From Acidobacteriota bacterium (lineage in GTDB: Bacteria; Acidobacteriota; Terriglobia; 2-12-FULL-54-10): a stretch of DNA of 58,239 bases. Positions 1 to 58,239 of the stretch are shown piece by piece. Position 1 is the first letter of the stretch. The number at the start of each line of letters is the position of its first letter. The notes under the pieces were generated by a model that was not told where the DNA came from, searched no databases, and worked only from the letters and a program-made list of their open reading frames with translations. The stretch covers positions 1-58,239 of the forward strand of contig SHUM01000017.1 in assembly GCA_009691245.1 (NCBI GenBank), given 5' to 3'. The translations under genes and the position numbers were made by a program.

Positions 1-112
1 TGATCCCGGCTTCCTTGCACGCTTGCGGCGTTGTCTTCCCGCTGGCCACCGCCACTTCAACCTGCCGCAACACCGTTACGATCTGCTCTGGTTTGTACCT
101 CTGCATCGGCAT
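1..112 (-). CDS. IS3-family transposase OrfA, N-terminal fragment cut by the window edge
   Basis: Reading the minus strand from an ATG at 110-112 gives 37 open codons that run off the left edge. They begin MPMQRYKPEQIVTVLRQVEV and continue with a stretch ending PQACKEAGI. This matches the N-terminal helix-turn-helix region of OrfA proteins of IS3-family elements, which bind the element ends and are normally made with a frameshifted OrfAB transposase. A good ribosome-binding site (GGGAGGT, minus strand) lies about 8 bases upstream. A 9-bp inverted repeat (151-159 and 200-208) lies in the upstream leader. I could not identify the terminal inverted repeat of the element. Whether the element is intact cannot be judged from this side. 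The family call rests on remembered motif similarity. Confidence 0.75.
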   Translation of the reverse strand, partial: MPMQRYKPEQIVTVLRQVEVAVASGKTTPQACKEAGI

Positions 113-359
113 ATTCAAATACCTCCCTCATGAGATTCTCTCTCACTTCCGCTGGTATCGAAATCGCCGGGCAGGTCACCGACCCTTCCAATGTTGACTG
201 ATACCAGCAGTAAATTCCTCTTGTTCACTTGCCCAAAAGAGTTCGGATGATGGTATGATGCACTCGCCTACACTTGGGCTGACATCGGATATTTATCAAA
301 CAGGCATTCGAAATGCCAAGGGCTGATCTTGGGCTTGCGCCGATTTTTAGGAGGTTGGG

Positions 360-689
360 ATGAATAGAATGATTGCTCGCGTATTCGCAGGGGTACTGCT
401 TGTGTATTCTCTCGCATGGGCGCAGGCTGGACCTAAAGTGAGCGGGGTCGAGCCTGCCACCGGGAAAGTCGGCAGTTCAGTGACTATCAGTGGCGAGAAT
501 TTGGGCAAGGATATCGTCGAGGCGGTGTATCTTTCAGACGACGAGAAAGATTACCCTGCCCAATTTTTAGAGCAATCCGCAAGTAAGGTTGTCGTGAAGA
601 TTCCGGAACTTAAGGCGGGTGGCTATAATATTGCGTTGAAGGTTGGTAACAACATTTTTATTCAACCGATTCGAATCACAGTTGAGTAA
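360..689 (+). CDS. Small secreted IPT/TIG-domain protein
   Basis: A 109-residue protein with a Sec signal peptide (about residues 1-24, hydrophobic core and an AQA-type cleavage site). A single immunoglobulin-like IPT/TIG domain follows: it starts PKVSGVEPATGKVGSSVTI, has the GENLG turn, and ends in beta strands. IPT/TIG domains are usually modules in larger surface proteins, so a single-domain exported protein is small for the family. An AGGAGG site sits just before the ATG and supports the start. It stands alone, with the IS fragment upstream and a MITE-like repeat downstream. A periplasmic or surface binding or adaptor role is inference; no partner is visible. Confidence 0.75.
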   Translation: MNRMIARVFAGVLLVYSLAWAQAGPKVSGVEPATGKVGSSVTISGENLGKDIVEAVYLSDDEKDYPAQFLEQSASKVVVKIPELKAGGYNIALKVGNNIFIQPIRITVE

Positions 690-841
690 CTAGCGCGCAA
701 TACGTTGGTGCTGCCACACCAATCAGGCCACTGCCAAAATTATCACGACATCCAGTGGCGTCTCTTGCATTTCTATTGGGCGTGAGTTACTCGAATATCC
801 ACGTAGTGGCTTCCCCCCTGTTCGGATACTCCTTCCCTGAA

Positions 842-1000
842 TAGCTTGTTGAAAAAACATTAAGTTGTCATTCTGAAGCCCAGCGCTTTTTAGCCGCGCT
901 GAAAAAATGCTTTGTTATCGACAGCGCGATCCATAAAGCAGATTTCCTGCTGTGCTCGGGATGACAACTTAAACACTTTTTTCAATAGGCTGCTAAAAAA
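842..1000. repeat. MITE-like imperfect inverted repeat
   Basis: The ends of this non-coding stretch are inverted copies of each other. The left end (about 847-870) contains TTGAAAAAAC followed by AAGTTGTCAT. The right end (961-990) contains ATGACAACTT followed by TTTTTTCAATA. The interior is also partly palindromic (CAGCGC / GCGCTG parts). On the minus strand it reads with a GTCATCCCGAGC-type core that I associate with dispersed intergenic repeats in acidobacterial genomes. It has no coding capacity, so if mobile it would need a transposase in trans. It fills most of the 340-bp gap between the IPT/TIG gene and the convergent monooxygenase-like gene, and might act as a transcript end. Confidence 0.6.
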
Positions 1001-1030
1001 ATGATGCAGCACACGGTGTTGGAGTTGAGT

Positions 1031-1324
1031 TTATCCCACCACCTCGTAATTTTTCACTTCAACTTTGGAAACCCCCATCAGGCTTCGGGTGTGGCGGAGA
1101 ATCTCCTGGTGCGCCGGGCTGGAGCGGTAAGCGTCAATCGATTTCTGATCTTCCCAAGTTTGCAAGGAGATGAATTCACCGGGCAGGTCGCGGCTGTGCA
1201 GGAACTGTTCGCTTAGGCAGCCCGGTTGCTGGATCATGATGGGAGCGCAGTCCTTCTTCCACAGTGCCTGAGCCTCGACGCTGCGTTCAGCCGGTATGGT
1301 GACGATGATCATTCGAGTTATCAT
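1031..1324 (-). CDS. Antibiotic biosynthesis monooxygenase (ABM) domain protein
   Basis: A 97-residue single-domain protein with the ferredoxin-like ABM fold pattern. It has an N-terminal strand rich in Ile/Val (MIIVTIP), a middle helix with QPGCLSEQFL, and the characteristic TWEDQKSIDAYRSSPAHQ segment followed by a C-terminal strand. Relatives include small quinol monooxygenases (YgiN type) and heme-degrading enzymes, which usually act as dimers. The substrate cannot be told from sequence. An AGGAGG site about 8 bases before the ATG at 1324 supports the start. It is transcribed away from the neighbouring DoxX gene, so the two may share a divergent control region; a redox or detoxification link is inference. 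Confidence 0.7.
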   Translation of the reverse strand: MITRMIIVTIPAERSVEAQALWKKDCAPIMIQQPGCLSEQFLHSRDLPGEFISLQTWEDQKSIDAYRSSPAHQEILRHTRSLMGVSKVEVKNYEVVG

Positions 1325-1484
1325 AATGCGTTACCTCCTGGGACAGTTGCCTGCTACCATGCTAATCCTAACCGGGTGATCAGAATTAAAGAAATGCTTA
1401 CGATTGTTCCCGACCGACGAAGCTTCATCATAAGGCTTTGCGCACAAGTCCGAAGGGGGCGTACATATATTGAGAGGAACAATC

Positions 1485-1886
1485 ATGTTATCGAGTAAGT
1501 TCAGTAGATTTCAGCCCTACGCGATTGGGCTGTTGCGCATCTTCGCCGCTTTCGTTTTTGTTCAGCGCGGTTTACAGAAGTTCGGATTGTTTGAAGGCAA
1601 GGCTCGGGAATTCCCGCAACTGCTATGGTTCGCAGGCGTGAACGAGACCATCTTTGGACTGCTGATTTTCCTTGGACTGTTTACTCGTCCCGCGGCTATC
1701 CTAATGGCTGGCCAGATGGCCATTGCCTACTTCATCTCTCATTTCCCGCGCGGCTTCTGGGCTGTGACGAACGGCGGCGAGCCAGCCGTCTTGTTCTGCT
1801 TCATCTACCTGTTCATTTTCACCGCCGGGCCGGGGAAGTTCAGCATGGACGGGCTGCTCGCGCGGCGCTCTGGCGGGCGAGGCTGA
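1485..1886 (+). CDS. DoxX-family membrane protein
   Basis: A 133-residue protein with four predicted membrane helices. The first carries the DoxX signature region (IGLLRIFAAFVFVQRGLQKF) and is followed by a glycine-rich second helix with ETIFGLLIFLGLFTRPAA. The C-terminal helix precedes GPGKFSMDGLL, also typical of DoxX/DoxD-like proteins. These are often linked to thiosulfate or thiol redox chemistry, but many have no known role. The reading frame opens earlier at a TTG (1470); I chose the ATG at 1485 because GAGAGGA lies just before it. It diverges from the ABM-domain gene. Confidence 0.8.
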   Translation: MLSSKFSRFQPYAIGLLRIFAAFVFVQRGLQKFGLFEGKAREFPQLLWFAGVNETIFGLLIFLGLFTRPAAILMAGQMAIAYFISHFPRGFWAVTNGGEPAVLFCFIYLFIFTAGPGKFSMDGLLARRSGGRG

Positions 1887-1889
1887 TGA

Positions 1890-2188
1890 GCATCTGAGCC
1901 GCTTGATTTCAGGTTGAAAGTTGTATAATTAGTTCACGATCGGCCCCACTTTTGCGAGTTCCGCCAGCGGCAACACTAATAGTCGGGGCTAAACCTCAGC
2001 GGTCGCGATGGGCGATTTGAAACCGCGTCGGGAACTCGATTCTTCAGGTTCCCTCCAGGGAATTCCGCGCATGGTTTTGAAGTTTCAGCGATAACAATTA
2101 GAGGTATAATCGGGGCAAGCTGGCCGAGGATTCGGGCGGTATGATGATCGAGACAGAGTAGTTTCCAGAAAGCTTAGGAGGAATGAAA
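1890..2188. other. Intergenic region upstream of the secreted DinB gene
   Basis: About 300 bases without a convincing gene. Two TATAAT hexamers are present (about 1923-1928 and 2105-2110). The first has a TTGATT 15 bases upstream, which is a short spacer. The second lies about 80 bases before the downstream start but has no well-spaced -35 box. Either may be the promoter of the downstream gene. No tRNA, riboswitch-like fold or repeat was recognised. Confidence 0.3.
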
Positions 2189-2815
2189 ATGCTACGCAAG
2201 GCTAAGTTTGTGCTGATGCTGTTGGTGCTGGCCGCGGCCAGCGTGCAGCCGGTGGCTGCGGAGGGGCTTGATGTGGGCGGGATGCTGCGCCTGCATATGG
2301 CGCGCACACGGCGGATGCTCACGAACGTTATTGCCGCTATGCCAGAGGACAAATATGATTATCGCCCGGTGAAGGAAGTTCGCAGTTTCCGCGAGATGGC
2401 TGTGCATCTCATTCAGGATGGCTTCTCGCACGTCGGCTGGTCCGCGGGAATGTCGCGCGAGGAATCCGAGAAGCTTGCGGCAAAGTATGAGCATATCAAA
2501 ACCCGCGAGGAGATTCTGCGTGGTTTGGACGAAATGTACACTTGGTCCGAGCAAACTGTAGGGACAATCAACGCGACTAACGCTACGGATATGGTGGTTG
2601 GTATGCGCAGCGAGCGCCAAACCCGATTTGAAGCAGCCATGGTGGCTTTTGAAGACCAGATGGGCCACTACGGCAACTTTGTCGTCTACCTGCGTTTGAA
2701 TGGCGGCGTGCCGCCATCCACCGCGAATGCGGACATGGAGCGCGCCGAGAACCAGCGCAAGAACAAGGAAGTTGGGGTCGCTCCTCCCGCTCCCGCCGAC
2801 GAGCACAAGCATTAA
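2189..2815 (+). CDS. Secreted DinB-family protein
   Basis: About 208 residues. A Sec signal peptide (MLRKAKFVLMLLVLAAASVQ, cleavage near PVAA) precedes a DinB-like four-helix bundle. The first metal-ligand His lies in MAVHLIQDG. The usual HxxxH pair is altered to FEDQMGHYGNF, with Asp in place of the first His. DinB proteins are mostly cytoplasmic metal-binding bundles, some acting as thiol S-transferases; an exported form is less usual but occurs in acidobacteria. The tail is charged and ends HKH. Two in-frame ATGs exist: AGGAGG is only 1 base from the one at 2183 but 7 bases from the one at 2189, so I chose the latter. A strong terminator follows. Confidence 0.75.
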   Translation: MLRKAKFVLMLLVLAAASVQPVAAEGLDVGGMLRLHMARTRRMLTNVIAAMPEDKYDYRPVKEVRSFREMAVHLIQDGFSHVGWSAGMSREESEKLAAKYEHIKTREEILRGLDEMYTWSEQTVGTINATNATDMVVGMRSERQTRFEAAMVAFEDQMGHYGNFVVYLRLNGGVPPSTANADMERAENQRKNKEVGVAPPAPADEHKH

Positions 2816-2841
2816 GGCGCGGAGTTATCCTTGAAAATACA

Positions 2842-2888
2842 AATGCTCTGCCTGTGGCGGCTACCACAGGCAGAGCATTTTGTTTTTT
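2842..2888 (+). terminator. Rho-independent terminator after the secreted DinB gene
   Basis: A 16-bp perfect stem (2842-2857 pairs with 2864-2879) with a 6-base loop, followed by TTTGTTTTTTT. It lies between convergent genes. On the minus strand the downstream sequence is only TTGTATTTTC, so termination of the dedA-side transcript is likely weaker. Confidence 0.9.
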
Positions 2889-2905
2889 TGGGCATCTTCC
2901 AGCGA

Positions 2906-3571
2906 CTACGGTCTTTCTTCCGGTGCCAGCGGCGCGGTCGCATGAGCTGCCGCTTTGCGGCGCTCGCGCAAGACTTCGATTACGGCGGGAAGTATCGAGA
3001 GAACGATGACTACCACAATGACATAATGGATATTGCGATCGATATTGGGGATCATTGCGCCCAGGAAATAACCGAGCAGCGTCATCCCCATCACCCAAAA
3101 CACGCCACCAAAAATATTATAGAAAACGAACCGCCGGTAGTTCATGCCCGCCGCGCCTGCCACGGCGGGAGCAAAGGTGCGGACGACGGGCACAAAGCGC
3201 GCCATCACGATGGTCTTGGGGCCGTACTTCTCGTAGAACTCCCGGGTCCGGTCGAGATGACGGCGCTTGAAAAATCGGGAGTCGGGACGATTGTAGAGAG
3301 CCTTGCCAGTGCGATATCCAATCAGGTAGCCCATTTGGTCGCCGAAAATCGCGCAGATAGACCCGAAAAACAACAAGGCTCCCAGATTCAGGTGTCCCGT
3401 CGCCGCGAATACTCCAGCCGTTACCAACAGAGAATCTCCCGGAAGAAAAAATCCTACAAATAGCCCTGTCTCAATGAAGACAATCGCGCAAACCATTATG
3501 GTGCCGCCGCTCGTAACGATTCCCTGCACGTTCGTAACGGCGTGAAAAATATCTCTAAGCCAGTCGATCAT
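2906..3571 (-). CDS. DedA-family inner-membrane protein
   Basis: A 221-residue polytopic membrane protein of the DedA/VTT family, whose members flip or transport polyprenyl phosphates and phospholipids and use the proton motive force. The hallmarks are present: E34-TGLFVGFFLPGDSLL in the first reentrant segment, GDQMGYLIGYRTGK (77-90), and the ARFVPVVRTFAPAVAG motif (124-139) with the conserved arginines. A charged cytoplasmic tail ends the protein. The length is typical. GGAGA precedes the ATG. It runs against the secreted DinB gene and lies downstream of another DinB gene on the same strand, about 100 bases away. The exact lipid substrate is unknown. Confidence 0.88.
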   Translation of the reverse strand: MIDWLRDIFHAVTNVQGIVTSGGTIMVCAIVFIETGLFVGFFLPGDSLLVTAGVFAATGHLNLGALLFFGSICAIFGDQMGYLIGYRTGKALYNRPDSRFFKRRHLDRTREFYEKYGPKTIVMARFVPVVRTFAPAVAGAAGMNYRRFVFYNIFGGVFWVMGMTLLGYFLGAMIPNIDRNIHYVIVVVIVLSILPAVIEVLRERRKAAAHATAPLAPEERP

Positions 3572-3670
3572 GAGGTCTCCATTTGCAAAAGCGGACGCGA
3601 AGCGACCGTAGTATCACGGATTTCGCCTTGCGTGCTTTCGGTTCTGCGGGCGGCGGCTCCACCCCATGGC

Positions 3671-4210
3671 TTACTTTTTCTGCGCCGCTTCCATGTGAGC
3701 GATGAACTGGCGCGTCAGGTGCGGTACTTGTCCCAACGAGCGCTCGAACATCATGAGCTGGCCGCGGTGATGCATCTCGTGCTCCTTTACGGACAGAATC
3801 ATTTCAAAGCGGCTCTTCGCGGCGGGAGTCATCCCCGTGGGCATCGCCACCATCTCCCCCAGGAAACTATCGGAAAGGCTCTCTAGCCATTTTGCGAAGA
3901 GTTCACCGTTCTCCTTCAACAGTTGGATCAACTGCGCTTTGTCGCGCGGCTTCTGCTCTTCGGCCATCATGCCGCCGAAGAATCCCGGAAAATCGAAACC
4001 TTCCAGAGTGCTGATCGGCTGGACGGCGTGGACCTGATGCTGCAGCCGGTAGGACACGGCGATGTGCGTCAGCAGTTGCGCGACAGTTCGAAGTCCGGGA
4101 GCCAGTGGCTTAGTGTAAGCTTCTGCAGGAATCTCTTCCGCGATGGTGATGGTGTTGTTGCGGACGGTTCGAAAACTCGCCGCTAATTCTTTTGCGCCGT
4201 AAAAATTCAT
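3671..4210 (-). CDS. DinB-family protein (cytoplasmic)
   Basis: A 179-residue protein without a signal peptide, with a complete DinB/YfiT metal-binding triad: H49 (LLTHIAVSYR), then H144 and H148 in EHEMHHRGQLMMF near the third helix. The family forms a four-helix bundle holding Zn or Ni; characterised members are bacillithiol- or mycothiol-dependent transferases, but most have unknown substrates. The Phe/Gly-rich loop GFDFPGFFGGMM (71-82) probably lines the pocket. It is co-oriented with the DedA gene. Unlike the exported DinB protein at 2189-2815, it keeps all three His ligands. The specific reaction is not predictable. Confidence 0.78.
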   Translation of the reverse strand: MNFYGAKELAASFRTVRNNTITIAEEIPAEAYTKPLAPGLRTVAQLLTHIAVSYRLQHQVHAVQPISTLEGFDFPGFFGGMMAEEQKPRDKAQLIQLLKENGELFAKWLESLSDSFLGEMVAMPTGMTPAAKSRFEMILSVKEHEMHHRGQLMMFERSLGQVPHLTRQFIAHMEAAQKK

Positions 4211-4437
4211 GATTGTATCCTATTATCCATTGGTTTTTATTGCACTAAGATTTGCGGCAGGCCCGCTTGAAATATTTTATCACGCGGCATCCTGCTTAAC
4301 GTTAACGAGACATTAAGAACGAGGCGGCCCGGTGGTGATATAGGACTGATATATTAGATAGAGGATGACCAGCGATTCCGGGACTTAACCGGTCTGGCTT
4401 TCCGTAATGGACGATACCGAACTGAAGATACCGCGAC

Positions 4438-6411
4438 ATGATACAACTTTCCGCCGCTTCTAAACGATTCGGCTCTCGATTACTGTTTGAAGATTTCAAC
4501 TGGTTGCTCACGCCACAAGATCGCGTCGGTCTGGTCGGTGGCAATGGCACGGGCAAGTCCACGCTGCTTAAAATTCTCGCCGGGATCGAGCATCTCGACG
4601 AGGGCACGCTTAGCTCCATCCGCAACCTCACGACAGGCTATCTGCCGCAGGATGGTCTCAGCGCCTCCGGTCGCAGCGTTCTGGAAGAGGCGCTGTCCGT
4701 GTTTGGCGACCTGCATGATGCCGAGCGAGAGATGGAAGTGTTGACACTCCGCATGGGCGAGATCGATCCCGAGGGCGAGGAGTTTCGCCGCGCCGCGGAG
4801 CGCTATCACAAGCTGGAAATCGTCTTCAACGCCGGCGATGGTTATCAGCTTGAGACGCAGGCGAAACTGGTTCTTGACGGATTAGGCTTTCGTCCCGCCG
4901 AATTTTCCCGCGATACGCAGGAACTCTCCGGGGGATGGCAGATGCGCCTTGCGCTGGCCAAGTGCCTGCTGCTCAAGCCGCATCTGCTGCTGCTCGACGA
5001 GCCCACCAATCACCTGGACCTGGAGGCGCGCAACTGGCTGGAGTCGTTCCTGCACGATTATCCCCACGCCGTCGTGCTGGTCTCGCATGACCGCTATTTC
5101 CTCGACGCTTCTGTGAATAGAATCCTGGAACTTTGGAATCGCCAGGGGCATTTTTACCCCGGCAATTATGAGCAGTATCTGGAACGGAAGTCCGCGCGGC
5201 GAGAGCAGCTGCTGGCCGAATACCGCCAACAGCGTGAGCGCATCGATCACTTGGAGATTTTCATCAATCGGTTCCGTTACCAGGCGAGTAAGGCGCGTCA
5301 GGTGCAGAGTCGCATCAAGGAGCTCGAAAAGATCGAGCGCATCGAAATTCCGCCTGACGAGCAGACCATTCGCTTCAGCTTTCCGCAACCGCCGGCCAGC
5401 GGGCGCGTGGTCACCGAATTTGCCGATATCGCCAAGCGCTATGACGACAAGCAGGTTTTCAGCGGCGTGAATTTCATGATCCGCCGCGGCGAGCGCATCG
5501 GCCTGGTGGGAACCAACGGAGCGGGCAAGTCAACATTGATCAAGTTGCTGGCCGGAACGGAGCTTCCCTCGGCGGGTGAATGCAAGCTGGGACACAACGT
5601 GGAGGTGGAGTATTTCGCGCAGGATCAGTACAAGATGCTGAACCCGCAAGCGCGGCTGATCGATGATTTGTCGAGCGTCGCGCCCATCGATCTGAGCACT
5701 CAGACCAAACTACGCACGCTGCTCGGCTGTTTCTTGTTCACAGGGGACGATGTATTCAAACCCATCGGAGTGCTGTCCGGCGGCGAACGTAATCGCTTCG
5801 CCCTGGCCCGAATGTTGCTTCAACCTCCGAACTTCTTATTGCTCGATGAGCCCACCAATCATTTGGATCTGCGCGCTAAGGATGTGCTATTAGATGCCTT
5901 GCAGAGATTCAGCGGTACCATCGTTTTCGTTTCCCACGACCGGTATTTTATCGATCACCTGGCCACCCGAATATTCGAGATCGAGAACGGGAAATTGACC
6001 GAATATGATGGGAACTACGAAAACTATCTCCGACAGAAGGAGGGCGGCAGCGCTAGCAGCAGTGTGGCGATGGGGCAAGGAGAATCACACCCGGTCGTTG
6101 CGGACCCATCCAGAAGTGTAAAGAAGGAGCCGACAGAGGCTTCTTCCGAGAGCCCGAGGACGCGCCCAAAGCGTCTGAATCCCATTCTCGTCAAGGAAAT
6201 GCGTAACCGGCATTCGGAGATAGAAGAGGAAATCATCCGATGCGAGGCGGAGATTGCAGATTCTGAGTCCGCTCTCGCTCAGTTCAAGAGCGCGGAAGAA
6301 ACCATCCGCCTCACCAAGGGATTGGAATCGAGCCGCTTCCGCCTTTCTGAACTTATGGGCGAGTGGGAACAGTTAAGCATCGATTTAGATGAGCAGTTGA
6401 AAGTCGATTAG
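4438..6411 (+). CDS. ABC-F family ATPase (duplicated ATP-binding protein, Uup/YheS-like)
   Basis: 657 residues with two ABC ATPase domains and no membrane segments. The first has Walker A GGNGTGKST (34-42), signature LSGGW (163-167) and Walker B LLLLDEPTNHLD (183-194). The second has GTNGAGKST near 358, LSGGE near 446 and a second LLLDEPTNHLD near 468. Between them is the charged alpha-helical P-site-tRNA-interaction linker, and about 80 residues of coiled coil close the protein. ABC-F proteins bind the ribosomal E site and relieve stalled translation; some confer antibiotic resistance. Length and C-terminal coil suggest a housekeeping type, but resistance cannot be excluded. No clear Shine-Dalgarno site precedes the ATG. 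An 18-codon frame (4408-4464) overlaps the start and could be chance. Confidence 0.88.
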   Translation: MIQLSAASKRFGSRLLFEDFNWLLTPQDRVGLVGGNGTGKSTLLKILAGIEHLDEGTLSSIRNLTTGYLPQDGLSASGRSVLEEALSVFGDLHDAEREMEVLTLRMGEIDPEGEEFRRAAERYHKLEIVFNAGDGYQLETQAKLVLDGLGFRPAEFSRDTQELSGGWQMRLALAKCLLLKPHLLLLDEPTNHLDLEARNWLESFLHDYPHAVVLVSHDRYFLDASVNRILELWNRQGHFYPGNYEQYLERKSARREQLLAEYRQQRERIDHLEIFINRFRYQASKARQVQSRIKELEKIERIEIPPDEQTIRFSFPQPPASGRVVTEFADIAKRYDDKQVFSGVNFMIRRGERIGLVGTNGAGKSTLIKLLAGTELPSAGECKLGHNVEVEYFAQDQYKMLNPQARLIDDLSSVAPIDLSTQTKLRTLLGCFLFTGDDVFKPIGVLSGGERNRFALARMLLQPPNFLLLDEPTNHLDLRAKDVLLDALQRFSGTIVFVSHDRYFIDHLATRIFEIENGKLTEYDGNYENYLRQKEGGSASSSVAMGQGESHPVVADPSRSVKKEPTEASSESPRTRPKRLNPILVKEMRNRHSEIEEEIIRCEAEIADSESALAQFKSAEETIRLTKGLESSRFRLSELMGEWEQLSIDLDEQLKVD

Positions 6412-6464
6412 TTGGCTCTGCCAGGATTCTCAACTTTGTGAGAGGAGCAACCAGAGATCAAGCC

Positions 6465-6776
6465 TCAAGCTTTTCGCGAATCGAATACCGATTGAGCGAC
6501 CATCACTGCGTTTGCGGCCGTGGGCCATCCAGCATAAAAGGCTGTGTGAGTAATTAGTTCTCCGATCTCCTCCTGCGTAACGCCATTGTCCAAGGCCAGC
6601 CCAATATGCAGGCGAAGTTGATCAGTGCGGTAGGTGGCCATTAGAACCGCCACGGTGATGAGGCTGCGGTCCCGTTTGGACATTTCGGTTCGTTCCCAAA
6701 TTTCCCCGTACAAAAGATCTGATGTAAGCTGCGCCAGTCGCGGTGCAACTTTTTTCATTGTTGGTTGAGAACTCAT
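6465..6776 (-). CDS. Carboxymuconolactone decarboxylase (CMD/AhpD-like) family protein
   Basis: A 103-residue single-domain protein of the CMD family. It shows the core pattern: ERTEMSKRDRSLITVAVLMA, then LRLHIGLALDNGVTQEEIGELITHTAFYAGWPTAANA. It lacks the CxxC of AhpD-type peroxidases, which fits the PcaC-like branch (4-carboxymuconolactone decarboxylase), though many members have unknown roles. The length matches a stand-alone domain forming a helical oligomer. GGAGAT precedes the ATG. It is convergent with the ABC-F gene. No protocatechuate-pathway genes are nearby, so a pathway assignment is unsafe. Confidence 0.82.
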   Translation of the reverse strand: MSSQPTMKKVAPRLAQLTSDLLYGEIWERTEMSKRDRSLITVAVLMATYRTDQLRLHIGLALDNGVTQEEIGELITHTAFYAGWPTAANAVMVAQSVFDSRKA

Positions 6777-6893
6777 GGCATCTCCTATCTACTTGAAAAG
6801 ATTAAAGTTTCTCTAACATGCAGCACAATTCTGACATTCATTGCTCTGGCCGAAAAGGGAAGAAAGATCAAAGGGAAAATTTACAAAATACAA

Positions 6894-6970
6894 TGGTGGG
6901 CCTGGGCAGATTCGAACTGCCGACCTCCGGTTTAGGAAACCGCTGCTCTATCCACCTGAGCTACAGGCCC
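6894..6970 (-). tRNA. tRNA-Arg (anticodon CCT)
   Basis: On the minus strand the sequence folds as a full cloverleaf. The 7-bp acceptor is GGGCCTG/CAGGCCC, the D stem GCTC/GAGC, the anticodon loop TTCCTAA with anticodon CCT, the T arm GGCAG-TTCGAAT-CTGCC, and the CCA end is encoded. The variable loop is 5 nt. The outermost pair of the anticodon stem (27-43) appears to be a G-G mismatch; the rest pairs. It reads AGG codons. A sigma70-type promoter sits about 27 bases upstream. Confidence 0.93.
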
Positions 6971-6996
6971 GTAAGTGCCTTGATGCTTTCCTCTTC

Positions 6997-7025
6997 ATGT
7001 TATCCAAGTTAGCACCGGGGTTCAA
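6997..7025 (-). promoter_or_regulatory. Promoter of tRNA-Arg
   Basis: On the minus strand TTGAAC (7020-7025) and TAACAT (6997-7002) are separated by exactly 17 bases. This places a start site about 20 bases before the mature tRNA 5' end. Confidence 0.6.
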
Positions 7026-7346
7026 TGTGTGCGACCGGAGGTGCTGGAGATTACCCCAAAAGCTATAATGATGCGAACCGGTGCCGATATACAATATTTC
7101 GAGGCTAGGCATGTTGTCGTGCGCCATACTGGTCGGCGAGACGCGATGGCTGACGGAGCATTGTCGTTTAATCGGAATTTAGGCTCCCAGATGCCCATGC
7201 GCTGATCCCTAGCAGTGGTGGGTAGGATTGCCCACGGTGAAACTTGCTTAAATAGCAAGGTTTTCCGCAAACCGGAATCGGCGAGCGCGAATATGCGACA
7301 TTAGAAAGAGGTTTGGGTCAGAAACTCCTGAGCTACTGAACGACGC
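7026..7346. other. Intergenic region upstream of the cyclase-like gene
   Basis: About 320 bases between the tRNA promoter and the downstream start. A TATAAT hexamer occurs near 7062-7067 without a recognisable -35 box. I see no convincing open frame, repeat or structured RNA. Confidence 0.3.
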
Positions 7347-9803
7347 ATGAACAGCATATTCTCCAAACCGGCTTCCGACCAGAACAAGGACTCACGCTCA
7401 TTCCATTTTTATGCTCCCGTTGTCGATACCAGCCTGCTCGTGCCTGGCATTGACAATGTCCGCCATGATGTCAGTCTGAGCCCAAAATTTCTGGAATGTT
7501 GTCGCACCTTGATTTTCCAATTGATCGTTCGACACTCAGAGGTTGGGGCGCTTTTGACCGGGCTATCCCAGGCTAATGCTGGCCTTGATCGGAAAGAGTT
7601 CAAGCAACTGCTGCAGTCCCTGTTGCTGAACATGCTTGACCATGCGAATGCGGTGAAAAATCCGCAACTCGAACTGCTGGCCCAGGCGGCGATTCTTAAG
7701 TCCCTCGCCAGAGAAATGCAGTCTCAATTTAGCATTGTGGTTTTGCAGTGCCGCGAAAAAATCAGAGATTTCGAAAATCCGCGGCACCCACGCCAGGAAC
7801 TCCGGTACCAGTTGCAAGATAAGTTCAGCGATTTTCAAAAGAACAAGCGCATCATCTTGCGACGAGTAAGCGATGATTTGGCAGAAATGATGGAAGAGGT
7901 CAGGAATGGGCCCGTGCGCAGGACGCGCGAATCCTATTTCGGGCCCGCCGCGACAGCGACACAATCAATCTTCTCCAATCCTTTAATTTTTACAGAGGAT
8001 GGCCGTGACGACTACCTGAACCTTGACCGCTACGTCATGCTGGGAAAATTCCAGCGCGACACGGATCGATATGAAATTGTCGAACAATTGGTGCGCAATT
8101 TTATTGAATGGGCAGATCGTGAATCCGAAGTGGCAGCCAAGCTTCGTCAGCAGAGTGTGATTTGCGACGAAATCAGGTTATCAATAGAATCTTTGAAAGC
8201 TCAGCGCGAGGAGATAACCCAGACGCGCAGATTTTTCCCGTTGGCCTCCAGGTCCACTCCGATGCCCGAGGCCGCCGATATTAGGCATGGAATTGCTCAA
8301 GCGGAAGAGCAGCTTACAAGAGAGCAGAAATTGCTGCAGGTGCTCTTCGCGGAATTCAGCACTCGCATAGACCAGATCATTGAAGCTCCAGAGAACACAG
8401 CTCTCCTGGTGGATTACCTGCAATCCGAAAAAAATCTGGGTGATGATGGGAAATCCTCACGAGCAACATCGGAATCGATATTGTTGCAAGTCCGCGCTGA
8501 AAGTCAGCGTGCAGCGGTGGAACATCTTTACGAGTCCCTCGCCAAAGGGGGGGTGCTTCCCTATGTGCTGGGTGCCTATGAAACGGCCCGAATCTACCGC
8601 CATTTCTGCCCCCCGCTGAATCCGCAACAATTGAAGACTGCATTAGTCGAAGCGGGTGAACGCAAGAAAATCCTTCATTTGATTCAGGAGTATCGCCTTC
8701 CCTCTGGCGCTACGGAAATGATCGAAGATGGCGCGAGGAGGTTGCGCGACGCCAGTGCCCGTGATATCCGTGCCACATTGATTCGATTTGTACGAGACTT
8801 TTTCCAATTCGCGCACGATTTAAGAAATTTGAAATTAGCCCAAATCCTGATGGATCGGGTGCATCTTCCGACCGATATCAAGCAAAAGGAACTCTCCGAG
8901 ATCAATGACACGCTCTATCTTTTCCTGATACCTGATGAGGAAAAGCCGAGAGAAGAAAAGGTTGTCAGCCATTCAATACTAAAAGCGGATGTCCGTGATT
9001 CAACATCCATAACGGCAGAGTTGCTGGCGCGAGGACTAAACCCCGCCTCCTACTTTAGCCTCAATTTCTTTGAGCCAGTTCGTAAACTCCACGGCAGGTA
9101 TGGCGCGGTGCAGGTATTTCTGGAGGGAGATGCCCTGATTCTGGCCATCATGGAAAACGAAGGCGAACCTCGCGGCGCTAATTCTGTCGCTCGGACCTGC
9201 AGCTTGGCGCGGGACATTATTGAAGGAATCCGAAGCGTTAACGATCGAGCCGCGCAGCGTGACCTGCCGTTGCTAGAGTTGGGCATCGGTATTTGCTATC
9301 AGCCTTCGCCTCCGATGTATCTGATGGACGGCGACCGCCCGATCATGATTTCCAAGGCCTTGAATGAATCTGATCGTCTGTCTGGTTGCGGTAAGCTGGC
9401 GCGCCAACTGCTGGCCCAGCACAGCCGATTCTTTAATGTCTTCGTCATGCAATTGTTGCCGGAAGCGGATTCGCGAGAAGCGGCGGAAGAGTTTCGTGTG
9501 CATTACAATGTCCAGGGAATTGAAATCAACGAGGCCGCTTTCGAAAAGCTTACTCGCGAACTCACTCTAAACCGACTTGACTTGAGACTACCATTAATTG
9601 GTGAGCCGGAGGATGTCGAGTTGCATTGCGGAACCTTGTCGGTTGGGGCGACTGGCTTACAAAGACTGATCGTTCGGCGTGGCCGGGTTCCTCAACTCAG
9701 CCCCAAGGATTTGCGCATCATCGACTATACCGACCGCTATTACTATGAAGTCTGCACCGCCAAACCCCTTTACGACTACGTTGCCAAGCAAGTCGGCTGG
9801 TAA
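7347..9803 (+). CDS. Large protein of unknown function with class III nucleotidyl-cyclase-like C-terminal domain
   Basis: 818 residues, no signal peptide and no obvious membrane segment. Residues 1 to about 530 are mainly charged and helical, with heptad-like stretches around 260-360, and match nothing I recognise. From about 541 a class III adenylyl/guanylyl cyclase-like pattern appears: strand ILKADVRDST with a candidate metal Asp at D548, the GRYGAVQVFLEGDALILA hairpin with the second candidate Asp at D595, then LLELGIGICYQ, which resembles the later strand. About 100 further residues follow the domain. Whether it makes a cyclic nucleotide or is a degenerate sensor is unclear, because substrate-defining residues could not be aligned. 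It stands alone between tRNA-Arg and trmFO. The N-terminal part may be a protein-interaction scaffold. Confidence 0.6.
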   Translation: MNSIFSKPASDQNKDSRSFHFYAPVVDTSLLVPGIDNVRHDVSLSPKFLECCRTLIFQLIVRHSEVGALLTGLSQANAGLDRKEFKQLLQSLLLNMLDHANAVKNPQLELLAQAAILKSLAREMQSQFSIVVLQCREKIRDFENPRHPRQELRYQLQDKFSDFQKNKRIILRRVSDDLAEMMEEVRNGPVRRTRESYFGPAATATQSIFSNPLIFTEDGRDDYLNLDRYVMLGKFQRDTDRYEIVEQLVRNFIEWADRESEVAAKLRQQSVICDEIRLSIESLKAQREEITQTRRFFPLASRSTPMPEAADIRHGIAQAEEQLTREQKLLQVLFAEFSTRIDQIIEAPENTALLVDYLQSEKNLGDDGKSSRATSESILLQVRAESQRAAVEHLYESLAKGGVLPYVLGAYETARIYRHFCPPLNPQQLKTALVEAGERKKILHLIQEYRLPSGATEMIEDGARRLRDASARDIRATLIRFVRDFFQFAHDLRNLKLAQILMDRVHLPTDIKQKELSEINDTLYLFLIPDEEKPREEKVVSHSILKADVRDSTSITAELLARGLNPASYFSLNFFEPVRKLHGRYGAVQVFLEGDALILAIMENEGEPRGANSVARTCSLARDIIEGIRSVNDRAAQRDLPLLELGIGICYQPSPPMYLMDGDRPIMISKALNESDRLSGCGKLARQLLAQHSRFFNVFVMQLLPEADSREAAEEFRVHYNVQGIEINEAAFEKLTRELTLNRLDLRLPLIGEPEDVELHCGTLSVGATGLQRLIVRRGRVPQLSPKDLRIIDYTDRYYYEVCTAKPLYDYVAKQVGW

Positions 9804-9894
9804 CAAACTCGCCGGTTAATTATTTCCGTCAAGACCTGCAAACCAATTTAGCCTTTCCAGGATGCGCCGTGAGGGGTTTGCTACAATCAAGGGC

Positions 9895-11316
9895 ATGGAT
9901 AAAGAAAAAATTACTGTTATTGGCGGTGGACTCGCGGGTGCGGAGGCGGCATTGCAACTCGCACGCAGAGGGATCGCCGTCGATCTCTACGAGATGCGCC
10001 CGACGCACAAGACTCCCGCTCACCAGACTGGCCATCTTGCCGAACTGGTCTGCAGCAATTCGCTCAAGAGCGACCGCGAATTTTCCGCGCCATGGCTCCT
10101 TAAGGAGGAGATGCGGCGTATCGGATCTCCGTTGCTGGAGATCGCACGGCGCTGCGCGGTTCCAGCCGGGCATGCGTTGGCTGTCGATCGAGATCTCTTC
10201 GCTGCGCAAGTTACTGCCACGGTGGCACAAGAGCCGTTGATCAACCTGAAGCGCGAGGAAGTGCTGAAAATCCCCGCCATGGGAATTGTGATCATCGCTT
10301 CCGGCCCACTCACCAGCGATGTGCTGGCTGCATCGATTCAAGACCTGACCGGCAGCGAGAGGCTGTTTTTCTATGACGCGATTAGCCCGATCGTAGATGC
10401 CGCGACATTGGATCGCAGTATCATATTTTCCGCGTCACGCTACGATGTAAGCCTCCCCATTTCTGCGGAGAGCGCAATTAGCGCAGCGCACAATCCAGGG
10501 CAATCGACGCCGGAGTCCGATGGGGATTATCTGAATTGCCCGATGTCGCGCGAGGAGTATCAGAAATTCCATGATGCGCTGATGGCGGCCGATTCGGTGG
10601 TGCGTCACGAGTTTGAGGATGTGAAGTATTTCGAGGCCTGTCTTCCTCTGGAAGAGCTGGCGCGGCGAGGGCGCGATACTCTGCGCTTTGGTCCGATGAA
10701 GCCGGTGGGGCTGACCGATCCGCGAACGGGCAGGCGCCCTTATGCCGTAGTGCAACTCAGGAAAGAAAATCAGCGGGCGGACAGCTACAATTTGGTTGGA
10801 TTTCAGAACCATCTCAAGTTTGGAGAACAGAAGCGCATCCTACGGATGATCCCTGGCCTGGAGCAGGCGGAGGTGCTTCGCTACGGGCAGATTCACCGGA
10901 ACACTTATGTGAACGCTCCGGCGCTGCTCAACGCCACGCTGCAACTCCGCAATCACCCGCGCATCTTCTTCGCCGGGCAAATCTGCGGGGTGGAAGGTTA
11001 CGTCGAATCGATTGCCACCGGGATGCTGGCCGGCCGATTTGCAGCCGAGATGGTTGCTGGCGTCGAGTCGGTTCCGCTTCCCCGCGCGACTGCGCTTGGT
11101 TCGCTTTGTCATTACATCACGCATGCCGACCCCAAGAATTATCAGCCTGCCAATATCGCATTTGACCTGCTGCCGCCGTTGTGCGCCACCGCCTTTGCGG
11201 AGCGCAAGGGCAAACCTAGCCGCCAGGAGCGGCATCAGCACTTATGCGAGATTGCGCTTAGAATGCTCGATCAATGGACGATGGCCGGGAATCAATCCTT
11301 GCTGGTCAGCGAATAA
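9895..11316 (+). CDS. trmFO: Methylenetetrahydrofolate-tRNA-(uracil-5-)-methyltransferase TrmFO
   Basis: 473 residues. The N-terminal FAD-binding motif ITVIGGGLAGAEAAL is followed by the family-typical LYEMRP and ELVCSNSLKSD segments. Later markers include FFYDAISPIVD, the CPMSREEY segment, and FFAGQICGVEGYVESIATG in the C-terminal FAD domain. TrmFO methylates U54 of tRNA to ribothymidine with 5,10-methylene-THF as carbon donor and FADH2 as reductant, in the cytoplasm. It replaces SAM-dependent TrmA in many Gram-positives and deep-branching Gram-negatives. An upstream in-frame ATG at 9862 exists, but the ATG at 9895 matches the usual N-terminus (MDKEKITVIGGG). It is convergent with the downstream hydrolase gene. 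Confidence 0.93.
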   Translation: MDKEKITVIGGGLAGAEAALQLARRGIAVDLYEMRPTHKTPAHQTGHLAELVCSNSLKSDREFSAPWLLKEEMRRIGSPLLEIARRCAVPAGHALAVDRDLFAAQVTATVAQEPLINLKREEVLKIPAMGIVIIASGPLTSDVLAASIQDLTGSERLFFYDAISPIVDAATLDRSIIFSASRYDVSLPISAESAISAAHNPGQSTPESDGDYLNCPMSREEYQKFHDALMAADSVVRHEFEDVKYFEACLPLEELARRGRDTLRFGPMKPVGLTDPRTGRRPYAVVQLRKENQRADSYNLVGFQNHLKFGEQKRILRMIPGLEQAEVLRYGQIHRNTYVNAPALLNATLQLRNHPRIFFAGQICGVEGYVESIATGMLAGRFAAEMVAGVESVPLPRATALGSLCHYITHADPKNYQPANIAFDLLPPLCATAFAERKGKPSRQERHQHLCEIALRMLDQWTMAGNQSLLVSE

Positions 11317-11356
11317 AAAAACTCCCCGACGGCAAATGTACGTTGCTATCGGGGAG
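11311..11356 (-). terminator. Rho-independent terminator of the secreted hydrolase gene
   Basis: On the minus strand CTCCCCGA pairs with TCGGGGAG (11349-11356 with 11322-11329), and the stem is followed by a run of T (11315-11320). The plus-strand side lacks a T run. It therefore serves the 11383-13098 gene and overlaps the trmFO stop codon. Confidence 0.75.
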
Positions 11357-11382
11357 CTGATATTGAGTCGTTTTGGGTTGGC

Positions 11383-13098
11383 TCATTTCGCTGGAAGCGG
11401 CATCGTGCGGGCCTGCTGCTTATAGAAGTCGATTGTCTTCTTCGTGAAGAATTTGTCGACTTCCAGCTTAGTGATTACTTTTTCCACGCATTGCAGGAAT
11501 CTCTCGCGGTTGAAAGTCTCATTCGGCTTCAGCATTCCGGTCCGCTGCCAAGCTTCGGTAACGGTTTCCACGTAGTCGCGATAACCATTGCCATTCATGT
11601 CCACGAATCCTTGCGCCACGTTGACGATGTCCGGGTCGTCGCGGAATTCGCCGCGCCCATCAACCGGCTCGAGGCCCGTGCCGGTGAACCCCGCAAAGCC
11701 CGTGGTGCCTTGTCCCGAGGCTCCGCTGCTGACCGGGAAGATGTGGTAAACGCCCAGGCCGCAGCCCACCTCGGGCATGTCGATGGCGGGATTCTCCACG
11801 ATATTATCCTTGTCGACATCGCCCAGCTCACGCCAATCTGAGCGCGTCGGCGGAGGCGCGACGCCTTTCTCCACCCAGGCGTCCAGATGGTCGATGAAGC
11901 CATCCATCAGCCGGGACATATCGATGATGGTCACGTCGCCGCGCTTGCCGTCCACCAGATTCTCGCCGCCGCCGTGGCTGATGCCGTCAATCTCGTAATA
12001 GCGGAACTTGTTCCACATGCCTTTGTCGCGAAGCATCTTGGCGTTCTGCCGCTTGTTGTGCAGGAAGTTGTTGGAGCCACGAAACGCCGGTGGATCATCG
12101 GGAGTCTCGTTCACATAGAGCAGGTGGCCGATCTCGATGGTGGGGACCATGCGCTTCTTGTCCTCATCGGTGGTGAAGACGACGTCCTTGCCATCCTTCA
12201 TGGCCACGGGCAGCCACAGCCCGGAACCGGCGTCATCCACGATCACGCCGTCGATGATCGGCGTGCCGTCATCGTCCACGTTGATCCCGGCCTTGTAGCT
12301 GACCATGCGGCCCGGACGCGCGCCGCCCGAGTGGCCGTACCAGTATGTTTTCTTCGGCAGCGCGCCCAGGCTCGGCTGCGCGAGATTCGCCGCGAGCTTG
12401 GCGAACTGCATGATCAGCGGCGGCTGCTCGGTGACATTGCGATTCTTGAGCACGGCACCGTCGTCGAGCGTTACGTTCAAGTCGCCGCCCTGCATGAGCG
12501 TCGAGCGGCGGGTCTTGGCCATGATGTATCCCTTGTCAATCATCAGCTTTTCGTACTTGCTGATGCCGGCGATGGGATCGCTCTCCGTCAGCTCCTCGTA
12601 CCAGAACTTGGCATTGCCGCGCGCGAAGCTGCGGCCAGCGCCGTGCGCGTTGACAAACAACTTCCCGTTCCACTCGGCCTTATCGACGGGATAGATCACC
12701 GTCATGCTGCTGCCTTGCTCCATGCTGTAACGCCCGATGCCGTGGAACACAGGCTTGTCTTCCTCGCCGCCCTGCTGATAGACAAACTCGGGATAGACGT
12801 TAAAGTAGTTTGAGTAGCGGGCCTTGTCGTCCTTCAGCGCGTAGCCATCCAGCGTGCCGGTTACGCCAACATCCAGGCGCTTGTACTTCTTGCCCTGATA
12901 CTCGAACTCGATTTCCGTCATGCGGCAGACTTCCTGCCCGACGAGCTTGCCGTTGATGTCCTTCTTCTTCGGCACCAAAAACTGATCGCAACCCTTAACG
13001 TCGCTTACCGGTGCCGCCGAGGTGGTTGGCGGCAATGCAATTGCCAACGCGAGCACGCCTGTTGCACAGACCAAATTTTTCCAAATCGATTTACGCAT
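11383..13098 (-). CDS. Secreted alpha/beta-hydrolase domain protein
   Basis: About 571 residues with a Sec signal peptide (MRKSIWKNLVCATGVLALAI, cleavage near TSAAP). The mature part has the alpha/beta-hydrolase nucleophile elbow YWYGHSGGARPG (Ser near residue 255) and a late GISHGGGENL that could supply the catalytic His (near 375). The last ~150 residues include an acidic DMNGNGYRDYVE segment like a calcium-binding loop. It resembles large periplasmic Abhydrolase_10-type esterases; the substrate is unknown. The frame opens further upstream, but AAGGAGGT lies 8 bases before the ATG at 13098, which decides the start. It has its own promoter and terminator, so it is a single-gene unit downstream of mreBC. 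Confidence 0.7.
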   Translation of the reverse strand: MRKSIWKNLVCATGVLALAIALPPTTSAAPVSDVKGCDQFLVPKKKDINGKLVGQEVCRMTEIEFEYQGKKYKRLDVGVTGTLDGYALKDDKARYSNYFNVYPEFVYQQGGEEDKPVFHGIGRYSMEQGSSMTVIYPVDKAEWNGKLFVNAHGAGRSFARGNAKFWYEELTESDPIAGISKYEKLMIDKGYIMAKTRRSTLMQGGDLNVTLDDGAVLKNRNVTEQPPLIMQFAKLAANLAQPSLGALPKKTYWYGHSGGARPGRMVSYKAGINVDDDGTPIIDGVIVDDAGSGLWLPVAMKDGKDVVFTTDEDKKRMVPTIEIGHLLYVNETPDDPPAFRGSNNFLHNKRQNAKMLRDKGMWNKFRYYEIDGISHGGGENLVDGKRGDVTIIDMSRLMDGFIDHLDAWVEKGVAPPPTRSDWRELGDVDKDNIVENPAIDMPEVGCGLGVYHIFPVSSGASGQGTTGFAGFTGTGLEPVDGRGEFRDDPDIVNVAQGFVDMNGNGYRDYVETVTEAWQRTGMLKPNETFNRERFLQCVEKVITKLEVDKFFTKKTIDFYKQQARTMPLPAK

Positions 13099-13176
13099 GA
13101 GTCTTACCTCCTTAAATTCTTGTACCCAGCCGCGAAAAATGGCCGCTACTCTCCCTGCCAATTTATGATCGTCGTT

Positions 13177-13205
13177 ATACTATCCCATACTTTGCACCGC
13201 CGCAA
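13177..13205 (-). promoter_or_regulatory. Candidate promoter of the secreted hydrolase gene
   Basis: On the minus strand TTGCGG (13200-13205) and TAGTAT (13177-13182) are 17 bases apart, about 75 bases before the start codon. Confidence 0.45.
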
Positions 13206-13235
13206 GCGCATCTGGCGTCCCCAATATTCCTCGGA

Positions 13236-14333
13236 CTACAGTGCGGGGATTGGGTTACTTGCGGGCTCGGCCGGTTGTGTCGTTGGTTGAGCGGTATCGG
13301 GCATAGCCGGGGTGAGGGGCTGTAGTGCATCTACCGCCGCCGCAGGTGCTCCCGGTGCTTGTCCAGTGGCTGCGGGGAGCGGTTGAGTTGGGGGTCTCCG
13401 GATGGACGGTTGCGGTACAGGCGGTGCTGATGGCGACGACTGTGGAGCGGATTTCGCGGGAGATGCTTCCAAGGGTTCTGCGACGAGTGGCGTGGGCTCT
13501 GGCAAGGGGAGATCAAAGTCCGTGCCCACGATAACGATTACTTCTTCCAAGCTTTGCAGTTGTGCCAGCGAACGCACGCGGATGTCCTGGAACCTGGGTC
13601 CGGGGCTGGTGCGTTCGACTACGCCAACGGCTAGTCCTCGCGGGTATATCTTGTCCTCGCCGGAGGTGAACACTCTTTGCCCGAGAGTGATTCGCTCGCC
13701 GTTGGGAATGAAGTCAAGTTGCATGAACTCTTCGTTGCGTCCCTTCAGAATGCCGTGCATGCGGTTCTGTTCGAGCAGTACGCCCGCGCCGCTGAAGGGG
13801 TCGGAGAGCAGTATCACCTGGGCTGAATCTGGGAAGACGGCGAGAACTTTGCCGACTACTCCATCTGGAACCATGACGGGGGCATCCTGCCGCAGGCCCT
13901 GTCTGGCACCTTTGTCGATCATTAGCAACCGTGCTGTTTCACCCGCGCTACCGCCCAGCACGCGCGCCACGACGGTTTCACCGGGAATCACCGCTTTCAA
14001 ATCCATCAGCGCCTGCAGGCGCTTCGCTTCGGCGGCAGCGGATTGCAGCTGCTGATTTTCCAGTTTAAGTTGATTTACCTGCTGGCTGAGATTGACGCTC
14101 TGCTCACGGGCTCCGCGCAGGTTGATGTAGCCCAACCAAACGGAGCGGATGGAATCGGAGACGGAGTTCATTGCGCGGTGAATCGGATCGATGACGAGGA
14201 CGGTTCCATAGCGCACCAGTGGAATGTCGGTTTGGCTCCGCAATTGATAGCCGACCATCACGAACTGCGCCAGCAGAACTCCGGCGAGTACGATCAGGCC
14301 ACGATAAAAAAGGGAGAGCCGCGTAGATTCCAT
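13236..14333 (-). CDS. mreC: Rod-shape-determining protein MreC
   Basis: 365 residues. A short cytoplasmic N-terminus and one membrane helix (about 10-28) are followed by a coiled coil (about 75-110, SQQVNQLKLENQQLQSAAAE). Then come the two beta-barrel subdomains of MreC, with IDKGARQGLRQDAPVMVPDGVVG and the C-terminal SGEDKIYPRGLAVGVVE motif typical of the family. MreC is the periplasmic scaffold linking MreB filaments to the elongasome enzymes PBP2 and RodA. The final ~90 residues are rich in Pro, Ala and Gln, an extension beyond the common domain. It lies 103 bases downstream of mreB on the same strand; mreD, pbp2 and rodA are absent from the window. Confidence 0.92.
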   Translation of the reverse strand: MESTRLSLFYRGLIVLAGVLLAQFVMVGYQLRSQTDIPLVRYGTVLVIDPIHRAMNSVSDSIRSVWLGYINLRGAREQSVNLSQQVNQLKLENQQLQSAAAEAKRLQALMDLKAVIPGETVVARVLGGSAGETARLLMIDKGARQGLRQDAPVMVPDGVVGKVLAVFPDSAQVILLSDPFSGAGVLLEQNRMHGILKGRNEEFMQLDFIPNGERITLGQRVFTSGEDKIYPRGLAVGVVERTSPGPRFQDIRVRSLAQLQSLEEVIVIVGTDFDLPLPEPTPLVAEPLEASPAKSAPQSSPSAPPVPQPSIRRPPTQPLPAATGQAPGAPAAAVDALQPLTPAMPDTAQPTTQPAEPASNPIPAL

Positions 14334-14436
14334 AGAGAAACTCCATTGTAAATGGAGAGGACTCTAGCGACGAGGGCGGCGGCAGTTAGGGAGGTCCCGA
14401 ATTCTGCACTTAACTGTAGCTGGGGACCCGCTCCCG

Positions 14437-16871
<2,435 letters not shown>

Positions 16872-17276
16872 CTCAGATTCCAAGTCGCTGGTTTGGCGCG
16901 AGTATGACGATCTTGGTCAATTATTTCAACCCGTGCGTATATTATCTTATGCGGTCCAAGGGGCCAATGCTACTGTGCTGATTGCTGCAATATGGTACCC
17001 TTTCTGATTCACCCTTACGCATTTGGTTTTTCCAATAGCTACGGGAGAGTAATCTGAAGTTTCCCGGGCTGCTGGATGTAATCGCGGCGGGAAACCATCG
17101 CCGAGTTCCCGAGTTAATGCTACGCTGGTTTGAAACGGGTATCCGCACAATTCAACCAGGAATGTAAGTCATCAGGATAACGGCTCGGCGGCCATATTGT
17201 TATATCCTACTGGTTCGGTGTATTCTGCTTTGCCCGTGTCCGGCACGTTCAAGTTGAGGTCAATAAACACACGTCT
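16872..17276. other. Divergent intergenic region between the FecR and TPR genes
   Basis: About 400 bases with no convincing gene. It must carry the promoters of both divergent genes. For the plus strand TTGTTA and TATTCT (about 17199-17228) are 18 bases apart and lie roughly 50 bases before the TPR start. For the minus strand a TTGAAA/CATACT pair with 17-base spacing lies near 16901-16929. Both are weak matches. No repeat or RNA gene is recognised. Confidence 0.3.
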
Positions 17277-17966
17277 ATGGCAAAAACGACGGCAAAGATA
17301 AAATCGAAGACTAAAGCTCCGGCCCGGAAAAATGTCGTGAAGCTCGCACCACGCGGTGCAAAATCGGCTGCACCCTCCAAGCCAAATAAGTTGGCCAAGA
17401 AATCGGCGAAAGGCAAACCAGCAGCTCCACCGGCGAAGCCCTTGCAATTTCCCAAACGCAAGCCCACGGCGGAGGAGATTGTGCATCAGCAGTCTCTCGA
17501 CCGTTTTACAGCGGGGCTCGAATTGATGAATCAGGGCAATTACGCCAAAGCCAAGTCCGGCTTCGAGCGGCTGGTGGGCAATCCCTCGCGTGAGCTGGCC
17601 GAACGCGCACAGGTCTATCTGAACATCTGCCAGCAGCGCGCCGCGCGGCCTTCATTGCAGCTGAAAACAGTGGAGGAGATGTACGATTATGCCGTGAGTT
17701 TGGCCAATGAAGGTCATCCCGAGCAGGCCGAAGAGCATCTGCGCAAAGCCTTGAAACTCGCGCCGCGCGCCGATTTTCTTTATTACGCGCTGGCCGCCAC
17801 TTTCGCCCTGCGCAATGACGTTGAAGGCACCCTTGAATATCTCGACAAGGCTATTCAGATCAATCAGCGCAATCGCTTCCAGGCGCAGAACGACCCGGAC
17901 TTCGAGAATATGCTGGAGGATCCTCGATTCACGGAATTGATCTACCCGGAACGGCCTTTGAGCTAA
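17277..17966 (+). CDS. TPR-repeat protein with lysine/alanine/proline-rich basic tail
   Basis: 229 residues in two unlike parts. Residues 1-63 are almost entirely Lys, Ala, Pro, Arg and Ser, resembling histone H1-like basic tails. From about 72 on, tetratricopeptide-type helix pairs appear: FTAGLELMNQGNYAKAKSGF, then YDYAVSLANEGHPEQAEEHL with LRKALKLAPRADFLYYALA, and a final helix pair with EYLDKAIQINQRN. No signal peptide. The tail may bind nucleic acid or another polyanion while the TPR part binds a partner; this is inference. It lies 61 bases upstream of yvcK on the same strand, so it may be the first gene of a TPR-yvcK-glmU unit. Confidence 0.7.
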   Translation: MAKTTAKIKSKTKAPARKNVVKLAPRGAKSAAPSKPNKLAKKSAKGKPAAPPAKPLQFPKRKPTAEEIVHQQSLDRFTAGLELMNQGNYAKAKSGFERLVGNPSRELAERAQVYLNICQQRAARPSLQLKTVEEMYDYAVSLANEGHPEQAEEHLRKALKLAPRADFLYYALAATFALRNDVEGTLEYLDKAIQINQRNRFQAQNDPDFENMLEDPRFTELIYPERPLS

Positions 17967-18027
17967 GGTGATCGCGACAACTGCCCGGCTCAGTCCGGTT
18001 CAGCCCAGCGCGCTTGGTTAAACGAGC

Positions 18028-19104
18028 ATGAAAATCGTATCACTGGGAGGCGGCACGGGCCTATCCACATTGCTGCAAGGATTGAAGGCTTGGTATCCTG
18101 CCGATCCCGCCCCCGATTTACTAGAGATGGTTCTCGAAAAGGCCTATGGTTGCGAGGAGCCGCGCGTTACCGACCTGAGCTCGGTGGTCGCCGTCTCCGA
18201 TGACGGAGGCAGTTCTGGTCGTCTCCGCCGCGATTTCCGGGTTCTGCCGCCCGGCGATATCCGCAACTGCATGGTTGCCCTTTCTGAAGACGAAGCACTG
18301 CTCTCCAAGCTTTTCCAGTTCCGCTTTGCCAGCGGCCAGGGTTTGAAGGGACACAGTTTTGGCAATCTTTTTCTCACTGCGCTCAGCGGAATCACCGGTG
18401 ACTTTCAGGAAGCCATTCAGGTGTCCAGCGAAGTGCTAGCCATCCGTGGCCACATCTATCCTTCCACCATGTCCGATGTGCGCCTGGAGGCGGAGCTGGA
18501 AAATGGCCGCGTCGTGAAAGGCGAAACGCAGATTTCGCGCAGCCGCCGTCCCATCCGCCGCATCCGACTCTCGCCACGTAACTGCCGCCCCGCGCCGAAG
18601 GCTCTGGAGGCCATCGCTCAGGCGGACGTCATCACCCTGGGTCCCGGTTCGCTCTTTACTAGCTTAATCCCCAATCTGCTCGTTCTGGGCGTGGCCACCG
18701 CCATTGCCCAATCGCGTGCCGCCCGCATCTTCATTTGTAATCTAATGACCCAGCCCGGCGAGACGAACCGCTTCACTGCCGCGGACCATCTACGCGCCGT
18801 TATGAACCATGCGGGCGGTCAGCGGCTGTTTGACTACGTCATGGTTAACTCCGGTCCCATTTCGCACAGCGCGTTGCGCCGGTACAAAGTAACAGGAGCA
18901 TCTCCGGTGAATCCGGGAAGCGAGGAGCTTGAGAGTATGGGAGTTCGCGTGGTCGCTGGCGACTTTGTCCGCGAAAAACGTACTGGACCCTCCGCCGAGC
19001 GCTGGGTGCGGCATGATCCCAGCCATCTGGCCAAAGCTGTGCTGGATACTTGTGCGGCACATCGCTATTGGGAAGAGGCGACAAAGTCAGCCGGTCCAGC
19101 CTAA
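18028..19104 (+). CDS. yvcK: YvcK/CofD-like UDP-GlcNAc-binding gluconeogenesis factor
   Basis: 358 residues. The nucleotide-sugar binding loop GGGTGLSTLLQGL is at 7-19, and SDDGGSSGRLRRDF follows at 57-70. Other family markers are PPGDIRNCMVALS, GHSFGNLFLTALS and TLGPGSLFTSLIPNLLV. YvcK proteins bind UDP-GlcNAc and regulate carbon flux and cell-wall synthesis in the cytoplasm; they share the fold of CofD but are not F420 enzymes. There is an extra ~25-residue insertion after the first loop (22-48), making it longer than the ~320-residue Bacillus protein. It is followed 41 bases later by glmU, the enzyme that makes UDP-GlcNAc, which supports a functional link. Confidence 0.88.
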   Translation: MKIVSLGGGTGLSTLLQGLKAWYPADPAPDLLEMVLEKAYGCEEPRVTDLSSVVAVSDDGGSSGRLRRDFRVLPPGDIRNCMVALSEDEALLSKLFQFRFASGQGLKGHSFGNLFLTALSGITGDFQEAIQVSSEVLAIRGHIYPSTMSDVRLEAELENGRVVKGETQISRSRRPIRRIRLSPRNCRPAPKALEAIAQADVITLGPGSLFTSLIPNLLVLGVATAIAQSRAARIFICNLMTQPGETNRFTAADHLRAVMNHAGGQRLFDYVMVNSGPISHSALRRYKVTGASPVNPGSEELESMGVRVVAGDFVREKRTGPSAERWVRHDPSHLAKAVLDTCAAHRYWEEATKSAGPA

Positions 19105-19145
19105 GCTACAATACCCAGTGATGAATTAAGTCTTGAGGGGAGACC

Positions 19146-20585
19146 ATGAAGGACAGTACCATCGTTGTGATTTTGGCCGCTGGGCTCGGAACGCGCTTTA
19201 AGTCCAAATTGCCAAAGGTACTCCACTCGGCTGGCGGACGGACGCTGATCGATCACGTCGTCCGCGCGGTCAAACCACTTGCCTCACGCGCCACCTTCGC
19301 CGTCATCGGGTATCAGGCCGCACAAGTGGAACAGGCACTGCGCAGCGCTGGCCATGGACCCGGGCATGAAGAAGTCCGGCTCATACTTCAGAAGCAACAA
19401 CTGGGTACGGGGCATGCTTTGGCCGCTGGCGAGCGTCAATTGCGGCGTGCTACCTCCTCCAATAAAGGCACAATTATGGTGGTGTGCGGAGACACCCCGC
19501 TGCTAACCACCGCGACTCTGCGCAACCTGCTTGCCCATCACCGCAGGAAACGCGCCATCGCCACGGTGCTGACCGCCGATATGGCCGATCCCGCTGCGTA
19601 CGGGCGCATTCTCAGATCCGCGGATGGCTCACTCCTTGCCATTGTCGAATGGAAGTCCGCCACCTCCGAGCAGAAGAAGATTCGGGAGATCAATACAGGC
19701 ATCTACTGTTTTGAGACTCGCGAACTATTTCCCGCTTTGAAGCGCGTCCGCAAGAATCCTGTGTCGGGGGAATACTATCTCACTGATGTCATCGAGCTGT
19801 TGGCCAAGGCGGGACACCGTCTCGCCGCCTGCCGCGCCGAAGATCCCGACGAAGTGGCGGGTATCAACGACCGGGCCGAGCTGGCCCGCGTGGATACCCT
19901 GCTGCGCCTGCGAAAGGCTCGTGAGTTAATGATTGCTGGAGTCACTATCCACTCACCCGAGACAGTGAGAATCGATCCCGACGTGACTGTCGGTCCTGAC
20001 AGCACCATCGAGGCTGGTGTCTATCTGAATGGCAGGACAAAGATCGGCCCGGAGTGTGTTATTGGAGCTTACTCTATCATCACTGACTCACAGCTTGCCG
20101 CGCGAGTTACTATAAAGACATCCTGTGTGATTACAGAATCCCAGGTGGATGACGGAGCCAGCGTGGGACCATTCGCTCACGTGCGTCCGGGATCGCAGAT
20201 CGGCGCGGGAGCCCGCATTGGCGACTTCGTGGAGATTAAGAAGTCCCGCATTGGCCGGCTCAGCCGAGCTAATCATCTAGCCTACATTGGAGACGCCACT
20301 GTGGGCGAAGATGTCAATATCGGTGCCGGGACAATCACCGTCAATTACGATGGTGTGAATAAGCACCAGACCATTATTGAGGATGGCGCCTTCATCGGTT
20401 CTGGTTCGGAGCTGATCGCTCCAGTGCGCATCGGCCGCGGCGCTTTTGTCGCCGCAGGCTCCACCATTCACGATCACGTTCCGGCCAACGCCCTAGCCAT
20501 CGCCCGGGCCAGACAGTCAGTCAAGCCCGGCTGGATGGTCGAGCGAATTCGGAAACTAAAGAAGACCCCGAAATCTCATTCGTAG
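19146..20585 (+). CDS. glmU: Bifunctional UDP-N-acetylglucosamine pyrophosphorylase / glucosamine-1-phosphate N-acetyltransferase GlmU
   Basis: 479 residues. The N-terminal uridylyltransferase domain has LAAGLGTRFKSKLPKVLH (about 11-28), the GTGHAL motif and the VCGDTPLL metal site. The C-terminal left-handed beta-helix of hexapeptide repeats (about 255-455) includes PFAHVRPGSQIG and GEDVNIGAGTITVNYDG. It acetylates glucosamine-1-P and then forms UDP-GlcNAc for peptidoglycan and LPS. In the acetyltransferase signature the usual Cys before NYDG is Val. GGGGAGA precedes the ATG. It follows yvcK closely. Length and motifs fit a full bifunctional enzyme. Confidence 0.95.
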   Translation: MKDSTIVVILAAGLGTRFKSKLPKVLHSAGGRTLIDHVVRAVKPLASRATFAVIGYQAAQVEQALRSAGHGPGHEEVRLILQKQQLGTGHALAAGERQLRRATSSNKGTIMVVCGDTPLLTTATLRNLLAHHRRKRAIATVLTADMADPAAYGRILRSADGSLLAIVEWKSATSEQKKIREINTGIYCFETRELFPALKRVRKNPVSGEYYLTDVIELLAKAGHRLAACRAEDPDEVAGINDRAELARVDTLLRLRKARELMIAGVTIHSPETVRIDPDVTVGPDSTIEAGVYLNGRTKIGPECVIGAYSIITDSQLAARVTIKTSCVITESQVDDGASVGPFAHVRPGSQIGAGARIGDFVEIKKSRIGRLSRANHLAYIGDATVGEDVNIGAGTITVNYDGVNKHQTIIEDGAFIGSGSELIAPVRIGRGAFVAAGSTIHDHVPANALAIARARQSVKPGWMVERIRKLKKTPKSHS

Positions 20586-20666
20586 TCATTCGTAACTCTC
20601 ACTCACTTACGAGCTCCCGTATTTTTCTGATTGTGGGTCGCAACCGCTATTTTAATAGGTGAACAT

Positions 20667-21557
20667 ATGACTCAGAAGGAAACGATTGGATTTATCGGGC
20701 TGGGTATTATGGGTTATCCCATGGCGGAAAATTTGCTGAAGGCCGGAAACGCCGTCACCGTTTATAACCGGACGCGGTCCAAGGCCGAGTCGCTCGCCGC
20801 GGAAGGCGCGAGCATTGCGCCCATCGTGGCGGATGTAGCACGAGCTGCCAGTGTAATCTTCATCTGTGTGGGCGGCACCGCGGACGTTGAACAAATAGCC
20901 GAAGAGTTGCTTCCCGCGATTCGGCCTGGTGCGCTAATCGTGGATTCCACCACCATCTCGCCCACCGCTAGCCGCCGGCTCGCAGCCCGCTTCTCCGAGT
21001 GCGGCGCGCAATTTTTGGATGCCCCCTGTACGGGCTCCAAAACGGGTGCCACCAATGCCACGCTGACATTCATGGTGGGTGGTGAGAAAGCTGCATTCGA
21101 TCGTGCTCGACCCTATCTGGAGGCAATGGGCAAAAAAATATTCCACACAGGCGGGCAGGGAACTGGCTTACAGGTGAAGCTGACTCAAAATTTAATCGGC
21201 GCACTCACCTGCCAGGCCATGGCTGAGGGCTTCGTGCTGGCACGCAAGGCCGGCATCTCGCCATCGCTTGTGCTGGAGGTGCTCCAGAACAGCGTGGCGC
21301 GCAATCCCATGATTGACGGCAAACTCCCGCTGGTGCTCACGCGGAAGTTCGACCCCCATTTTTCGTTGAAATGGATGCATAAGGACCTGGGCTTGATGCT
21401 TGAATCAGCCAATGAACTGCAAGTTCCTTTGCCCGCAACGGCGCTGGTGAGGGAGTTATTTGGCGCGGGGATAGCCATGGGGCATGGCGAAGAGGACTTT
21501 GCTGCGGCCATTTGTGTCATTGAAAGTATGGCTGGCGTGGAAGTGCGCGAGGACTAG
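20667..21557 (+). CDS. NAD(P)-dependent beta-hydroxyacid dehydrogenase (3-hydroxyisobutyrate dehydrogenase / tartronate semialdehyde reductase-like)
   Basis: 296 residues. The N-terminal Rossmann fold starts TIGFIGLGIMGYPMAENLLK. Then come the IVDSTTISP substrate segment, DAPCTGSKTGATNATLTFMVGG, and the helix with the catalytic Lys in GLQVKLTQNLIGALT. This is the GarR/MmsB/glyoxylate reductase family, which reduces or oxidises small beta-hydroxyacids; the exact substrate cannot be assigned. The frame extends upstream to a TTG, but AGGTGA before the ATG at 20667 decides the start. It follows glmU by 81 bases; a functional link is not evident. It ends about 250 bases before the response-regulator gene. 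Confidence 0.85.
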   Translation: MTQKETIGFIGLGIMGYPMAENLLKAGNAVTVYNRTRSKAESLAAEGASIAPIVADVARAASVIFICVGGTADVEQIAEELLPAIRPGALIVDSTTISPTASRRLAARFSECGAQFLDAPCTGSKTGATNATLTFMVGGEKAAFDRARPYLEAMGKKIFHTGGQGTGLQVKLTQNLIGALTCQAMAEGFVLARKAGISPSLVLEVLQNSVARNPMIDGKLPLVLTRKFDPHFSLKWMHKDLGLMLESANELQVPLPATALVRELFGAGIAMGHGEEDFAAAICVIESMAGVEVRED

Positions 21558-21664
21558 CGATCCAGTGCGCAATTCGCTATACGGAGCCCAAATGGGGAGA
21601 GGTTTAGTCAGATTTCACAGTCTGTTTCTGCGACGCGCATGTGCCGGGCTTGCACCTGGATTGA

Positions 21665-21694
21665 TTGACACCCCGATGCGAACCCCCGTAGAAT
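21665..21694 (+). promoter_or_regulatory. Promoter of the response-regulator gene
   Basis: A consensus TTGACA (21665-21670) is followed after 18 bases by TAGAAT (21689-21694). The predicted start is near 21701, leaving a leader of about 110 bases. Confidence 0.65.
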
Positions 21695-21811
21695 CGCTAT
21701 GGCCGAATAGTTGCCCGAGTCGGTACACGCCCATCAGCCGCAGTCAATGAATGCTATCGAGGCGGAGCTGAGTGCCGATAGAGCGACTGGGGTTATCAAA
21801 ACAAAGCAGCC

Positions 21812-22465
21812 ATGGCAGCCCAAAAGAAAATTAAATTACTTCTAGGTGACCCACGTCCTGCCTTTCGGGCGGGCCTCAAACTTCTCCTGTCCAGTGAGAA
21901 GGACGTGGCATTGATCGGAGAGGTCGAGGCGGCGGATCAGGTGGTCAAGAAAGTAACTGCGCTAAAGCCGCAAGTAATCCTTATCCACTCGCAACTTTCC
22001 GAGTTCGGCGGTCGGAATTTGCTGCTGCAGGTTCAACGCAACTTCCCCCGCACGCGAATGTTGGTGATGGCCACGTCGGAAGATGAAGAGGGGTCCATTC
22101 GCGCACTACGCATCTCTACTGTGCAATTAGTTCCTCGTCAGGCAGCTTTTAAGCAAGTGCTGCAATGGATTCTCCGAGCGGAAACCAACGGATCGACGGC
22201 GGTTCCGGCGGCCGGAGCCACGGCAACTTCCAGCAAGAGTGGAGCGGACGAAGCCGAAGGCGATTCGCCGCTCAGCTCACGCGAGAGGCAGGTGGTCGAG
22301 TTGGTTTCACAAGGCTTTAAGAACCGCGAGATCGCCCAGCGCATGTTCATCAGCGAGCAGACTGTGAAGAATCATCTCCATAATGTTTTTGACAAGCTGG
22401 GCGTCTCTGATCGCTTGGAACTCGCACTGTACGCCATTCACAAACAGATGCAGGGTGGACTCTAG
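21812..22465 (+). CDS. NarL/FixJ-type response regulator with degenerate receiver domain
   Basis: 217 residues: receiver-like domain (7-125), linker rich in Ala, Ser and Thr (126-148), and a LuxR-type helix-turn-helix (150-212) with LSSRERQVVELVSQGFKNREIA. The DNA-binding half is normal. In the receiver, the phosphoacceptor Asp is replaced by H59 (VILIHSQL where relatives have LLD), the acidic pair near the N-terminus is reduced to one Asp (LLGDPRP), and the conserved Lys is missing (VQLVPRQ). Classical phosphorylation is therefore unlikely; it probably acts constitutively or by ligand or dimer control. No histidine kinase is adjacent. The cytochrome gene starts 21 bases downstream and may be co-transcribed. 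Confidence 0.85.
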   Translation: MAAQKKIKLLLGDPRPAFRAGLKLLLSSEKDVALIGEVEAADQVVKKVTALKPQVILIHSQLSEFGGRNLLLQVQRNFPRTRMLVMATSEDEEGSIRALRISTVQLVPRQAAFKQVLQWILRAETNGSTAVPAAGATATSSKSGADEAEGDSPLSSRERQVVELVSQGFKNREIAQRMFISEQTVKNHLHNVFDKLGVSDRLELALYAIHKQMQGGL

Positions 22466-22486
22466 CGATCTCCATGGGAGATTTCC

Positions 22487-23269
22487 GTGAAATGGCAGTC
22501 GGCCCCGTCGATGTCCAATAAAATCATCCAACCCACATTTTCAAGGCGGCTGGCGATTCATTTGACCCTGCTCGCGGCTGTCTCCGCGCTGCCCTTTGCG
22601 CATGGCCATGAGATCATCACGACGCAAATCACTTTCAATCAGACGATTTTCCCGATCATTCAAGCGAACTGCGCAGCCTGTCATCGCGCGGGTGGCATGG
22701 CGTTCTCATTGATGACGTACCAGGAAGCCCGCCCCTGGGCCGCAGCCATCCAGGAAGAAGTGCTCCGGCGCAGGATGCCGCCTTGGGGTGCCGTGCGCGG
22801 CTTCGGGCACTTCCGCAACGACCCCAGTCTTACGCAGACCCAACTGCAACAGATCGCCGAGTGGGCCGAAGGCGGCGCGCCGGAGGGGGCCGCAAGAGCC
22901 GGGCCTGCATCGGGGATTCCTTTGGCGAGTACGATTCCCCGCCGCGATGATCTCATCCAACCGGTCTCCGCGGAGTCAGTGATTGAGGTGGGCAAAGCAG
23001 GAGAGAGATTTGTACTAGACTTTTTTGAATTACGCAGGGATGTCACGCTCAGTGGCATTCAATTCGTGAAAGCGGCTGAGAAGTCTTCCTTCCGCATTAG
23101 GGCCGTGCTGCCGGATGGGTCGGTGATTGCTCTAGTCTGGATATACGAGTTTCGCGCGGGGTATTCACAACCATACATCTTCGCCGCCCCGCTGCGGCTG
23201 CCTGCGGGGACGCGCATCCAGGGCGTGCCCGCCGATGCACAGGCGATTCTGCTGATAGAACAGCCGTAG
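22487..23269 (+). CDS. Exported c-type cytochrome with degenerate copper-monooxygenase-like C-terminal domain
   Basis: 260 residues with an N-terminal export signal (hydrophobic core about 22-38). One heme c motif NCAACHR (C62, C65, H66) is followed by MPPW, where M97 is the likely axial ligand. This N-terminal part is clearly paralogous to the start of the 24093-25487 protein (shared FN..I.PI.Q.NC.ACHR.G and RPWA.AI pattern). The C-terminus aligns with that protein's last copper-binding domain, but the HMH ligand segment is replaced by KAA, so no copper site is expected. Probably a periplasmic electron carrier or binding protein. The start is a GTG with GGGAG 6 bases upstream. Confidence 0.72.
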   Translation: MKWQSAPSMSNKIIQPTFSRRLAIHLTLLAAVSALPFAHGHEIITTQITFNQTIFPIIQANCAACHRAGGMAFSLMTYQEARPWAAAIQEEVLRRRMPPWGAVRGFGHFRNDPSLTQTQLQQIAEWAEGGAPEGAARAGPASGIPLASTIPRRDDLIQPVSAESVIEVGKAGERFVLDFFELRRDVTLSGIQFVKAAEKSSFRIRAVLPDGSVIALVWIYEFRAGYSQPYIFAAPLRLPAGTRIQGVPADAQAILLIEQP

Positions 23270-23290
23270 ACCTTTGGCGCACTGCCGCTT

Positions 23291-24106
23291 TCACTTCATT
23301 TCCTGAACCGGCACATCGAACCTCGCCCTGCTTACCACTCCCCGGGCCTGAACTTCCACCCAGACGCGGTAGTTGTGCGGGCGCGGGAAGTAAACGTTGA
23401 ACTGCACCTCAGTTCCTTTGGCCCCGGCGAACGGCTCGATGTGCATCAGATCAATCAGGTCGTCGCTGGCTACCAGCATCTGCCCCCGGTCTCCGTGAAA
23501 ATTTTCAAGGCCTGCCTGCGGGTCGAGGGTGAAGAAGAGCAGTGTCTTCCCGCTGGGATTTGGCTGCGCCGGTTCGCTTCTCATGGCGACGCGCAGTCCG
23601 TCAGCCTGCTTGGGGGAGTTATCGCGTGTAAGCGCGGGAATGGGCTGTTCTGCGCCAGTTACAATCAAGCTGCCGATCACCGACTGCTCCGGCGCGCCCT
23701 CCGGCTGAAACTCGCTAAGGATGCGGTACAGCCCGGGGCTGGGCAGCGTTGCTTCGATTCGGAATTTTCCATCTGGGGATAGGCCGGGATGCTCGTGCAG
23801 GAAAAATCGCAAATCCTGGCTCACAATATAAGAGTGGAAGAGGTGGGTGTGGCTGAGTTGGAAGTCCGTGACTATCCGTCCGCTAAACTGCCCGCCGGTC
23901 AATTTTCGAACCGCAAACTCCAGTAGGACCTTCTTCCCGGCTTGTATCGCGCGTGGAGTCGCGCTGATATCCACGGAATAAGAAACTCCATTTTCAGCCG
24001 CCGTCTGTGCCTGGCAGACGACAGCGCAGAGTGCGGGCAGCATCGCGATGGCAGCCATTGCTGCGCGCCACTGTCGACTGCGCGGAGGCGGACTACTCAC
24101 CCGCAT
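23291..24106 (-). CDS. Secreted protein with two YtkA-like beta-sandwich repeats
   Basis: 271 residues with a signal peptide (core AAMAAIAMLPALCAVVCQAQ). Two similar segments follow. The first has LFHSYIVSQDLRFFLHEHP and DGKFRIEATLPSPGLYRILSEFQP. The second has GQMLVASDDLIDLMHIEP, then FNVYFPRPHNYRVWVEVQ. This pattern, with His residues at the strand ends, is seen in YtkA-like periplasmic proteins often found near copper or cytochrome genes. Function is unknown; metal binding is inference from the His positions. Its start overlaps the end of the upstream cytochrome-copper oxygenase gene by 14 bases, so the two are very likely co-translated and may work together in the periplasm. Confidence 0.6.
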   Translation of the reverse strand: MRVSSPPPRSRQWRAAMAAIAMLPALCAVVCQAQTAAENGVSYSVDISATPRAIQAGKKVLLEFAVRKLTGGQFSGRIVTDFQLSHTHLFHSYIVSQDLRFFLHEHPGLSPDGKFRIEATLPSPGLYRILSEFQPEGAPEQSVIGSLIVTGAEQPIPALTRDNSPKQADGLRVAMRSEPAQPNPSGKTLLFFTLDPQAGLENFHGDRGQMLVASDDLIDLMHIEPFAGAKGTEVQFNVYFPRPHNYRVWVEVQARGVVSRARFDVPVQEMK

Positions 24107-25487
24107 GCGCGCCGGCCTGCGGGGCGCGCAGGAAAACCTGTCCCGCCTTTACGTGCTTGTCAACCAGCATGCCCACGAATCCTGAGCTCATCTCTTCCCA
24201 CACCATGCCACCGTAGTAGACCGTTTGCTTCGGGTCAGGATTGAATTTGTTGTTCACCGAATTGTCGAAGTACGCGGTGGTGATGATCTTCGATCCTTTG
24301 GGAACCTTAACGGGCGCAGCCAGCTCATAGCCGAGCTGCCAGTTGAAATCGTAACGCGGAACGTTGAGTAAATCCTGCTTACGGCCATCGGGATAGATCA
24401 CCTGAAACAACATGCTCTTGCCGCGCAGATGCATGTGAGGGCTGAGCCACACAATCTCGACATCCTGATCGAGTACGGCCTCACCGTGGGGTGCTTTCCA
24501 ACTGGCTTCGCCCGCCGGGATGGCGAAGTTCTCAGCGTCTTGCGGCCCGCGCACGGTCAGCGAAACATAGCGCCGCGCCGGCTCCTGTTTGGCAATGGTG
24601 AATCCCACCGCCGGACGGTCCACCACTTCCTTGCCGTTGGGCGTATAGTGCAGGCTGAACACAATGTCGGTGCCCGCCGGAATCAGCTTGGCCGCCCCCT
24701 TGGGTCGATAGTCCATCAGCGATTGCAGCCCAGGCAGATAACAGGCTTCGCCTTCGCTGGCATCGCGCAGCGCGGGGCGTGCGTCGAGGCTCTGCTGAGC
24801 CGTCTCGCCTTTCTTGCGCGGCAGTTCGACCCCGCGATCGTCGCGCATTACTTCGTTCCAGTAACGCTCGCCGTACTTCACATCCTCGTTGTGCGGCATC
24901 AGGTGTACGCAGATGTGATGCGTTACGGACGGCTCACTGGGCTTCACTTCGATCGACGAAACCCACGTATCTTTGTCGAGTCCGCTGGGGACGGCCACAC
25001 GGAACCACTCGATGACATTATTCTTGGCTGTCGCTGGAACCTTAGTCTCCGGTCCTTTCACAATGTGATCGGGCTGCACCTGCCAGCCCCCATCGGGCCA
25101 CGCGACAAGCGCGGGTTTGTCTTTGGCATCGCCCTCCAGCGCTCCTTGATCCACCCACGACGCGATGAGATCAATCTCACTTTGCTTGATTGAACTGTCG
25201 TTGGAAAACTTACCTACTGTGGGGTCGGCGTTCCAAGGAGGCATCTGCCGTGTAATGACCTTCTGCTTGATGGCCTTGGCCCACGGTCGCGTATTCTCGT
25301 AACTCAGCAACGACATCGGCGCGATCTGGCCAGGCCTGTGGCAGGCTTGGCAGTTGCGCTGCAGAATGGGCAGCACATCCTTGTTGAAGGTAACAGACGT
25401 GGCCGGAACTTCTGCGGCCAGCGCGGTCATGCCAGTAATGAAAATCACAGCCAATAAGTGCCCGATCAGAATTGATTTTTCCCCCAT
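24093..25487 (-). CDS. Exported fusion of c-type cytochrome and copper type II monooxygenase-like domains
   Basis: About 464 residues with a signal peptide (core IGHLLAVIFITGMTALA). One heme c motif CQACHR (C46, C49, H50) is followed by MPPW (M82). The rest resembles copper type II, ascorbate-dependent monooxygenases of the PHM/DBH type. VTHHICVH gives paired His for one copper, SPHMHLRG (His near 351 and 353) gives the HxH of the second, and EEMSSGF (Met near 431) could be its Met ligand. The likely role is periplasmic oxidation with electrons passing through the heme, but the substrate is unknown. GGGAGGA before the ATG at 25487 fixes the start. The YtkA-like gene overlaps its 3' end. Confidence 0.72.
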   Translation of the reverse strand: MGEKSILIGHLLAVIFITGMTALAAEVPATSVTFNKDVLPILQRNCQACHRPGQIAPMSLLSYENTRPWAKAIKQKVITRQMPPWNADPTVGKFSNDSSIKQSEIDLIASWVDQGALEGDAKDKPALVAWPDGGWQVQPDHIVKGPETKVPATAKNNVIEWFRVAVPSGLDKDTWVSSIEVKPSEPSVTHHICVHLMPHNEDVKYGERYWNEVMRDDRGVELPRKKGETAQQSLDARPALRDASEGEACYLPGLQSLMDYRPKGAAKLIPAGTDIVFSLHYTPNGKEVVDRPAVGFTIAKQEPARRYVSLTVRGPQDAENFAIPAGEASWKAPHGEAVLDQDVEIVWLSPHMHLRGKSMLFQVIYPDGRKQDLLNVPRYDFNWQLGYELAAPVKVPKGSKIITTAYFDNSVNNKFNPDPKQTVYYGGMVWEEMSSGFVGMLVDKHVKAGQVFLRAPQAGAHAGE

Positions 25488-25581
25488 TTGCAAAATCCTC
25501 CCACCACGTTCGGTCGTTGCCCGAATTTCCATTGCCTGCGGCTAGGCTTGAGATAAATATTGCTCCCGTGCCCACGCGCTG

Positions 25582-26766
25582 TCAATCCTTCCCCGTGTCG
25601 CTCTGGGAGAGATTTGCGTATCGAGCCATGAAACGACGGTCGATCCAGTCCTTAAGCGTCCAGAGCCAGCGGCCCTCCGCCGACAACTCGCCGCGTGAAG
25701 CCACGGCGTAGCGGTCGCCGGTGCTGATCAGGCTCAGGAACTTTTTCTGCGGCGTGAAGGGAACCAGCGGCTCACCCCGCAGCGCGCGCCGCAGATTCTC
25801 GGTCAAGGGCGGCCCCTGCCGCACCGCGAACACCCCGGCCTTCTCGCGTGGATGGTGGAGCACGGCAGCCACGTCGCCTGAAGCAAACACTCCGCGCTGC
25901 GAAATGGATTCCAGTGTGTCGGCCACCCTTATGAATCCGCGTTCATCGACCGCGAGGCCGGACTTCTTAATCCAGTGCGCTCCGCCCGCCTGCGTAACCC
26001 AAAGTATTTCATCAAGGGCCAACGCCTTGCCGCCCTCCAGCCGCACTGCGTTTGGAAGGACCTCGGCCACCGCATGACCCGTATGAATTGCCACTCTGCG
26101 CTCAGCCAGGACACGCTCGAAGCGTCGCCGTACGTCCGCCGAGTGGGTCGGCAAAATGGGACCGGCGCTAATCAAATGAAATTCTACTCGTAAGCCGACC
26201 GCTGAACCTGGACGAGCTGCCGGCATATTTGCGAACGAGTGCTGCATTGCCAGTAAAATTTCCACGCCCCCGGCGCCGGCGCCCACCACGCCGATCCGCA
26301 CGGTTCCCGCCGCCTCGCACACACGCTCTCGGAGCTTCTTCCAGCGCTCGATAAAAGTGCTGATCGGTTTTACAGGGACTGCGTGAGCCGCCGCTCCCGG
26401 GATATTAGCGAGCAGCGGAGTGGAGCCGGTGTCGATGGAAAGCACATCATAGGGAATCGGTGATCCATTGCGGCGATGAAGCTGCCCGGAGTTATAGCTA
26501 AGACCGGTGTCGAGGCCCACGGCCTCATCGTGAATAAATTCGGCCCGCGCAAATTGCGCCAGTGCTGCCAGATCAATATGCATCTGCTTGAAGTCATAGT
26601 GTCCGGCGATATATCCCGGCAGCATCCCGGAGTATGGCGTGTGGCGTTCGCGACCGATCAGCGTCAGGCGCGCGCCCGGCTCCGGGCGCAGGCCCCATCG
26701 GCGCAGAACCTCCACATGGCTGTGCCCGCCGCCCACCAGCACCAGATGCTTCTCCGCTACGTTCAC
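25582..26766 (-). CDS. FAD-dependent pyridine nucleotide-disulfide oxidoreductase (NDH-2-like, SelD-associated type)
   Basis: 394 residues with two dinucleotide-binding motifs: VLVGGGHSHVEVLRRWG at the N-terminus (FAD) and GVVGAGAGGVEILLAM in the middle (NAD(P)H). The sequence HTPYSGMLPGYIAGHY is typical of the NDH-like module that in some bacteria is fused to selenide, water dikinase; here it is a free-standing gene and no selD is visible. It probably oxidises NAD(P)H, passing electrons to a quinone or other acceptor. The start is a GTG with AAGGA 6 bases upstream. It is the last gene of a tightly packed minus-strand group, 21 bases after the aminotransferase. Confidence 0.82.
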   Translation of the reverse strand: MNVAEKHLVLVGGGHSHVEVLRRWGLRPEPGARLTLIGRERHTPYSGMLPGYIAGHYDFKQMHIDLAALAQFARAEFIHDEAVGLDTGLSYNSGQLHRRNGSPIPYDVLSIDTGSTPLLANIPGAAAHAVPVKPISTFIERWKKLRERVCEAAGTVRIGVVGAGAGGVEILLAMQHSFANMPAARPGSAVGLRVEFHLISAGPILPTHSADVRRRFERVLAERRVAIHTGHAVAEVLPNAVRLEGGKALALDEILWVTQAGGAHWIKKSGLAVDERGFIRVADTLESISQRGVFASGDVAAVLHHPREKAGVFAVRQGPPLTENLRRALRGEPLVPFTPQKKFLSLISTGDRYAVASRGELSAEGRWLWTLKDWIDRRFMARYANLSQSDTGKD

Positions 26767-26787
26767 TGATTTCCTTAGGTTGTAACT

Positions 26788-27975
26788 CTACGACTGCACC
26801 CGCGCAAGTACCCGCGCTGCTCCCACCGCAAAGGTCTCCTCTGGCGTCAGCAGACTCAATACCAAATACGCTTCGCGCTCGAAATCGTAAAAATAGCCGG
26901 GCTGCACGATCACGTTGTCCTGCTCGAGCAGTTCCAGCGCCCACTGCTCCTCGCTGCGATTGCGCGGGATTTCCAGAGTGGCATACCATCCACCCTCGGC
27001 GGCGAGAACCCGTGCTGACGAATCCGCCGCCAGCGCCGCTTGCAGGTGCGACAAATTTCTCTGCACGCGCATCTGGATTGCCGTCTGCATCGCGGCACCC
27101 AGTTTCAGCAGACGAGGCAGGGCGTGCTGCACTTGACTCGACACAGAGAGATAGGTGTCGGCGATCAGCTCCAGGCGCGCCAATGCGTCGCGACACGCAT
27201 CCGGCGGGCCGGAGACGGCGATCCAACCGGCCTTCACCTGCGGCAGTCCCGCGACCTTTGACAACCCACTCAGCGAAAACGTCAGCACGCCGGTTTCATC
27301 CACTACGGACCGCACCAGATTTTCTTTCGCTGTGGCTGGGAAAACGAAATCAGAGAATACCTCATCGGAGATCAGCGCCAGCCTGTGTACGCGGCACAGT
27401 TCCATCAACTGCGCGCGCTCGTCCCGCTTGAGAAATGACCCGGTTGGATTGTTCGGATTGACGATCACCACAGCGCGTGTTCGCGGCGTCAGCGCGGCAC
27501 CCAATGAATCAAAGTCGATACGCCACTCGCCATGATAGGCCAGCGAATAATGCACAGGCTGCACCGCTTCCAGTCCCGCGAGAAATTCGAACAGCGGATA
27601 AGACGGACGCGGGACCAGCACCTCGTCGCCCGGATCAGCCAGCAGTTTGAACAGGTAGGAGTAGGCTTCACTGGTGCTGGCGGTGAGCAGTATGTGCTCC
27701 GGCGAGACCGCGCAGCCGCGTGCGGCATAGTAGGCCGCGACGGCCTCCCGCGCTCGCGGCAGCCCCATCGCAGAAGGTTCGTATACCAGCCATCCCGGAT
27801 TACTTAACGCCTCTAGCAATTGAGAAGAAGGATAGGATATTCCCGCGCGCGTGGGATTCGATTCAGTCAGATCGAGCAGCGAAACTTCCGCGCGGCGTTT
27901 GGTTTCCAGCAGTTGCGAAAGCCGGTTCGTGCGCATTTCCCAGACAAACCGCGAAGAGTAGTGAATGTTCGCCAT
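26788..27975 (-). CDS. PLP-dependent class I/II aminotransferase
   Basis: 395 residues of fold type I. Recognisable parts are DLTESNPTRAGI, the LLTASTSEAYSYLFKLL cofactor region, VIVNPNNPTGSFL with the substrate/cofactor Asn, LISDEVFSDF with the PLP Asp, and SLSGLSKVAGLPQVKAGWI, where the SK Lys forms the Schiff base. The start ATG overlaps the stop codon of the NrtS-like gene (TAATG), indicating translational coupling. The exact amino acid substrate is not predictable; relatives act on aromatic or branched amino acids or alanine. It sits inside a four-gene group with an oxidoreductase downstream. Confidence 0.88.
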   Translation of the reverse strand: MANIHYSSRFVWEMRTNRLSQLLETKRRAEVSLLDLTESNPTRAGISYPSSQLLEALSNPGWLVYEPSAMGLPRAREAVAAYYAARGCAVSPEHILLTASTSEAYSYLFKLLADPGDEVLVPRPSYPLFEFLAGLEAVQPVHYSLAYHGEWRIDFDSLGAALTPRTRAVVIVNPNNPTGSFLKRDERAQLMELCRVHRLALISDEVFSDFVFPATAKENLVRSVVDETGVLTFSLSGLSKVAGLPQVKAGWIAVSGPPDACRDALARLELIADTYLSVSSQVQHALPRLLKLGAAMQTAIQMRVQRNLSHLQAALAADSSARVLAAEGGWYATLEIPRNRSEEQWALELLEQDNVIVQPGYFYDFEREAYLVLSLLTPEETFAVGAARVLARVQS

Positions 27976-28211
27976 TATTTTCCAGGCCGGTTGAGCACCG
28001 CGCTCACCGACGACACGATGAAGGGAATCAGAAAGTTTAGAAATATCTTAATGCCAATGCGCGTCGTAACAGGCTGGGTGAACAGCACATCTCCCTGATT
28101 GGCGATGGATAGCAGGCAGCCGACGATGAGCGCAATGGTTAAACTCTTCTTCGCCACGGCGGCGGAAAGCGCGTAGGACATAGCGCTGGAAGTTTTAGAT
28201 TCAGCCGGCAC
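27975..28211 (-). CDS. NrtS-like small membrane protein (putative nitrate/nitrite transporter)
   Basis: About 78 residues with two membrane helices. The pattern SLTIALIVGCLLSIANQGD followed by KIFLNFLIPFIVSSVSAV resembles NrtS, a small two-helix nitrate/nitrite transporter known from marine bacteria, in which the NQGD motif after the first helix is characteristic. The start is a GTG; two in-frame GTGs (28217, 28211) are possible, and AAGGAA is well spaced only for the second. The gene begins 12 bases after the upstream hydrolase stop and overlaps the aminotransferase start by one base. No nitrate reductase is nearby, so the transported ion is uncertain. The family call is from memory of the motif. 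Confidence 0.65.
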   Translation of the reverse strand: MPAESKTSSAMSYALSAAVAKKSLTIALIVGCLLSIANQGDVLFTQPVTTRIGIKIFLNFLIPFIVSSVSAVLNRPGK

Positions 28212-28223
28212 GATCACTTCCTT

Positions 28224-29309
28224 CTACACGTTCCGCAGGAAGAAATTGCAGATGTGGTAGCCGTCCAGATAGCGAAATGGCGTACGGCCCATGGTGTAAT
28301 GTCCGCAGGGCACCACGGCCACGTCGTGGTCGAACTCGCGCAGGCGCGCTTCTTCCAGCATGGCGTCGGAGTACTGGCGCAGGAACGTCGAGTCGTACGT
28401 TGCGTAGATGAACAACGACTTCTTCTTCATAGTGGAGTAGCGATGCACGTACTCCGCCGGAGTAATCGCCCGCCAGGCCGCCTGCAACTGCGGCAGATCG
28501 ACATTGCCATCGAAGCTCTGGCGGATGTGCAGCGTGGATAGACCCGTCCACACCACGTCAGCGAAGTAGAGCGAGACCATGTTGTAGACGTTGGCGCGCA
28601 GGCGCGCATCATGCGCGCTGGCGAGGAACGCGTAGGCCGAGCCGAGGCTGGTGCCGATGATGCCAAAGCGGTGGTAGCCCTGCGACTCGAGCCAGTCCAG
28701 GCAGCAGCGGATGTCGATCACCGCCTGGCGCGTCGAGTCCACCGTGCGGCCCACGTTGGACGACACCGCGTAGTCGGCGCGCTCGAACCCCGGCAACATG
28801 CGACGGTCATGATACGGCAGACTCACGCGCAGAGTGGGCAGCCCCAAATACTGCAATGCCTTGCACAACCCGACGTGCTCATTTACTTTGGCATTCCAAT
28901 GCGGCAGGACGATGATCGCGCGGCCTTTGCGATCTGAGGCGGGAAACCACTGCGCGTGCGCGATGTTATTCTCCGCGTATGGCGTCCTTACCGGCGAGGT
29001 GAAACTCAGAATATCGTCGCGCAACTGAAAGTCAGTGGGCGTCTGGTAGCCGAAGAACTCCTCGCTCGCGCGGCTTCCGGCTTCTCCCAGAGCGGCCAGA
29101 TATCCGGCTGGGTCGTGACCATTGCGCGCAATCTCGCGCGCGGACGGCCAGTGCTCGGCCCAATCGAGACCCCAGTCAAACGGCCTCACGACGCGGTTGG
29201 TGGCCGCGGTCATGAGCTTCATCTCCCAGTCATCCATTCGTTGCCGGTATGCGCGATTCAATTCCACGCGCGCCCGGTATATCCATCGCAATGGCACAAG
29301 CGCTCCCAT
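28224..29309 (-). CDS. Alpha/beta-hydrolase family protein
   Basis: About 361 residues without a signal peptide. The nucleophile elbow is FGIIGTSLGSAYAFLAS (Ser in GTSLG), preceded by a strand carrying IIVLPHWN and LRVSLPYHD. A late VVPCGHYTMG supplies a likely catalytic His, and FIYATYDSTFL lies at the usual acid-residue strand. It could be an esterase, thioesterase or peptidase; no closer family recognised. The frame opens at a TTG (29330); the ATG at 29309 is taken as start, though without a clear ribosome site. It heads the group hydrolase-NrtS-aminotransferase-FAD oxidoreductase, with gaps of 12, -1 and 21 bases. Confidence 0.68.
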   Translation of the reverse strand: MGALVPLRWIYRARVELNRAYRQRMDDWEMKLMTAATNRVVRPFDWGLDWAEHWPSAREIARNGHDPAGYLAALGEAGSRASEEFFGYQTPTDFQLRDDILSFTSPVRTPYAENNIAHAQWFPASDRKGRAIIVLPHWNAKVNEHVGLCKALQYLGLPTLRVSLPYHDRRMLPGFERADYAVSSNVGRTVDSTRQAVIDIRCCLDWLESQGYHRFGIIGTSLGSAYAFLASAHDARLRANVYNMVSLYFADVVWTGLSTLHIRQSFDGNVDLPQLQAAWRAITPAEYVHRYSTMKKKSLFIYATYDSTFLRQYSDAMLEEARLREFDHDVAVVPCGHYTMGRTPFRYLDGYHICNFFLRNV

Positions 29310-29400
29310 TACAGAATGACTCAACTGCAATTAGGCCACATCATTTTTTATTAGCGCAAGCTCTCGGCGGTTCCATCGATAGTGGAAGCGTGACAGTGGA

Positions 29401-30126
29401 TTAGAGCGGCATGGTCGATTCGACGATGGCCTTTGAGCTGACTGCTTCCAGAAAACGAGCGATGCGAGCCGCGTTGACGCCCAGGTCCCCGCGCCCGTCT
29501 CGCGAACGCGAGCGCATCTCCACCAGCGTCCCTCCGGGAACCGTGCGCGCCTGCACCACGAAGTCATCGCGGAAGTGGAACAGCATGGACTCTTCGTAGC
29601 CCTCCAGGCTGAGCGTCAAGCCATCGACCACCGTTACCTTCCATTGGATGTTGCTTTCGGCGGCGGCCCGCAATAAGAGAAACGTCTCGCTGGGAGTCAG
29701 CTTCACATACAACGCTTTCAGTTCCGGGTAACCGGCCTGCTGCTGGCGCGCGAACGATTCGCGTGGGTAAGTGAAGTTGATGTCCTTGTTTTCCGGGATT
29801 TTTGCGGTTTTGGCGAACTCGGGCGGTGAAGAAACGTTGGTGGTGATGTCGTTGATGGGCGGATAGCGCCGCCCCCACAGGGCCATGCCCGCCACCGGCA
29901 GCACGATCAGCGCGCACAGTCCCACGGCTGTCAGCGCCGCATGATCCGGCGCGCGGATCACCGCAACAATTCCCAGCACCAACCCCAGCGCGCCGACTGC
30001 CGCTCCCCCCAGGAAGATGCTGAATCCGGTCATGGGCGCTGTCGCGCGAATGTTCGCCAGTAACGGCCCCACGGCGTAAGCCAGCATGCCCAACGCTCCG
30101 AACAGGAAACTCCATCGTGCAAACAT
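29401..30126 (-). CDS. DUF1499 domain membrane protein
   Basis: 241 residues. Three membrane helices occupy the first ~85 residues. A DUF1499 domain follows, with the family pattern: PINDITTNVSSPPEF, then an AGYPELKALYVKLTPSETF segment, and the C-terminal VEMRSRSRDGRGDLGVNAARI with its near-invariant SxSRxGxxDLG. Function of the family is unknown; it is often envelope-associated. It lies upstream of the alpha/beta-hydrolase on the same strand with a 91-base gap, so it may or may not belong to that transcript. It diverges from the exported methyltransferase gene across about 130 bases. Confidence 0.8.
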   Translation of the reverse strand: MFARWSFLFGALGMLAYAVGPLLANIRATAPMTGFSIFLGGAAVGALGLVLGIVAVIRAPDHAALTAVGLCALIVLPVAGMALWGRRYPPINDITTNVSSPPEFAKTAKIPENKDINFTYPRESFARQQQAGYPELKALYVKLTPSETFLLLRAAAESNIQWKVTVVDGLTLSLEGYEESMLFHFRDDFVVQARTVPGGTLVEMRSRSRDGRGDLGVNAARIARFLEAVSSKAIVESTMPL

Positions 30127-30254
30127 GACTCACCGCGCGCAATTTGATTTCGTAGGGAGGCGAAGCGCCGCCACCCAAAATAGCATACACGGCTGGCATG
30201 CGACGTTGGTGGTATATTTATCTCAGATGGTAGATGGCCCCAGGAGGCACGCCG

Positions 30255-31004
30255 ATGTTCATGAATCAACACTTGAAGCGATTGCTGATCACTGCGCTGC
30301 TGGCGCTGGCGACGGTGAAATTCACCGCCGCGCAGATTGGCTCGCAGCCGGCCGCCGAATGGATTCCACATCTGGAAGACGCGACGCGCGTCGCCGGACT
30401 AAAAATCGATGAGGTAGTGAAGATCATCGGCCTCAAGCCGGGCATGGTGGTGGCCGATATCGGCTCCGGCTCCGGCGTGTTCACGCGCCCCTTCGCCAAG
30501 GCCGTGGGCGCGGGCGGCAAGGCCATCGCCGTGGACATCGACACCGCGCTGCTCTCCTACATCTCCGAGCGCGCCAATAAAGAGGGGATCAAGAATATTC
30601 AGACGCATCTCGCCGTGCCGGATGACGCGAAGCTCTCCGTGGCGAGCGTGGATGTGGCGTTCTTCCACGACGTGCTGCACCACATTGAGCACCGCGACGT
30701 GTACATGAAGAATCTGGCGAAGTACATCAAACCCAACGGGCGCATCGTGATTATCGAAAATGCCGCGCACGAGCGCCAGCACGGGCCTGCGGAGCACGGG
30801 CAGGCCGAGCATGATCCCAACGCCGCCATGCATCAGGCCATGCAAGGCAATCAGCATCGAACGATGGAGCACCAGGGTCAGCAGGTGGAGATGTCCTCCG
30901 AGCGCCAGAAGGTGGACGTCATGCTGGCCGCCGCCGGCTTCAAACCCGTGCAGGAATCCGCCCTGTTCGGCGCAGGGAAATTTTTCGTGATATATGGACG
31001 CTAA
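30255..31004 (+). CDS. Exported class I SAM-dependent methyltransferase with His-rich loop
   Basis: About 249 residues. An N-terminal Sec-type signal (LKRLLITALLALATVKFTAAQ) precedes a class I methyltransferase fold. Motif I is VADIGSGSGVFTRPFAKAVG, the acidic end of strand 2 is AIAVDID, and motif IV is VAFFHDVLHHIEHRD. Between strand 5 and the last helices lies a loop of about 40 residues containing nine or ten His and many Gln and Glu, absent from ordinary members. A SAM-using enzyme outside the cytoplasm is unusual, since SAM is not thought to be available there. AGGAGG lies 8 bases before the ATG at 30255, which decides the start over the ATG at 30234. A long palindrome begins at its stop codon. 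Confidence 0.75.
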   Translation: MFMNQHLKRLLITALLALATVKFTAAQIGSQPAAEWIPHLEDATRVAGLKIDEVVKIIGLKPGMVVADIGSGSGVFTRPFAKAVGAGGKAIAVDIDTALLSYISERANKEGIKNIQTHLAVPDDAKLSVASVDVAFFHDVLHHIEHRDVYMKNLAKYIKPNGRIVIIENAAHERQHGPAEHGQAEHDPNAAMHQAMQGNQHRTMEHQGQQVEMSSERQKVDVMLAAAGFKPVQESALFGAGKFFVIYGR

Positions 31005-31093
31005 TCAGAGCCCCGACCGCCAGGGAGGGGGCACGTTCAATGGTCATTATCAATCGGCAGACGTGCCCCCTCCCTGGCGGTCGGGGCTCTGAT
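31004..31093. repeat. Long perfect palindrome, copy 1
   Basis: The arms at 31004-31036 and 31061-31093 are perfect inverted copies (33 bases) around a 24-base loop. The core begins AGAGCCCCGACCGCCAGGGA. It starts inside the stop codon of the methyltransferase gene and lies between convergent genes, so it may terminate both transcripts, though no T run follows. It belongs to the same family as 33938-34026 and 36998-37086. Confidence 0.9.
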
Positions 31094-31119
31094 CCGTTTT
31101 CAAGTCCAAACAGATAAGC

Positions 31120-31641
31120 CTAGATATCCAGCGATTTTCTGTATAGGCGCACCGTAGGCGTGAGCGGCAGTTGCGCAAGCGTGCTGGCCACAGTCTGGCT
31201 GGTTCCTGGTATCAGAAGGTGCGGGGCCAGCTCACACAGCGGCTGCAGCACAAACCTCCGCTCCATCATGCGTGGATGCGGAATCGTTAGTTCCTCGCTC
31301 TGAAGTATCAAATCTCCATACAGAAGAATATCGATGTCCAGCGTGCGCGGCCCCTTCGGGATTAGAGGGGGGACGGTGCGCTCGCGGCCAAGCTGTAACT
31401 CGATCTTCTGTAATTGATGGAGCAGCTCAGCGGGCGAAAGAGTCGTGCTGATCTCCGCGACACAGTTCAGGAACCAGGGCTGATCGAGATGATCCACCGG
31501 CTCGGTTTCAAATACGGACGAAGTGCGTGATTGCGAATGCGTCGTGCGGCCTATCCGCTTGAGCGCGGCCAGGAGATTCCCCATTCGGTCGCCGACATTG
31601 GAGCCGAGAGACAAATACGCGGTGATGGGAGCGGCTGGCAT
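31120..31641 (-). CDS. folK: 2-amino-4-hydroxy-6-hydroxymethyldihydropteridine pyrophosphokinase FolK
   Basis: 173 residues. The N-terminal AYLSLGSNVGDR is the pterin-site start of HPPK. SSVFETEPVDHLDQPWFLNCV follows and forms the pterin-binding region. The hallmark GPRTLDIDILLYGDL carries the two Asp that bind Mg-ATP, and TIPHPRMMERRFVLQPLCEL completes the site. It transfers pyrophosphate from ATP to the pterin in folate synthesis. It is 18 bases downstream of ruvB, so it is probably the last gene of the ruvA-SRPBCC-ruvB-folK unit. Other folate genes are not in the window. Confidence 0.92.
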   Translation of the reverse strand: MPAAPITAYLSLGSNVGDRMGNLLAALKRIGRTTHSQSRTSSVFETEPVDHLDQPWFLNCVAEISTTLSPAELLHQLQKIELQLGRERTVPPLIPKGPRTLDIDILLYGDLILQSEELTIPHPRMMERRFVLQPLCELAPHLLIPGTSQTVASTLAQLPLTPTVRLYRKSLDI

Positions 31642-31659
31642 CGTTGCTTAAGAGTTTTT

Positions 31660-32688
31660 CTAGAACAAGCCACGCTGGCGCTGGTTGGGCGTAATGCCGA
31701 AGTGCTGGTAGGCGAGCGAAGTTGCGCAGCGGCCGCGCGGTGTGAGTTGCAGGTAGCCCTGCTGGATCAGATACGGCTCGTAGACTTCCTCGATGGTGTC
31801 CGTCTCCTCGCTGAGCGAAGCGGCCAGCGTGTTGACGCCCACCGGGCCGCCGCCGTATTTCTCGATGATGGTGAGCAGGAGCTTGCGGTCCATCTCGTCG
31901 AAGCCGCAGGGGTCCACTTCCAGCATGTCCAGCGCGGCGCGGCCCACGGCGGCGGTGATGACGCCGTCGGCCTTCACTTGCGCGAAGTCGCGCACGCGGC
32001 GCAGCAGGCGGTTGGCCACGCGCGGCGTGCCGCGGCTGCGGCTGGCGATCTCGGCGGCGCCTTCCGTATCGATCTCCACTTTTAGTATCTCCGCCGAGCG
32101 GCGCACGATGATCTGGATCTCTTCCGGCGTGTAGAAATCGAGCCGATGCACGATGCCGAAGCGTCCGCGCAGCGGGCTGGTTAAGAGGCCCGCGCGGGTG
32201 GTGGCGCCGACCAGCGTAAAGTGCGGCACCTGCATCTTGATGGTACGGGCCGCCGGACCCTGCCCCACCATATAGTCGATACAGAAGTCTTCCATGGCCG
32301 GATAGAGCAGTTCTTCAAGCTGTGGATTCAGGCGGTGAATCTCGTCGATGAAGAGAACTTGAAACTGCTCGACGTTGCTCAAGATCGCGGCCAGGCTCCC
32401 TTTGTCCTCGATGACCGGGCCGGAGGTTCCTTGAAACGCCACGTTCAATTCCTTGGCGATGATGGTGGCCAGCGTCGTTTTGCCGAGCCCCGGCGGGCCG
32501 TAGAGCAGGATGTGGTCGATGCAGTCGCCGCGCGCCTTGGCCGCTTCGATGGCGATGGACAGATTGTCCTTCACCTTCTGCTGGCCAATGTACTCGTTCA
32601 GCCGCTCAGGCCGCAGCGAGTATTCAAACGACTGCTCGCCGGGCAGCACGCTGCCGGTGATGATGCGCTCTGGTTCGTGTTGGGTCAT
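31660..32688 (-). CDS. ruvB: Holliday junction branch-migration ATPase RuvB
   Basis: 342 residues, the usual size. AAA+ motifs are present: Walker [13 protein letters not shown], Walker [11 protein letters not shown], sensor 1 region [20 protein letters not shown] with the arginine finger, then the C-terminal winged-helix domain ending [13 protein letters not shown]. RuvB forms hexameric motors on RuvA-bound Holliday junctions and drives branch migration. The frame extends to a GTG at 32727, but the ATG at 32688 gives the normal N-terminus ([12 protein letters not shown]). An SRPBCC gene sits between it and ruvA, which is unusual because ruvA and ruvB are commonly adjacent. Confidence 0.95.
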
Positions 32689-32769
32689 CAATGTTTTCGC
32701 GGCGACATCCTGTGCGTGGCGAAGCACTATTGTAGCGCGGAGACGCGCGTGCCGGTGAAGATCATGCAG

Positions 32770-33264
32770 CTAGTATTGCGCAGACGTAGAACCTGTCTTG
32801 GCCTGCTCCACCCAATGGAGAGCCTGAGCGTGGGCCGCGAGATTCTCCAGCTCCTGCTTGTAAATCGGCAGCAACAGGCGCGGCACCATCCATTTCTGGA
32901 AGAAGCCCGCGATTCCCGGCACATTCATCACAGTGTGAAATGTGACCCGCGATTGGTTTGGGTCCGCTTCGTGATCAACAGTAAAAATGGTCTGCGAATC
33001 CTGATCGATAAATTTTTCGACCAACACGCGTCCCGGCTCCGGCTCACTGATGATGGCGCGGAAAGTTTGGGTGCGGCCCAGCAAGCGCGTGCCGCAACGG
33101 AACACGGTTCCCGCGCCGTAGCCGCCCTGTTCGACCACCAGATCCAGAAAGTGTGGCTTGGGAAGAATGCGCGGATGGCCGTCACGGTAGTCCGCGATCA
33201 CCGAATAGACGATGCGCGCCGGTGCCGGGACTATTAGCGATGTCTGGAATTCAATATTCGCCAT
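32770..33264 (-). CDS. SRPBCC-superfamily (polyketide cyclase/START-like) protein
   Basis: About 164 residues with the helix-grip pattern. An N-terminal strand (FQTSLIVPAPARIVYSVIADY) leads into the first helix, six strands form the sheet (IISEPEPGRVLVEKF, TIFTVDHEADPNQSRVTFHT), and a long C-terminal helix (LLLPIYKQELENLAAHAQAL) covers the hydrophobic cavity. Such proteins bind lipids, quinones or other hydrophobic ligands; this one is like the stand-alone polyketide_cyc2 branch. Ligand unknown. It starts 16 bases after the ruvA stop and ends 81 bases before ruvB. A functional link to recombination is not obvious; co-transcription is likely. Confidence 0.78.
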   Translation of the reverse strand: MANIEFQTSLIVPAPARIVYSVIADYRDGHPRILPKPHFLDLVVEQGGYGAGTVFRCGTRLLGRTQTFRAIISEPEPGRVLVEKFIDQDSQTIFTVDHEADPNQSRVTFHTVMNVPGIAGFFQKWMVPRLLLPIYKQELENLAAHAQALHWVEQAKTGSTSAQY

Positions 33265-33280
33265 CACTTCACACGGGTCA

Positions 33281-33925
33281 CTACTTCCCTGCAAAAAACT
33301 TGCGCGCCAACAGGCGCAGGCTGGTGCGCAACACCTGCTCGAAATTGTTTTCGGGTATCTGTTTGTCTTTACGCACTTCGCGCACCGCAGCCTCGGCGTT
33401 GGCGCGATTGTAACCCAAGTTCACCAGCGCGGAGAGCACGTCTTCGTCCACTCCGCTGAACTCACCCGTTGCCGAGGGGCGCGCGGGTTCCGCCGCGGAG
33501 GCTTCGGAGCTGGACGCGGCCAGCAGGTCGAGCTTGTCGCGCAACTCCAGCACCAACCGCTCAGCGGTCTTGCGGCCCACACCTGGGATGTGCGTAAGTG
33601 ACACCAGATCGCTTTTGCGCAGCGCGGCAATCAGCTCGTCCAATTCGAGCCCAGAAAGAATCGTAATCGCCAGCTTCGGCCCGACGCCGGAGACGCTCAT
33701 GAGTTTCTCAAACAGGATTTTCTCGCGCTCCGTCTTGAAGCCGAACAGCGCCAACGCGTCCTCGCGCACATGCGTGTGAATGTGCAGCGCGGCCTCGCGG
33801 CCTTCCTCTTCGAGGCCGTAAAACGTGGAGACGGGAATGATGACGTCGTAGCCCACGCCGCCCGCATCAATCACCACGCGGTTGGGACGTTTGAAGCGAA
33901 CTGTTCCTCGCAGGTAAGCGATCAT
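33281..33925 (-). CDS. ruvA: Holliday junction DNA-binding protein RuvA
   Basis: 214 residues. Domain I (OB fold) begins MIAYLRGTVRFKRPNRVVID and includes HTHVREDALALFGF. Domain II has two helix-hairpin-helix motifs, VSGVGPKLAITILSG and IPGVGRKTAERLVLEL. An acidic, Ala/Ser-rich linker leads to domain III (VLSALVNLGYNRANAEAAV), which contacts RuvB. RuvA tetramers hold the Holliday junction flat. It heads the group ruvA-SRPBCC-ruvB-folK. Palindrome copy 2 lies just upstream of its start, between it and the acyl-CoA carboxylase gene. Confidence 0.94.
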   Translation of the reverse strand: MIAYLRGTVRFKRPNRVVIDAGGVGYDVIIPVSTFYGLEEEGREAALHIHTHVREDALALFGFKTEREKILFEKLMSVSGVGPKLAITILSGLELDELIAALRKSDLVSLTHIPGVGRKTAERLVLELRDKLDLLAASSSEASAAEPARPSATGEFSGVDEDVLSALVNLGYNRANAEAAVREVRKDKQIPENNFEQVLRTSLRLLARKFFAGK

Positions 33926-33937
33926 AGATTGGTTTTT

Positions 33938-34026
33938 AACAGTGCCACGACCGTAAGGGAGTGGACCCGCTTGACGATTGATACGGACCGTTGAACGTGT
34001 CCGCTCCCTTGCGGTCGCGGCTCGGT
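33938..34026. repeat. Long imperfect palindrome, copy 2
   Basis: The left arm (about 33938-33966) contains GCCACGACCGTAAGGGAGTG. The right arm (about 33997-34026) is its near-complement with GCTCCCTTGCGGTCGCGGCT. It lies 5 bases from the stop codon of the acyl-CoA carboxylase gene and 12 bases upstream of ruvA, between co-oriented genes. Same family as the copies at 31004 and 36998 but less perfect, hence probably older. Confidence 0.82.
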
Positions 34027-34031
34027 GACAC

Positions 34032-35585
34032 CTATACCGGCATCAAGCCGTGTTTCTTAATGGGGCGGTCTACGCGCTTGTTGCGCAGGATTTCCAGAGA
34101 CTGGAACAGCCGCCAGCGCGTCTCGCGCGGCAGGATGGCGGAGTGCGCGTACTGCTTGGCCACGGCCTCAAATGGGCCCGTGAAGCGTTCCTCGAATTCC
34201 GCGATGCGCATGGCGCGCACTGCCTCGCCATCCTCGGCGGCTTCAATCTCCTGGCGGTAGAGAACATTCACCGCGCCGGATGCGCCCATCACGGCCAGTT
34301 CGACGCCGGGCCAGACGAAGACCTGATCAGCACCCATCTCGCGCGTACACATGGCCTGCTTTGCGCCGCCGTAGCCCTTGCGCAAATACAGCGTGATCAT
34401 CGGCACGGTGGCCTCGGCGTAGGAGTAAAGCATCTTGGCGCCGTGGCGGATGATGCCGCGCTGCTCCTGCTTGGTACCGGGCAGGTAGCCGGGCATATCC
34501 ACCAGCGTGACAATGGGAATATTGAACGCGTCGCAGAAGCGAATGAAGCGCGCGCCTTTGTCCGAGCAATCCACGTCGAGCGAGCCTCCCATGAACTTGG
34601 GCTGGTTGGCAACGAAGCCCACCGAGTAGCCACCGATCTGTCCGAACCCGGTGACCAGGTTGCGCGCGAAGCGCGGCTTGATCTCGAAAAATCTTCCATA
34701 ATCGGCGATGCGCGTGATGATGCCCTTGACGTCATAGAGTCGCTTCGGGTCCTCCGGGACGTACGTTTCGAAATCCTCGATCATACGGTCGGCCGGGTCG
34801 TCGCAGACCGCGCGCGGCGGGGTCTCGCCGCAGTTCAGCGGAAGATAGCGCATTAGCTCGCGGATCTGGTTGAGGCAGTCCTCGTCATTTTCAGCGATCA
34901 CATCGTTGACGCCGGATATCTCGGCATGCATCTTCCAGCCGCCGAGCTGTTCCATCGTGACATCTTCCCCGGTAACGGCCTTGATGACCGGCGGGCCGGT
35001 GATGAACATCTGGCTGGTCTCCTTCACCTGAAAGATGAAGTCAGTCAGCGCCGGACTGTATGATGCCACGCCGATGCACGGTCCCATGATGGCGGAGATT
35101 TGCGGCACGGCGCCGGAGCAGAGCACGTTCTCGCGGAAAATTTTGCCGATGGAGCGGGTCACGTCCAACCCCTCCTGAATGCGCGCACCGAGCGAGTCCA
35201 TCAGGCCGATGACAGGCAGGCCCAGGCGGCGAGCGGTCTCAAGTACATAAGCGATCTTCTCGCCGTGTGCCGCCCCCACGGTGCCGGCCAGCACGGTGCG
35301 ATCCTGCGCGTAGGCGTACACCGAACGCCCGTCAATCTTGCCAAATCCGGCGACCACGCCGTCGGTAGGCTCGCGCTTTTCGGCCATGCCGAAGTCCACG
35401 CTCTGCGACTCAGCGAGCATGAACTCCTCGACGAACGAGCCGGGATCAAGCAGCTTGGCCAGACGCTCGCGCGCCGTCCACTTGCCCTCCTTGTGCTGCT
35501 TGTCGATGGCCTTGGGGTTGCCGCGCTGCACGCGCTCTTCCAGCTTGAGCAGCTTGTCGTGCAATTCGCTGTAAGACTTCGGCAT
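34032..35585 (-). CDS. Acyl-CoA carboxylase carboxyltransferase (beta) subunit, propionyl-CoA carboxylase type
   Basis: 517 residues, the size of PccB/AccD5-type carboxyltransferases. Both crotonase-like halves are present: early KWTARERLAKLLDPGSFVEE, DGVVAGFGKIDGR, IGLMDSLGARIQEG and MGPCIGVASYSPALTDF; later VTLVDMPGYLPGTKQEQ, LRKGYGGAKQAMCTREMGAD and WPGVELAVMGASGAVNV. It transfers carboxyl from biotin to propionyl- or acetyl-CoA in the cytoplasm. The biotin carboxylase/BCCP subunit is not in this window. The stop codon abuts palindrome copy 2; AAAGGG precedes the ATG. Acetyl- versus propionyl-CoA specificity cannot be settled here. Confidence 0.92.
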   Translation of the reverse strand: MPKSYSELHDKLLKLEERVQRGNPKAIDKQHKEGKWTARERLAKLLDPGSFVEEFMLAESQSVDFGMAEKREPTDGVVAGFGKIDGRSVYAYAQDRTVLAGTVGAAHGEKIAYVLETARRLGLPVIGLMDSLGARIQEGLDVTRSIGKIFRENVLCSGAVPQISAIMGPCIGVASYSPALTDFIFQVKETSQMFITGPPVIKAVTGEDVTMEQLGGWKMHAEISGVNDVIAENDEDCLNQIRELMRYLPLNCGETPPRAVCDDPADRMIEDFETYVPEDPKRLYDVKGIITRIADYGRFFEIKPRFARNLVTGFGQIGGYSVGFVANQPKFMGGSLDVDCSDKGARFIRFCDAFNIPIVTLVDMPGYLPGTKQEQRGIIRHGAKMLYSYAEATVPMITLYLRKGYGGAKQAMCTREMGADQVFVWPGVELAVMGASGAVNVLYRQEIEAAEDGEAVRAMRIAEFEERFTGPFEAVAKQYAHSAILPRETRWRLFQSLEILRNKRVDRPIKKHGLMPV

Positions 35586-35795
35586 TCTGCAAACCCTTTC
35601 AGTGTGGACGCTTGACGCCTTGCGCGGCGCTCGAATCCGAGTTCAAGCGAGATCGTCGACAGCCGCTTCGGCCAGGAGGAAATCGGACTTTTATCGTAAG
35701 GCGAAATGGCCGAAAACACAAGCAAGCGGAGATCGCTAGCGACTCAGGTGAAAAATATTTGCTGGTAGCTGTTGGTGCCGCGTCCCAGGCGAATG

Positions 35796-35804
35796 TGCTA
35801 GAAT
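35796..35804 (+). promoter_or_regulatory. Extended -10 promoter of the thioredoxin-fold gene
   Basis: TGCTAGAAT is an extended -10 element (TGnTAGAAT). No good -35 hexamer is seen. The predicted start is near 35811, about 18 bases before the TTG start codon, with GGAGG between. Confidence 0.45.
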
Positions 35805-35828
35805 CGCCAAAATGTTGCGGAGGTTCAA

Positions 35829-36554
35829 TTGCTGAATCGATTTGATTGGGGTTGGTCCGAGCGCAGTGGAGTCCTGTTTACTTACCACCAACACGCAGCT
35901 AAGCTCCGGCAACTGCTCACCGCAGTAATCGTCCTGCTGATGTGGAGTAGTCCGCTGAAGGCACAGTTCTCTGCCAATGAGTTGGCGCCGCCGCCGGAGA
36001 TGATCGGCAAGGTGGCTCCGCGCTGGAGCCTGCGTGCATGGGTTAACTTACCTGCCAACTCGCCGCTAATGGAGACCTCCAAGCTGCGCGGGAAGGTGAT
36101 TTTGCTGCGTTTCTTGAATGACAGTCCGCAGGGAGCCGCCGGCCTGCGCGATCTTATCAAGACCTATCAGTCGCAGGGCCTGGCCCCGGTCGGCATCTAT
36201 GCACCTTCGCCAACACCCACTTCAGTTGACCCGGCGGAAGTGAGTGATTTGGCTTCGGCCTTGTCTTTTAATTTCCCCATTGGGATTGACTCCACCTGGC
36301 AGACGGTTAATCGCTATTGGATGAATCGCGCCGACGTGGAGGGCCTGGCGGCAACATTTCTAATCGATCGGCAGGGACTGGTGCGCTATGTGCAACCCGA
36401 TGGCCGCTATGAGAAAAATTCCCGCGACCGCGCCGCACGCCGCAATTATGAGAATCTTGAGAAGATCATTCAGACCCTGCTAGCTGAACCCGCTCCGGAA
36501 GCGATGGAAGACGCAGCGGCGGAGGCTCCCACGGCGGCAACTCCCGGCGGATAA
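35829..36554 (+). CDS. Exported thioredoxin-fold (AhpC/TSA/TlpA-like) protein lacking all cysteines
   Basis: 241 residues. An N-terminal membrane signal (LRQLLTAVIVLLMWSSPLKA) is followed by a redoxin-like domain: KVAPRWSLRAWVN, LRGKVILLRFLND, DLIKTYQSQGLAPVGIYAPS, and the cis-Pro region LAATFLIDRQGLVRYVQPDG. The usual CxxC active site after LRF is replaced by NDSPQGAAG, and there is no Cys anywhere, so it cannot do thiol-disulfide chemistry. Perhaps a binding or chaperone role. The C-terminus is Ala/Glu/Pro-rich. The start is a TTG supported by GGAGG 6 bases upstream and a promoter just before. The XRE regulator gene follows on the same strand. Confidence 0.68.
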   Translation: MLNRFDWGWSERSGVLFTYHQHAAKLRQLLTAVIVLLMWSSPLKAQFSANELAPPPEMIGKVAPRWSLRAWVNLPANSPLMETSKLRGKVILLRFLNDSPQGAAGLRDLIKTYQSQGLAPVGIYAPSPTPTSVDPAEVSDLASALSFNFPIGIDSTWQTVNRYWMNRADVEGLAATFLIDRQGLVRYVQPDGRYEKNSRDRAARRNYENLEKIIQTLLAEPAPEAMEDAAAEAPTAATPGG

Positions 36555-36616
36555 TCCGGCCAGATATGGTACACTTTGCGGCGATGGGTGGGGGTGAAAG
36601 GATTGGAAGAAGCGAA

Positions 36617-36979
36617 ATGAATCTAGGCGAAGCGATCAAGAATATCCGTCAGGCCAAAGGACTCTCTCAAGGGGAGATGCAGAAGCGCACCGGCATCCTG
36701 CGCTCGTATCTTTCACGCGTGGAGAACGGCCACACCATTCCCTCGCTGGCCACGCTGCAAAGGCTGGCCTCCGCCATGGGCGTGACGCTTGCTGACTTCT
36801 TCTCTCCCGACGGCAAGCCCTCCGCGGAATCACTGGCGGTCGCCGCCGCCCAAGCCAACGACCCGGCCAGCCAGTATCTGACGGAGTTGAAGACTCTCCT
36901 GCCGCAGCTTACCACGCAGCAGCGCGATCAATTGCTGGATATGGTCAAGGACATGGCCTCCGCCCTGCGCCGCTCGTAA
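36617..36979 (+). CDS. XRE-family transcriptional regulator
   Basis: About 120 residues. The N-terminal Cro/C1-type helix-turn-helix (2-58) reads LGEAIKNIRQAKGLSQGEM, then RTGILRSYLSRVENG, and a last helix LATLQRLASAMGVTLADFF. The C-terminal half (70-120) is helical and could dimerise. The frame opens at 36566, but the ATG at 36617 with a GGAAGAAG purine stretch upstream matches the domain start. It follows the thioredoxin-fold gene by 62 bases and may be co-transcribed or control it. The target is unknown. Palindrome copy 3 starts 18 bases after the stop. Confidence 0.83.
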   Translation: MNLGEAIKNIRQAKGLSQGEMQKRTGILRSYLSRVENGHTIPSLATLQRLASAMGVTLADFFSPDGKPSAESLAVAAAQANDPASQYLTELKTLLPQLTTQQRDQLLDMVKDMASALRRS

Positions 36980-36997
36980 CCCGCCATTCAATTGTCT

Positions 36998-37086
36998 TAA
37001 CAGAGCCACGACCGTGAGGAAGCGGTGGTTGGCACTTCCCGTGAAGTGCGTCCAACCACCGCTTCCTCACGGTCGCGGCTCTGTTA
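36998..37086. repeat. Long palindrome, copy 3
   Basis: The arms at 36998-37032 and 37052-37086 match over 35 bases with one mismatch; the core is AGAGCCACGACCGTGAGGAA. The 19-base centre contains a second small hairpin (CACTTC/GAAGTG). The right arm includes the hemL stop codon. It lies between convergent genes (XRE regulator and hemL). Same family as 31004-31093 and 33938-34026. Confidence 0.9.
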
Positions 37087-38412
37087 GGAAAGTTCCTGGG
37101 CCAAGGCGTTGCAGGCCTCTTCGGCGGCGGCGAGCGTGATGTCGACGTCCTTATCGGTGTGCGCGGCGGAAACGAACCATGCCTCGAACTGCGAGGGCGG
37201 CAGCAGAATGTTGCGCTCCAGCATGAGATGGAAAAACTTGGCGAAGCGGTCGCGGTCGGCGCGCTCGGCGCTCGACCAATCCACCACCGGGCCGGGCGTG
37301 AAGAACAGCGTGAGCATGGAGCCTACGCGATTCACGAAAGTGGGGATGCGGGCATCCACGGCCAACTCCTGCAGGCCGTCGGCGAGGCGCTGCGAGCGCG
37401 CCTCAATCTCGGAATAAAGCAGCGGGCGGCGGCGCAACTCTTCCAGCATGGCGATTCCCGCTGCCACCGCCAACGGATTTCCCGCCAGCGTTCCAGCCTG
37501 ATACACCGGCCCTTCCGGCGCGACCATGTCCATGATGTCGGCGCGGCCGCCATAAGCGCCGATGGGCAGACCGCCGCCGATGATCTTGCCCAGCGTGGTC
37601 AGGTCCGGCTTGATGCCGTAAAGCTCCTGTGCGCCGCCGCGGCTCACGCGGAAGCCCGTCATCACCTCGTCAAAGATCAGCAACGAGCCGTCGCGCTGGG
37701 TTAGCTCACGCAACGCGGGCAGGAACCCTTGCGAGGGCGGGACGCAGCCCATGTTGCCAGCCACCGGCTCGACGATCACGGCGGCAATCTGCCCGGCGTG
37801 CTCCACGAAGACGCGTTCGGCGGCGGCCACGTCGTTATACGGCAGAGCCAGCGTCAGGTCGGTAAACTCTTTGGGAACGCCGGCAGAGTCGGGCAGGGAA
37901 AACGTCGCCACGCCGGAGCCGGCCTTCACCAGCAGCGAATCGACATGCCCGTGATAGCCGCCGATAAACTTGATAATCTTCTTGCGCTCCGTGAAGCCGC
38001 GTGCCAGCCGGACGGCGGACATGGTAGCTTCCGTCCCAGACGTAACCAGGCGCACCTTCTCGACGGAAGGAACAATTTCATTGATCAACTCGGCTAGCCG
38101 GACCTCGGCTTCGGTGGCGAATCCAAAGGCCGTGCCGCGCTCGAGTGCCTGGCCCACGGCGCGCTCCACGTCGGGATGGGCATGGCCCAGCAGCAGCGGC
38201 CCCCAGGCACCGACATAATCGAGATAATGCTTGCCATCAGCGTCCACGACATTCGAGCCGCGTCCGCGAACAAGGAAGACAGGCGACGAGCCCACCGCCC
38301 GGAAAGCGCGCACAGGCGAATTCACTCCACCAGGGATGAGCTTGCGCGCGCGCTCGAAAAGTTCCGCCGAGCGCGATGTCTTCTGCGAAGTTGGGAAAAG
38401 AATATTTTGCAT
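37084..38412 (-). CDS. hemL: Glutamate-1-semialdehyde 2,1-aminomutase HemL
   Basis: About 442 residues. A fold type I PLP enzyme with the HemL pattern: [17 protein letters not shown] near the start, [48 protein letters not shown] with the PLP Asp, and [18 protein letters not shown] with the Schiff-base Lys (near 276). It converts glutamate-1-semialdehyde to 5-aminolevulinate, so the organism makes heme by the C5 pathway. GTG at 38418 and ATG at 38412 are both possible starts; neither has a clear ribosome site. Its stop codon lies in palindrome copy 3. Other heme genes are not nearby. Confidence 0.95.
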
Positions 38413-38669
38413 GTCCACTTGAGCGGCAAGATTGCCTGACTCGAAGATTGTATTCTATCATGGGCTACTACGAGGTTATTATCGTAGCACTGTCGAGTAG
38501 CGAGTGCGGTTGAATTGCCAAGCCAGATGAAAAGTATTACTAAACGCCTTTTCCTTGATAGTTGGGGAAACTGGTTTGCGGCCAATATTATATTGGCCCA
38601 TGACCGGAACCCAAACGGAAAGTCTGACAAAGCGAAGCACACTCCGAATCGCAAGGAAGGGCAATCAAT

Positions 38670-40988
38670 TTGGTGCGCTCAATCAAAGGCTGGTCCCGAA
38701 TAGACACGGCTCGGCGCTATAAGTTGTTCCTGATCTTTTTCGTCGTATTCATCCTTGCGGATACTTCGCCAATAGTTGCGCAGCAGCCCCCGACGAATGG
38801 CGCCGCACCACACACAAGAAAATCGCTAAAGGCGGTCCGCGCGTCCTCGCCCATCCTGCTGGACGGATTATTGAACGAAGCGGATTGGCAAGGCGTCGAT
38901 CCCGCCTCCGGATTTGTGCAGTCCGACCCGGCGGAGGTAGAGCCTGCGACAGAAAATACCGAAGTTCGAATTCTCTACGATGATGAGAACCTCTACATCG
39001 GGGTGAACTGCCACGATGAAAAAGACGCCAACATCATCATCAATTCACTGAAGAAGGATTTCAACAACAACAGTACCGACACCTTCGAGGTGATCATCGA
39101 CACCTTTCAGGATAACCGTAACGGCTACCTGTTCGTAACCAATCCGGAAGGCGCCAAGCGGGATGTCCAGACAATGGATGAAGGTCGGACCAACAACGCG
39201 GACTGGGACACGGTGTGGGATGTTCGTGCGCATATGAATGGCGATGGCTGGACGGCTGAGATGGTGATTCCGTTCAAGAGCCTCAGCTTTGATGAGGCCC
39301 GCCCGGAGCAAATATGGGGAATCAATTTCTCGCGCCGCATCCGCCGCAAAAATGAAATTACATTCTGGGCGCCGATCCCTCGACGTTTTACCATTAACCA
39401 TCTTTCGCTGGCGGGCAATTTGCTGGGGCTGGAAAAGTTACACCGCGGTCGCAACCTGCGCGTGAAACCATTTGTAGTCGGGGAGCTGAACAAGTACTTC
39501 ACGCGCGAACCGCTGGTTAGCAAATCGAAGCAGGGAGTCGATGTCAAGTATAGCGTGACCCCATCGCTGACCATGGACCTTACCGCGAATACCGATTTTT
39601 CGCAGGTGGAAGTGGATGAGCAGCAAGTCAACCTGACCAGGTTCTCGCTGTTCTTCCCGGAGAAGCGGGAATTCTTTCTGGAAAACGACGGCATGTTCCA
39701 GTTCGGTGATCTCCATGGCGATCGAGGCCCGAATCGCTCCCTGGAAACACAAATATTTTTCAGCCGCCGCATTGGCCTGGCCGATGACGGCACGCCGATT
39801 CCCATCTGGGGTGGCGGACGGCTCTCCGGCAAGATAGGGAACTATAGCGTGGGCTTACTCGAAATGCAGACGAAGAATCACAGCAAATTCGTCACGGATC
39901 GATCCGGCAACCTGGTGCGTCAGGACATTCAGGGCGACAACTTTGGCGTACTGCGCGTGAAGCGTAACCTTCTGGCCAACTCCGATATCGGAGCGATCTT
40001 CATTAATCGCCAAGCTTCGCAGGGGAAAGACTATAACCGCACCATGGGCGTCGATGCCAATCTACGTATTCACGAAAACTACTCCGTGAATGCGTTTCTG
40101 GCCAAGACGCGGACGGATGGGTTGGAGGGCAAGGACCTGGCGGAAAAAGTCAGCTTCCTATACCACGACAGTCTCTGGAAGAGCCTGACCGTCTGGACCG
40201 ATCTGCAGGAAAACTTCAACCCGGAAGTGGGATTCACGCAGCGCACCGGAACCCGCTTCGTGCGCCACCGCTCAGACCTGTATATCCGTCCCAAGGGCAG
40301 TCGTTTTGTCCGTGAATTCAATCCCCATATTCTGGTGAATTATTTTATGGACGAGAGCAATCGACTGGTAACCACGAACAACCATTACGCATTCCAGGTA
40401 TTTTTCCAGAGCGGCGCCAGCATGGAGGTCCACTTCGACCCGCAATTCGACCGGCTCGACTCCCCCTTTGAGATTCGCAGGAATCCGCTGACTCCGTCCG
40501 TGACGATTCCCGTGGGGAAATACGAAGATTATTTTTATTCGCTGGAACTCGGCTCCGATCCCAGCAAGGTGCTGTCCGCCAACTTCGCTCTGGAGAAGGG
40601 TCCCTATTATGGGGGCAACAAGAACACGGTGAATCTGTCCGGCGCCTTCCGCCCCAGCTACCGCTTTGCAGTCGAACCCAAGTATTCGATCAATCGCATC
40701 GCGCTATCGAGCGCCGTCGTAAATGGCGTCGCGGGGCAGAGCGTAGTATTTTCGACTCACTTGTTAAGCACACGGGTCAGCTACTATTCCAGCACCCGCA
40801 TGTACCTCAGCACCCTGCTGCAATACAATAGCGACCGCAAACAATTGACCTCCAACATCCGCTTTGATCTCATCCACCGCCCGCTGAGCGACCTGTTCTT
40901 GGTCTATAACGAAGCGCGAGACACCAGCGGCGCGGACAAGACTGATAAGAGTTTCATAGTCAAGTACACCCACATGTTTGCCTTCTGA
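38670..40988 (+). CDS. DUF5916 protein: CBM9-like domain plus outer-membrane beta-barrel
   Basis: 772 residues with a signal-type N-terminus (YKLFLIFFVVFILADTSP, cleaved near IVAQQ). Residues about 50-230 form a carbohydrate-binding family 9-like domain: SSPILLDGLLNEADWQG, then VRILYDDENLYIGVNCHD and WTAEMVIPFKSLSF. From there the DUF5916 barrel follows with DFSQVEVDEQQVNLTRFSLFFPEKREFFLEN, an internal hallmark, and repeated beta hairpins up to the C-terminal aromatic (HMFAF). It has no TonB plug domain. Role unknown; probably an outer-membrane sugar-related or transport protein. The start is TTG (or the GTG three bases later) behind AAGGAAGGG. It diverges from hemL. Confidence 0.82.
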   Translation: MVRSIKGWSRIDTARRYKLFLIFFVVFILADTSPIVAQQPPTNGAAPHTRKSLKAVRASSPILLDGLLNEADWQGVDPASGFVQSDPAEVEPATENTEVRILYDDENLYIGVNCHDEKDANIIINSLKKDFNNNSTDTFEVIIDTFQDNRNGYLFVTNPEGAKRDVQTMDEGRTNNADWDTVWDVRAHMNGDGWTAEMVIPFKSLSFDEARPEQIWGINFSRRIRRKNEITFWAPIPRRFTINHLSLAGNLLGLEKLHRGRNLRVKPFVVGELNKYFTREPLVSKSKQGVDVKYSVTPSLTMDLTANTDFSQVEVDEQQVNLTRFSLFFPEKREFFLENDGMFQFGDLHGDRGPNRSLETQIFFSRRIGLADDGTPIPIWGGGRLSGKIGNYSVGLLEMQTKNHSKFVTDRSGNLVRQDIQGDNFGVLRVKRNLLANSDIGAIFINRQASQGKDYNRTMGVDANLRIHENYSVNAFLAKTRTDGLEGKDLAEKVSFLYHDSLWKSLTVWTDLQENFNPEVGFTQRTGTRFVRHRSDLYIRPKGSRFVREFNPHILVNYFMDESNRLVTTNNHYAFQVFFQSGASMEVHFDPQFDRLDSPFEIRRNPLTPSVTIPVGKYEDYFYSLELGSDPSKVLSANFALEKGPYYGGNKNTVNLSGAFRPSYRFAVEPKYSINRIALSSAVVNGVAGQSVVFSTHLLSTRVSYYSSTRMYLSTLLQYNSDRKQLTSNIRFDLIHRPLSDLFLVYNEARDTSGADKTDKSFIVKYTHMFAF

Positions 40989-41213
40989 AGCAACTCCCCG
41001 GAGCGTTTCCCTTCTCGGTAGCGCTACTGCCACTCTCTGTAGTTTGGCAGCGCGAGATATTCTGAAGTTCTCTCGTTCGCCTCAATTGCGTTGTACGGGA
41101 AAAACAGGCGAACAGGGTATTTCAGTACCAGCCGAAGTGGGAGGATATCCCCGAGAGGAAGATGCTTGGAAATGCCGATGCAAAAGGTACAACCGGAAAC
41201 AGATATATGTTGC
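40989..41213. other. Convergent intergenic region
   Basis: About 225 bases between the convergent DUF5916 and cytochrome genes. I see no gene, no clear terminator hairpin and no repeat. Confidence 0.3.
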
Positions 41214-41633
41214 CTATTTGGTATTCAGGAGAGGGATGCTATTTGGATCGGGAGGAGGCGGCACCGACTTGAGAAAAGCGTAGATCTCCGCCAGCGCCGA
41301 GTCTGAGATTTGACTCTGTGTTCTGAAGGGCGGCATGGCGCGGCCCGGCTTGCGAACGTAGCTCACAAAGGCTGAAAGCGTTCTGCGGCTAGTGTCAATG
41401 CGCGGCCCGGTCTCGGCTCCTTGCCCGGAATAACCGTGGCATGCGAAGCAGGCATAAGTTACAAAATTCTGCTTTCCCTTAGCGATAGTTTCCGTCGAGG
41501 GAGAGGCCTGTGCCAATGTCGGTTGCTGGGCTTGAACGGTTGCCGATGGGATGGCCAGCGGCATGACCAGCAAAAACAGCATTGCCTCAATGAACAATTT
41601 TCCTGAAACACGACACACCACGAAATGGTTCAC
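41214..41633 (-). CDS. Small exported c-type cytochrome
   Basis: About 139 residues. A signal peptide (core IEAMLFLLVMPLAIPSATVQA) is followed by a class I cytochrome c domain. The heme motif is ACFACHGYSGQGAETGP, and MPPF is the likely axial-Met region, followed by an ALAEIYAFLKS helix. The start is a GTG at 41633 because GGGGAGG lies 5 bases upstream; the longer open frame would overlap the neighbouring gene. It begins 37 bases after the stop of the Tat-exported ThDP enzyme, so it is probably co-transcribed and a candidate electron acceptor for that enzyme (inference). Confidence 0.78.
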   Translation of the reverse strand: MNHFVVCRVSGKLFIEAMLFLLVMPLAIPSATVQAQQPTLAQASPSTETIAKGKQNFVTYACFACHGYSGQGAETGPRIDTSRRTLSAFVSYVRKPGRAMPPFRTQSQISDSALAEIYAFLKSVPPPPDPNSIPLLNTK

Positions 41634-41670
41634 ATGGACCTCCCCGGTTTGGCCTAGTTTGGTTGCGTGC

Positions 41671-43512
41671 CTAGTTTGGTTGCGTGATGGTATCGAGCAA
41701 CGCCGGCTCGCCACGCTCGACTACCGCTAGTGCGCGACGGATGGCCGGCCCGAGTTCACGCGGATTGTCGATTGGGCCCTCCGAGTACCAGCCCAAGCTG
41801 CGCGCGAGTTGAGCATAGTCAATGTGAGGTTTGTCGAACACATTACCGAAGTGGCAACGGCTGATGTCGCGGTTGCGCTCGGCCGCCATCCGCGCCACCA
41901 CCATCACTTCCTGATTGTACGACCGGTTATTGTGCATGACGGTGAGCATCGGAATCTTATGATGCGCCGCTGTCCACAATGTCCCCGGTTGAAACATGAG
42001 GTCGCCGTCGTTTTGCAGATTGATGGACAGGCGACCATACTTCCTGTTTGCCAGCGCCGCTCCCACGGCCGCCGGATTGCTGTAGCCGATGCCCACCGAC
42101 CCAGACTGTCCGATGTGGTGATAATACTTTTCAAAATCCCATAGCTTCCACGCCCAATCGCTCATGCCATCACTGCGGGAAACCAGCGACCAATCCTTGG
42201 TTTTGATCTGCTCCCACAATTCGGCTGCGATTCGGGCCGTACTAATGGGACTTGAGTCCCAGCCATGCGAGGCCAGCACGAGGTCCCGCTCTCTGGACTT
42301 TTGATGAGCCTCCGCCAGCTTTACGCGGCGAGCAGCGAAGGCGATCCTGCGATCAGAGGTGATCAGCCGCTTGACTGCTTCGATCAGCGCGGGAAGCGTC
42401 GCCTCGGCGTCGGCCGCGATGGGAATATCGGCTTCCTGATATTTCCCGAAATGCCAGTAGTTGCTCCGCGTAAAGAGGTCGAACGAGCTGATACTGATCA
42501 GCTTCGCGCCCGCCTTGAGACTGTTGCGCGACAGCAGCGGATGCTCCAGCGCCAGCACCACGTCCGCGGTTCGCAACGCGCTACTCTCCTGGCTGAGCGG
42601 ATGCCTCGAAGGGAAGTTCATGCGTTGGATGGTGTCCACGACCGCGGCCTGCAACAGCTCGGCCAGCTCGATGATATATTTCAGGCCGGCTGCGGTGCGC
42701 GCGGCGCGCTCGACGGCAAGCACCGGAAATTCCGCGCTCACCAGAAGACGCGCAACTTCAGCGACCGCGGCGGAATCTCCCTGCGGCGCCGTATTTGGAG
42801 TGTACTTGGGGATATGCAGCTTGGTGCCCGCAGGAATCCGATCTTCCTGTAAACTTTTGTCCACGGTGATCGCCACGGGCATTTGTGGTGGAGTCATAGC
42901 GACGGAATAGGCGCGAACGGCGGAGGCCGCAAAGTGGCTCAGCGAAACCGGCGAGTCATCCCACTTGGTAAAATCGCGGGCCATGCCGACAGGGTCCTGC
43001 GCGCTTCTGGAATTGGGATTTTCAATGGAGTTCCCGAGTAGCAGGTAAACCGGCACACGGTCGCAGAACGCGCTGTAGACCGCCATGGATGCGTGCTGCA
43101 ACCCCACCGAACTGTAAATCAGAGCCGCCAGGGGCTTGCCTTCAATTTTGAAGAAGCCGTGTGCGATAGCCACCGCGGCTTCCTCATGCAGACAGGTGAT
43201 CAGTTCCGGGTTCTTGTTTCCGGTGTAGTTGATGATGGATTCCTGCAGACCGCCGGAGTCGGAGTGGGGATTAATGGTGACATAATCGAAGCCCAACGGC
43301 TTGAGTACGTCCATCATGAAGTCGGACCCGTGGCGCTCCTCGCTCAAAACCTCTACCGTGGTCTCGGCTGCACCCTGGGCCGCCACAGCGCCTGCTGGCG
43401 CGGGCTGCTGCGCAGTCAGAGCTTGAGTGCTGGCAACCAGCGCCGCTCCGCTAGTGGCAGCTACTTTAAGAAAGCTGCGACGATCCAGCGAACTCTTCTC
43501 TGGTTCTTCCAT
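41671..43512 (-). CDS. Tat-exported thiamine-diphosphate-dependent enzyme (acetolactate synthase/benzoylformate decarboxylase fold)
   Basis: About 613 residues. The N-terminus has a twin-arginine signal, LDRRSFLKVAATSGAALVAS. The mature part has the three-domain ThDP layout. The N-terminal PYR domain carries TCLHEEAAVAIAHGFF with the activating Glu, and the C-terminal PP domain has the metal/ThDP motif NLQNDGDLMF followed about 20 residues later by MHNNRSYN. Most members are cytoplasmic, so export as a folded holoenzyme by Tat is notable. Substrate unknown; a 2-keto acid is likely. GGAGGTGA precedes the ATG at 43512. It follows the TonB receptor by 40 bases and precedes the cytochrome by 37. 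Confidence 0.8.
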   Translation of the reverse strand: MEEPEKSSLDRRSFLKVAATSGAALVASTQALTAQQPAPAGAVAAQGAAETTVEVLSEERHGSDFMMDVLKPLGFDYVTINPHSDSGGLQESIINYTGNKNPELITCLHEEAAVAIAHGFFKIEGKPLAALIYSSVGLQHASMAVYSAFCDRVPVYLLLGNSIENPNSRSAQDPVGMARDFTKWDDSPVSLSHFAASAVRAYSVAMTPPQMPVAITVDKSLQEDRIPAGTKLHIPKYTPNTAPQGDSAAVAEVARLLVSAEFPVLAVERAARTAAGLKYIIELAELLQAAVVDTIQRMNFPSRHPLSQESSALRTADVVLALEHPLLSRNSLKAGAKLISISSFDLFTRSNYWHFGKYQEADIPIAADAEATLPALIEAVKRLITSDRRIAFAARRVKLAEAHQKSRERDLVLASHGWDSSPISTARIAAELWEQIKTKDWSLVSRSDGMSDWAWKLWDFEKYYHHIGQSGSVGIGYSNPAAVGAALANRKYGRLSINLQNDGDLMFQPGTLWTAAHHKIPMLTVMHNNRSYNQEVMVVARMAAERNRDISRCHFGNVFDKPHIDYAQLARSLGWYSEGPIDNPRELGPAIRRALAVVERGEPALLDTITQPN

Positions 43513-43552
43513 GACGAGTATCACCTCCGGGTATTGGTCCGACTCCGACGCA

Positions 43553-46500
43553 TCAGAAGCTGTATCTTATACCAAATTGAATCTGCCGCGCCGAGCCGCG
43601 AGTGGTGGAGATACGACCGGCGTCGGCGGCCAACAAGCCGTTGGTGAAAATAGTGGTTACCGGCGTCCCGAAGTTCGGGCGGTTGAACAGGTTGAAAAAC
43701 TCCGCGCGGAACTGCACGCGATGTGATTCCTGGAACTGGAAGTTCTTTTGCACGGAGAAGTCCATGGTGGCCAGTCCAGGAGAAATGAGCGTGTTGCGGC
43801 CCAGGGTGCCGAAATAGCCTGGCTCGGAAGGCACGAACTGGCTGGTGTCGAAATACTTGTCCGGACCGCCCAGCACAGGATTGCTGTTGCCACCGGGAAT
43901 CAGATTCACGCGCAACGACTCGACCGACCCGATCAGCGTGTTCTGGGTAGTGCTGTTGTCATGCACGGAGAGCGGATACCCGTCCGTCAGCGTGAGTATC
44001 CCATTCACCAACCAGCCGCCGGCGATGGCGCCCGCGATGCCGGTGAGGTTTTTGGTGGGCAGTTCATAAGTAAAATTCGTGGTCATGGCATTGCGGATGT
44101 CGAAACTGGCCAAGCCGCGCTTTTCCTTCATGTCCCAATAATAGATTCCGCGTTGGCCCTGTGCAAATTCATCGCCGCCGCTGGTTACCCCGGAGCCCTC
44201 ATCTATGGCCTTCGAGTAGTTGTAAGCCAGCTGCACCTGCAGACCGTGAGTCATGCGCTTCTGTACTCCGATGGCCAAGCCGTGGAAGAAACTGTTGGCG
44301 TTGGATGATTGCGCACGCATCTCGCCAAAGGCTGGATTGACGAGCGCCGCGCCGGGCGAGAAATGCTTGCGCCCCGTAGGATTGTTTGGGAAACCGTCCC
44401 AGCGACGGATGTTGGGCAGTGTCTGGTGTAGCAGATGCAAGCCGCGCGAGCCGGTGTAGCCGGCCGAGGCGACCCAATCCGTGCCGAACGCTTTCTGCAG
44501 CGTCATGCTCCAGCGATGGATATAAGCGTTCGACTGATTCGGTTCCATGTAGCGCAGATTGAACGTCGAAAAGGTCGGGCTATTGATCAGATCGAGATAC
44601 TGATTTACGGCATTGGGCGCCATCTGCAGGGGGCGGTTCGCCGGTACCGAACCAGCGCCGGTGGCGCGCAGGCGGGCAGTCTCGACGAACGGCGGCAGCT
44701 CCTGGAGCGAGGTGCGCAACTGATAGAGCACCGGGTAATCGAAGAAGATGCCATAGCCGCCGCGCACGGAGAAGGTACGGTCACCGGGCGCCCAGGCGAA
44801 GCCGAAGCGCGGACTGAAGCTCTTCAGCGTGGGATTCTGGAAATACTCGACGATGTCGGATTTTACGAACGGGCGCGGCTCATTTTTGTATTGCGCGGCT
44901 ACCTGTGTGGTTACCGAAACAAAGGGATCGAAGATGCTCTCGAGCGTCGAGATCAGGTGATCGTCCTCATCCGGCACGGTAACGAACTCATAGCGCAGGC
45001 CGAGGTTAAAGGTGAGCGACTTCGCCACCTGCCAGTTGTCCTGGAAGTAGCCGCCGAACAGAAGCTGGCGCAGATTGCGCTTGGGGCTCTCGGCGCCGGG
45101 ACGGAATACCTGAAAATCATTGGCGTTGTTGAGCAGAAAATCCGCCAGGCTGTTGAAGGCGAAGATGCCATTGCAGCCGCGGCTGCAGGCGTCCTGCACA
45201 TAGCGGAAGCGTTTGATCTCCGTGCCGAAGCGCAAGGAGTGATCGCCGCTGGTGAGGGAAACTCCCTCTTTGAACTGAAGCGCCTTCTGGGTGGTAGCCT
45301 GGGGGTTGACTCGATAGCCAACGCGCGTGAGGCTGCTGGTGATGCCGATTTCACCCACTCGGTCGCGATCCGGATGGAAGCGCAGCGCGCTGGTGTCGCG
45401 CGAGCCCAACGCAAGATCGCCGGCCACTTCGCTGAGGCTGTAGCCGAACTTCATTTCATTGATCAGGGTCGGCGAGAGTATGGAGATGTGATTCACCGCC
45501 AGCGTCTGCTTCTTGCTGGTGGCCGCCGCGCCCACCTCGGTCAGGTCGCAAAGGAATCCGCAGGGCAGCCGCGAGCTGTCATTCCAACTGTATGTCACCG
45601 CGATCATGCCAGCCTTGTCGTTGGAAAGATGATGGTCGAGCTTGCCGGTTGCTGTGTCATCATCCACCGGTCGCCGCTCAAATCCCGAAATGACCATGGT
45701 CCCGGGATCGGTGCGTTCGTTCGGCAGCGGAGTATTCCCCACGCCCGGCACGGGCCACAGCGCCAGATAAGGTACGATGCGCGGGTCAACGGCTACATTC
45801 ACCACCTGCACAGGATTCGTGCTGTTGCGTACGCCCTGTCCGCGGCGGCCTTCGTTTGACAGCGTAGTAAACCTTTCGGTGTTCAGCGCCCGCTCGCGCA
45901 TGCCTTCGAAGCTGGCGAAGTAGAAGGTGCGGTCCTGCCGGATGGGTCCGCCGAGCGAGCCGCCATACTGGTTCTGCTTGAACTCGCTGCTGACGCCGCC
46001 GCCCAGCGCGTTGTCCTCCCACTTGGAGGCGTCCAGATTGTCATTGCGCAGCGTCCAGAAGCCCGAGCCGTGAATCGAGTTGGTGCCCGACTTGGTTACC
46101 GCGCTGATGATGGCGCCCGCCGCGCTTTGGTATTCGGCGGAGTAGTTGTTCACCACCACCTGAAATTCCTTCACCGTCTCGGCGCCCGTATAAGCGCCGC
46201 CCGCGCCCTGCGGGTTGCTTGATAGATCGGAGTTCGAGACGCCGTCCATCAGGAACAGATTCTGCGTCCCGCGCGCGCCCGCCACGGTGATCTTGTCGCC
46301 CATGCCCGCCTGAATGCCGCCCACGCCGGCGGGACTCTTCAGCACGCCGGGCTGCAGGAAGGCAAACTGCGTCAGGTCGCGGTTGCGCAGCGGCAACTCC
46401 TCGACGCGGCGTTCGACGTCAATCACCTGCGCGACTGTTGCCGTGGTGGTCTCGATGAGCGGAGCCTCGCCGGTTACGGTTACTTGCTCGGCGACGTTGC

Positions 46501-46852
46501 CGACCTCGAGGCGGTGGTCAATCACCGCGATGCGACCAATGGTCAGTCCTATGCCGGCGCGCACGCTGGTCTGAAAGCCCGCGGAGGTCGCGCTCACCTC
46601 ATAGCTGCCCGGCTGTAGGTTGGGTGCTTCGTACCGCCCGTTTGGCCCCGTCACCGTAGCACGGGAAATTCCTGTATTCACGTTCTTCACTGTTACGGCT
46701 GCGCCGGGAATCGCGGCGCCGGATTGATCGGTAACGGTTCCGTTAATGGTTCCTGTGGTGAGTTGAGCCAAGGCAAGGGAGGTCCAGGCCATGACGACTA
46801 GTCCCCCGACGATGAAACGCAATCTAATTGAATACGGAAACAATCCGGTCAT
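43553..46852 (-). CDS. TonB-dependent receptor, Oar-like, with carboxypeptidase-regulatory-like domain
   Basis: 1,099 residues. A signal peptide (ending SLALAQ, about 29) is followed by a carboxypeptidase D regulatory-like domain: INGTVTDQSGAAIPGAAVTV, GRYEAPNLQPGSYEVSATSAG. The plug region follows (VEELPLRNRDLTQFAFLQPG, AGARGTQNLFLMDGVSN), then GTNSIHGSGFWTLRNDNLDA and a long beta-barrel ending IQFGIRYSF, a typical C-terminal aromatic. Such receptors take up large substrates across the outer membrane with TonB energy; acidobacteria encode many. The substrate is unknown. A strong promoter lies about 105 bases upstream and GGAGGG precedes the ATG. It is the first gene of a group with the ThDP enzyme and cytochrome. 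Confidence 0.92.
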   Translation of the reverse strand: MTGLFPYSIRLRFIVGGLVVMAWTSLALAQLTTGTINGTVTDQSGAAIPGAAVTVKNVNTGISRATVTGPNGRYEAPNLQPGSYEVSATSAGFQTSVRAGIGLTIGRIAVIDHRLEVGNVAEQVTVTGEAPLIETTTATVAQVIDVERRVEELPLRNRDLTQFAFLQPGVLKSPAGVGGIQAGMGDKITVAGARGTQNLFLMDGVSNSDLSSNPQGAGGAYTGAETVKEFQVVVNNYSAEYQSAAGAIISAVTKSGTNSIHGSGFWTLRNDNLDASKWEDNALGGGVSSEFKQNQYGGSLGGPIRQDRTFYFASFEGMRERALNTERFTTLSNEGRRGQGVRNSTNPVQVVNVAVDPRIVPYLALWPVPGVGNTPLPNERTDPGTMVISGFERRPVDDDTATGKLDHHLSNDKAGMIAVTYSWNDSSRLPCGFLCDLTEVGAAATSKKQTLAVNHISILSPTLINEMKFGYSLSEVAGDLALGSRDTSALRFHPDRDRVGEIGITSSLTRVGYRVNPQATTQKALQFKEGVSLTSGDHSLRFGTEIKRFRYVQDACSRGCNGIFAFNSLADFLLNNANDFQVFRPGAESPKRNLRQLLFGGYFQDNWQVAKSLTFNLGLRYEFVTVPDEDDHLISTLESIFDPFVSVTTQVAAQYKNEPRPFVKSDIVEYFQNPTLKSFSPRFGFAWAPGDRTFSVRGGYGIFFDYPVLYQLRTSLQELPPFVETARLRATGAGSVPANRPLQMAPNAVNQYLDLINSPTFSTFNLRYMEPNQSNAYIHRWSMTLQKAFGTDWVASAGYTGSRGLHLLHQTLPNIRRWDGFPNNPTGRKHFSPGAALVNPAFGEMRAQSSNANSFFHGLAIGVQKRMTHGLQVQLAYNYSKAIDEGSGVTSGGDEFAQGQRGIYYWDMKEKRGLASFDIRNAMTTNFTYELPTKNLTGIAGAIAGGWLVNGILTLTDGYPLSVHDNSTTQNTLIGSVESLRVNLIPGGNSNPVLGGPDKYFDTSQFVPSEPGYFGTLGRNTLISPGLATMDFSVQKNFQFQESHRVQFRAEFFNLFNRPNFGTPVTTIFTNGLLAADAGRISTTRGSARQIQFGIRYSF

Positions 46853-46959
46853 ATTCGCCCTCCAGCGCCTTTGTGAATTGTCTAAAGCTTGGGAGTTCTG
46901 AGGTCTTCTAACGGCAATAGCTCGGTTCCTTGGTCTTAATCAAACCTTTGACTGCGCCT

Positions 46960-46988
46960 CTTATATCAACTAGGAGACAGCCTGTCAA
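46960..46988 (-). promoter_or_regulatory. Strong sigma70-type promoter of the TonB receptor operon
   Basis: On the minus strand a perfect TTGACA (46983-46988) and TATAAG (46960-46965) are separated by 17 bases. The predicted start is near 46953, giving a ~100-base leader. Confidence 0.75.
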
Positions 46989-47126
46989 GCCGTTAGGTTT
47001 GCTAACCAAAGTTATTGGCGCAACTGCTCACATGGATGAATTGTTGGGAGAATGTACCAAGAGGAAAGGGAATCCCTCTGAGGCATCGAGGCGTTGAGTT
47101 GGTTGTTCGGAGTATTGCCGAAAGTT

Positions 47127-47170
47127 TGGTTGCGGGGGTGGATTTGAACCACCGACCTTTGGGTTATGAG
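47127..47170 (-). pseudogene. 3' fragment of an initiator-type tRNA-Met
   Basis: The minus strand reads from an anticodon loop CTCATAA through AAAGGTCGGTGG, the T loop TTCAAAT, CCACC and CCCGCAACCA. This matches the 3' half of fMet-type tRNA with CCA, but one C is missing from the acceptor strand. Upstream of the anticodon loop the sequence no longer fits a tRNA: there is no D arm and the 5' anticodon stem does not pair. The break at the anticodon loop is typical of integrase attachment sites. Confidence 0.7.
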
Positions 47171-47473
47171 GGCATTGAAGGTCGCGATTCAGGCCGTCCC
47201 CCGCCAACAAGAACCAATGAAATGGGAATAAAATATATAAATCCCTAAGTTAAGTAGTTTCCCAGATGCCTAGGGAGCAAAGTCATAGCGATTACAGAAG
47301 ATGGTTTCCACCGTAACCGCACTGCTCTAAAAGAGTTGTGGCGCGCTTGAGCAGTTATATCTTGACTAGTCCCCTTGTAGCCCACGATCCCTACTTCACC
47401 AGTCGAGTGGTTCAATTTTCCTCGAACGCCGTTTATCGAGAATAAGGGACGCAGAGAACCAGGATGGAATTGT

Positions 47474-47501
47474 TTGGGCTCGAATCCCACCCTCTCCGCC
47501 A
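47474..47501 (+). pseudogene. 3' fragment of a tRNA-Ser
   Basis: The plus strand carries a T-arm-like stretch (TTGGG, CTCGAAT, CCCAC) followed by CCTCTCC, a discriminator G and CCA. This fits the 3' end of a serine tRNA. No matching 5' GGAGAGG or long variable arm occurs in the preceding ~100 bases, so only the 3' end remains. The outer T-stem pair is mismatched. Confidence 0.6.
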
Positions 47502-47625
47502 TTTAAGTCAGGTGGATTCCCTTTTTTGGGAGAATCGATCGTAATAATCGCTGTGGCCGGGAATTCTGACGGTTTGCTTGCAAAACGGACTTTGGAGAAT
47601 CGCCCGTATGGTTCAGAGGAATCGC

Positions 47626-47654
47626 TTGACTAATAAGGCCTTAGGGCGTATAAG
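47626..47654 (+). promoter_or_regulatory. Strong sigma70-type promoter of the DUF1592 operon
   Basis: TTGACT (47626-47631) and TATAAG (47649-47654) are separated by 17 bases. A start near 47661 leaves only ~6 bases before the ATG at 47667. This favours the ATG at 47709, which has a G-rich ribosome site, as the true start. Confidence 0.72.
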
Positions 47655-47708
47655 CGAACCACGGGAATGAATTGCTTGAGGGCTATCCACTCCCGAGGGG
47701 GGGCGCCT

Positions 47709-50219
47709 ATGCCGGGAGCGGCCAAGTTGCGGACCATTGCTAAATTGCGGACCATGGGGCAGCCGGGATATGCTTCTCCATTCAAATTCGCATCACGCGC
47801 TGCTGGACTTTTGTTGTTGTGGTTCCTTGCCTGGATACAACCAGCCGTAGCCCAATCCGCCGCTCCCGCAACCTCGCCACAGGCGCTGGTCGGGCGATAT
47901 TGTGTTACCTGCCATAATGACAAGCTGCTCCGCGGTGAATTGTCGCTCGATCATATTAGCTTTGACTCGCTTGCCGATAACGCGGCGGTTTGGGAAAAGG
48001 TAGTCCGAAAGCTGCGTGCCGGAGCGATGCCTCCAGCCGGAGCGCCGCGGCCCGAAAAGGCAGCAGTTGCTTCTCTGATTAGTCATCTTGAAACGGAGTT
48101 AGACAAACAGGCTATAGTCCAACCAAACCCAGGCCGCACCACGGTTCATCGGCTAGGTCGCGTCGAATACACCAATGCCATCCGCGATTTGCTGAACGTG
48201 GAGATTGATGGCGAATCCATCCTGCCGGCCGACGACTCCGGTCGCGGCTTCGACAATCTGGCTGACCTGCTGACGCTCTCGCCGCTGCTGATGGAGCGCT
48301 ACATGTCTGCCGCGGAAAAGATCAGCAGCATGGCATTGGGCGATCCCGCCATTCGCCCAGCGGCCGAAGCCTATGAAGTCCCGGAAATGCTGGTGCAGGA
48401 CGAGCGCGTCAGCGACGAACTTCCCTTCGGATCGCGCGGCGGACTTGCCGTGCGCCACAACTTTCCTCTGGATGGCGAGTACGTTATTCAAGTGCGCCTG
48501 CGGCGCAATCAGGACGGCTACATCCGCGGCCTGCTGACCGGCCCGCACCAGCTTGACGTGCGTCTGGACGGCGCTCGCGTGCGCCTGTTCACTGTGGGCG
48601 GCGCGCGCAACAAGGGCAAATCCGGTTCGCTCTACACGCGCAACGGCCCCACGCATCGCGGCGACATCGAGCTGGTGGACTACGAACTCTCCGCGGACGC
48701 CGAGCTCGAAGCGCGCTTCTCCACCAAGGCGGGAACACGCGTCCTCGGCGCGGCGTTCCTGGAAGACGCCTCCGAGGCGGAAGGCGTGTTGACGCCCCGC
48801 GAGATGTACTCTGATCTCAGCGAGTACAAGGGCGGCGACCCGGACTATCGCGGCGGCGACATTGCGGTCGAGGGCATCACCGTGCAGGGCCCATACAACG
48901 CGGCGGGCATCGGCGAAACGCCCAGCCGCAGCCGCATCCTGACTTGCCGTCCAGCGCAGGCAGCAGAAGCAGAGCCTTGCGCCCGCAAGATTCTGACGAC
49001 TCTCTCTCGCCGCGCGTATCGCCGTCCGGTAAACGACCAGGATGTAGAGACTCTGGTCGGCTTTTACCGCTCCGGCAGCCAAAGCGGCGGATTCGAGGCT
49101 GGCATCCGCATGGCTATTCGTCGCATGTTGGTCTCGCCAAACTTCCTGTTCCGCATCGAGCGCGATCCGGACAACGTCCCGCTGGACACTCCGTATCGCC
49201 TCCAGGAGATGGAACTGGCTTCGCGGCTGTCCTTCTTCCTATGGAGCAGCATCCCCGACGATGAATTGCTCGAGACAGCCGAAAAAGGAAAGCTGAAAGA
49301 TGCGGCCATACTCGAGCAGCAGGTGAAGCGCATGCTGGCCGACCCGCGCGCCAAAGCCCTGGTCAGCAACTTCGCATCTCAGTGGTTGTACCTGCGCAAT
49401 CTGCGCTCCGCCTCGCCCGACCCGCGCGAGTATCCGGACTTCGATGAGAACCTGCGCAGCGCTTTCCAGAAGGAAACCGAGTTGCTGATCGAGAGCACGA
49501 TCCAGGACGACAGCAGCGTGTTGGACCTGTTGACCGCGGACTACACCTTCCTGAATGAGCGGCTGGCGCGCCACTACGGCATTCCCAATATCTACGGGAG
49601 CCACTTCCGTCGCGTCTCTCTAAGTGATTCCAGTCGCATGGGCCTGCTGGGCCAGGGCAGCGTACTGACCGTAACCTCGCACGGCAACCGGACCTCGCCG
49701 GTGCTGCGCGGCAAGTGGGTGCTTGAAAATCTTCTGGGCACGCCGCCGCCGCCGCCGCCGCCCAATGTCCCCGCGCTGGACGACAAGAGCAAGGAAGCTC
49801 GGACCCAGACCATGCGGCAGAAGATGGAACTGCACCGCGCCAATGCAGTCTGCGCCAGTTGCCACGCGCGCATGGACCCCATCGGGTTTTCGCTCGAGAA
49901 CTTTGATGCCGTCGGCAAATGGCGCGCCACGGATTCTAATCAGCCCATCGACGTTTCCGGCGCGCTGCCGGATGGCTCCGCGTTTCAGGGGTCCGTAGGC
50001 TTGAGGAAAGTATTGCTCGACCATTCCGATTTGTATGTGAGCACTCTGACCGAAAAGCTGCTTACCTATTCGCTCGGCCGAGACATCCAGCATTACGATC
50101 AGCCCGCGGTACGCCGGATTCTGCGCGAAGCCGCGGCTGCGAACCACCGCTGGTCGGCGCTGGTGCTGGGCATTGTTAAAAGTGTTCCGTTTCAAATGAG
50201 GAGGACCAGACCGTCATGA
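47709..50219 (+). CDS. DUF1592-family secreted cytochrome-like protein (DUF1587/1595/1592/1588/1585)
   Basis: About 836 residues with a signal peptide (LLLLWFLAWIQPAVAQ). In order: a cytochrome-like heme motif GRYCVTCHND with AGAMPPAG; DUF1587 (RVEYTNAIRDLLNVEID); a beta-rich carbohydrate-binding-like insert (EYVIQVRLRRNQDGY); DUF1595 (LSRRAYRRPVNDQD); DUF1592 (LASRLSFFLWSSIPDDEL); DUF1588 with a second heme motif VCASCHARMDPIGFS; and DUF1585 (LTYSLGRDIQHYD). The family is common in Planctomycetes and acidobacteria, with no settled function. A short tandem repeat in the N-terminus encodes KLRTIA-KLRTM. The stop overlaps the DUF1552 start (ATGA), so the two are coupled. Confidence 0.88.
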   Translation: MPGAAKLRTIAKLRTMGQPGYASPFKFASRAAGLLLLWFLAWIQPAVAQSAAPATSPQALVGRYCVTCHNDKLLRGELSLDHISFDSLADNAAVWEKVVRKLRAGAMPPAGAPRPEKAAVASLISHLETELDKQAIVQPNPGRTTVHRLGRVEYTNAIRDLLNVEIDGESILPADDSGRGFDNLADLLTLSPLLMERYMSAAEKISSMALGDPAIRPAAEAYEVPEMLVQDERVSDELPFGSRGGLAVRHNFPLDGEYVIQVRLRRNQDGYIRGLLTGPHQLDVRLDGARVRLFTVGGARNKGKSGSLYTRNGPTHRGDIELVDYELSADAELEARFSTKAGTRVLGAAFLEDASEAEGVLTPREMYSDLSEYKGGDPDYRGGDIAVEGITVQGPYNAAGIGETPSRSRILTCRPAQAAEAEPCARKILTTLSRRAYRRPVNDQDVETLVGFYRSGSQSGGFEAGIRMAIRRMLVSPNFLFRIERDPDNVPLDTPYRLQEMELASRLSFFLWSSIPDDELLETAEKGKLKDAAILEQQVKRMLADPRAKALVSNFASQWLYLRNLRSASPDPREYPDFDENLRSAFQKETELLIESTIQDDSSVLDLLTADYTFLNERLARHYGIPNIYGSHFRRVSLSDSSRMGLLGQGSVLTVTSHGNRTSPVLRGKWVLENLLGTPPPPPPPNVPALDDKSKEARTQTMRQKMELHRANAVCASCHARMDPIGFSLENFDAVGKWRATDSNQPIDVSGALPDGSAFQGSVGLRKVLLDHSDLYVSTLTEKLLTYSLGRDIQHYDQPAVRRILREAAAANHRWSALVLGIVKSVPFQMRRTRPS

Positions 50220-51583
50220 TGATATTCAAGAAAGCCATTCCCCGCCGGACATTTTTGCGCGGCGCCGGAGTTACACTGGCGCTGCCGCTGCTGGATTCCA
50301 TGCTGCCGGCTCTTACCCCGGCCCTGGCCGCTTCCGCGGTGAACGACAGCGGCCAGGCGCCGCTGCGCATCTCGTTCATCTACGGCCCCAACGGCAGAAT
50401 CATGGACCGCTGGACTCCTCGCGAGACGGGCGCTGACTACAAGCTGACTCCCACACTCGAGCCGTTGGCCGCCTTCCGCGATCAGATGACCGTGGTCAGC
50501 GGATTGAACATCAAGGCTGCCGATGCCGTGGGCAACGAGCCGGGCGGAAATCACGCCCGTCCCTGCGCGGCGTATCTTACCGGCATCCATCCGCGGCCCG
50601 GCGGGTCGCTGGGCATTTCCGCGGATCAGATGGCCGCGCGCGAGCTGGGCAAGCACACCCAGCTGGCCTCGCTCGAATTGGCGCTCGATCCTTCCGACGG
50701 CTTGGGAGCCGCCGACGGCGCTTACAGCGATGCCTACACCAAGACCATCTGCTGGCGCAGCGCCACCACTCCGCTGCCGATGGAGAATAACCCGCGCAAG
50801 GTTTTTGAGCGGCTGCTGGGCGACAGCGACAGCACGGACTCAAACGAGCGACTGGCGCGCATTCGCGCCAACCGCAGCATTCTCGACTCGGTGATGCGGG
50901 AAGCCACCCCGCTGCTGGCCGATAGCGGACCAGCCGACCGCCTCAAGCTGAGTGAGTATCTGGAAGCGGTCCGCGACATCGAGCGCCGCATTCAACTGGC
51001 CGAGCAGCAGTCCTCGCGTGAGCTGCCGGAGATGGCCAGGCCGGAGGGTATCCCGGCGACGTTCATCGATCATGCCAAGCTCATGTTCGATCTGCAACTA
51101 CTGGCCTTCCAAAGCGACCTGACGCGCGTGATCACCTTCATGCTGGGCCGCGAACAATCCGACCGGCCGTATCGCGAAATCGGAATCTCCGACGGCCACC
51201 ACGCGCTGTCGCACCACGCCGGGCATCAAGACGCCATCGCACAGAACGCGCAGATCGATGTTTATCAGTCCAAGATATTCGCCTACTATCTCGACCGCCT
51301 GAAATCCACGCCCGACGGAGACGGGTCGCTGCTGGATCACATGATCATGCTCTACGGCTGCGGCATGAGCGACGGCAACCTGCATGTGCATAACGATGTC
51401 CCCAGCCTGCTGGTGGGCGGCGCGGGCGGCAGGCTGAAGGGCGGCCGGCACATTCAATTCAACGGCTTGCCGCTTTCCAATCTGCTCCTAAGCATGATGG
51501 ATATTGGCGGCATTCCGATGGACGGCTATCTGGACAGCAAGTACAGCGACGCCACCGGCAAGCTGGATTTGCTGACCGCTTAA
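50216..51583 (+). CDS. DUF1552-family Tat-exported protein
   Basis: 455 residues. A twin-arginine signal (PRRTFLRGAGVTLALPLLDS) is followed by the DUF1552 domain: PLRISFIYGPNGRIMDRWTP, NHARPCAAYLTGIHPR, SQDLTRV-like QSDLTRVITFMLG, GISDGHHALSHHAGH and MLYGCGMSDGNLHVHNDVPS. The sulfatase/alkaline phosphatase-like architecture with many His and Asp suggests a metal-dependent periplasmic hydrolase or binding protein, but the function is unknown. It overlaps the DUF1592 gene by 4 bases; the two families are routinely paired, so a joint complex is likely. A small stem-loop follows, then the ankyrin gene. Confidence 0.9.
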   Translation: MMIFKKAIPRRTFLRGAGVTLALPLLDSMLPALTPALAASAVNDSGQAPLRISFIYGPNGRIMDRWTPRETGADYKLTPTLEPLAAFRDQMTVVSGLNIKAADAVGNEPGGNHARPCAAYLTGIHPRPGGSLGISADQMAARELGKHTQLASLELALDPSDGLGAADGAYSDAYTKTICWRSATTPLPMENNPRKVFERLLGDSDSTDSNERLARIRANRSILDSVMREATPLLADSGPADRLKLSEYLEAVRDIERRIQLAEQQSSRELPEMARPEGIPATFIDHAKLMFDLQLLAFQSDLTRVITFMLGREQSDRPYREIGISDGHHALSHHAGHQDAIAQNAQIDVYQSKIFAYYLDRLKSTPDGDGSLLDHMIMLYGCGMSDGNLHVHNDVPSLLVGGAGGRLKGGRHIQFNGLPLSNLLLSMMDIGGIPMDGYLDSKYSDATGKLDLLTA

Positions 51584-51606
51584 GCGGATGCGCCTTGGCG
51601 CATCGC
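51584..51606 (+). other. Intercistronic stem-loop after DUF1552
   Basis: GATGCGCC-TT-GGCGCATC forms an 8-bp perfect stem immediately after the stop codon. There is no T run, so it more likely stabilises the mRNA or partly attenuates than terminates. Confidence 0.45.
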
Positions 51607-51637
51607 TGAAGAATCATTCAACTTTCGAGGTTCCCGT

Positions 51638-53245
51638 ATGTGGTACTCGCTTCATCGCACGTGTATGCTGTCTCTCATTTTGTTAGTTCCGGTTTTCGCC
51701 CGTGCCGCTGGCAGCGATTTGAGCGTGGCGGAGGTGGTGAAGCGCGGAGACCGCGCAGCTCTCAGCCAACTGTTGGCAGGCAAAGCGGACGTGAATCAGC
51801 CGCTGCCCGATGGTTCCACCGCGCTCGCCTGGGCGGTTCATCGCGATGATGCTCCGACGGTGGATCTGTTGATTCGTGCGCGCGCCAACGTGAATGCGGT
51901 GAACGAGTACGGCGTCAGCCCGCTTTCACTGGCCTGCACCAATGCCAATGCGGGCATCGTCTCGGCTCTGCTGCGGGCGGGTGCGAATCCTGCCCTCGCC
52001 AAGTGGACCGGTGAAACTCCGCTGCTCACTTGCGCGCGCACCGGCAATGTGGATGCGGTGGCCGCGCTGCTGGACCAAGGCGCGGACGCGAACGCGAAGG
52101 AGAATCAACGCGGACAGACGGCCTTGATGTGGGCCGTTGCCGCGAAGCATCCCGCGGTGGCGAAACTGCTGATCGCTCGCGGCGCCGATGTGAACGCCAC
52201 CTCGCGGTTGCTGGAAACACACACGCCCAAGATGATCGAGTACTATCTGCAGGATGTCCATTACGCTAAATCCAAAGGTGGATTCACGCCGCTGATGTTC
52301 GCCAGCCGTTTAGGCGATCTGGAATCGGCCAGGCATTTGTTGGCGGCGGGCGCCAAGATCAACGCGGTGGCGCCGGAGTATGGCAGCGCGCTCATTGTGG
52401 CCACGGCCAGCGGCAATGAAGACGTGGTCATGCTTCTGCTGGACAAAGGAGCAGACCTGAACGCCACGGACGGGGTTGGGTTGACGGCGCTGCACTGGGC
52501 GTTGCAAGGCGGTATCAAGGCTCTTTACGGCGCGCCTGCTTCGGCCACGGACCGTTTCTGGAATCACTCCTCGAGCCCTAGGCTGGTGAAGGCCTTGCTG
52601 GCGCGCGGCGCGGACCCGAACGTGCGCATCAAGAACAATTTCATGCCTTATGACATCCCGATGTTCTCGCACGCGATCGGAAATAATCTGCCGCAGATCG
52701 GGATGCAAGGGGCGACTCCGTTTCTGCTCGCCGCGGCGACTTCTGATGTCGCCACCATGCGCCTGCTGGTGGAGGGTCGGGCCAATCCCAAACTCCTGGC
52801 AGTGGACGGGAGCACGCCGCTGATGGTGGCTGCCGGTCTGGGCCGTGAACGGGTGAGCAAGAACCTCGGCATGACGCCAGAGGACGAAAAGGCCGCGCTG
52901 GAGGCCGTCAAGATGGCCGTGCAGTTGGGTGCTGATGTGAATCAGGCCAATGCCAACGGCCGTACCGCGCTGCATGGGGCTGTGGAGCTGGGCGCGAATA
53001 GCATCATCGAATATCTCGTGCAGCAAGGCGCTGACCTCGAAGCCAAGGACAAATACGGGCAAACACCCATGACCATTGCCCTGGGTGATCCAGGCCAATT
53101 GATCTACCGCCAGTTGGAGGGCGGCCGGCCTGACGATAGTTTTCGTGCGGCAATTTTGGGTGGACAGAAAGCCACGGCGGATCTTCTGCTGAAACTGGGA
53201 GCCGCGCCTTATACGGGCATCGTGGTGGACCGCGCGGGCCAATAG
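51638..53245 (+). CDS. Secreted ankyrin-repeat protein (paralog 1)
   Basis: 535 residues. A signal peptide (MLSLILLVPVFARAAG core) precedes about ten ankyrin repeats across the mature protein. Examples are GSTALAWAVHRDDAPTVDLL, TGETPLLTCARTGNVDAVAAL, QTALMWAVAAKHPAVAKLL and RTALHGAVELGANSIIEYLV. A region near 205-225 and another near 305-330 depart from the repeat pattern. Ankyrin proteins bind other proteins; in this envelope context it may serve as a periplasmic scaffold. It clearly resembles the protein at 56649-58091. It follows DUF1552 after 54 bases and precedes a TonB receptor by 85, so all may be co-transcribed. Confidence 0.85.
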   Translation: MWYSLHRTCMLSLILLVPVFARAAGSDLSVAEVVKRGDRAALSQLLAGKADVNQPLPDGSTALAWAVHRDDAPTVDLLIRARANVNAVNEYGVSPLSLACTNANAGIVSALLRAGANPALAKWTGETPLLTCARTGNVDAVAALLDQGADANAKENQRGQTALMWAVAAKHPAVAKLLIARGADVNATSRLLETHTPKMIEYYLQDVHYAKSKGGFTPLMFASRLGDLESARHLLAAGAKINAVAPEYGSALIVATASGNEDVVMLLLDKGADLNATDGVGLTALHWALQGGIKALYGAPASATDRFWNHSSSPRLVKALLARGADPNVRIKNNFMPYDIPMFSHAIGNNLPQIGMQGATPFLLAAATSDVATMRLLVEGRANPKLLAVDGSTPLMVAAGLGRERVSKNLGMTPEDEKAALEAVKMAVQLGADVNQANANGRTALHGAVELGANSIIEYLVQQGADLEAKDKYGQTPMTIALGDPGQLIYRQLEGGRPDDSFRAAILGGQKATADLLLKLGAAPYTGIVVDRAGQ

Positions 53246-53330
53246 TTTCTCTCTAGTCGGATATTCCAAGTTGCGCCTGGAGCGTCTTCGGACGAGCCAG
53301 TTCGATTTCTCATGGGTGAAGGAGATCGTT

Positions 53331-56300
53331 ATGGGGTGGAAACTTGGTGTCGGAATTTTGATGATTGCCTGCTGGCAAGTGCTTGGCTCGTTGGCGCTAG
53401 CGCAATCTTCGACCGCAATTATTTCAGGGGTCGTGGCCGATGGATCCGGCGCCATTATTCCCAGCGTGCAAGTGGCGGCGCGAAATGTGGAGACCGGCCG
53501 GCAGAGAACAGGCGTTGCCGATGCCGCGGGCCGCTATTCCATTCCGGAGCTGACACCGGGCCCTTACGAGATCACCGTCTCGCACACAGGTTTTGAGACG
53601 CTGGTGCGCCAGGGGATCACGCTGACCGTGGGCCAGGAAGCACGCATCAATCTGACCATGCGGCTGGGTGCGATCAGCCAGCAGGTAACCATCACCGAGC
53701 AGGCGCCGCTGGTGGACACCTCGTCGAGCGGAGTCTCCGGTGTGGTGGAGGAAAAGCGCATCACCGAACTGCCGCTGAACGGCCGCGACTTCAGCCAGCT
53801 TGCTCTGGTGCAGCCGGGAGTGCTCAGCGTGCGCAACGCCAACTCGGGCGCGACGCGCGGCTTCGGCGCGGTGCTGGCGCTGGCGGGATCTCGACCGTCC
53901 GAAACGGGCTGGACGCTCGACGGCACCAACGTTACCAGCGTGGGAACTTTCTCGACGCCGGGCAGCGCCGGTGGAGGCGTGCTGGGCGTGGATGCGGTGC
54001 GCGAGTTTCGCGTGATAACCGGGGGCGGTTACAGCGCCGAGTACGGCGGTTACAGCGGCGGCATCGTGCAGATGGTAACGAAGTCCGGCACCAACCAATT
54101 TCACGGCACCGCTTTCGCGCTGCATCGCAATGACAATCTGGACGCCACCACGTGGGAAGCCAACCGCGCCGGGAAAGGCAAGCCGGAGTTCCGCAGGAAT
54201 CAGTTCGGCGGCTCGCTAGGCGGACCCGTCATGCGCGACAAATTTTTCTTTCTCGGAGCATATGAAGGCCTGCGTCAAGCCCGTGTCGGAGACAACTTGA
54301 TCGAACGCGTGCCGGATCTGAATGTTCGCAGAGGCATTTTGCCGAACGGCACGCAGGTTGCAGTTTCGCCCAGTATCCGCCCATATCTTGACCTCTGGCC
54401 GCTGCCCAACGAACCGGCCGCGGGCGACGGCACGGCGATCCGCAATACGCCATCCAACGCCGTAACCAATGAGGACTATTACGTCACACGGTCCGATTAC
54501 ACCATCAACGACAATCGCTCGCTGTTTTTCCGCTACACGCATGATGACGCCGACCAGAGCATTCCCCGGCAGCTCGGTGTTTACAATACGCTGATCGTAT
54601 CGCGTACCCGCTACGCCACGGCGCAGTTCAACAACACCTTGAGCCCGGCGCTGCTCTCGACCTCCAGCATGTCGTTCAACCGCTCGAATATCAGCCCCGA
54701 CGTTTTTCTCAACATCGACTATCCAGCCAACCTCTATTTCATGCATCACGGCTACCCGCCGACATTTGTATATGCGGGCGTCGATCCATTTGGCGTGGTA
54801 GATGCACCGCGTTTGAGCGTGTTGAACAAGTGGGAGATGTCTCAGTCCATGTTCTACACCAAGGGGGCGCATTCATTGAAGTTCGGTGGGCTCTACCAGC
54901 ACACCGGGTTCAACACCAACGGGCCTTCGGCGGGCGTCTATGGTTCGTTTGACTGGAACTCCGCCGCGAGCTTTCTGGCCGACAACACGATGCAAACCCT
55001 TCAAGTGGAAGTTCCCGGCGCCGCCACCGCACGCACCATTCGCGGGGATTTCTTCGGATTCTATTTGCAGGATAGCTGGCAGGTGAGACCCACTTTCACC
55101 TTGAACCTGGGCCTGCGCTACGAGCCCTGGACCAGTCCTACCGAGAAGTGGGATCGCGTCGCTACCTACCGCGACTGGGTAACCGCAACGCAGTTCAGCC
55201 ATTCCAGCACGGATGGCACGACGACGTACCTGAACAGTCCGGGGGAGAAGAGCTTCTCGCCGCGAGTGGGCTTCGCCTGGGACTTGAACGGCGACGGCAA
55301 GACGGCGATTCGCGGCGGCGCGGGCATTTTCCATATGATCGTGACGCCGCCCTACCTGAGCACTATCGCGCGCAAGAATCCTCCCGATGCCGGCACGCTG
55401 ATTGCCAGCGACGCCACAAACCTTGCCGGCGCGGCATCTTACGCGCTGGCAGCCACGCCGCGGATTCGCTCGATCACCCTTTCGCCCAGCACCTTCAGCG
55501 AATTCATTACCTACGATCTCGATCCCATGTATGAGCTGAAGTTCAATCTGACCGTGGAGCGCGAAGTGATTCCGAATCTTTCCGTGGCGCTCGGCTACGT
55601 GGGCAATCGCGCCACGCACATCCTGACCAAGTCGGACTGCAACGCCGCTCCCTCCATCCAGGTGAATGGCAGAGCGTTTGTCGCCGCCCGCACGCCGCGC
55701 GTGAACCAGAACAACGGCGTCATCACCTGCAGCACCTCGGACGGCAAGTCTTTCTACAATGCGATGACCGTGGAAGTGAAGCGGCGCCTGAGCCGGGGAC
55801 TACAGTTCCAGACCGCTTACACTTGGGCCAAGACCGTGGACGATTCCACCACGGGCGGCGGCAACGCAGACTACTTTGAAGGCATTCTGACGCAGCCCTA
55901 CGACCACAAAGCCGACCGCGGCTTGGCGGCCATTCATCTGGGCCATAACCTGGTCATGAACGGACTGTGGGCACTGCCCTCGCCGCAGGGTGAAGGTCTC
56001 CCGGTGAAGCTGCTGGGCGGCTGGCACCTCACGAGCATCTTCAGCGCCACTTCCGGCGTGCCTGCGAGAGTGAAGCTGCGGGGCCGCTCCGCGCCCGACC
56101 TTTCGCGCTCGGCCAACAATCAGACTCCTGAACTGGGTCCGGGCCGCACGAGTAAGGACATCTGGACCGGAGTTACCGCCGGCTGCCCTGGCGTGGCCGC
56201 AGGCCAGAGACTGGGCACGCCGGACCTCTACTACGATCCCTGCGCTTACACCATTCCCCCGGCCGCTCCGGCTGGCTTGGCCGGCGGCGGATTCTACGGC

Positions 56301-56564
56301 AATGCAGGCCGCAATACAATCCTTGGTCCGGCATACTTCAATCTGGATTTCAGCCTCAAGAAGAGCACTCCGATTGGACTCGGAGAATCCGGGCAACTGC
56401 TGTTCCATCTGGACTCGTTCAACCTGATGAATCATCCGAATTTCGGAGCGCCGCAGGACCAGGTACGGGCCAATACTGGTGCACTGGTGGCGGGAGCAGG
56501 AAAGATTTCCTCCACGTCGCACAGTGAGCGGCAACTGCAGTTGGGTCTGAAACTGATTTTCTAA
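53331..56564 (+). CDS. TonB-dependent receptor, Oar-like (second)
   Basis: 1,077 residues. A signal peptide ends near SLALAQ. The regulatory-like domain follows (ISGVVADGSGAIIPSVQVAA, GRYSIPELTPGPYEITVSH), then the plug (ITELPLNGRDFSQLALVQPG, SRPSETGWTLDGTNVTS), VTKSGTNQFHGTAFALHRND and a long barrel ending LQLGLKLIF. Same architecture as the receptor at 43553-46852 but only moderately similar, so probably a different substrate. The frame opens at 53271; the ATG at 53331 with AAGGAGAT is the start. It lies between two secreted ankyrin genes on the same strand. Confidence 0.92.
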   Translation: MGWKLGVGILMIACWQVLGSLALAQSSTAIISGVVADGSGAIIPSVQVAARNVETGRQRTGVADAAGRYSIPELTPGPYEITVSHTGFETLVRQGITLTVGQEARINLTMRLGAISQQVTITEQAPLVDTSSSGVSGVVEEKRITELPLNGRDFSQLALVQPGVLSVRNANSGATRGFGAVLALAGSRPSETGWTLDGTNVTSVGTFSTPGSAGGGVLGVDAVREFRVITGGGYSAEYGGYSGGIVQMVTKSGTNQFHGTAFALHRNDNLDATTWEANRAGKGKPEFRRNQFGGSLGGPVMRDKFFFLGAYEGLRQARVGDNLIERVPDLNVRRGILPNGTQVAVSPSIRPYLDLWPLPNEPAAGDGTAIRNTPSNAVTNEDYYVTRSDYTINDNRSLFFRYTHDDADQSIPRQLGVYNTLIVSRTRYATAQFNNTLSPALLSTSSMSFNRSNISPDVFLNIDYPANLYFMHHGYPPTFVYAGVDPFGVVDAPRLSVLNKWEMSQSMFYTKGAHSLKFGGLYQHTGFNTNGPSAGVYGSFDWNSAASFLADNTMQTLQVEVPGAATARTIRGDFFGFYLQDSWQVRPTFTLNLGLRYEPWTSPTEKWDRVATYRDWVTATQFSHSSTDGTTTYLNSPGEKSFSPRVGFAWDLNGDGKTAIRGGAGIFHMIVTPPYLSTIARKNPPDAGTLIASDATNLAGAASYALAATPRIRSITLSPSTFSEFITYDLDPMYELKFNLTVEREVIPNLSVALGYVGNRATHILTKSDCNAAPSIQVNGRAFVAARTPRVNQNNGVITCSTSDGKSFYNAMTVEVKRRLSRGLQFQTAYTWAKTVDDSTTGGGNADYFEGILTQPYDHKADRGLAAIHLGHNLVMNGLWALPSPQGEGLPVKLLGGWHLTSIFSATSGVPARVKLRGRSAPDLSRSANNQTPELGPGRTSKDIWTGVTAGCPGVAAGQRLGTPDLYYDPCAYTIPPAAPAGLAGGGFYGNAGRNTILGPAYFNLDFSLKKSTPIGLGESGQLLFHLDSFNLMNHPNFGAPQDQVRANTGALVAGAGKISSTSHSERQLQLGLKLIF

Positions 56565-56590
56565 CTTCGCAATGCTCTGATGTCCACGGG

Positions 56591-56621
56591 GGGATGATTC
56601 AGCCAAGGGCTGGTTCATCCC
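56591..56621 (+). other. Stem-loop between the TonB receptor and the second ankyrin gene
   Basis: GGGATGATTCAGCC pairs with GGCTGGTTCATCCC (12 of 14 pairs) around a 3-base loop. No T run follows, so it is more likely an mRNA-stabilising or attenuating hairpin than a full terminator. Confidence 0.45.
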
Positions 56622-56648
56622 GCCCATTCCAATCACAGGGGGATTCCG

Positions 56649-58091
56649 ATGCGACCACAGGCAAATGCCGTCGTGCTTTCCGGCCTTTGCTTTTTGCTTG
56701 GCATCACTGTGGATTTACGCGGCGAGTCGATCGCGGACCTGCGCGTTTTGAGCGCGGTGCAGAAAGGCGACAAGCGGGAACTCCGCAGCTTGCTGGCCAA
56801 GCGGGCCAACGTGAATGTCGCGGCGGGCGATGGCGCCACGGCGCTGGCCTGGGCAGTTCACAAGGAAGACGCGGAAGCGGTGGACCTGCTGATCCGCGCG
56901 GGCGCGGATGTGAACAGCGCCAATGATTATGGAATCACTCCCCTCGCGCTAGGCTGCGTGAACAAGAACGTGCCCATTATCACCAGTCTGCTGCGGGCTG
57001 GCGCTGCCCCCAACGCCATTCAGAAAACCGGCGAGACTCCCTTCATGACCTGCGTGCGGACCGGCGATGAGGCGGCGGTGCGTCTGTTGCTGGGGCATGG
57101 CGCGGATGTGAGCACCCGCGACGCGTGGGCCGGGCAGACCGCGCTGATGTGGGCGGCGGCGGGCCGGCACGCTGGGGTGGTGCGCATGTTGATTGAACGC
57201 AGCGCAGACGTCAATGCCAGATCGAAAGGCAACTTCACCCCGCTGATGTTTGCTGCCCAGCAAGGGGACCTCGAGTCGGCACAGGCTCTGTTGGCGACCG
57301 GGGCACATCTAAACGGGCCGCCGTCGAAAGATGGTTTGACCCCGCTGCTGATCAGCAGCGCTGCCGGCCACCTTGCGGTCGCCAAGCTGCTCCTGGAAAA
57401 AGGCGCGGACGTAGGCGCAGCCGAGCGGCGCGGATTTACGTCGCTCCACTATGCGGCGGCGAATCGGGGGATGATTGAGCTAATCAAGCCGCTGCTGGCC
57501 AAGGGCCTTAGTCCGAACAGCCAGGTTACCAATGATATTGGGCGCGTATCCGATACCTTCCGCAAAAGCGAGGTGGGCCAGACGCCGTTTTTGTTGGCGG
57601 CTCAGGCAGGCAACACGCAGGCCATGCGCCTGCTGGCGGCGAACGGGGCAGACGTGAATCTGCCCACCAAAGAAGGGTTTACGCCGCTGATGATTGCCGC
57701 CGGGCTGGGCATTTTTGAGCCTAGGACGGAGACCCAATACCGCAGCGCGCTGGAGGCCGTGAGGACCGCTATCGAACTCGGCGCCAACGTCAACGCAGTG
57801 GCGGGCAACGGATGGACTGCGCTGCACGGCGCGGCGTACTCCGGCGCGGACGCCATCATTCAGCATCTGGTGGAGCAGGGTGCTCGGGTGGACGTGCTCG
57901 ACCAGTTTGGGCAGACGCCGCTCAGCATCGCTTCTGCGGTCGTAACCCAGGAGTCTGGCGAGTTTGCCTTCATCCGGCCACACCGCTTTTACAACAGCAC
58001 AGTTGATTTGCTACTCAAGCTGGGGGCTACATCTCTCGAAGGTTCTGGTGTGCGCCGCGTCGGCTCTCTCGCCGTCAAACCTGGCGAATAG
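56649..58091 (+). CDS. Secreted ankyrin-repeat protein (paralog 2)
   Basis: 480 residues with a signal peptide (AVVLSGLCFLLGITVDLRG) and about ten ankyrin repeats. Repeats include GATALAWAVHKEDAEAVDLL, TGETPFMTCVRTGDEAAVRL, QTALMWAAAGRHAGVVRML and WTALHGAAYSGADAIIQHLV. Repeat order and phrases such as TGETP..TC.RTG and GADVN match the protein at 51638-53245, so the pair arose by duplication. This one is 55 residues shorter. GGGGGA precedes the ATG. It is 84 bases downstream of the TonB receptor and ends the plus-strand group; a convergent gene fragment follows. Confidence 0.85.
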   Translation: MRPQANAVVLSGLCFLLGITVDLRGESIADLRVLSAVQKGDKRELRSLLAKRANVNVAAGDGATALAWAVHKEDAEAVDLLIRAGADVNSANDYGITPLALGCVNKNVPIITSLLRAGAAPNAIQKTGETPFMTCVRTGDEAAVRLLLGHGADVSTRDAWAGQTALMWAAAGRHAGVVRMLIERSADVNARSKGNFTPLMFAAQQGDLESAQALLATGAHLNGPPSKDGLTPLLISSAAGHLAVAKLLLEKGADVGAAERRGFTSLHYAAANRGMIELIKPLLAKGLSPNSQVTNDIGRVSDTFRKSEVGQTPFLLAAQAGNTQAMRLLAANGADVNLPTKEGFTPLMIAAGLGIFEPRTETQYRSALEAVRTAIELGANVNAVAGNGWTALHGAAYSGADAIIQHLVEQGARVDVLDQFGQTPLSIASAVVTQESGEFAFIRPHRFYNSTVDLLLKLGATSLEGSGVRRVGSLAVKPGE

Positions 58092-58099
58092 CGCGCGAA

Positions 58100-58239
58100 T
58101 TAATCTGCCGCCGCAACAGTTTCTATTTCAGAAGGATTGAATTCACTATCGACGGTTATTCCTCGGAGGCCTTCCCTGATTGCTCTGGCAATTACCACAT
58201 GCACATCACATCGCGTCGGCAGTCTGGTGCTGGCGGCAT
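58100..58239 (-). CDS. C-terminal fragment of an unrecognised protein cut by the window edge
   Basis: Reading the minus strand from the right edge, one frame stays open for 45 codons to a TAA at 58100-58102. It includes CDVHVVIARAIREGLRGITV and ends ETVAAAD, with a balanced amino-acid make-up. It is convergent with the second ankyrin gene, which is a sensible arrangement. The fragment is too short to name. A chance open frame cannot be excluded. Confidence 0.35.
   Translation of the reverse strand, partial: AASTRLPTRCDVHVVIARAIREGLRGITVDSEFNPSEIETVAAAD

Follow-up and report, generated by a model that had tools for sequence, protein, structure and literature searches.

Short, a gene of an acidobacterial contig, encodes a c-type cytochrome whose C-terminus descends from the second copper domain of a PHM/DBH-type oxygenase and has lost all copper ligands. 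It lies near a gene that we call Big, which encodes a PHM/DBH-type dicopper oxygenase joined to a c-type cytochrome, and beside a third gene, Mid. Our favoured, if tentative, explanation is that Short is a PHM-derived pseudo-oxygenase that was turned, together with Mid, into a copper- and electron-handling cytochrome serving some heme–PHM oxygenases.

Locus layout and gene starts

The three genes lie within a window of 58,239 nucleotides, the whole stretch of DNA that was analysed (contig SHUM01000017.1, forward strand). The following features were assigned; A4 and A5 are our alignments of Shorts and Bigs, respectively.

22511..23269, + strand: Short (252 aa), predicted secreted c-type cytochrome with a predicted N-terminal His and a ligand-free PHM-type second domain
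22511..22606, + strand: predicted signal peptide of Short, ending in ...LPFAHG (−3/−1 rule; A, G, S or T precedes the His in 79 of 80 homologues)
22607..22609, + strand: predicted mature N-terminal His of Short (His in 80/80; invariant in A4)
22670..22684, + strand: heme c motif CAACH of Short (C22, C25 and H26 invariant in A4)
22775..22786, + strand: MPPW of Short with the likely distal heme ligand Met (M57 invariant in A4; role assigned by analogy with class I cytochromes c)
22991..23266, + strand: jelly-roll of Short, related by descent to the second copper domain of PHM (hhalign; fold match to PHM 201–324), ligands all lost
23066..23077, + strand: V-K-A-A of Short, site of the lost HMH copper motif (profile alignment)
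23291..24106, − strand: Mid, predicted secreted, with conserved His clusters, HMBD kin and possible YtkA-like kin; the window copy is without HMBD
24093..25487, − strand: Big, PHM/DBH-type dicopper oxygenase with a fused heme c domain
24189..24191, − strand: Met of EEM in Big, counterpart of PHM M314 (presumably CuM; A5 M405 invariant)
24429..24437, − strand: HMH of Big, counterpart of PHM H242/H244 (CuM; A5 H323 and H325 invariant)
24648..24650, − strand: third CuH His of Big, counterpart of PHM H172 (A5 H252 invariant)
24915..24920, − strand: HH of Big, counterpart of PHM H107/H108 (CuH; A5 H162 and H163 invariant, 61/61)
25338..25352, − strand: heme c motif CQACH of Big (C18, C21 and H22 invariant in A5)

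The original prediction, made from the sequence, had placed open reading frames at 22487–23269 and 24093–25487. We found both there, with all the motifs it had named (THH, SPHMHLRG and EEM in Big; NCAACHR, RPWA and MPPW in Short). It had also described the two genes as convergent neighbours. They do lie on opposite strands, but they are not immediately adjacent: Mid sits between them, overlapping the 3′ end of Big by 14 bases, and is the gene directly convergent with Short.

The longest reading frame of Short begins at a GTG (22487), which is probably not used as the start. We favoured the ATG at 22511 because the reading frame of the same-genus orthologue (genome G001) begins at the corresponding ATG and is preceded, within the aligned stretch, by an in-frame TAG. 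As this TAG precedes the likely true start, the G001 Short is not a broken gene. The frame of Big is open from 25532, and the ATG at 25487 starts a plausible signal peptide. Within the window's own genome Short matched three places, namely itself, Big and a third Big-type gene on another contig (L048).

Big is a heme-bearing dicopper oxygenase

The AlphaFold2 model of Big (pLDDT 86.7, pTM 0.86) matched human DBH (4zel) with a Z-score of 21.5 and rat PHM (3mib) with 21.1, the next fold reaching 8.2. Like PHM and DBH, the copper type II ascorbate-dependent monooxygenases (PF01082/PF03712), Big has a double jelly-roll and six copper ligands; unlike them, it has an additional N-terminal heme c domain. 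The Met of EEM corresponds to PHM M314, which we take to be a CuM ligand. For the His positions, PMC6123673 names the three CuH ligands of PHM and places H242 and H244 at copper.

All six ligands (HHHHHM) were invariant in the 61 aligned Bigs, the window copy included; a frame-broken gene (L107:349-1539) and an 835-aa protein (L088) had been dropped before this alignment (A5). Among 34 additional rows taken from other contexts, 32 had the full set as well, and the remaining two were N-terminal-His forms. CxxCH and the distal-type Met were invariant in both A4 and A5.

Sequence searches gave weaker signals. In Pfam, Big scored 19.5 bits against PF03712 (Cu2_monoox_C), below the cut-off of 23 bits, and had no match to PF01082; Cu2_monoox_C was matched in 15 of the 61 aligned Bigs with an E-value of 0.001 or better. 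Searching PDB sequences with Big by itself or with alignments A1–A3 did not find PHM. We conclude that Big is a fusion of a c-type cytochrome with a dicopper oxygenase of the PHM/DBH type. As to a dependence on ascorbate, the heme suggests another electron donor.

Short keeps the heme domain and a ligand-free second copper domain

We collected relatives of Short by one scan of genome contigs with 14 Shorts. It gave 152 confirmed relatives, and the analysis covered the best 80 of these, nearly all acidobacterial by their record titles; each of the 80 fetched loci contained one Short. The Short of L088 was dropped before the alignment of Shorts (A4).

In BLASTP, the heme domains of Big and Short were 48% identical (E 9e-32) and their C-termini 27% identical over 45 residues (E 3e-4). 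When cropped profiles were compared with hhalign, the C-terminus of Short matched the second copper domain of Big over 73 columns (98.7% probability, E 1.7e-16), while the controls, eight column-shuffled profiles and two different regions of Big, gave E-values of 0.055 to 0.96. The profile result bears out the expectation of a catalytic-type form paired with a ligand-free paralogue whose C-terminus matches the last copper domain.

Short is missing the Met region and the entire first copper domain, so unlike PHM and DBH it has neither that domain nor any copper ligand. In the 80 aligned Shorts, the ligand columns of the first domain were gaps, the HMH positions were mostly K/R/E/Q and V/L, and the Met ligand column was a gap in 79. 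The change from HMH to KAA that had been proposed is right as to the loss of ligands and wrong in register by one residue, HMH aligning with V-K-A.

The model of Short was of moderate quality (pLDDT 78.5, pTM 0.63), with a good C-terminal domain, which superimposed on PHM residues ~201–324 over 86–88 residues (Z 7.6, rmsd 2.2–2.4). The common fold of the C-terminal parts, on which the original prediction depended, was thus found, although nucleoplasmin cores matched equally well or better. We considered a nucleoplasmin-like identity of this domain (Z 8.6 versus 7.6 for PHM, roughly a tie) and rejected it, since the sequence profile favours PHM and the jelly-roll is a common fold. These findings demonstrate that the C-terminus of Short descends from a PHM/DBH-type second copper domain.

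Short is predicted to begin with a histidine

We applied the signal-peptidase −3/−1 rule to the N-terminus of Short. A histidine was found 21–24 residues ahead of the first heme Cys (inclusive count) in all 80 Shorts, at exactly 22 in 76 of them, and its conservation equalled that of the heme motif. The residue before it was A in 59, G in 14, S in 5, T in 1 and L in 1, and the residue after it was D or E in 77. A His occurred in the corresponding stretch of two of 68 Bigs, in no case behind a small residue. Given the small residue at −1 and the fixed position of the His, mature Short probably begins with this histidine after cleavage of the signal peptide. Among 19 long and intermediate forms with the His (described below; G061 was among the forms examined), position −1 was A, S or T in 16. 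The R or P found in the other three is unfit for cleavage right before the His, which makes the cut less certain there. The first ten residues of the Short model were weak (mean pLDDT 69).

The invariant histidines of A4 were His1 and the heme His, and no second conserved His, as in a classical histidine brace, was present in that alignment. A mono-histidine brace would not need one. A lone N-terminal His binds copper without a second His in YcnI (PMC8424229) and in Ang-1 (PMC12537917), and the latter source lists cytochrome c proteins among the matches of one N-terminal-His search. Short resembles these mono-histidine-brace proteins (YcnI/DUF1775; Ang-1) in being predicted to be secreted, in its likely N-terminal His and in having no second conserved His. 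It differs in that its His heads a c-type cytochrome, and we did not find kinship with YcnI/DUF1775 or Ang-1 in sequence or fold; copper binding by Short is putative. We also considered His1 as the distal heme ligand, which is unlikely because the MPPW Met is invariant in Shorts and Bigs.

Copper ligands were lost stepwise in one clade

Long forms with the N-terminal His, of ~360–410 mature residues, were found in other families of the phylum when 396 genomes were searched. The form of genome G239 kept five of six copper ligands (Met replaced by Thr), those of G438 and G310 three each, and the others one or none as aligned. The His form of G061 had an HH motif that did not align to the ligand columns; the row of G288 was dropped from the ligand alignment as an unrelated cytochrome.

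In a tree built from the heme domain and the second copper domain, the long His forms and the Shorts were one clade against the 61 Bigs (support 0.999). The same clade was obtained without the His and first columns (support 1.0) and, at 0.97, with 34 rows added, the G061 form then falling inside it. A divergent, ligand-free His form of G008 (L022) was placed just outside. Within the clade, the 80 Shorts were a single group (support 0.995 or better). This pattern suggests a path from a Big-like ancestor to Short in which the N-terminal His would have been gained and the copper ligands lost step by step, the Short lineage additionally losing the whole first copper domain.

Compared with the same-genus copies, dN/dS was 0.38 for Short, 0.37 for Mid and 0.145 for Big. 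For the heme part of Short it was ~0.26, the C-terminal half changing more than the heme half. None of the three genes is pseudogene-like, and all are under purifying selection.

Short is linked to Big and co-occurs with Mid

Among the 80 Short loci, Big was present in 50 and Mid in 38, both in 22 and neither in 14; many of the 80 contigs end early, including some of the 14 with neither gene. The pairing of Big and Short was recovered in related genomes. By our own estimate, based on ~25 genes in 7.1 Mb, a Big would fall by chance into a 16-kb locus in about one locus in 18; up to ~25 matching heme–PHM-type genes were found in one acidobacterial genome. A same-strand Big lay within 1.5 kb upstream of Short in 44 of the 80 loci, and in 42 the two genes abutted or overlapped (−108 to +90 nt). 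Clustering of the neighbouring genes gave Big and Mid as the only families present in more than 10 of the 80 loci, and a wider conserved operon was thus not found. Neighbour families that we named by eye included TonB-type receptors, flagellar genes, SDRs, tannase-like esterases and RND pumps.

Mid followed Short closely. In 61 relatives, all 15 genomes with a Short carried Mid, and two others had weak or broken Mid-like matches. In the 396 genomes of the phylum, Mid was present in 29, among them all 21 with a His-cytochrome; the eight further genomes had a more divergent Mid-like protein. Fisher tests gave P values of 2e-12 (61 relatives) and 1e-28 (396 genomes), uncorrected for shared descent. 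Short and Mid were adjacent in 14 of the 21 genomes, tail to tail in 13, and on separate contigs in seven. The divergent His form of G008 (L022) is an exception, no Mid being detected in that genome.

HMBD (PF19335) was matched in eight of the ten Mids of alignment A2 and YtkA, weakly (E 0.04), in one, which relates Mid to HMBD proteins and possibly to YtkA-like ones. In contrast to HMBD proteins, the window's Mid is without HMBD, which is also absent from Mid in the same-genus genome and has been lost there. A Mid profile matched copper P-type ATPases in the PDB solely via HMBD. The His-rich body has invariant His clusters, and no convincing Pfam or NCBIfam family was found for it.

Matches of any kind were found in 27 of the relatives' genomes. 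Twelve of these had Big-type genes without a Short of the His clade, and Big is therefore not generally dependent on Short. The original prediction of a regulatory or electron-delivery subunit is plausible as a role; an obligate subunit does not agree with these 12 genomes.

Possible roles of Short and Mid

We propose that Big, Mid and Short may work as a single copper/heme module in the cell envelope. Big would be a secreted, C–H-oxidising dicopper oxygenase in which the covalent heme c probably replaces ascorbate as the electron source. Short would combine its heme c domain and bare PHM-type jelly-roll with a mono-histidine copper site at the mature N-terminus. Together with Mid as a periplasmic metal-binding protein, it would probably pass on electrons and/or copper, Cu(II) being reduced to Cu(I), and its target may be the loading or re-reduction of some heme–PHM oxygenases. 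The main weakness of this proposal lies in the Bigs that elsewhere occur without Short, so that Short and Mid would serve a subset of oxygenases or act alone. A narrower version, which we consider unlikely, makes Short a self-contained periplasmic Cu(II) reductase–chaperone, formed from what is left of a dead PHM oxygenase and with a mono-histidine copper site at the head of its c-type cytochrome. With Mid it would take Cu(II), reduce it with its own heme and hand Cu(I) to the heme–PHM oxygenases.

Short could instead be a plain electron shuttle, a single-heme protein that docks on Big via its jelly-roll and feeds it electrons from a periplasmic pool, its His having a role in the heme pocket, folding or docking rather than in copper binding. 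This is doubtful, and less likely than copper and electron handling. The invariant heme motif and MPPW Met and the operon-like placement directly after Big at 42 of the 80 loci agree with it, and there is precedent: a small c-type cytochrome domain reduces bacterial copper LPMOs (PMC8981238). The X183 cytochrome domain of Cbp2D described there is, like Short, a small c-type cytochrome serving as electron source for a copper monooxygenase, but it belongs with a different oxygenase family, and Short also retains a dead oxygenase domain. A plain shuttle leaves unexplained both why an invariant His stands just behind a likely cleavage site and why it is Mid, not Big, with which Short strictly co-occurs; Big, moreover, has its own heme. 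The companionship of Mid favours copper and electron handling over such a shuttle.

That Mid tracks Short and not Big, and that the two co-occur even when on separate contigs (seven of 21 genomes), would also fit an autonomous copper-handling or copper-defence pair whose linkage to Big comes from shared ancestry and local duplication; an RND pump, of metal type by eye, lies nearby in one locus (L120). We regard this as improbable, since shared ancestry would not call for so many loci with a Big directly upstream (44 of 80, the two genes abutting or overlapping in 42 of them). At least as improbable is a regulatory or structural subunit in which the jelly-roll of Short pairs with or caps the copper domains of Big and its heme is a redox sensor. 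Pseudoenzyme subunits are common, and a homologous fold retained with all ligands lost is what such a subunit would look like; yet Bigs exist without Short, and it is the heme half of Short that is more conserved than the C-terminal half. A decaying, functionless duplicate could have lost its copper ligands and a domain, but Short forms one old clade, keeps an open frame, the heme motif and the His in all 80 loci and has a dN/dS of 0.38 overall and ~0.26 in the heme part. On conservation and dN/dS we rejected a decaying pseudogene as far as sequence allows, and the chance that Short is one is very small.

In a literature search that most subscription papers lay outside, we found no report of heme–PHM fusions in bacteria, of the Short family or of the three-gene module. 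PHM-type oxygenases are mostly known from animals, where they work with ascorbate. Lineages alive today show the ligand loss at several grades, which clearly illustrates how an enzyme becomes a helper protein. If the narrower reductase–chaperone version held, Short would be, as far as known, the first protein in which a single chain wires a histidine-type copper site to a heme, and an oxygenase would have become the metallochaperone of the family it came from. For the question of how bacteria power and metallate PHM-type oxygenases, the module provides an answer that can be tested.

Loss of metal sites in Mid and in the His forms

Mid is the secreted HMBD/YtkA-like protein encoded next to the dicopper oxygenase Big. 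Eight of the ten Mids in the alignment A2 have an N-terminal metal-binding domain, the HMBD, but it is missing both from the window's Mid (23291-24106) and from the copy in the same-genus genome. We conclude that the window's genus lost this metal site recently.

Among the His forms (proteins with a predicted mature N-terminal His), the long form at locus L129 (4087-5346, minus strand) has kept five of the six PHM copper ligands and is possibly a living intermediate in ligand loss. A divergent ligand-free His form at L022 (913-1944, minus strand) falls just outside the clade of long His forms and Shorts, the small ligand-free paralogues, and ligands may therefore have been lost in two separate events. 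Mid was not detected in the genome that hosts the L022 protein.

Genomic context of Big

At least two Big genes lie in tandem ahead of a small or long His form at L066, L069, L077, L080, L095 and L136. Other genes in the window include:

25582-26766, stand-alone TIGR03169 oxidoreductase directly upstream of Big (470 bits; cut-off 310)
28224-29330, putative quorum lactone hydrolase of the RcgR family (NF047337; 190 bits; cut-off 182)

The TIGR03169 domain is usually fused to SelD.

The record of locus L108 (CALQCC020000020.1) is titled Bordetella parapertussis but contains an acidobacterial contig, apparently the same one as C20 of genome G010, which belongs to the window's class. The record is a mislabelled MAG.

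Follow-up and report, generated by a model that had tools for sequence, protein, structure and literature searches.

What would a ThDP-dependent enzyme do outside the cytoplasm, encoded beside a secreted cytochrome c? ThDP enzymes of the POX/AHAS/BFD fold are normally cytoplasmic, and export through the Tat pathway suits proteins that carry their cofactor out already folded. The question is raised by the window studied here, a 58,239-nucleotide stretch of acidobacterial DNA, which carries on its minus strand, 5' to 3', a promoter-like site and the genes for an Oar-like TonB receptor, a ThDP enzyme with a Tat-type signal, and a secreted monohaem cytochrome c. A first-pass annotation had described this row, and all of its elements were found (Table 1). 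It had also read the three genes as one transcription unit for substrate uptake, periplasmic decarboxylation or oxidation of a keto acid, and disposal of the electrons to the cytochrome.

Gene row in the window

The promoter-like sequence 5' of the receptor gene is the sole zero-mismatch match to its pattern in the window, where 1.1 matches with ≤2 mismatches are expected by chance; a stricter promoter scanner passed over it because that scanner demands T at position 6 of the −10 element. The enzyme gene begins with ATG, 40 bases past the receptor stop codon, and the cytochrome gene begins with GTG, preceded by GGGGAGG, 37 bases past the stop codon of the enzyme gene. The mechanical open reading frame of the cytochrome may begin earlier (41714), in which case it overlaps the enzyme gene. 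The stop codon of the enzyme gene lies within a tandem duplication of approximately 17 bases, CACGCAACCAAACTAGG, at positions 41650 to 41690. The receptor gives Pfam matches to the OMP_b-brl_4 barrel (1.9e-165) and to CarboxypepD_reg (2.6e-20), and no separate Plug domain was matched at E 0.001. Receptor, enzyme, and cytochrome form a putative operon in the window genus.

Table 1. Features of the receptor-enzyme-cytochrome row, in window coordinates.
Feature	Position	Strand	Basis or remark
Sigma-70-like promoter TTGACA-N17-TATAAG, 5' of receptor gene	46960..46988	-	exact match
Oar-like TonB-dependent outer-membrane receptor	43553..46852	-	CarboxypepD_reg + OMP_b-brl_4 barrel; local, not a conserved partner
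ThDP enzyme with Tat signal, 613 aa, POX/AHAS/BFD fold, core of the module	41671..43512	-	Pfam domains, model, structural matches
Predicted N-terminal Tat signal: DRRSFLK, then hydrophobic stretch, ALTA-QQ	43411..43512	-	low-confidence model region
Codon of Glu110, aminopyrimidine-activating Glu	43183..43185	-	invariant, 47-sequence alignment
N-D-G-D (501-504), metal/diphosphate motif	42001..42012	-	Asp502-Gly503 invariant
Asn529 of HNNRSYNQE, second metal ligand position	41926..41928	-	invariant
Secreted monohaem class I-type cytochrome c, 139 aa with Sec-type signal	41214..41633	-	conserved partner
CFACH haem-binding motif of cytochrome	41436..41450	-	sequence

A predicted Tat-exported ThDP enzyme and its cytochrome

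The N-terminal, central, and C-terminal domains of the enzyme all exceed Pfam cut-offs: TPP_enzyme_N (4.9e-15; 55.8 bits), TPP_enzyme_M (PF00205, 8.4e-8; 32.5 bits), and TPP_enzyme_C (2.4e-20; 73.3 bits), the central match being weak and barely over its cut-off. An AlphaFold model (mean pLDDT, 81) has the POX/AHAS/BFD fold; glyoxylate carboligase, benzoylformate decarboxylase, and acetohydroxyacid synthase, each about 20% identical, head its structural matches. An alignment of 47 relatives shows no variation at His109, Glu110, Asp502, Gly503, or Asn529, so that ThDP chemistry is expected, from an enzyme of the POX/AHAS/BFD type with its predicted cofactor sites intact. The N-terminus carries DRRSFLK followed by hydrophobic residues and a probable cleavage site, as Tat substrates do; its first 49 residues were modelled at low confidence, as expected of a cleavable signal, and the twin-arginine motif is kept across the exported clade. 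The enzyme is thus predicted to be exported via Tat, and the earlier reading of a Tat-type signal on a protein whose ThDP motifs are intact has held up in both parts.

Among the NCBIfam matches listed, no curated named-family cut-off is passed. The best match, the thiamine pyrophosphate-requiring protein NF006203/PRK08327, reaches 211.8 bits, far under its cut-off of 456, and the scores against benzoylformate decarboxylase (NF005485, 121.8; cut-off 493) and the acetolactate synthase large subunit (TIGR00118, 99.2; cut-off 538.35) are likewise below. Glyoxylate carboligase has Val where other family members have the activating Glu, and the invariant Glu110 sets the window enzyme apart from it. 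Benzoylformate decarboxylase (MdlC; PDB 4q9d and 1bfd) gives the best PDB sequence matches (5e-25) and has the fold in common with the window enzyme, but it is cytoplasmic, has no cytochrome, and is only about 20% identical.

Another related system is PoxB, the pyruvate:quinone oxidoreductase, which is likewise a ThDP enzyme of this fold and passes electrons from a 2-oxoacid to the respiratory chain. PoxB works in the cytoplasm with FAD and quinone, whereas the window enzyme has a Tat signal, a cytochrome c partner, and no recognisable FAD motif of the acetolactate synthase type. The genome's own acetolactate synthase has the motifs GGG, GMHG, and GARxDDRV, which are presumed FAD contacts, and in a single alignment none of them is kept in the ThDP enzyme. 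The enzyme is probably flavin-free, and with these motifs missing, ThDP may be the sole redox-active group ahead of the haem. The alternative is a tightly bound flavin, as in PoxB, that would reduce the cytochrome in place of ThDP. The fold is common to pyruvate oxidase and acetohydroxyacid synthase, and the central domain retains a weak match to PF00205; that match is just over its cut-off, however, and the presumed FAD contacts are gone, and we regard a flavin as improbable.

The cytochrome has the features of a class I-type cytochrome c: CFACH, RAMPPF, an invariant Met100, and a hydrophobic N-terminal signal. A small exported cytochrome c as partner of the enzyme, as the first-pass annotation had it, is supported.

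Conservation and history of the pair

Relatives were gathered from 37 loci on named contigs, the window's relatives, 297 genomes of its phylum, and plasmids, and further from 9 genomes reached through these loci and from samples of the classes to which a Woeseiaceae MAG (Gammaproteobacteria; G347) and a Rhodoplanes MAG (Alphaproteobacteria; G348) belong. Each relative was scored by script for a Tat motif ahead of the ThDP domain and for a neighboring open frame that contains CxxCH. The table of 136 sequences holds 78 members with both, 9 with a Tat motif and no haem neighbor, 39 with neither, and 1 with a haem neighbor and no Tat motif, the rest being unassigned. An adjacent haem protein therefore accompanies 78 of 87 Tat-bearing members versus 1 of 40 non-Tat relatives (Fisher p 8e-23, relatedness ignored), and the lone non-Tat case is an open reading frame with a truncated N-terminus. 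As controls, other genes of ≥250 aa in the same loci have such a downstream haem neighbor in 3 of 226 cases. The pairing of ThDP enzyme and cytochrome is far beyond chance.

The receptor behaves differently. Only four lineages, namely the window genus, L005, L109, and L019, have a TonB receptor gene immediately 5' of the enzyme gene and in the same orientation; in Novosphingobium the receptor gene lies downstream. TonB receptors are the next most frequent neighbor family after the enzyme and cytochrome, at 5 of 42 wide loci, and clustering of the neighbors across these loci found no widely recurrent family besides the pair itself. Conservation of the three-gene order, which the first-pass annotation had set as a check, is not borne out: the trio is local, the receptor can be left out of the account, and the real unit is a two-gene pair of Tat-signal ThDP enzyme and cytochrome c.

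The pair is not confined to Acidobacteriota, and many genomes hold several copies, with up to 12 matches. Six main-clade enzymes stand without a cytochrome (L096, L097, L100, L101, L118, and L125), and every one of their genomes also holds a paired copy. The multiple copies in soil Acidobacteriota suggest a family of substrate-specialised paralogues. Three genomes (G048, G023, and G036) have 7 to 12 matches to the exported ThDP family, some of them fragments, in a lineage-specific expansion. A putative ThDP fusion in G098/G304 (open frame 900) proved to be an open-frame extension of a cytosolic homologue and no haem fusion, and CxxCH is absent from a 1,019-residue open frame at L143.

In the tree, the main exported clade (84 rows; SH-aLRT, 99) spans Acidobacteriota and Gamma-, Alpha-, and Betaproteobacteria. 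Closest to it in the tree stand cytosolic enzymes that lack cytochromes, those of Sinorhizobium, Phyllobacterium, and Neorhizobium among them. The sisters in Sinorhizobium and Phyllobacterium show 35 to 38% identity and have the same catalytic residues, yet they have neither a Tat signal nor a cytochrome. Exported enzymes are separated from the cytosolic sisters at Ser84/Ala, Glu91/Asp, Gln139, and Glu535/Asp, and the sisters in Phyllobacterium and Neorhizobium adjoin tripartite tricarboxylate transporters; the Sinorhizobium record is unannotated. A second exported clade, with two members in the window genome (L040 and L041), is 25 to 30% identical to the main clade and, judged from the sequences, gained its Tat signal independently. 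Of the eight members sampled from it, five are accompanied by different types of haem protein, upstream or downstream, among them a protein with three CxxCH motifs, an HHH_3 protein, and a Dehyd-heme_bind match. At two second-clade loci (L089 and L090), the ThDP enzyme, a three-haem cytochrome, and more genes, including another Tat-signal protein, run in one direction. Within the main clade, a CytoC_RC cytochrome upstream replaces the small downstream cytochrome at L052.

Distances among enzymes and among their cytochromes are strongly correlated (Mantel r = 0.94, p = 2e-4), and the correlation also holds within both subclades. A tree-corrected test of independent pairs has no power because there are only two Tat gains and thus too few pairs, and the strength of the pairing evidence rests on retention. 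With most cases stemming from one event, the adjacency might be read as a frozen gene order without functional coupling of enzyme and cytochrome. Against such a reading, the pair is kept across phyla while every other neighbor has been reshuffled, and the second exported clade recruited unrelated haem proteins; we consider it very improbable. Full-length relatives with 69 to 71% identity occur in gammaproteobacterial MAGs at L007 and L013, a placement that suggests horizontal transfer or misbinning.

Proposed electron transfer to the cytochrome

Exported dehydrogenases encoded next to their own small cytochrome c are well known among PQQ alcohol dehydrogenases, FAD gluconate dehydrogenases, and the sulfite dehydrogenase SorAB. 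The present pair has the layout of these PQQ, FAD, and Mo systems, with the cytochrome gene adjoining the enzyme gene across lineages, and differs in that its catalytic cofactor is ThDP. The window genome encodes TatC, haem-copper oxidase subunit I, and cytochrome c assembly proteins, and together with the invariant ThDP ligands and the missing FAD motifs, this favours oxidative turnover with the cytochrome as acceptor. We think it rather likely that the enzyme is a periplasmic ThDP-dependent dehydrogenase of 2-oxoacids (or aldehydes) that gives its electrons to its own cytochrome c. Periplasmic keto-acid oxidation with electrons passed to the cytochrome, as the first-pass annotation had it, thus stands as the best functional reading of the conserved pair; its uptake step was tied to a receptor that is not conserved.

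In such a scheme, the enzyme would take up ThDP and Mg2+ as it folds in the cytoplasm and then be exported via Tat. In the periplasm, it would attack its substrate, a 2-oxoacid or perhaps an aldehyde or similar carbonyl compound, forming the enamine (Breslow) intermediate on ThDP, from which electrons would pass to the haem of the adjoining cytochrome c in two one-electron steps. The cytochrome would deliver them to a terminal oxidase, and the acyl-ThDP would be released as a carboxylic acid. In the window genus, the TonB receptor of the same putative operon would import the substrate. The sequences themselves show the pair and its conservation, the Tat-type and secretory signals, and intact ThDP and haem sites; the oxidation chemistry, direct transfer from ThDP to haem, the 2-oxoacid substrate class, and the role of the receptor are what we infer. 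The immediate neighbors at sampled loci (peptidases, an amylase, MmgE/PrpD, an aminotransferase, and MFS genes) are mutually unrelated and give no substrate consensus. Pairing alone is no proof of direct electron transfer, and the 9 Tat-bearing members without a haem neighbor also count against this scheme.

The main rival to the dehydrogenase reading is a non-oxidative periplasmic decarboxylase or carboligase yielding an aldehyde or acyloin, which a separate periplasmic dehydrogenase would oxidise, feeding the cytochrome. It would agree with the closest structures, which are of benzoylformate decarboxylase, glyoxylate carboligase, and acetohydroxyacid synthase types and mostly non-oxidative, and with the missing FAD motifs; however, no separate dehydrogenase recurs near the pair, and the cytochrome is the sole conserved neighbor and is absent from the cytosolic relatives. 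We therefore hold this route to be unlikely. The more specific form of the dehydrogenase reading, direct transfer from a ThDP enamine to haem c without flavin or iron-sulfur cluster, evolved twice by Tat export and cytochrome recruitment, we put forward tentatively.

The exported ThDP enzyme and its cytochrome constitute a widespread, apparently undescribed two-gene module; no description was found in the open full-text literature, and since most subscription papers lie outside that coverage, its novelty is provisional. If the dehydrogenase reading is true, thiamine would join PQQ, FAD, and Mo as a cofactor of periplasmic dehydrogenases, and soil bacteria could respire keto acids or related carbonyls without importing them. 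It would also raise the chemical question of whether electrons can pass straight from a ThDP enamine to haem c. The pair occurs in many soil bacteria, and in some from marine and other habitats, which suggests an uncharacterised route for oxidising acids or aldehydes outside the inner membrane, with the electrons passing to respiration.

The surroundings of the row include several further features. A sequence at about 47130 to 47190 looks like the 3' half of a tRNA whose anticodon loop is of CAT type, although ARAGORN made no call there; it is possibly a truncated tRNA or an old integration site. Diverging from the receptor gene, a DUF1592-type cytochrome gene at 47667 (plus strand) is directly preceded by a promoter-like TTGACT-N17-TATAAG with one mismatch (47626 to 47654, plus strand). 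It is the first of a row (47667 to 53245, plus strand) encoding a haem-motif PSD/DUF1592-DUF1588 protein, a DUF1552 (HXXSHH) protein, and an ankyrin protein, all exported-looking and uncharacterised. On the other side, convergent with the small cytochrome gene, lies a gene for a DUF5916 and CBM9 outer-membrane-type protein (38670 to 40988, plus strand), which is also present at L001.
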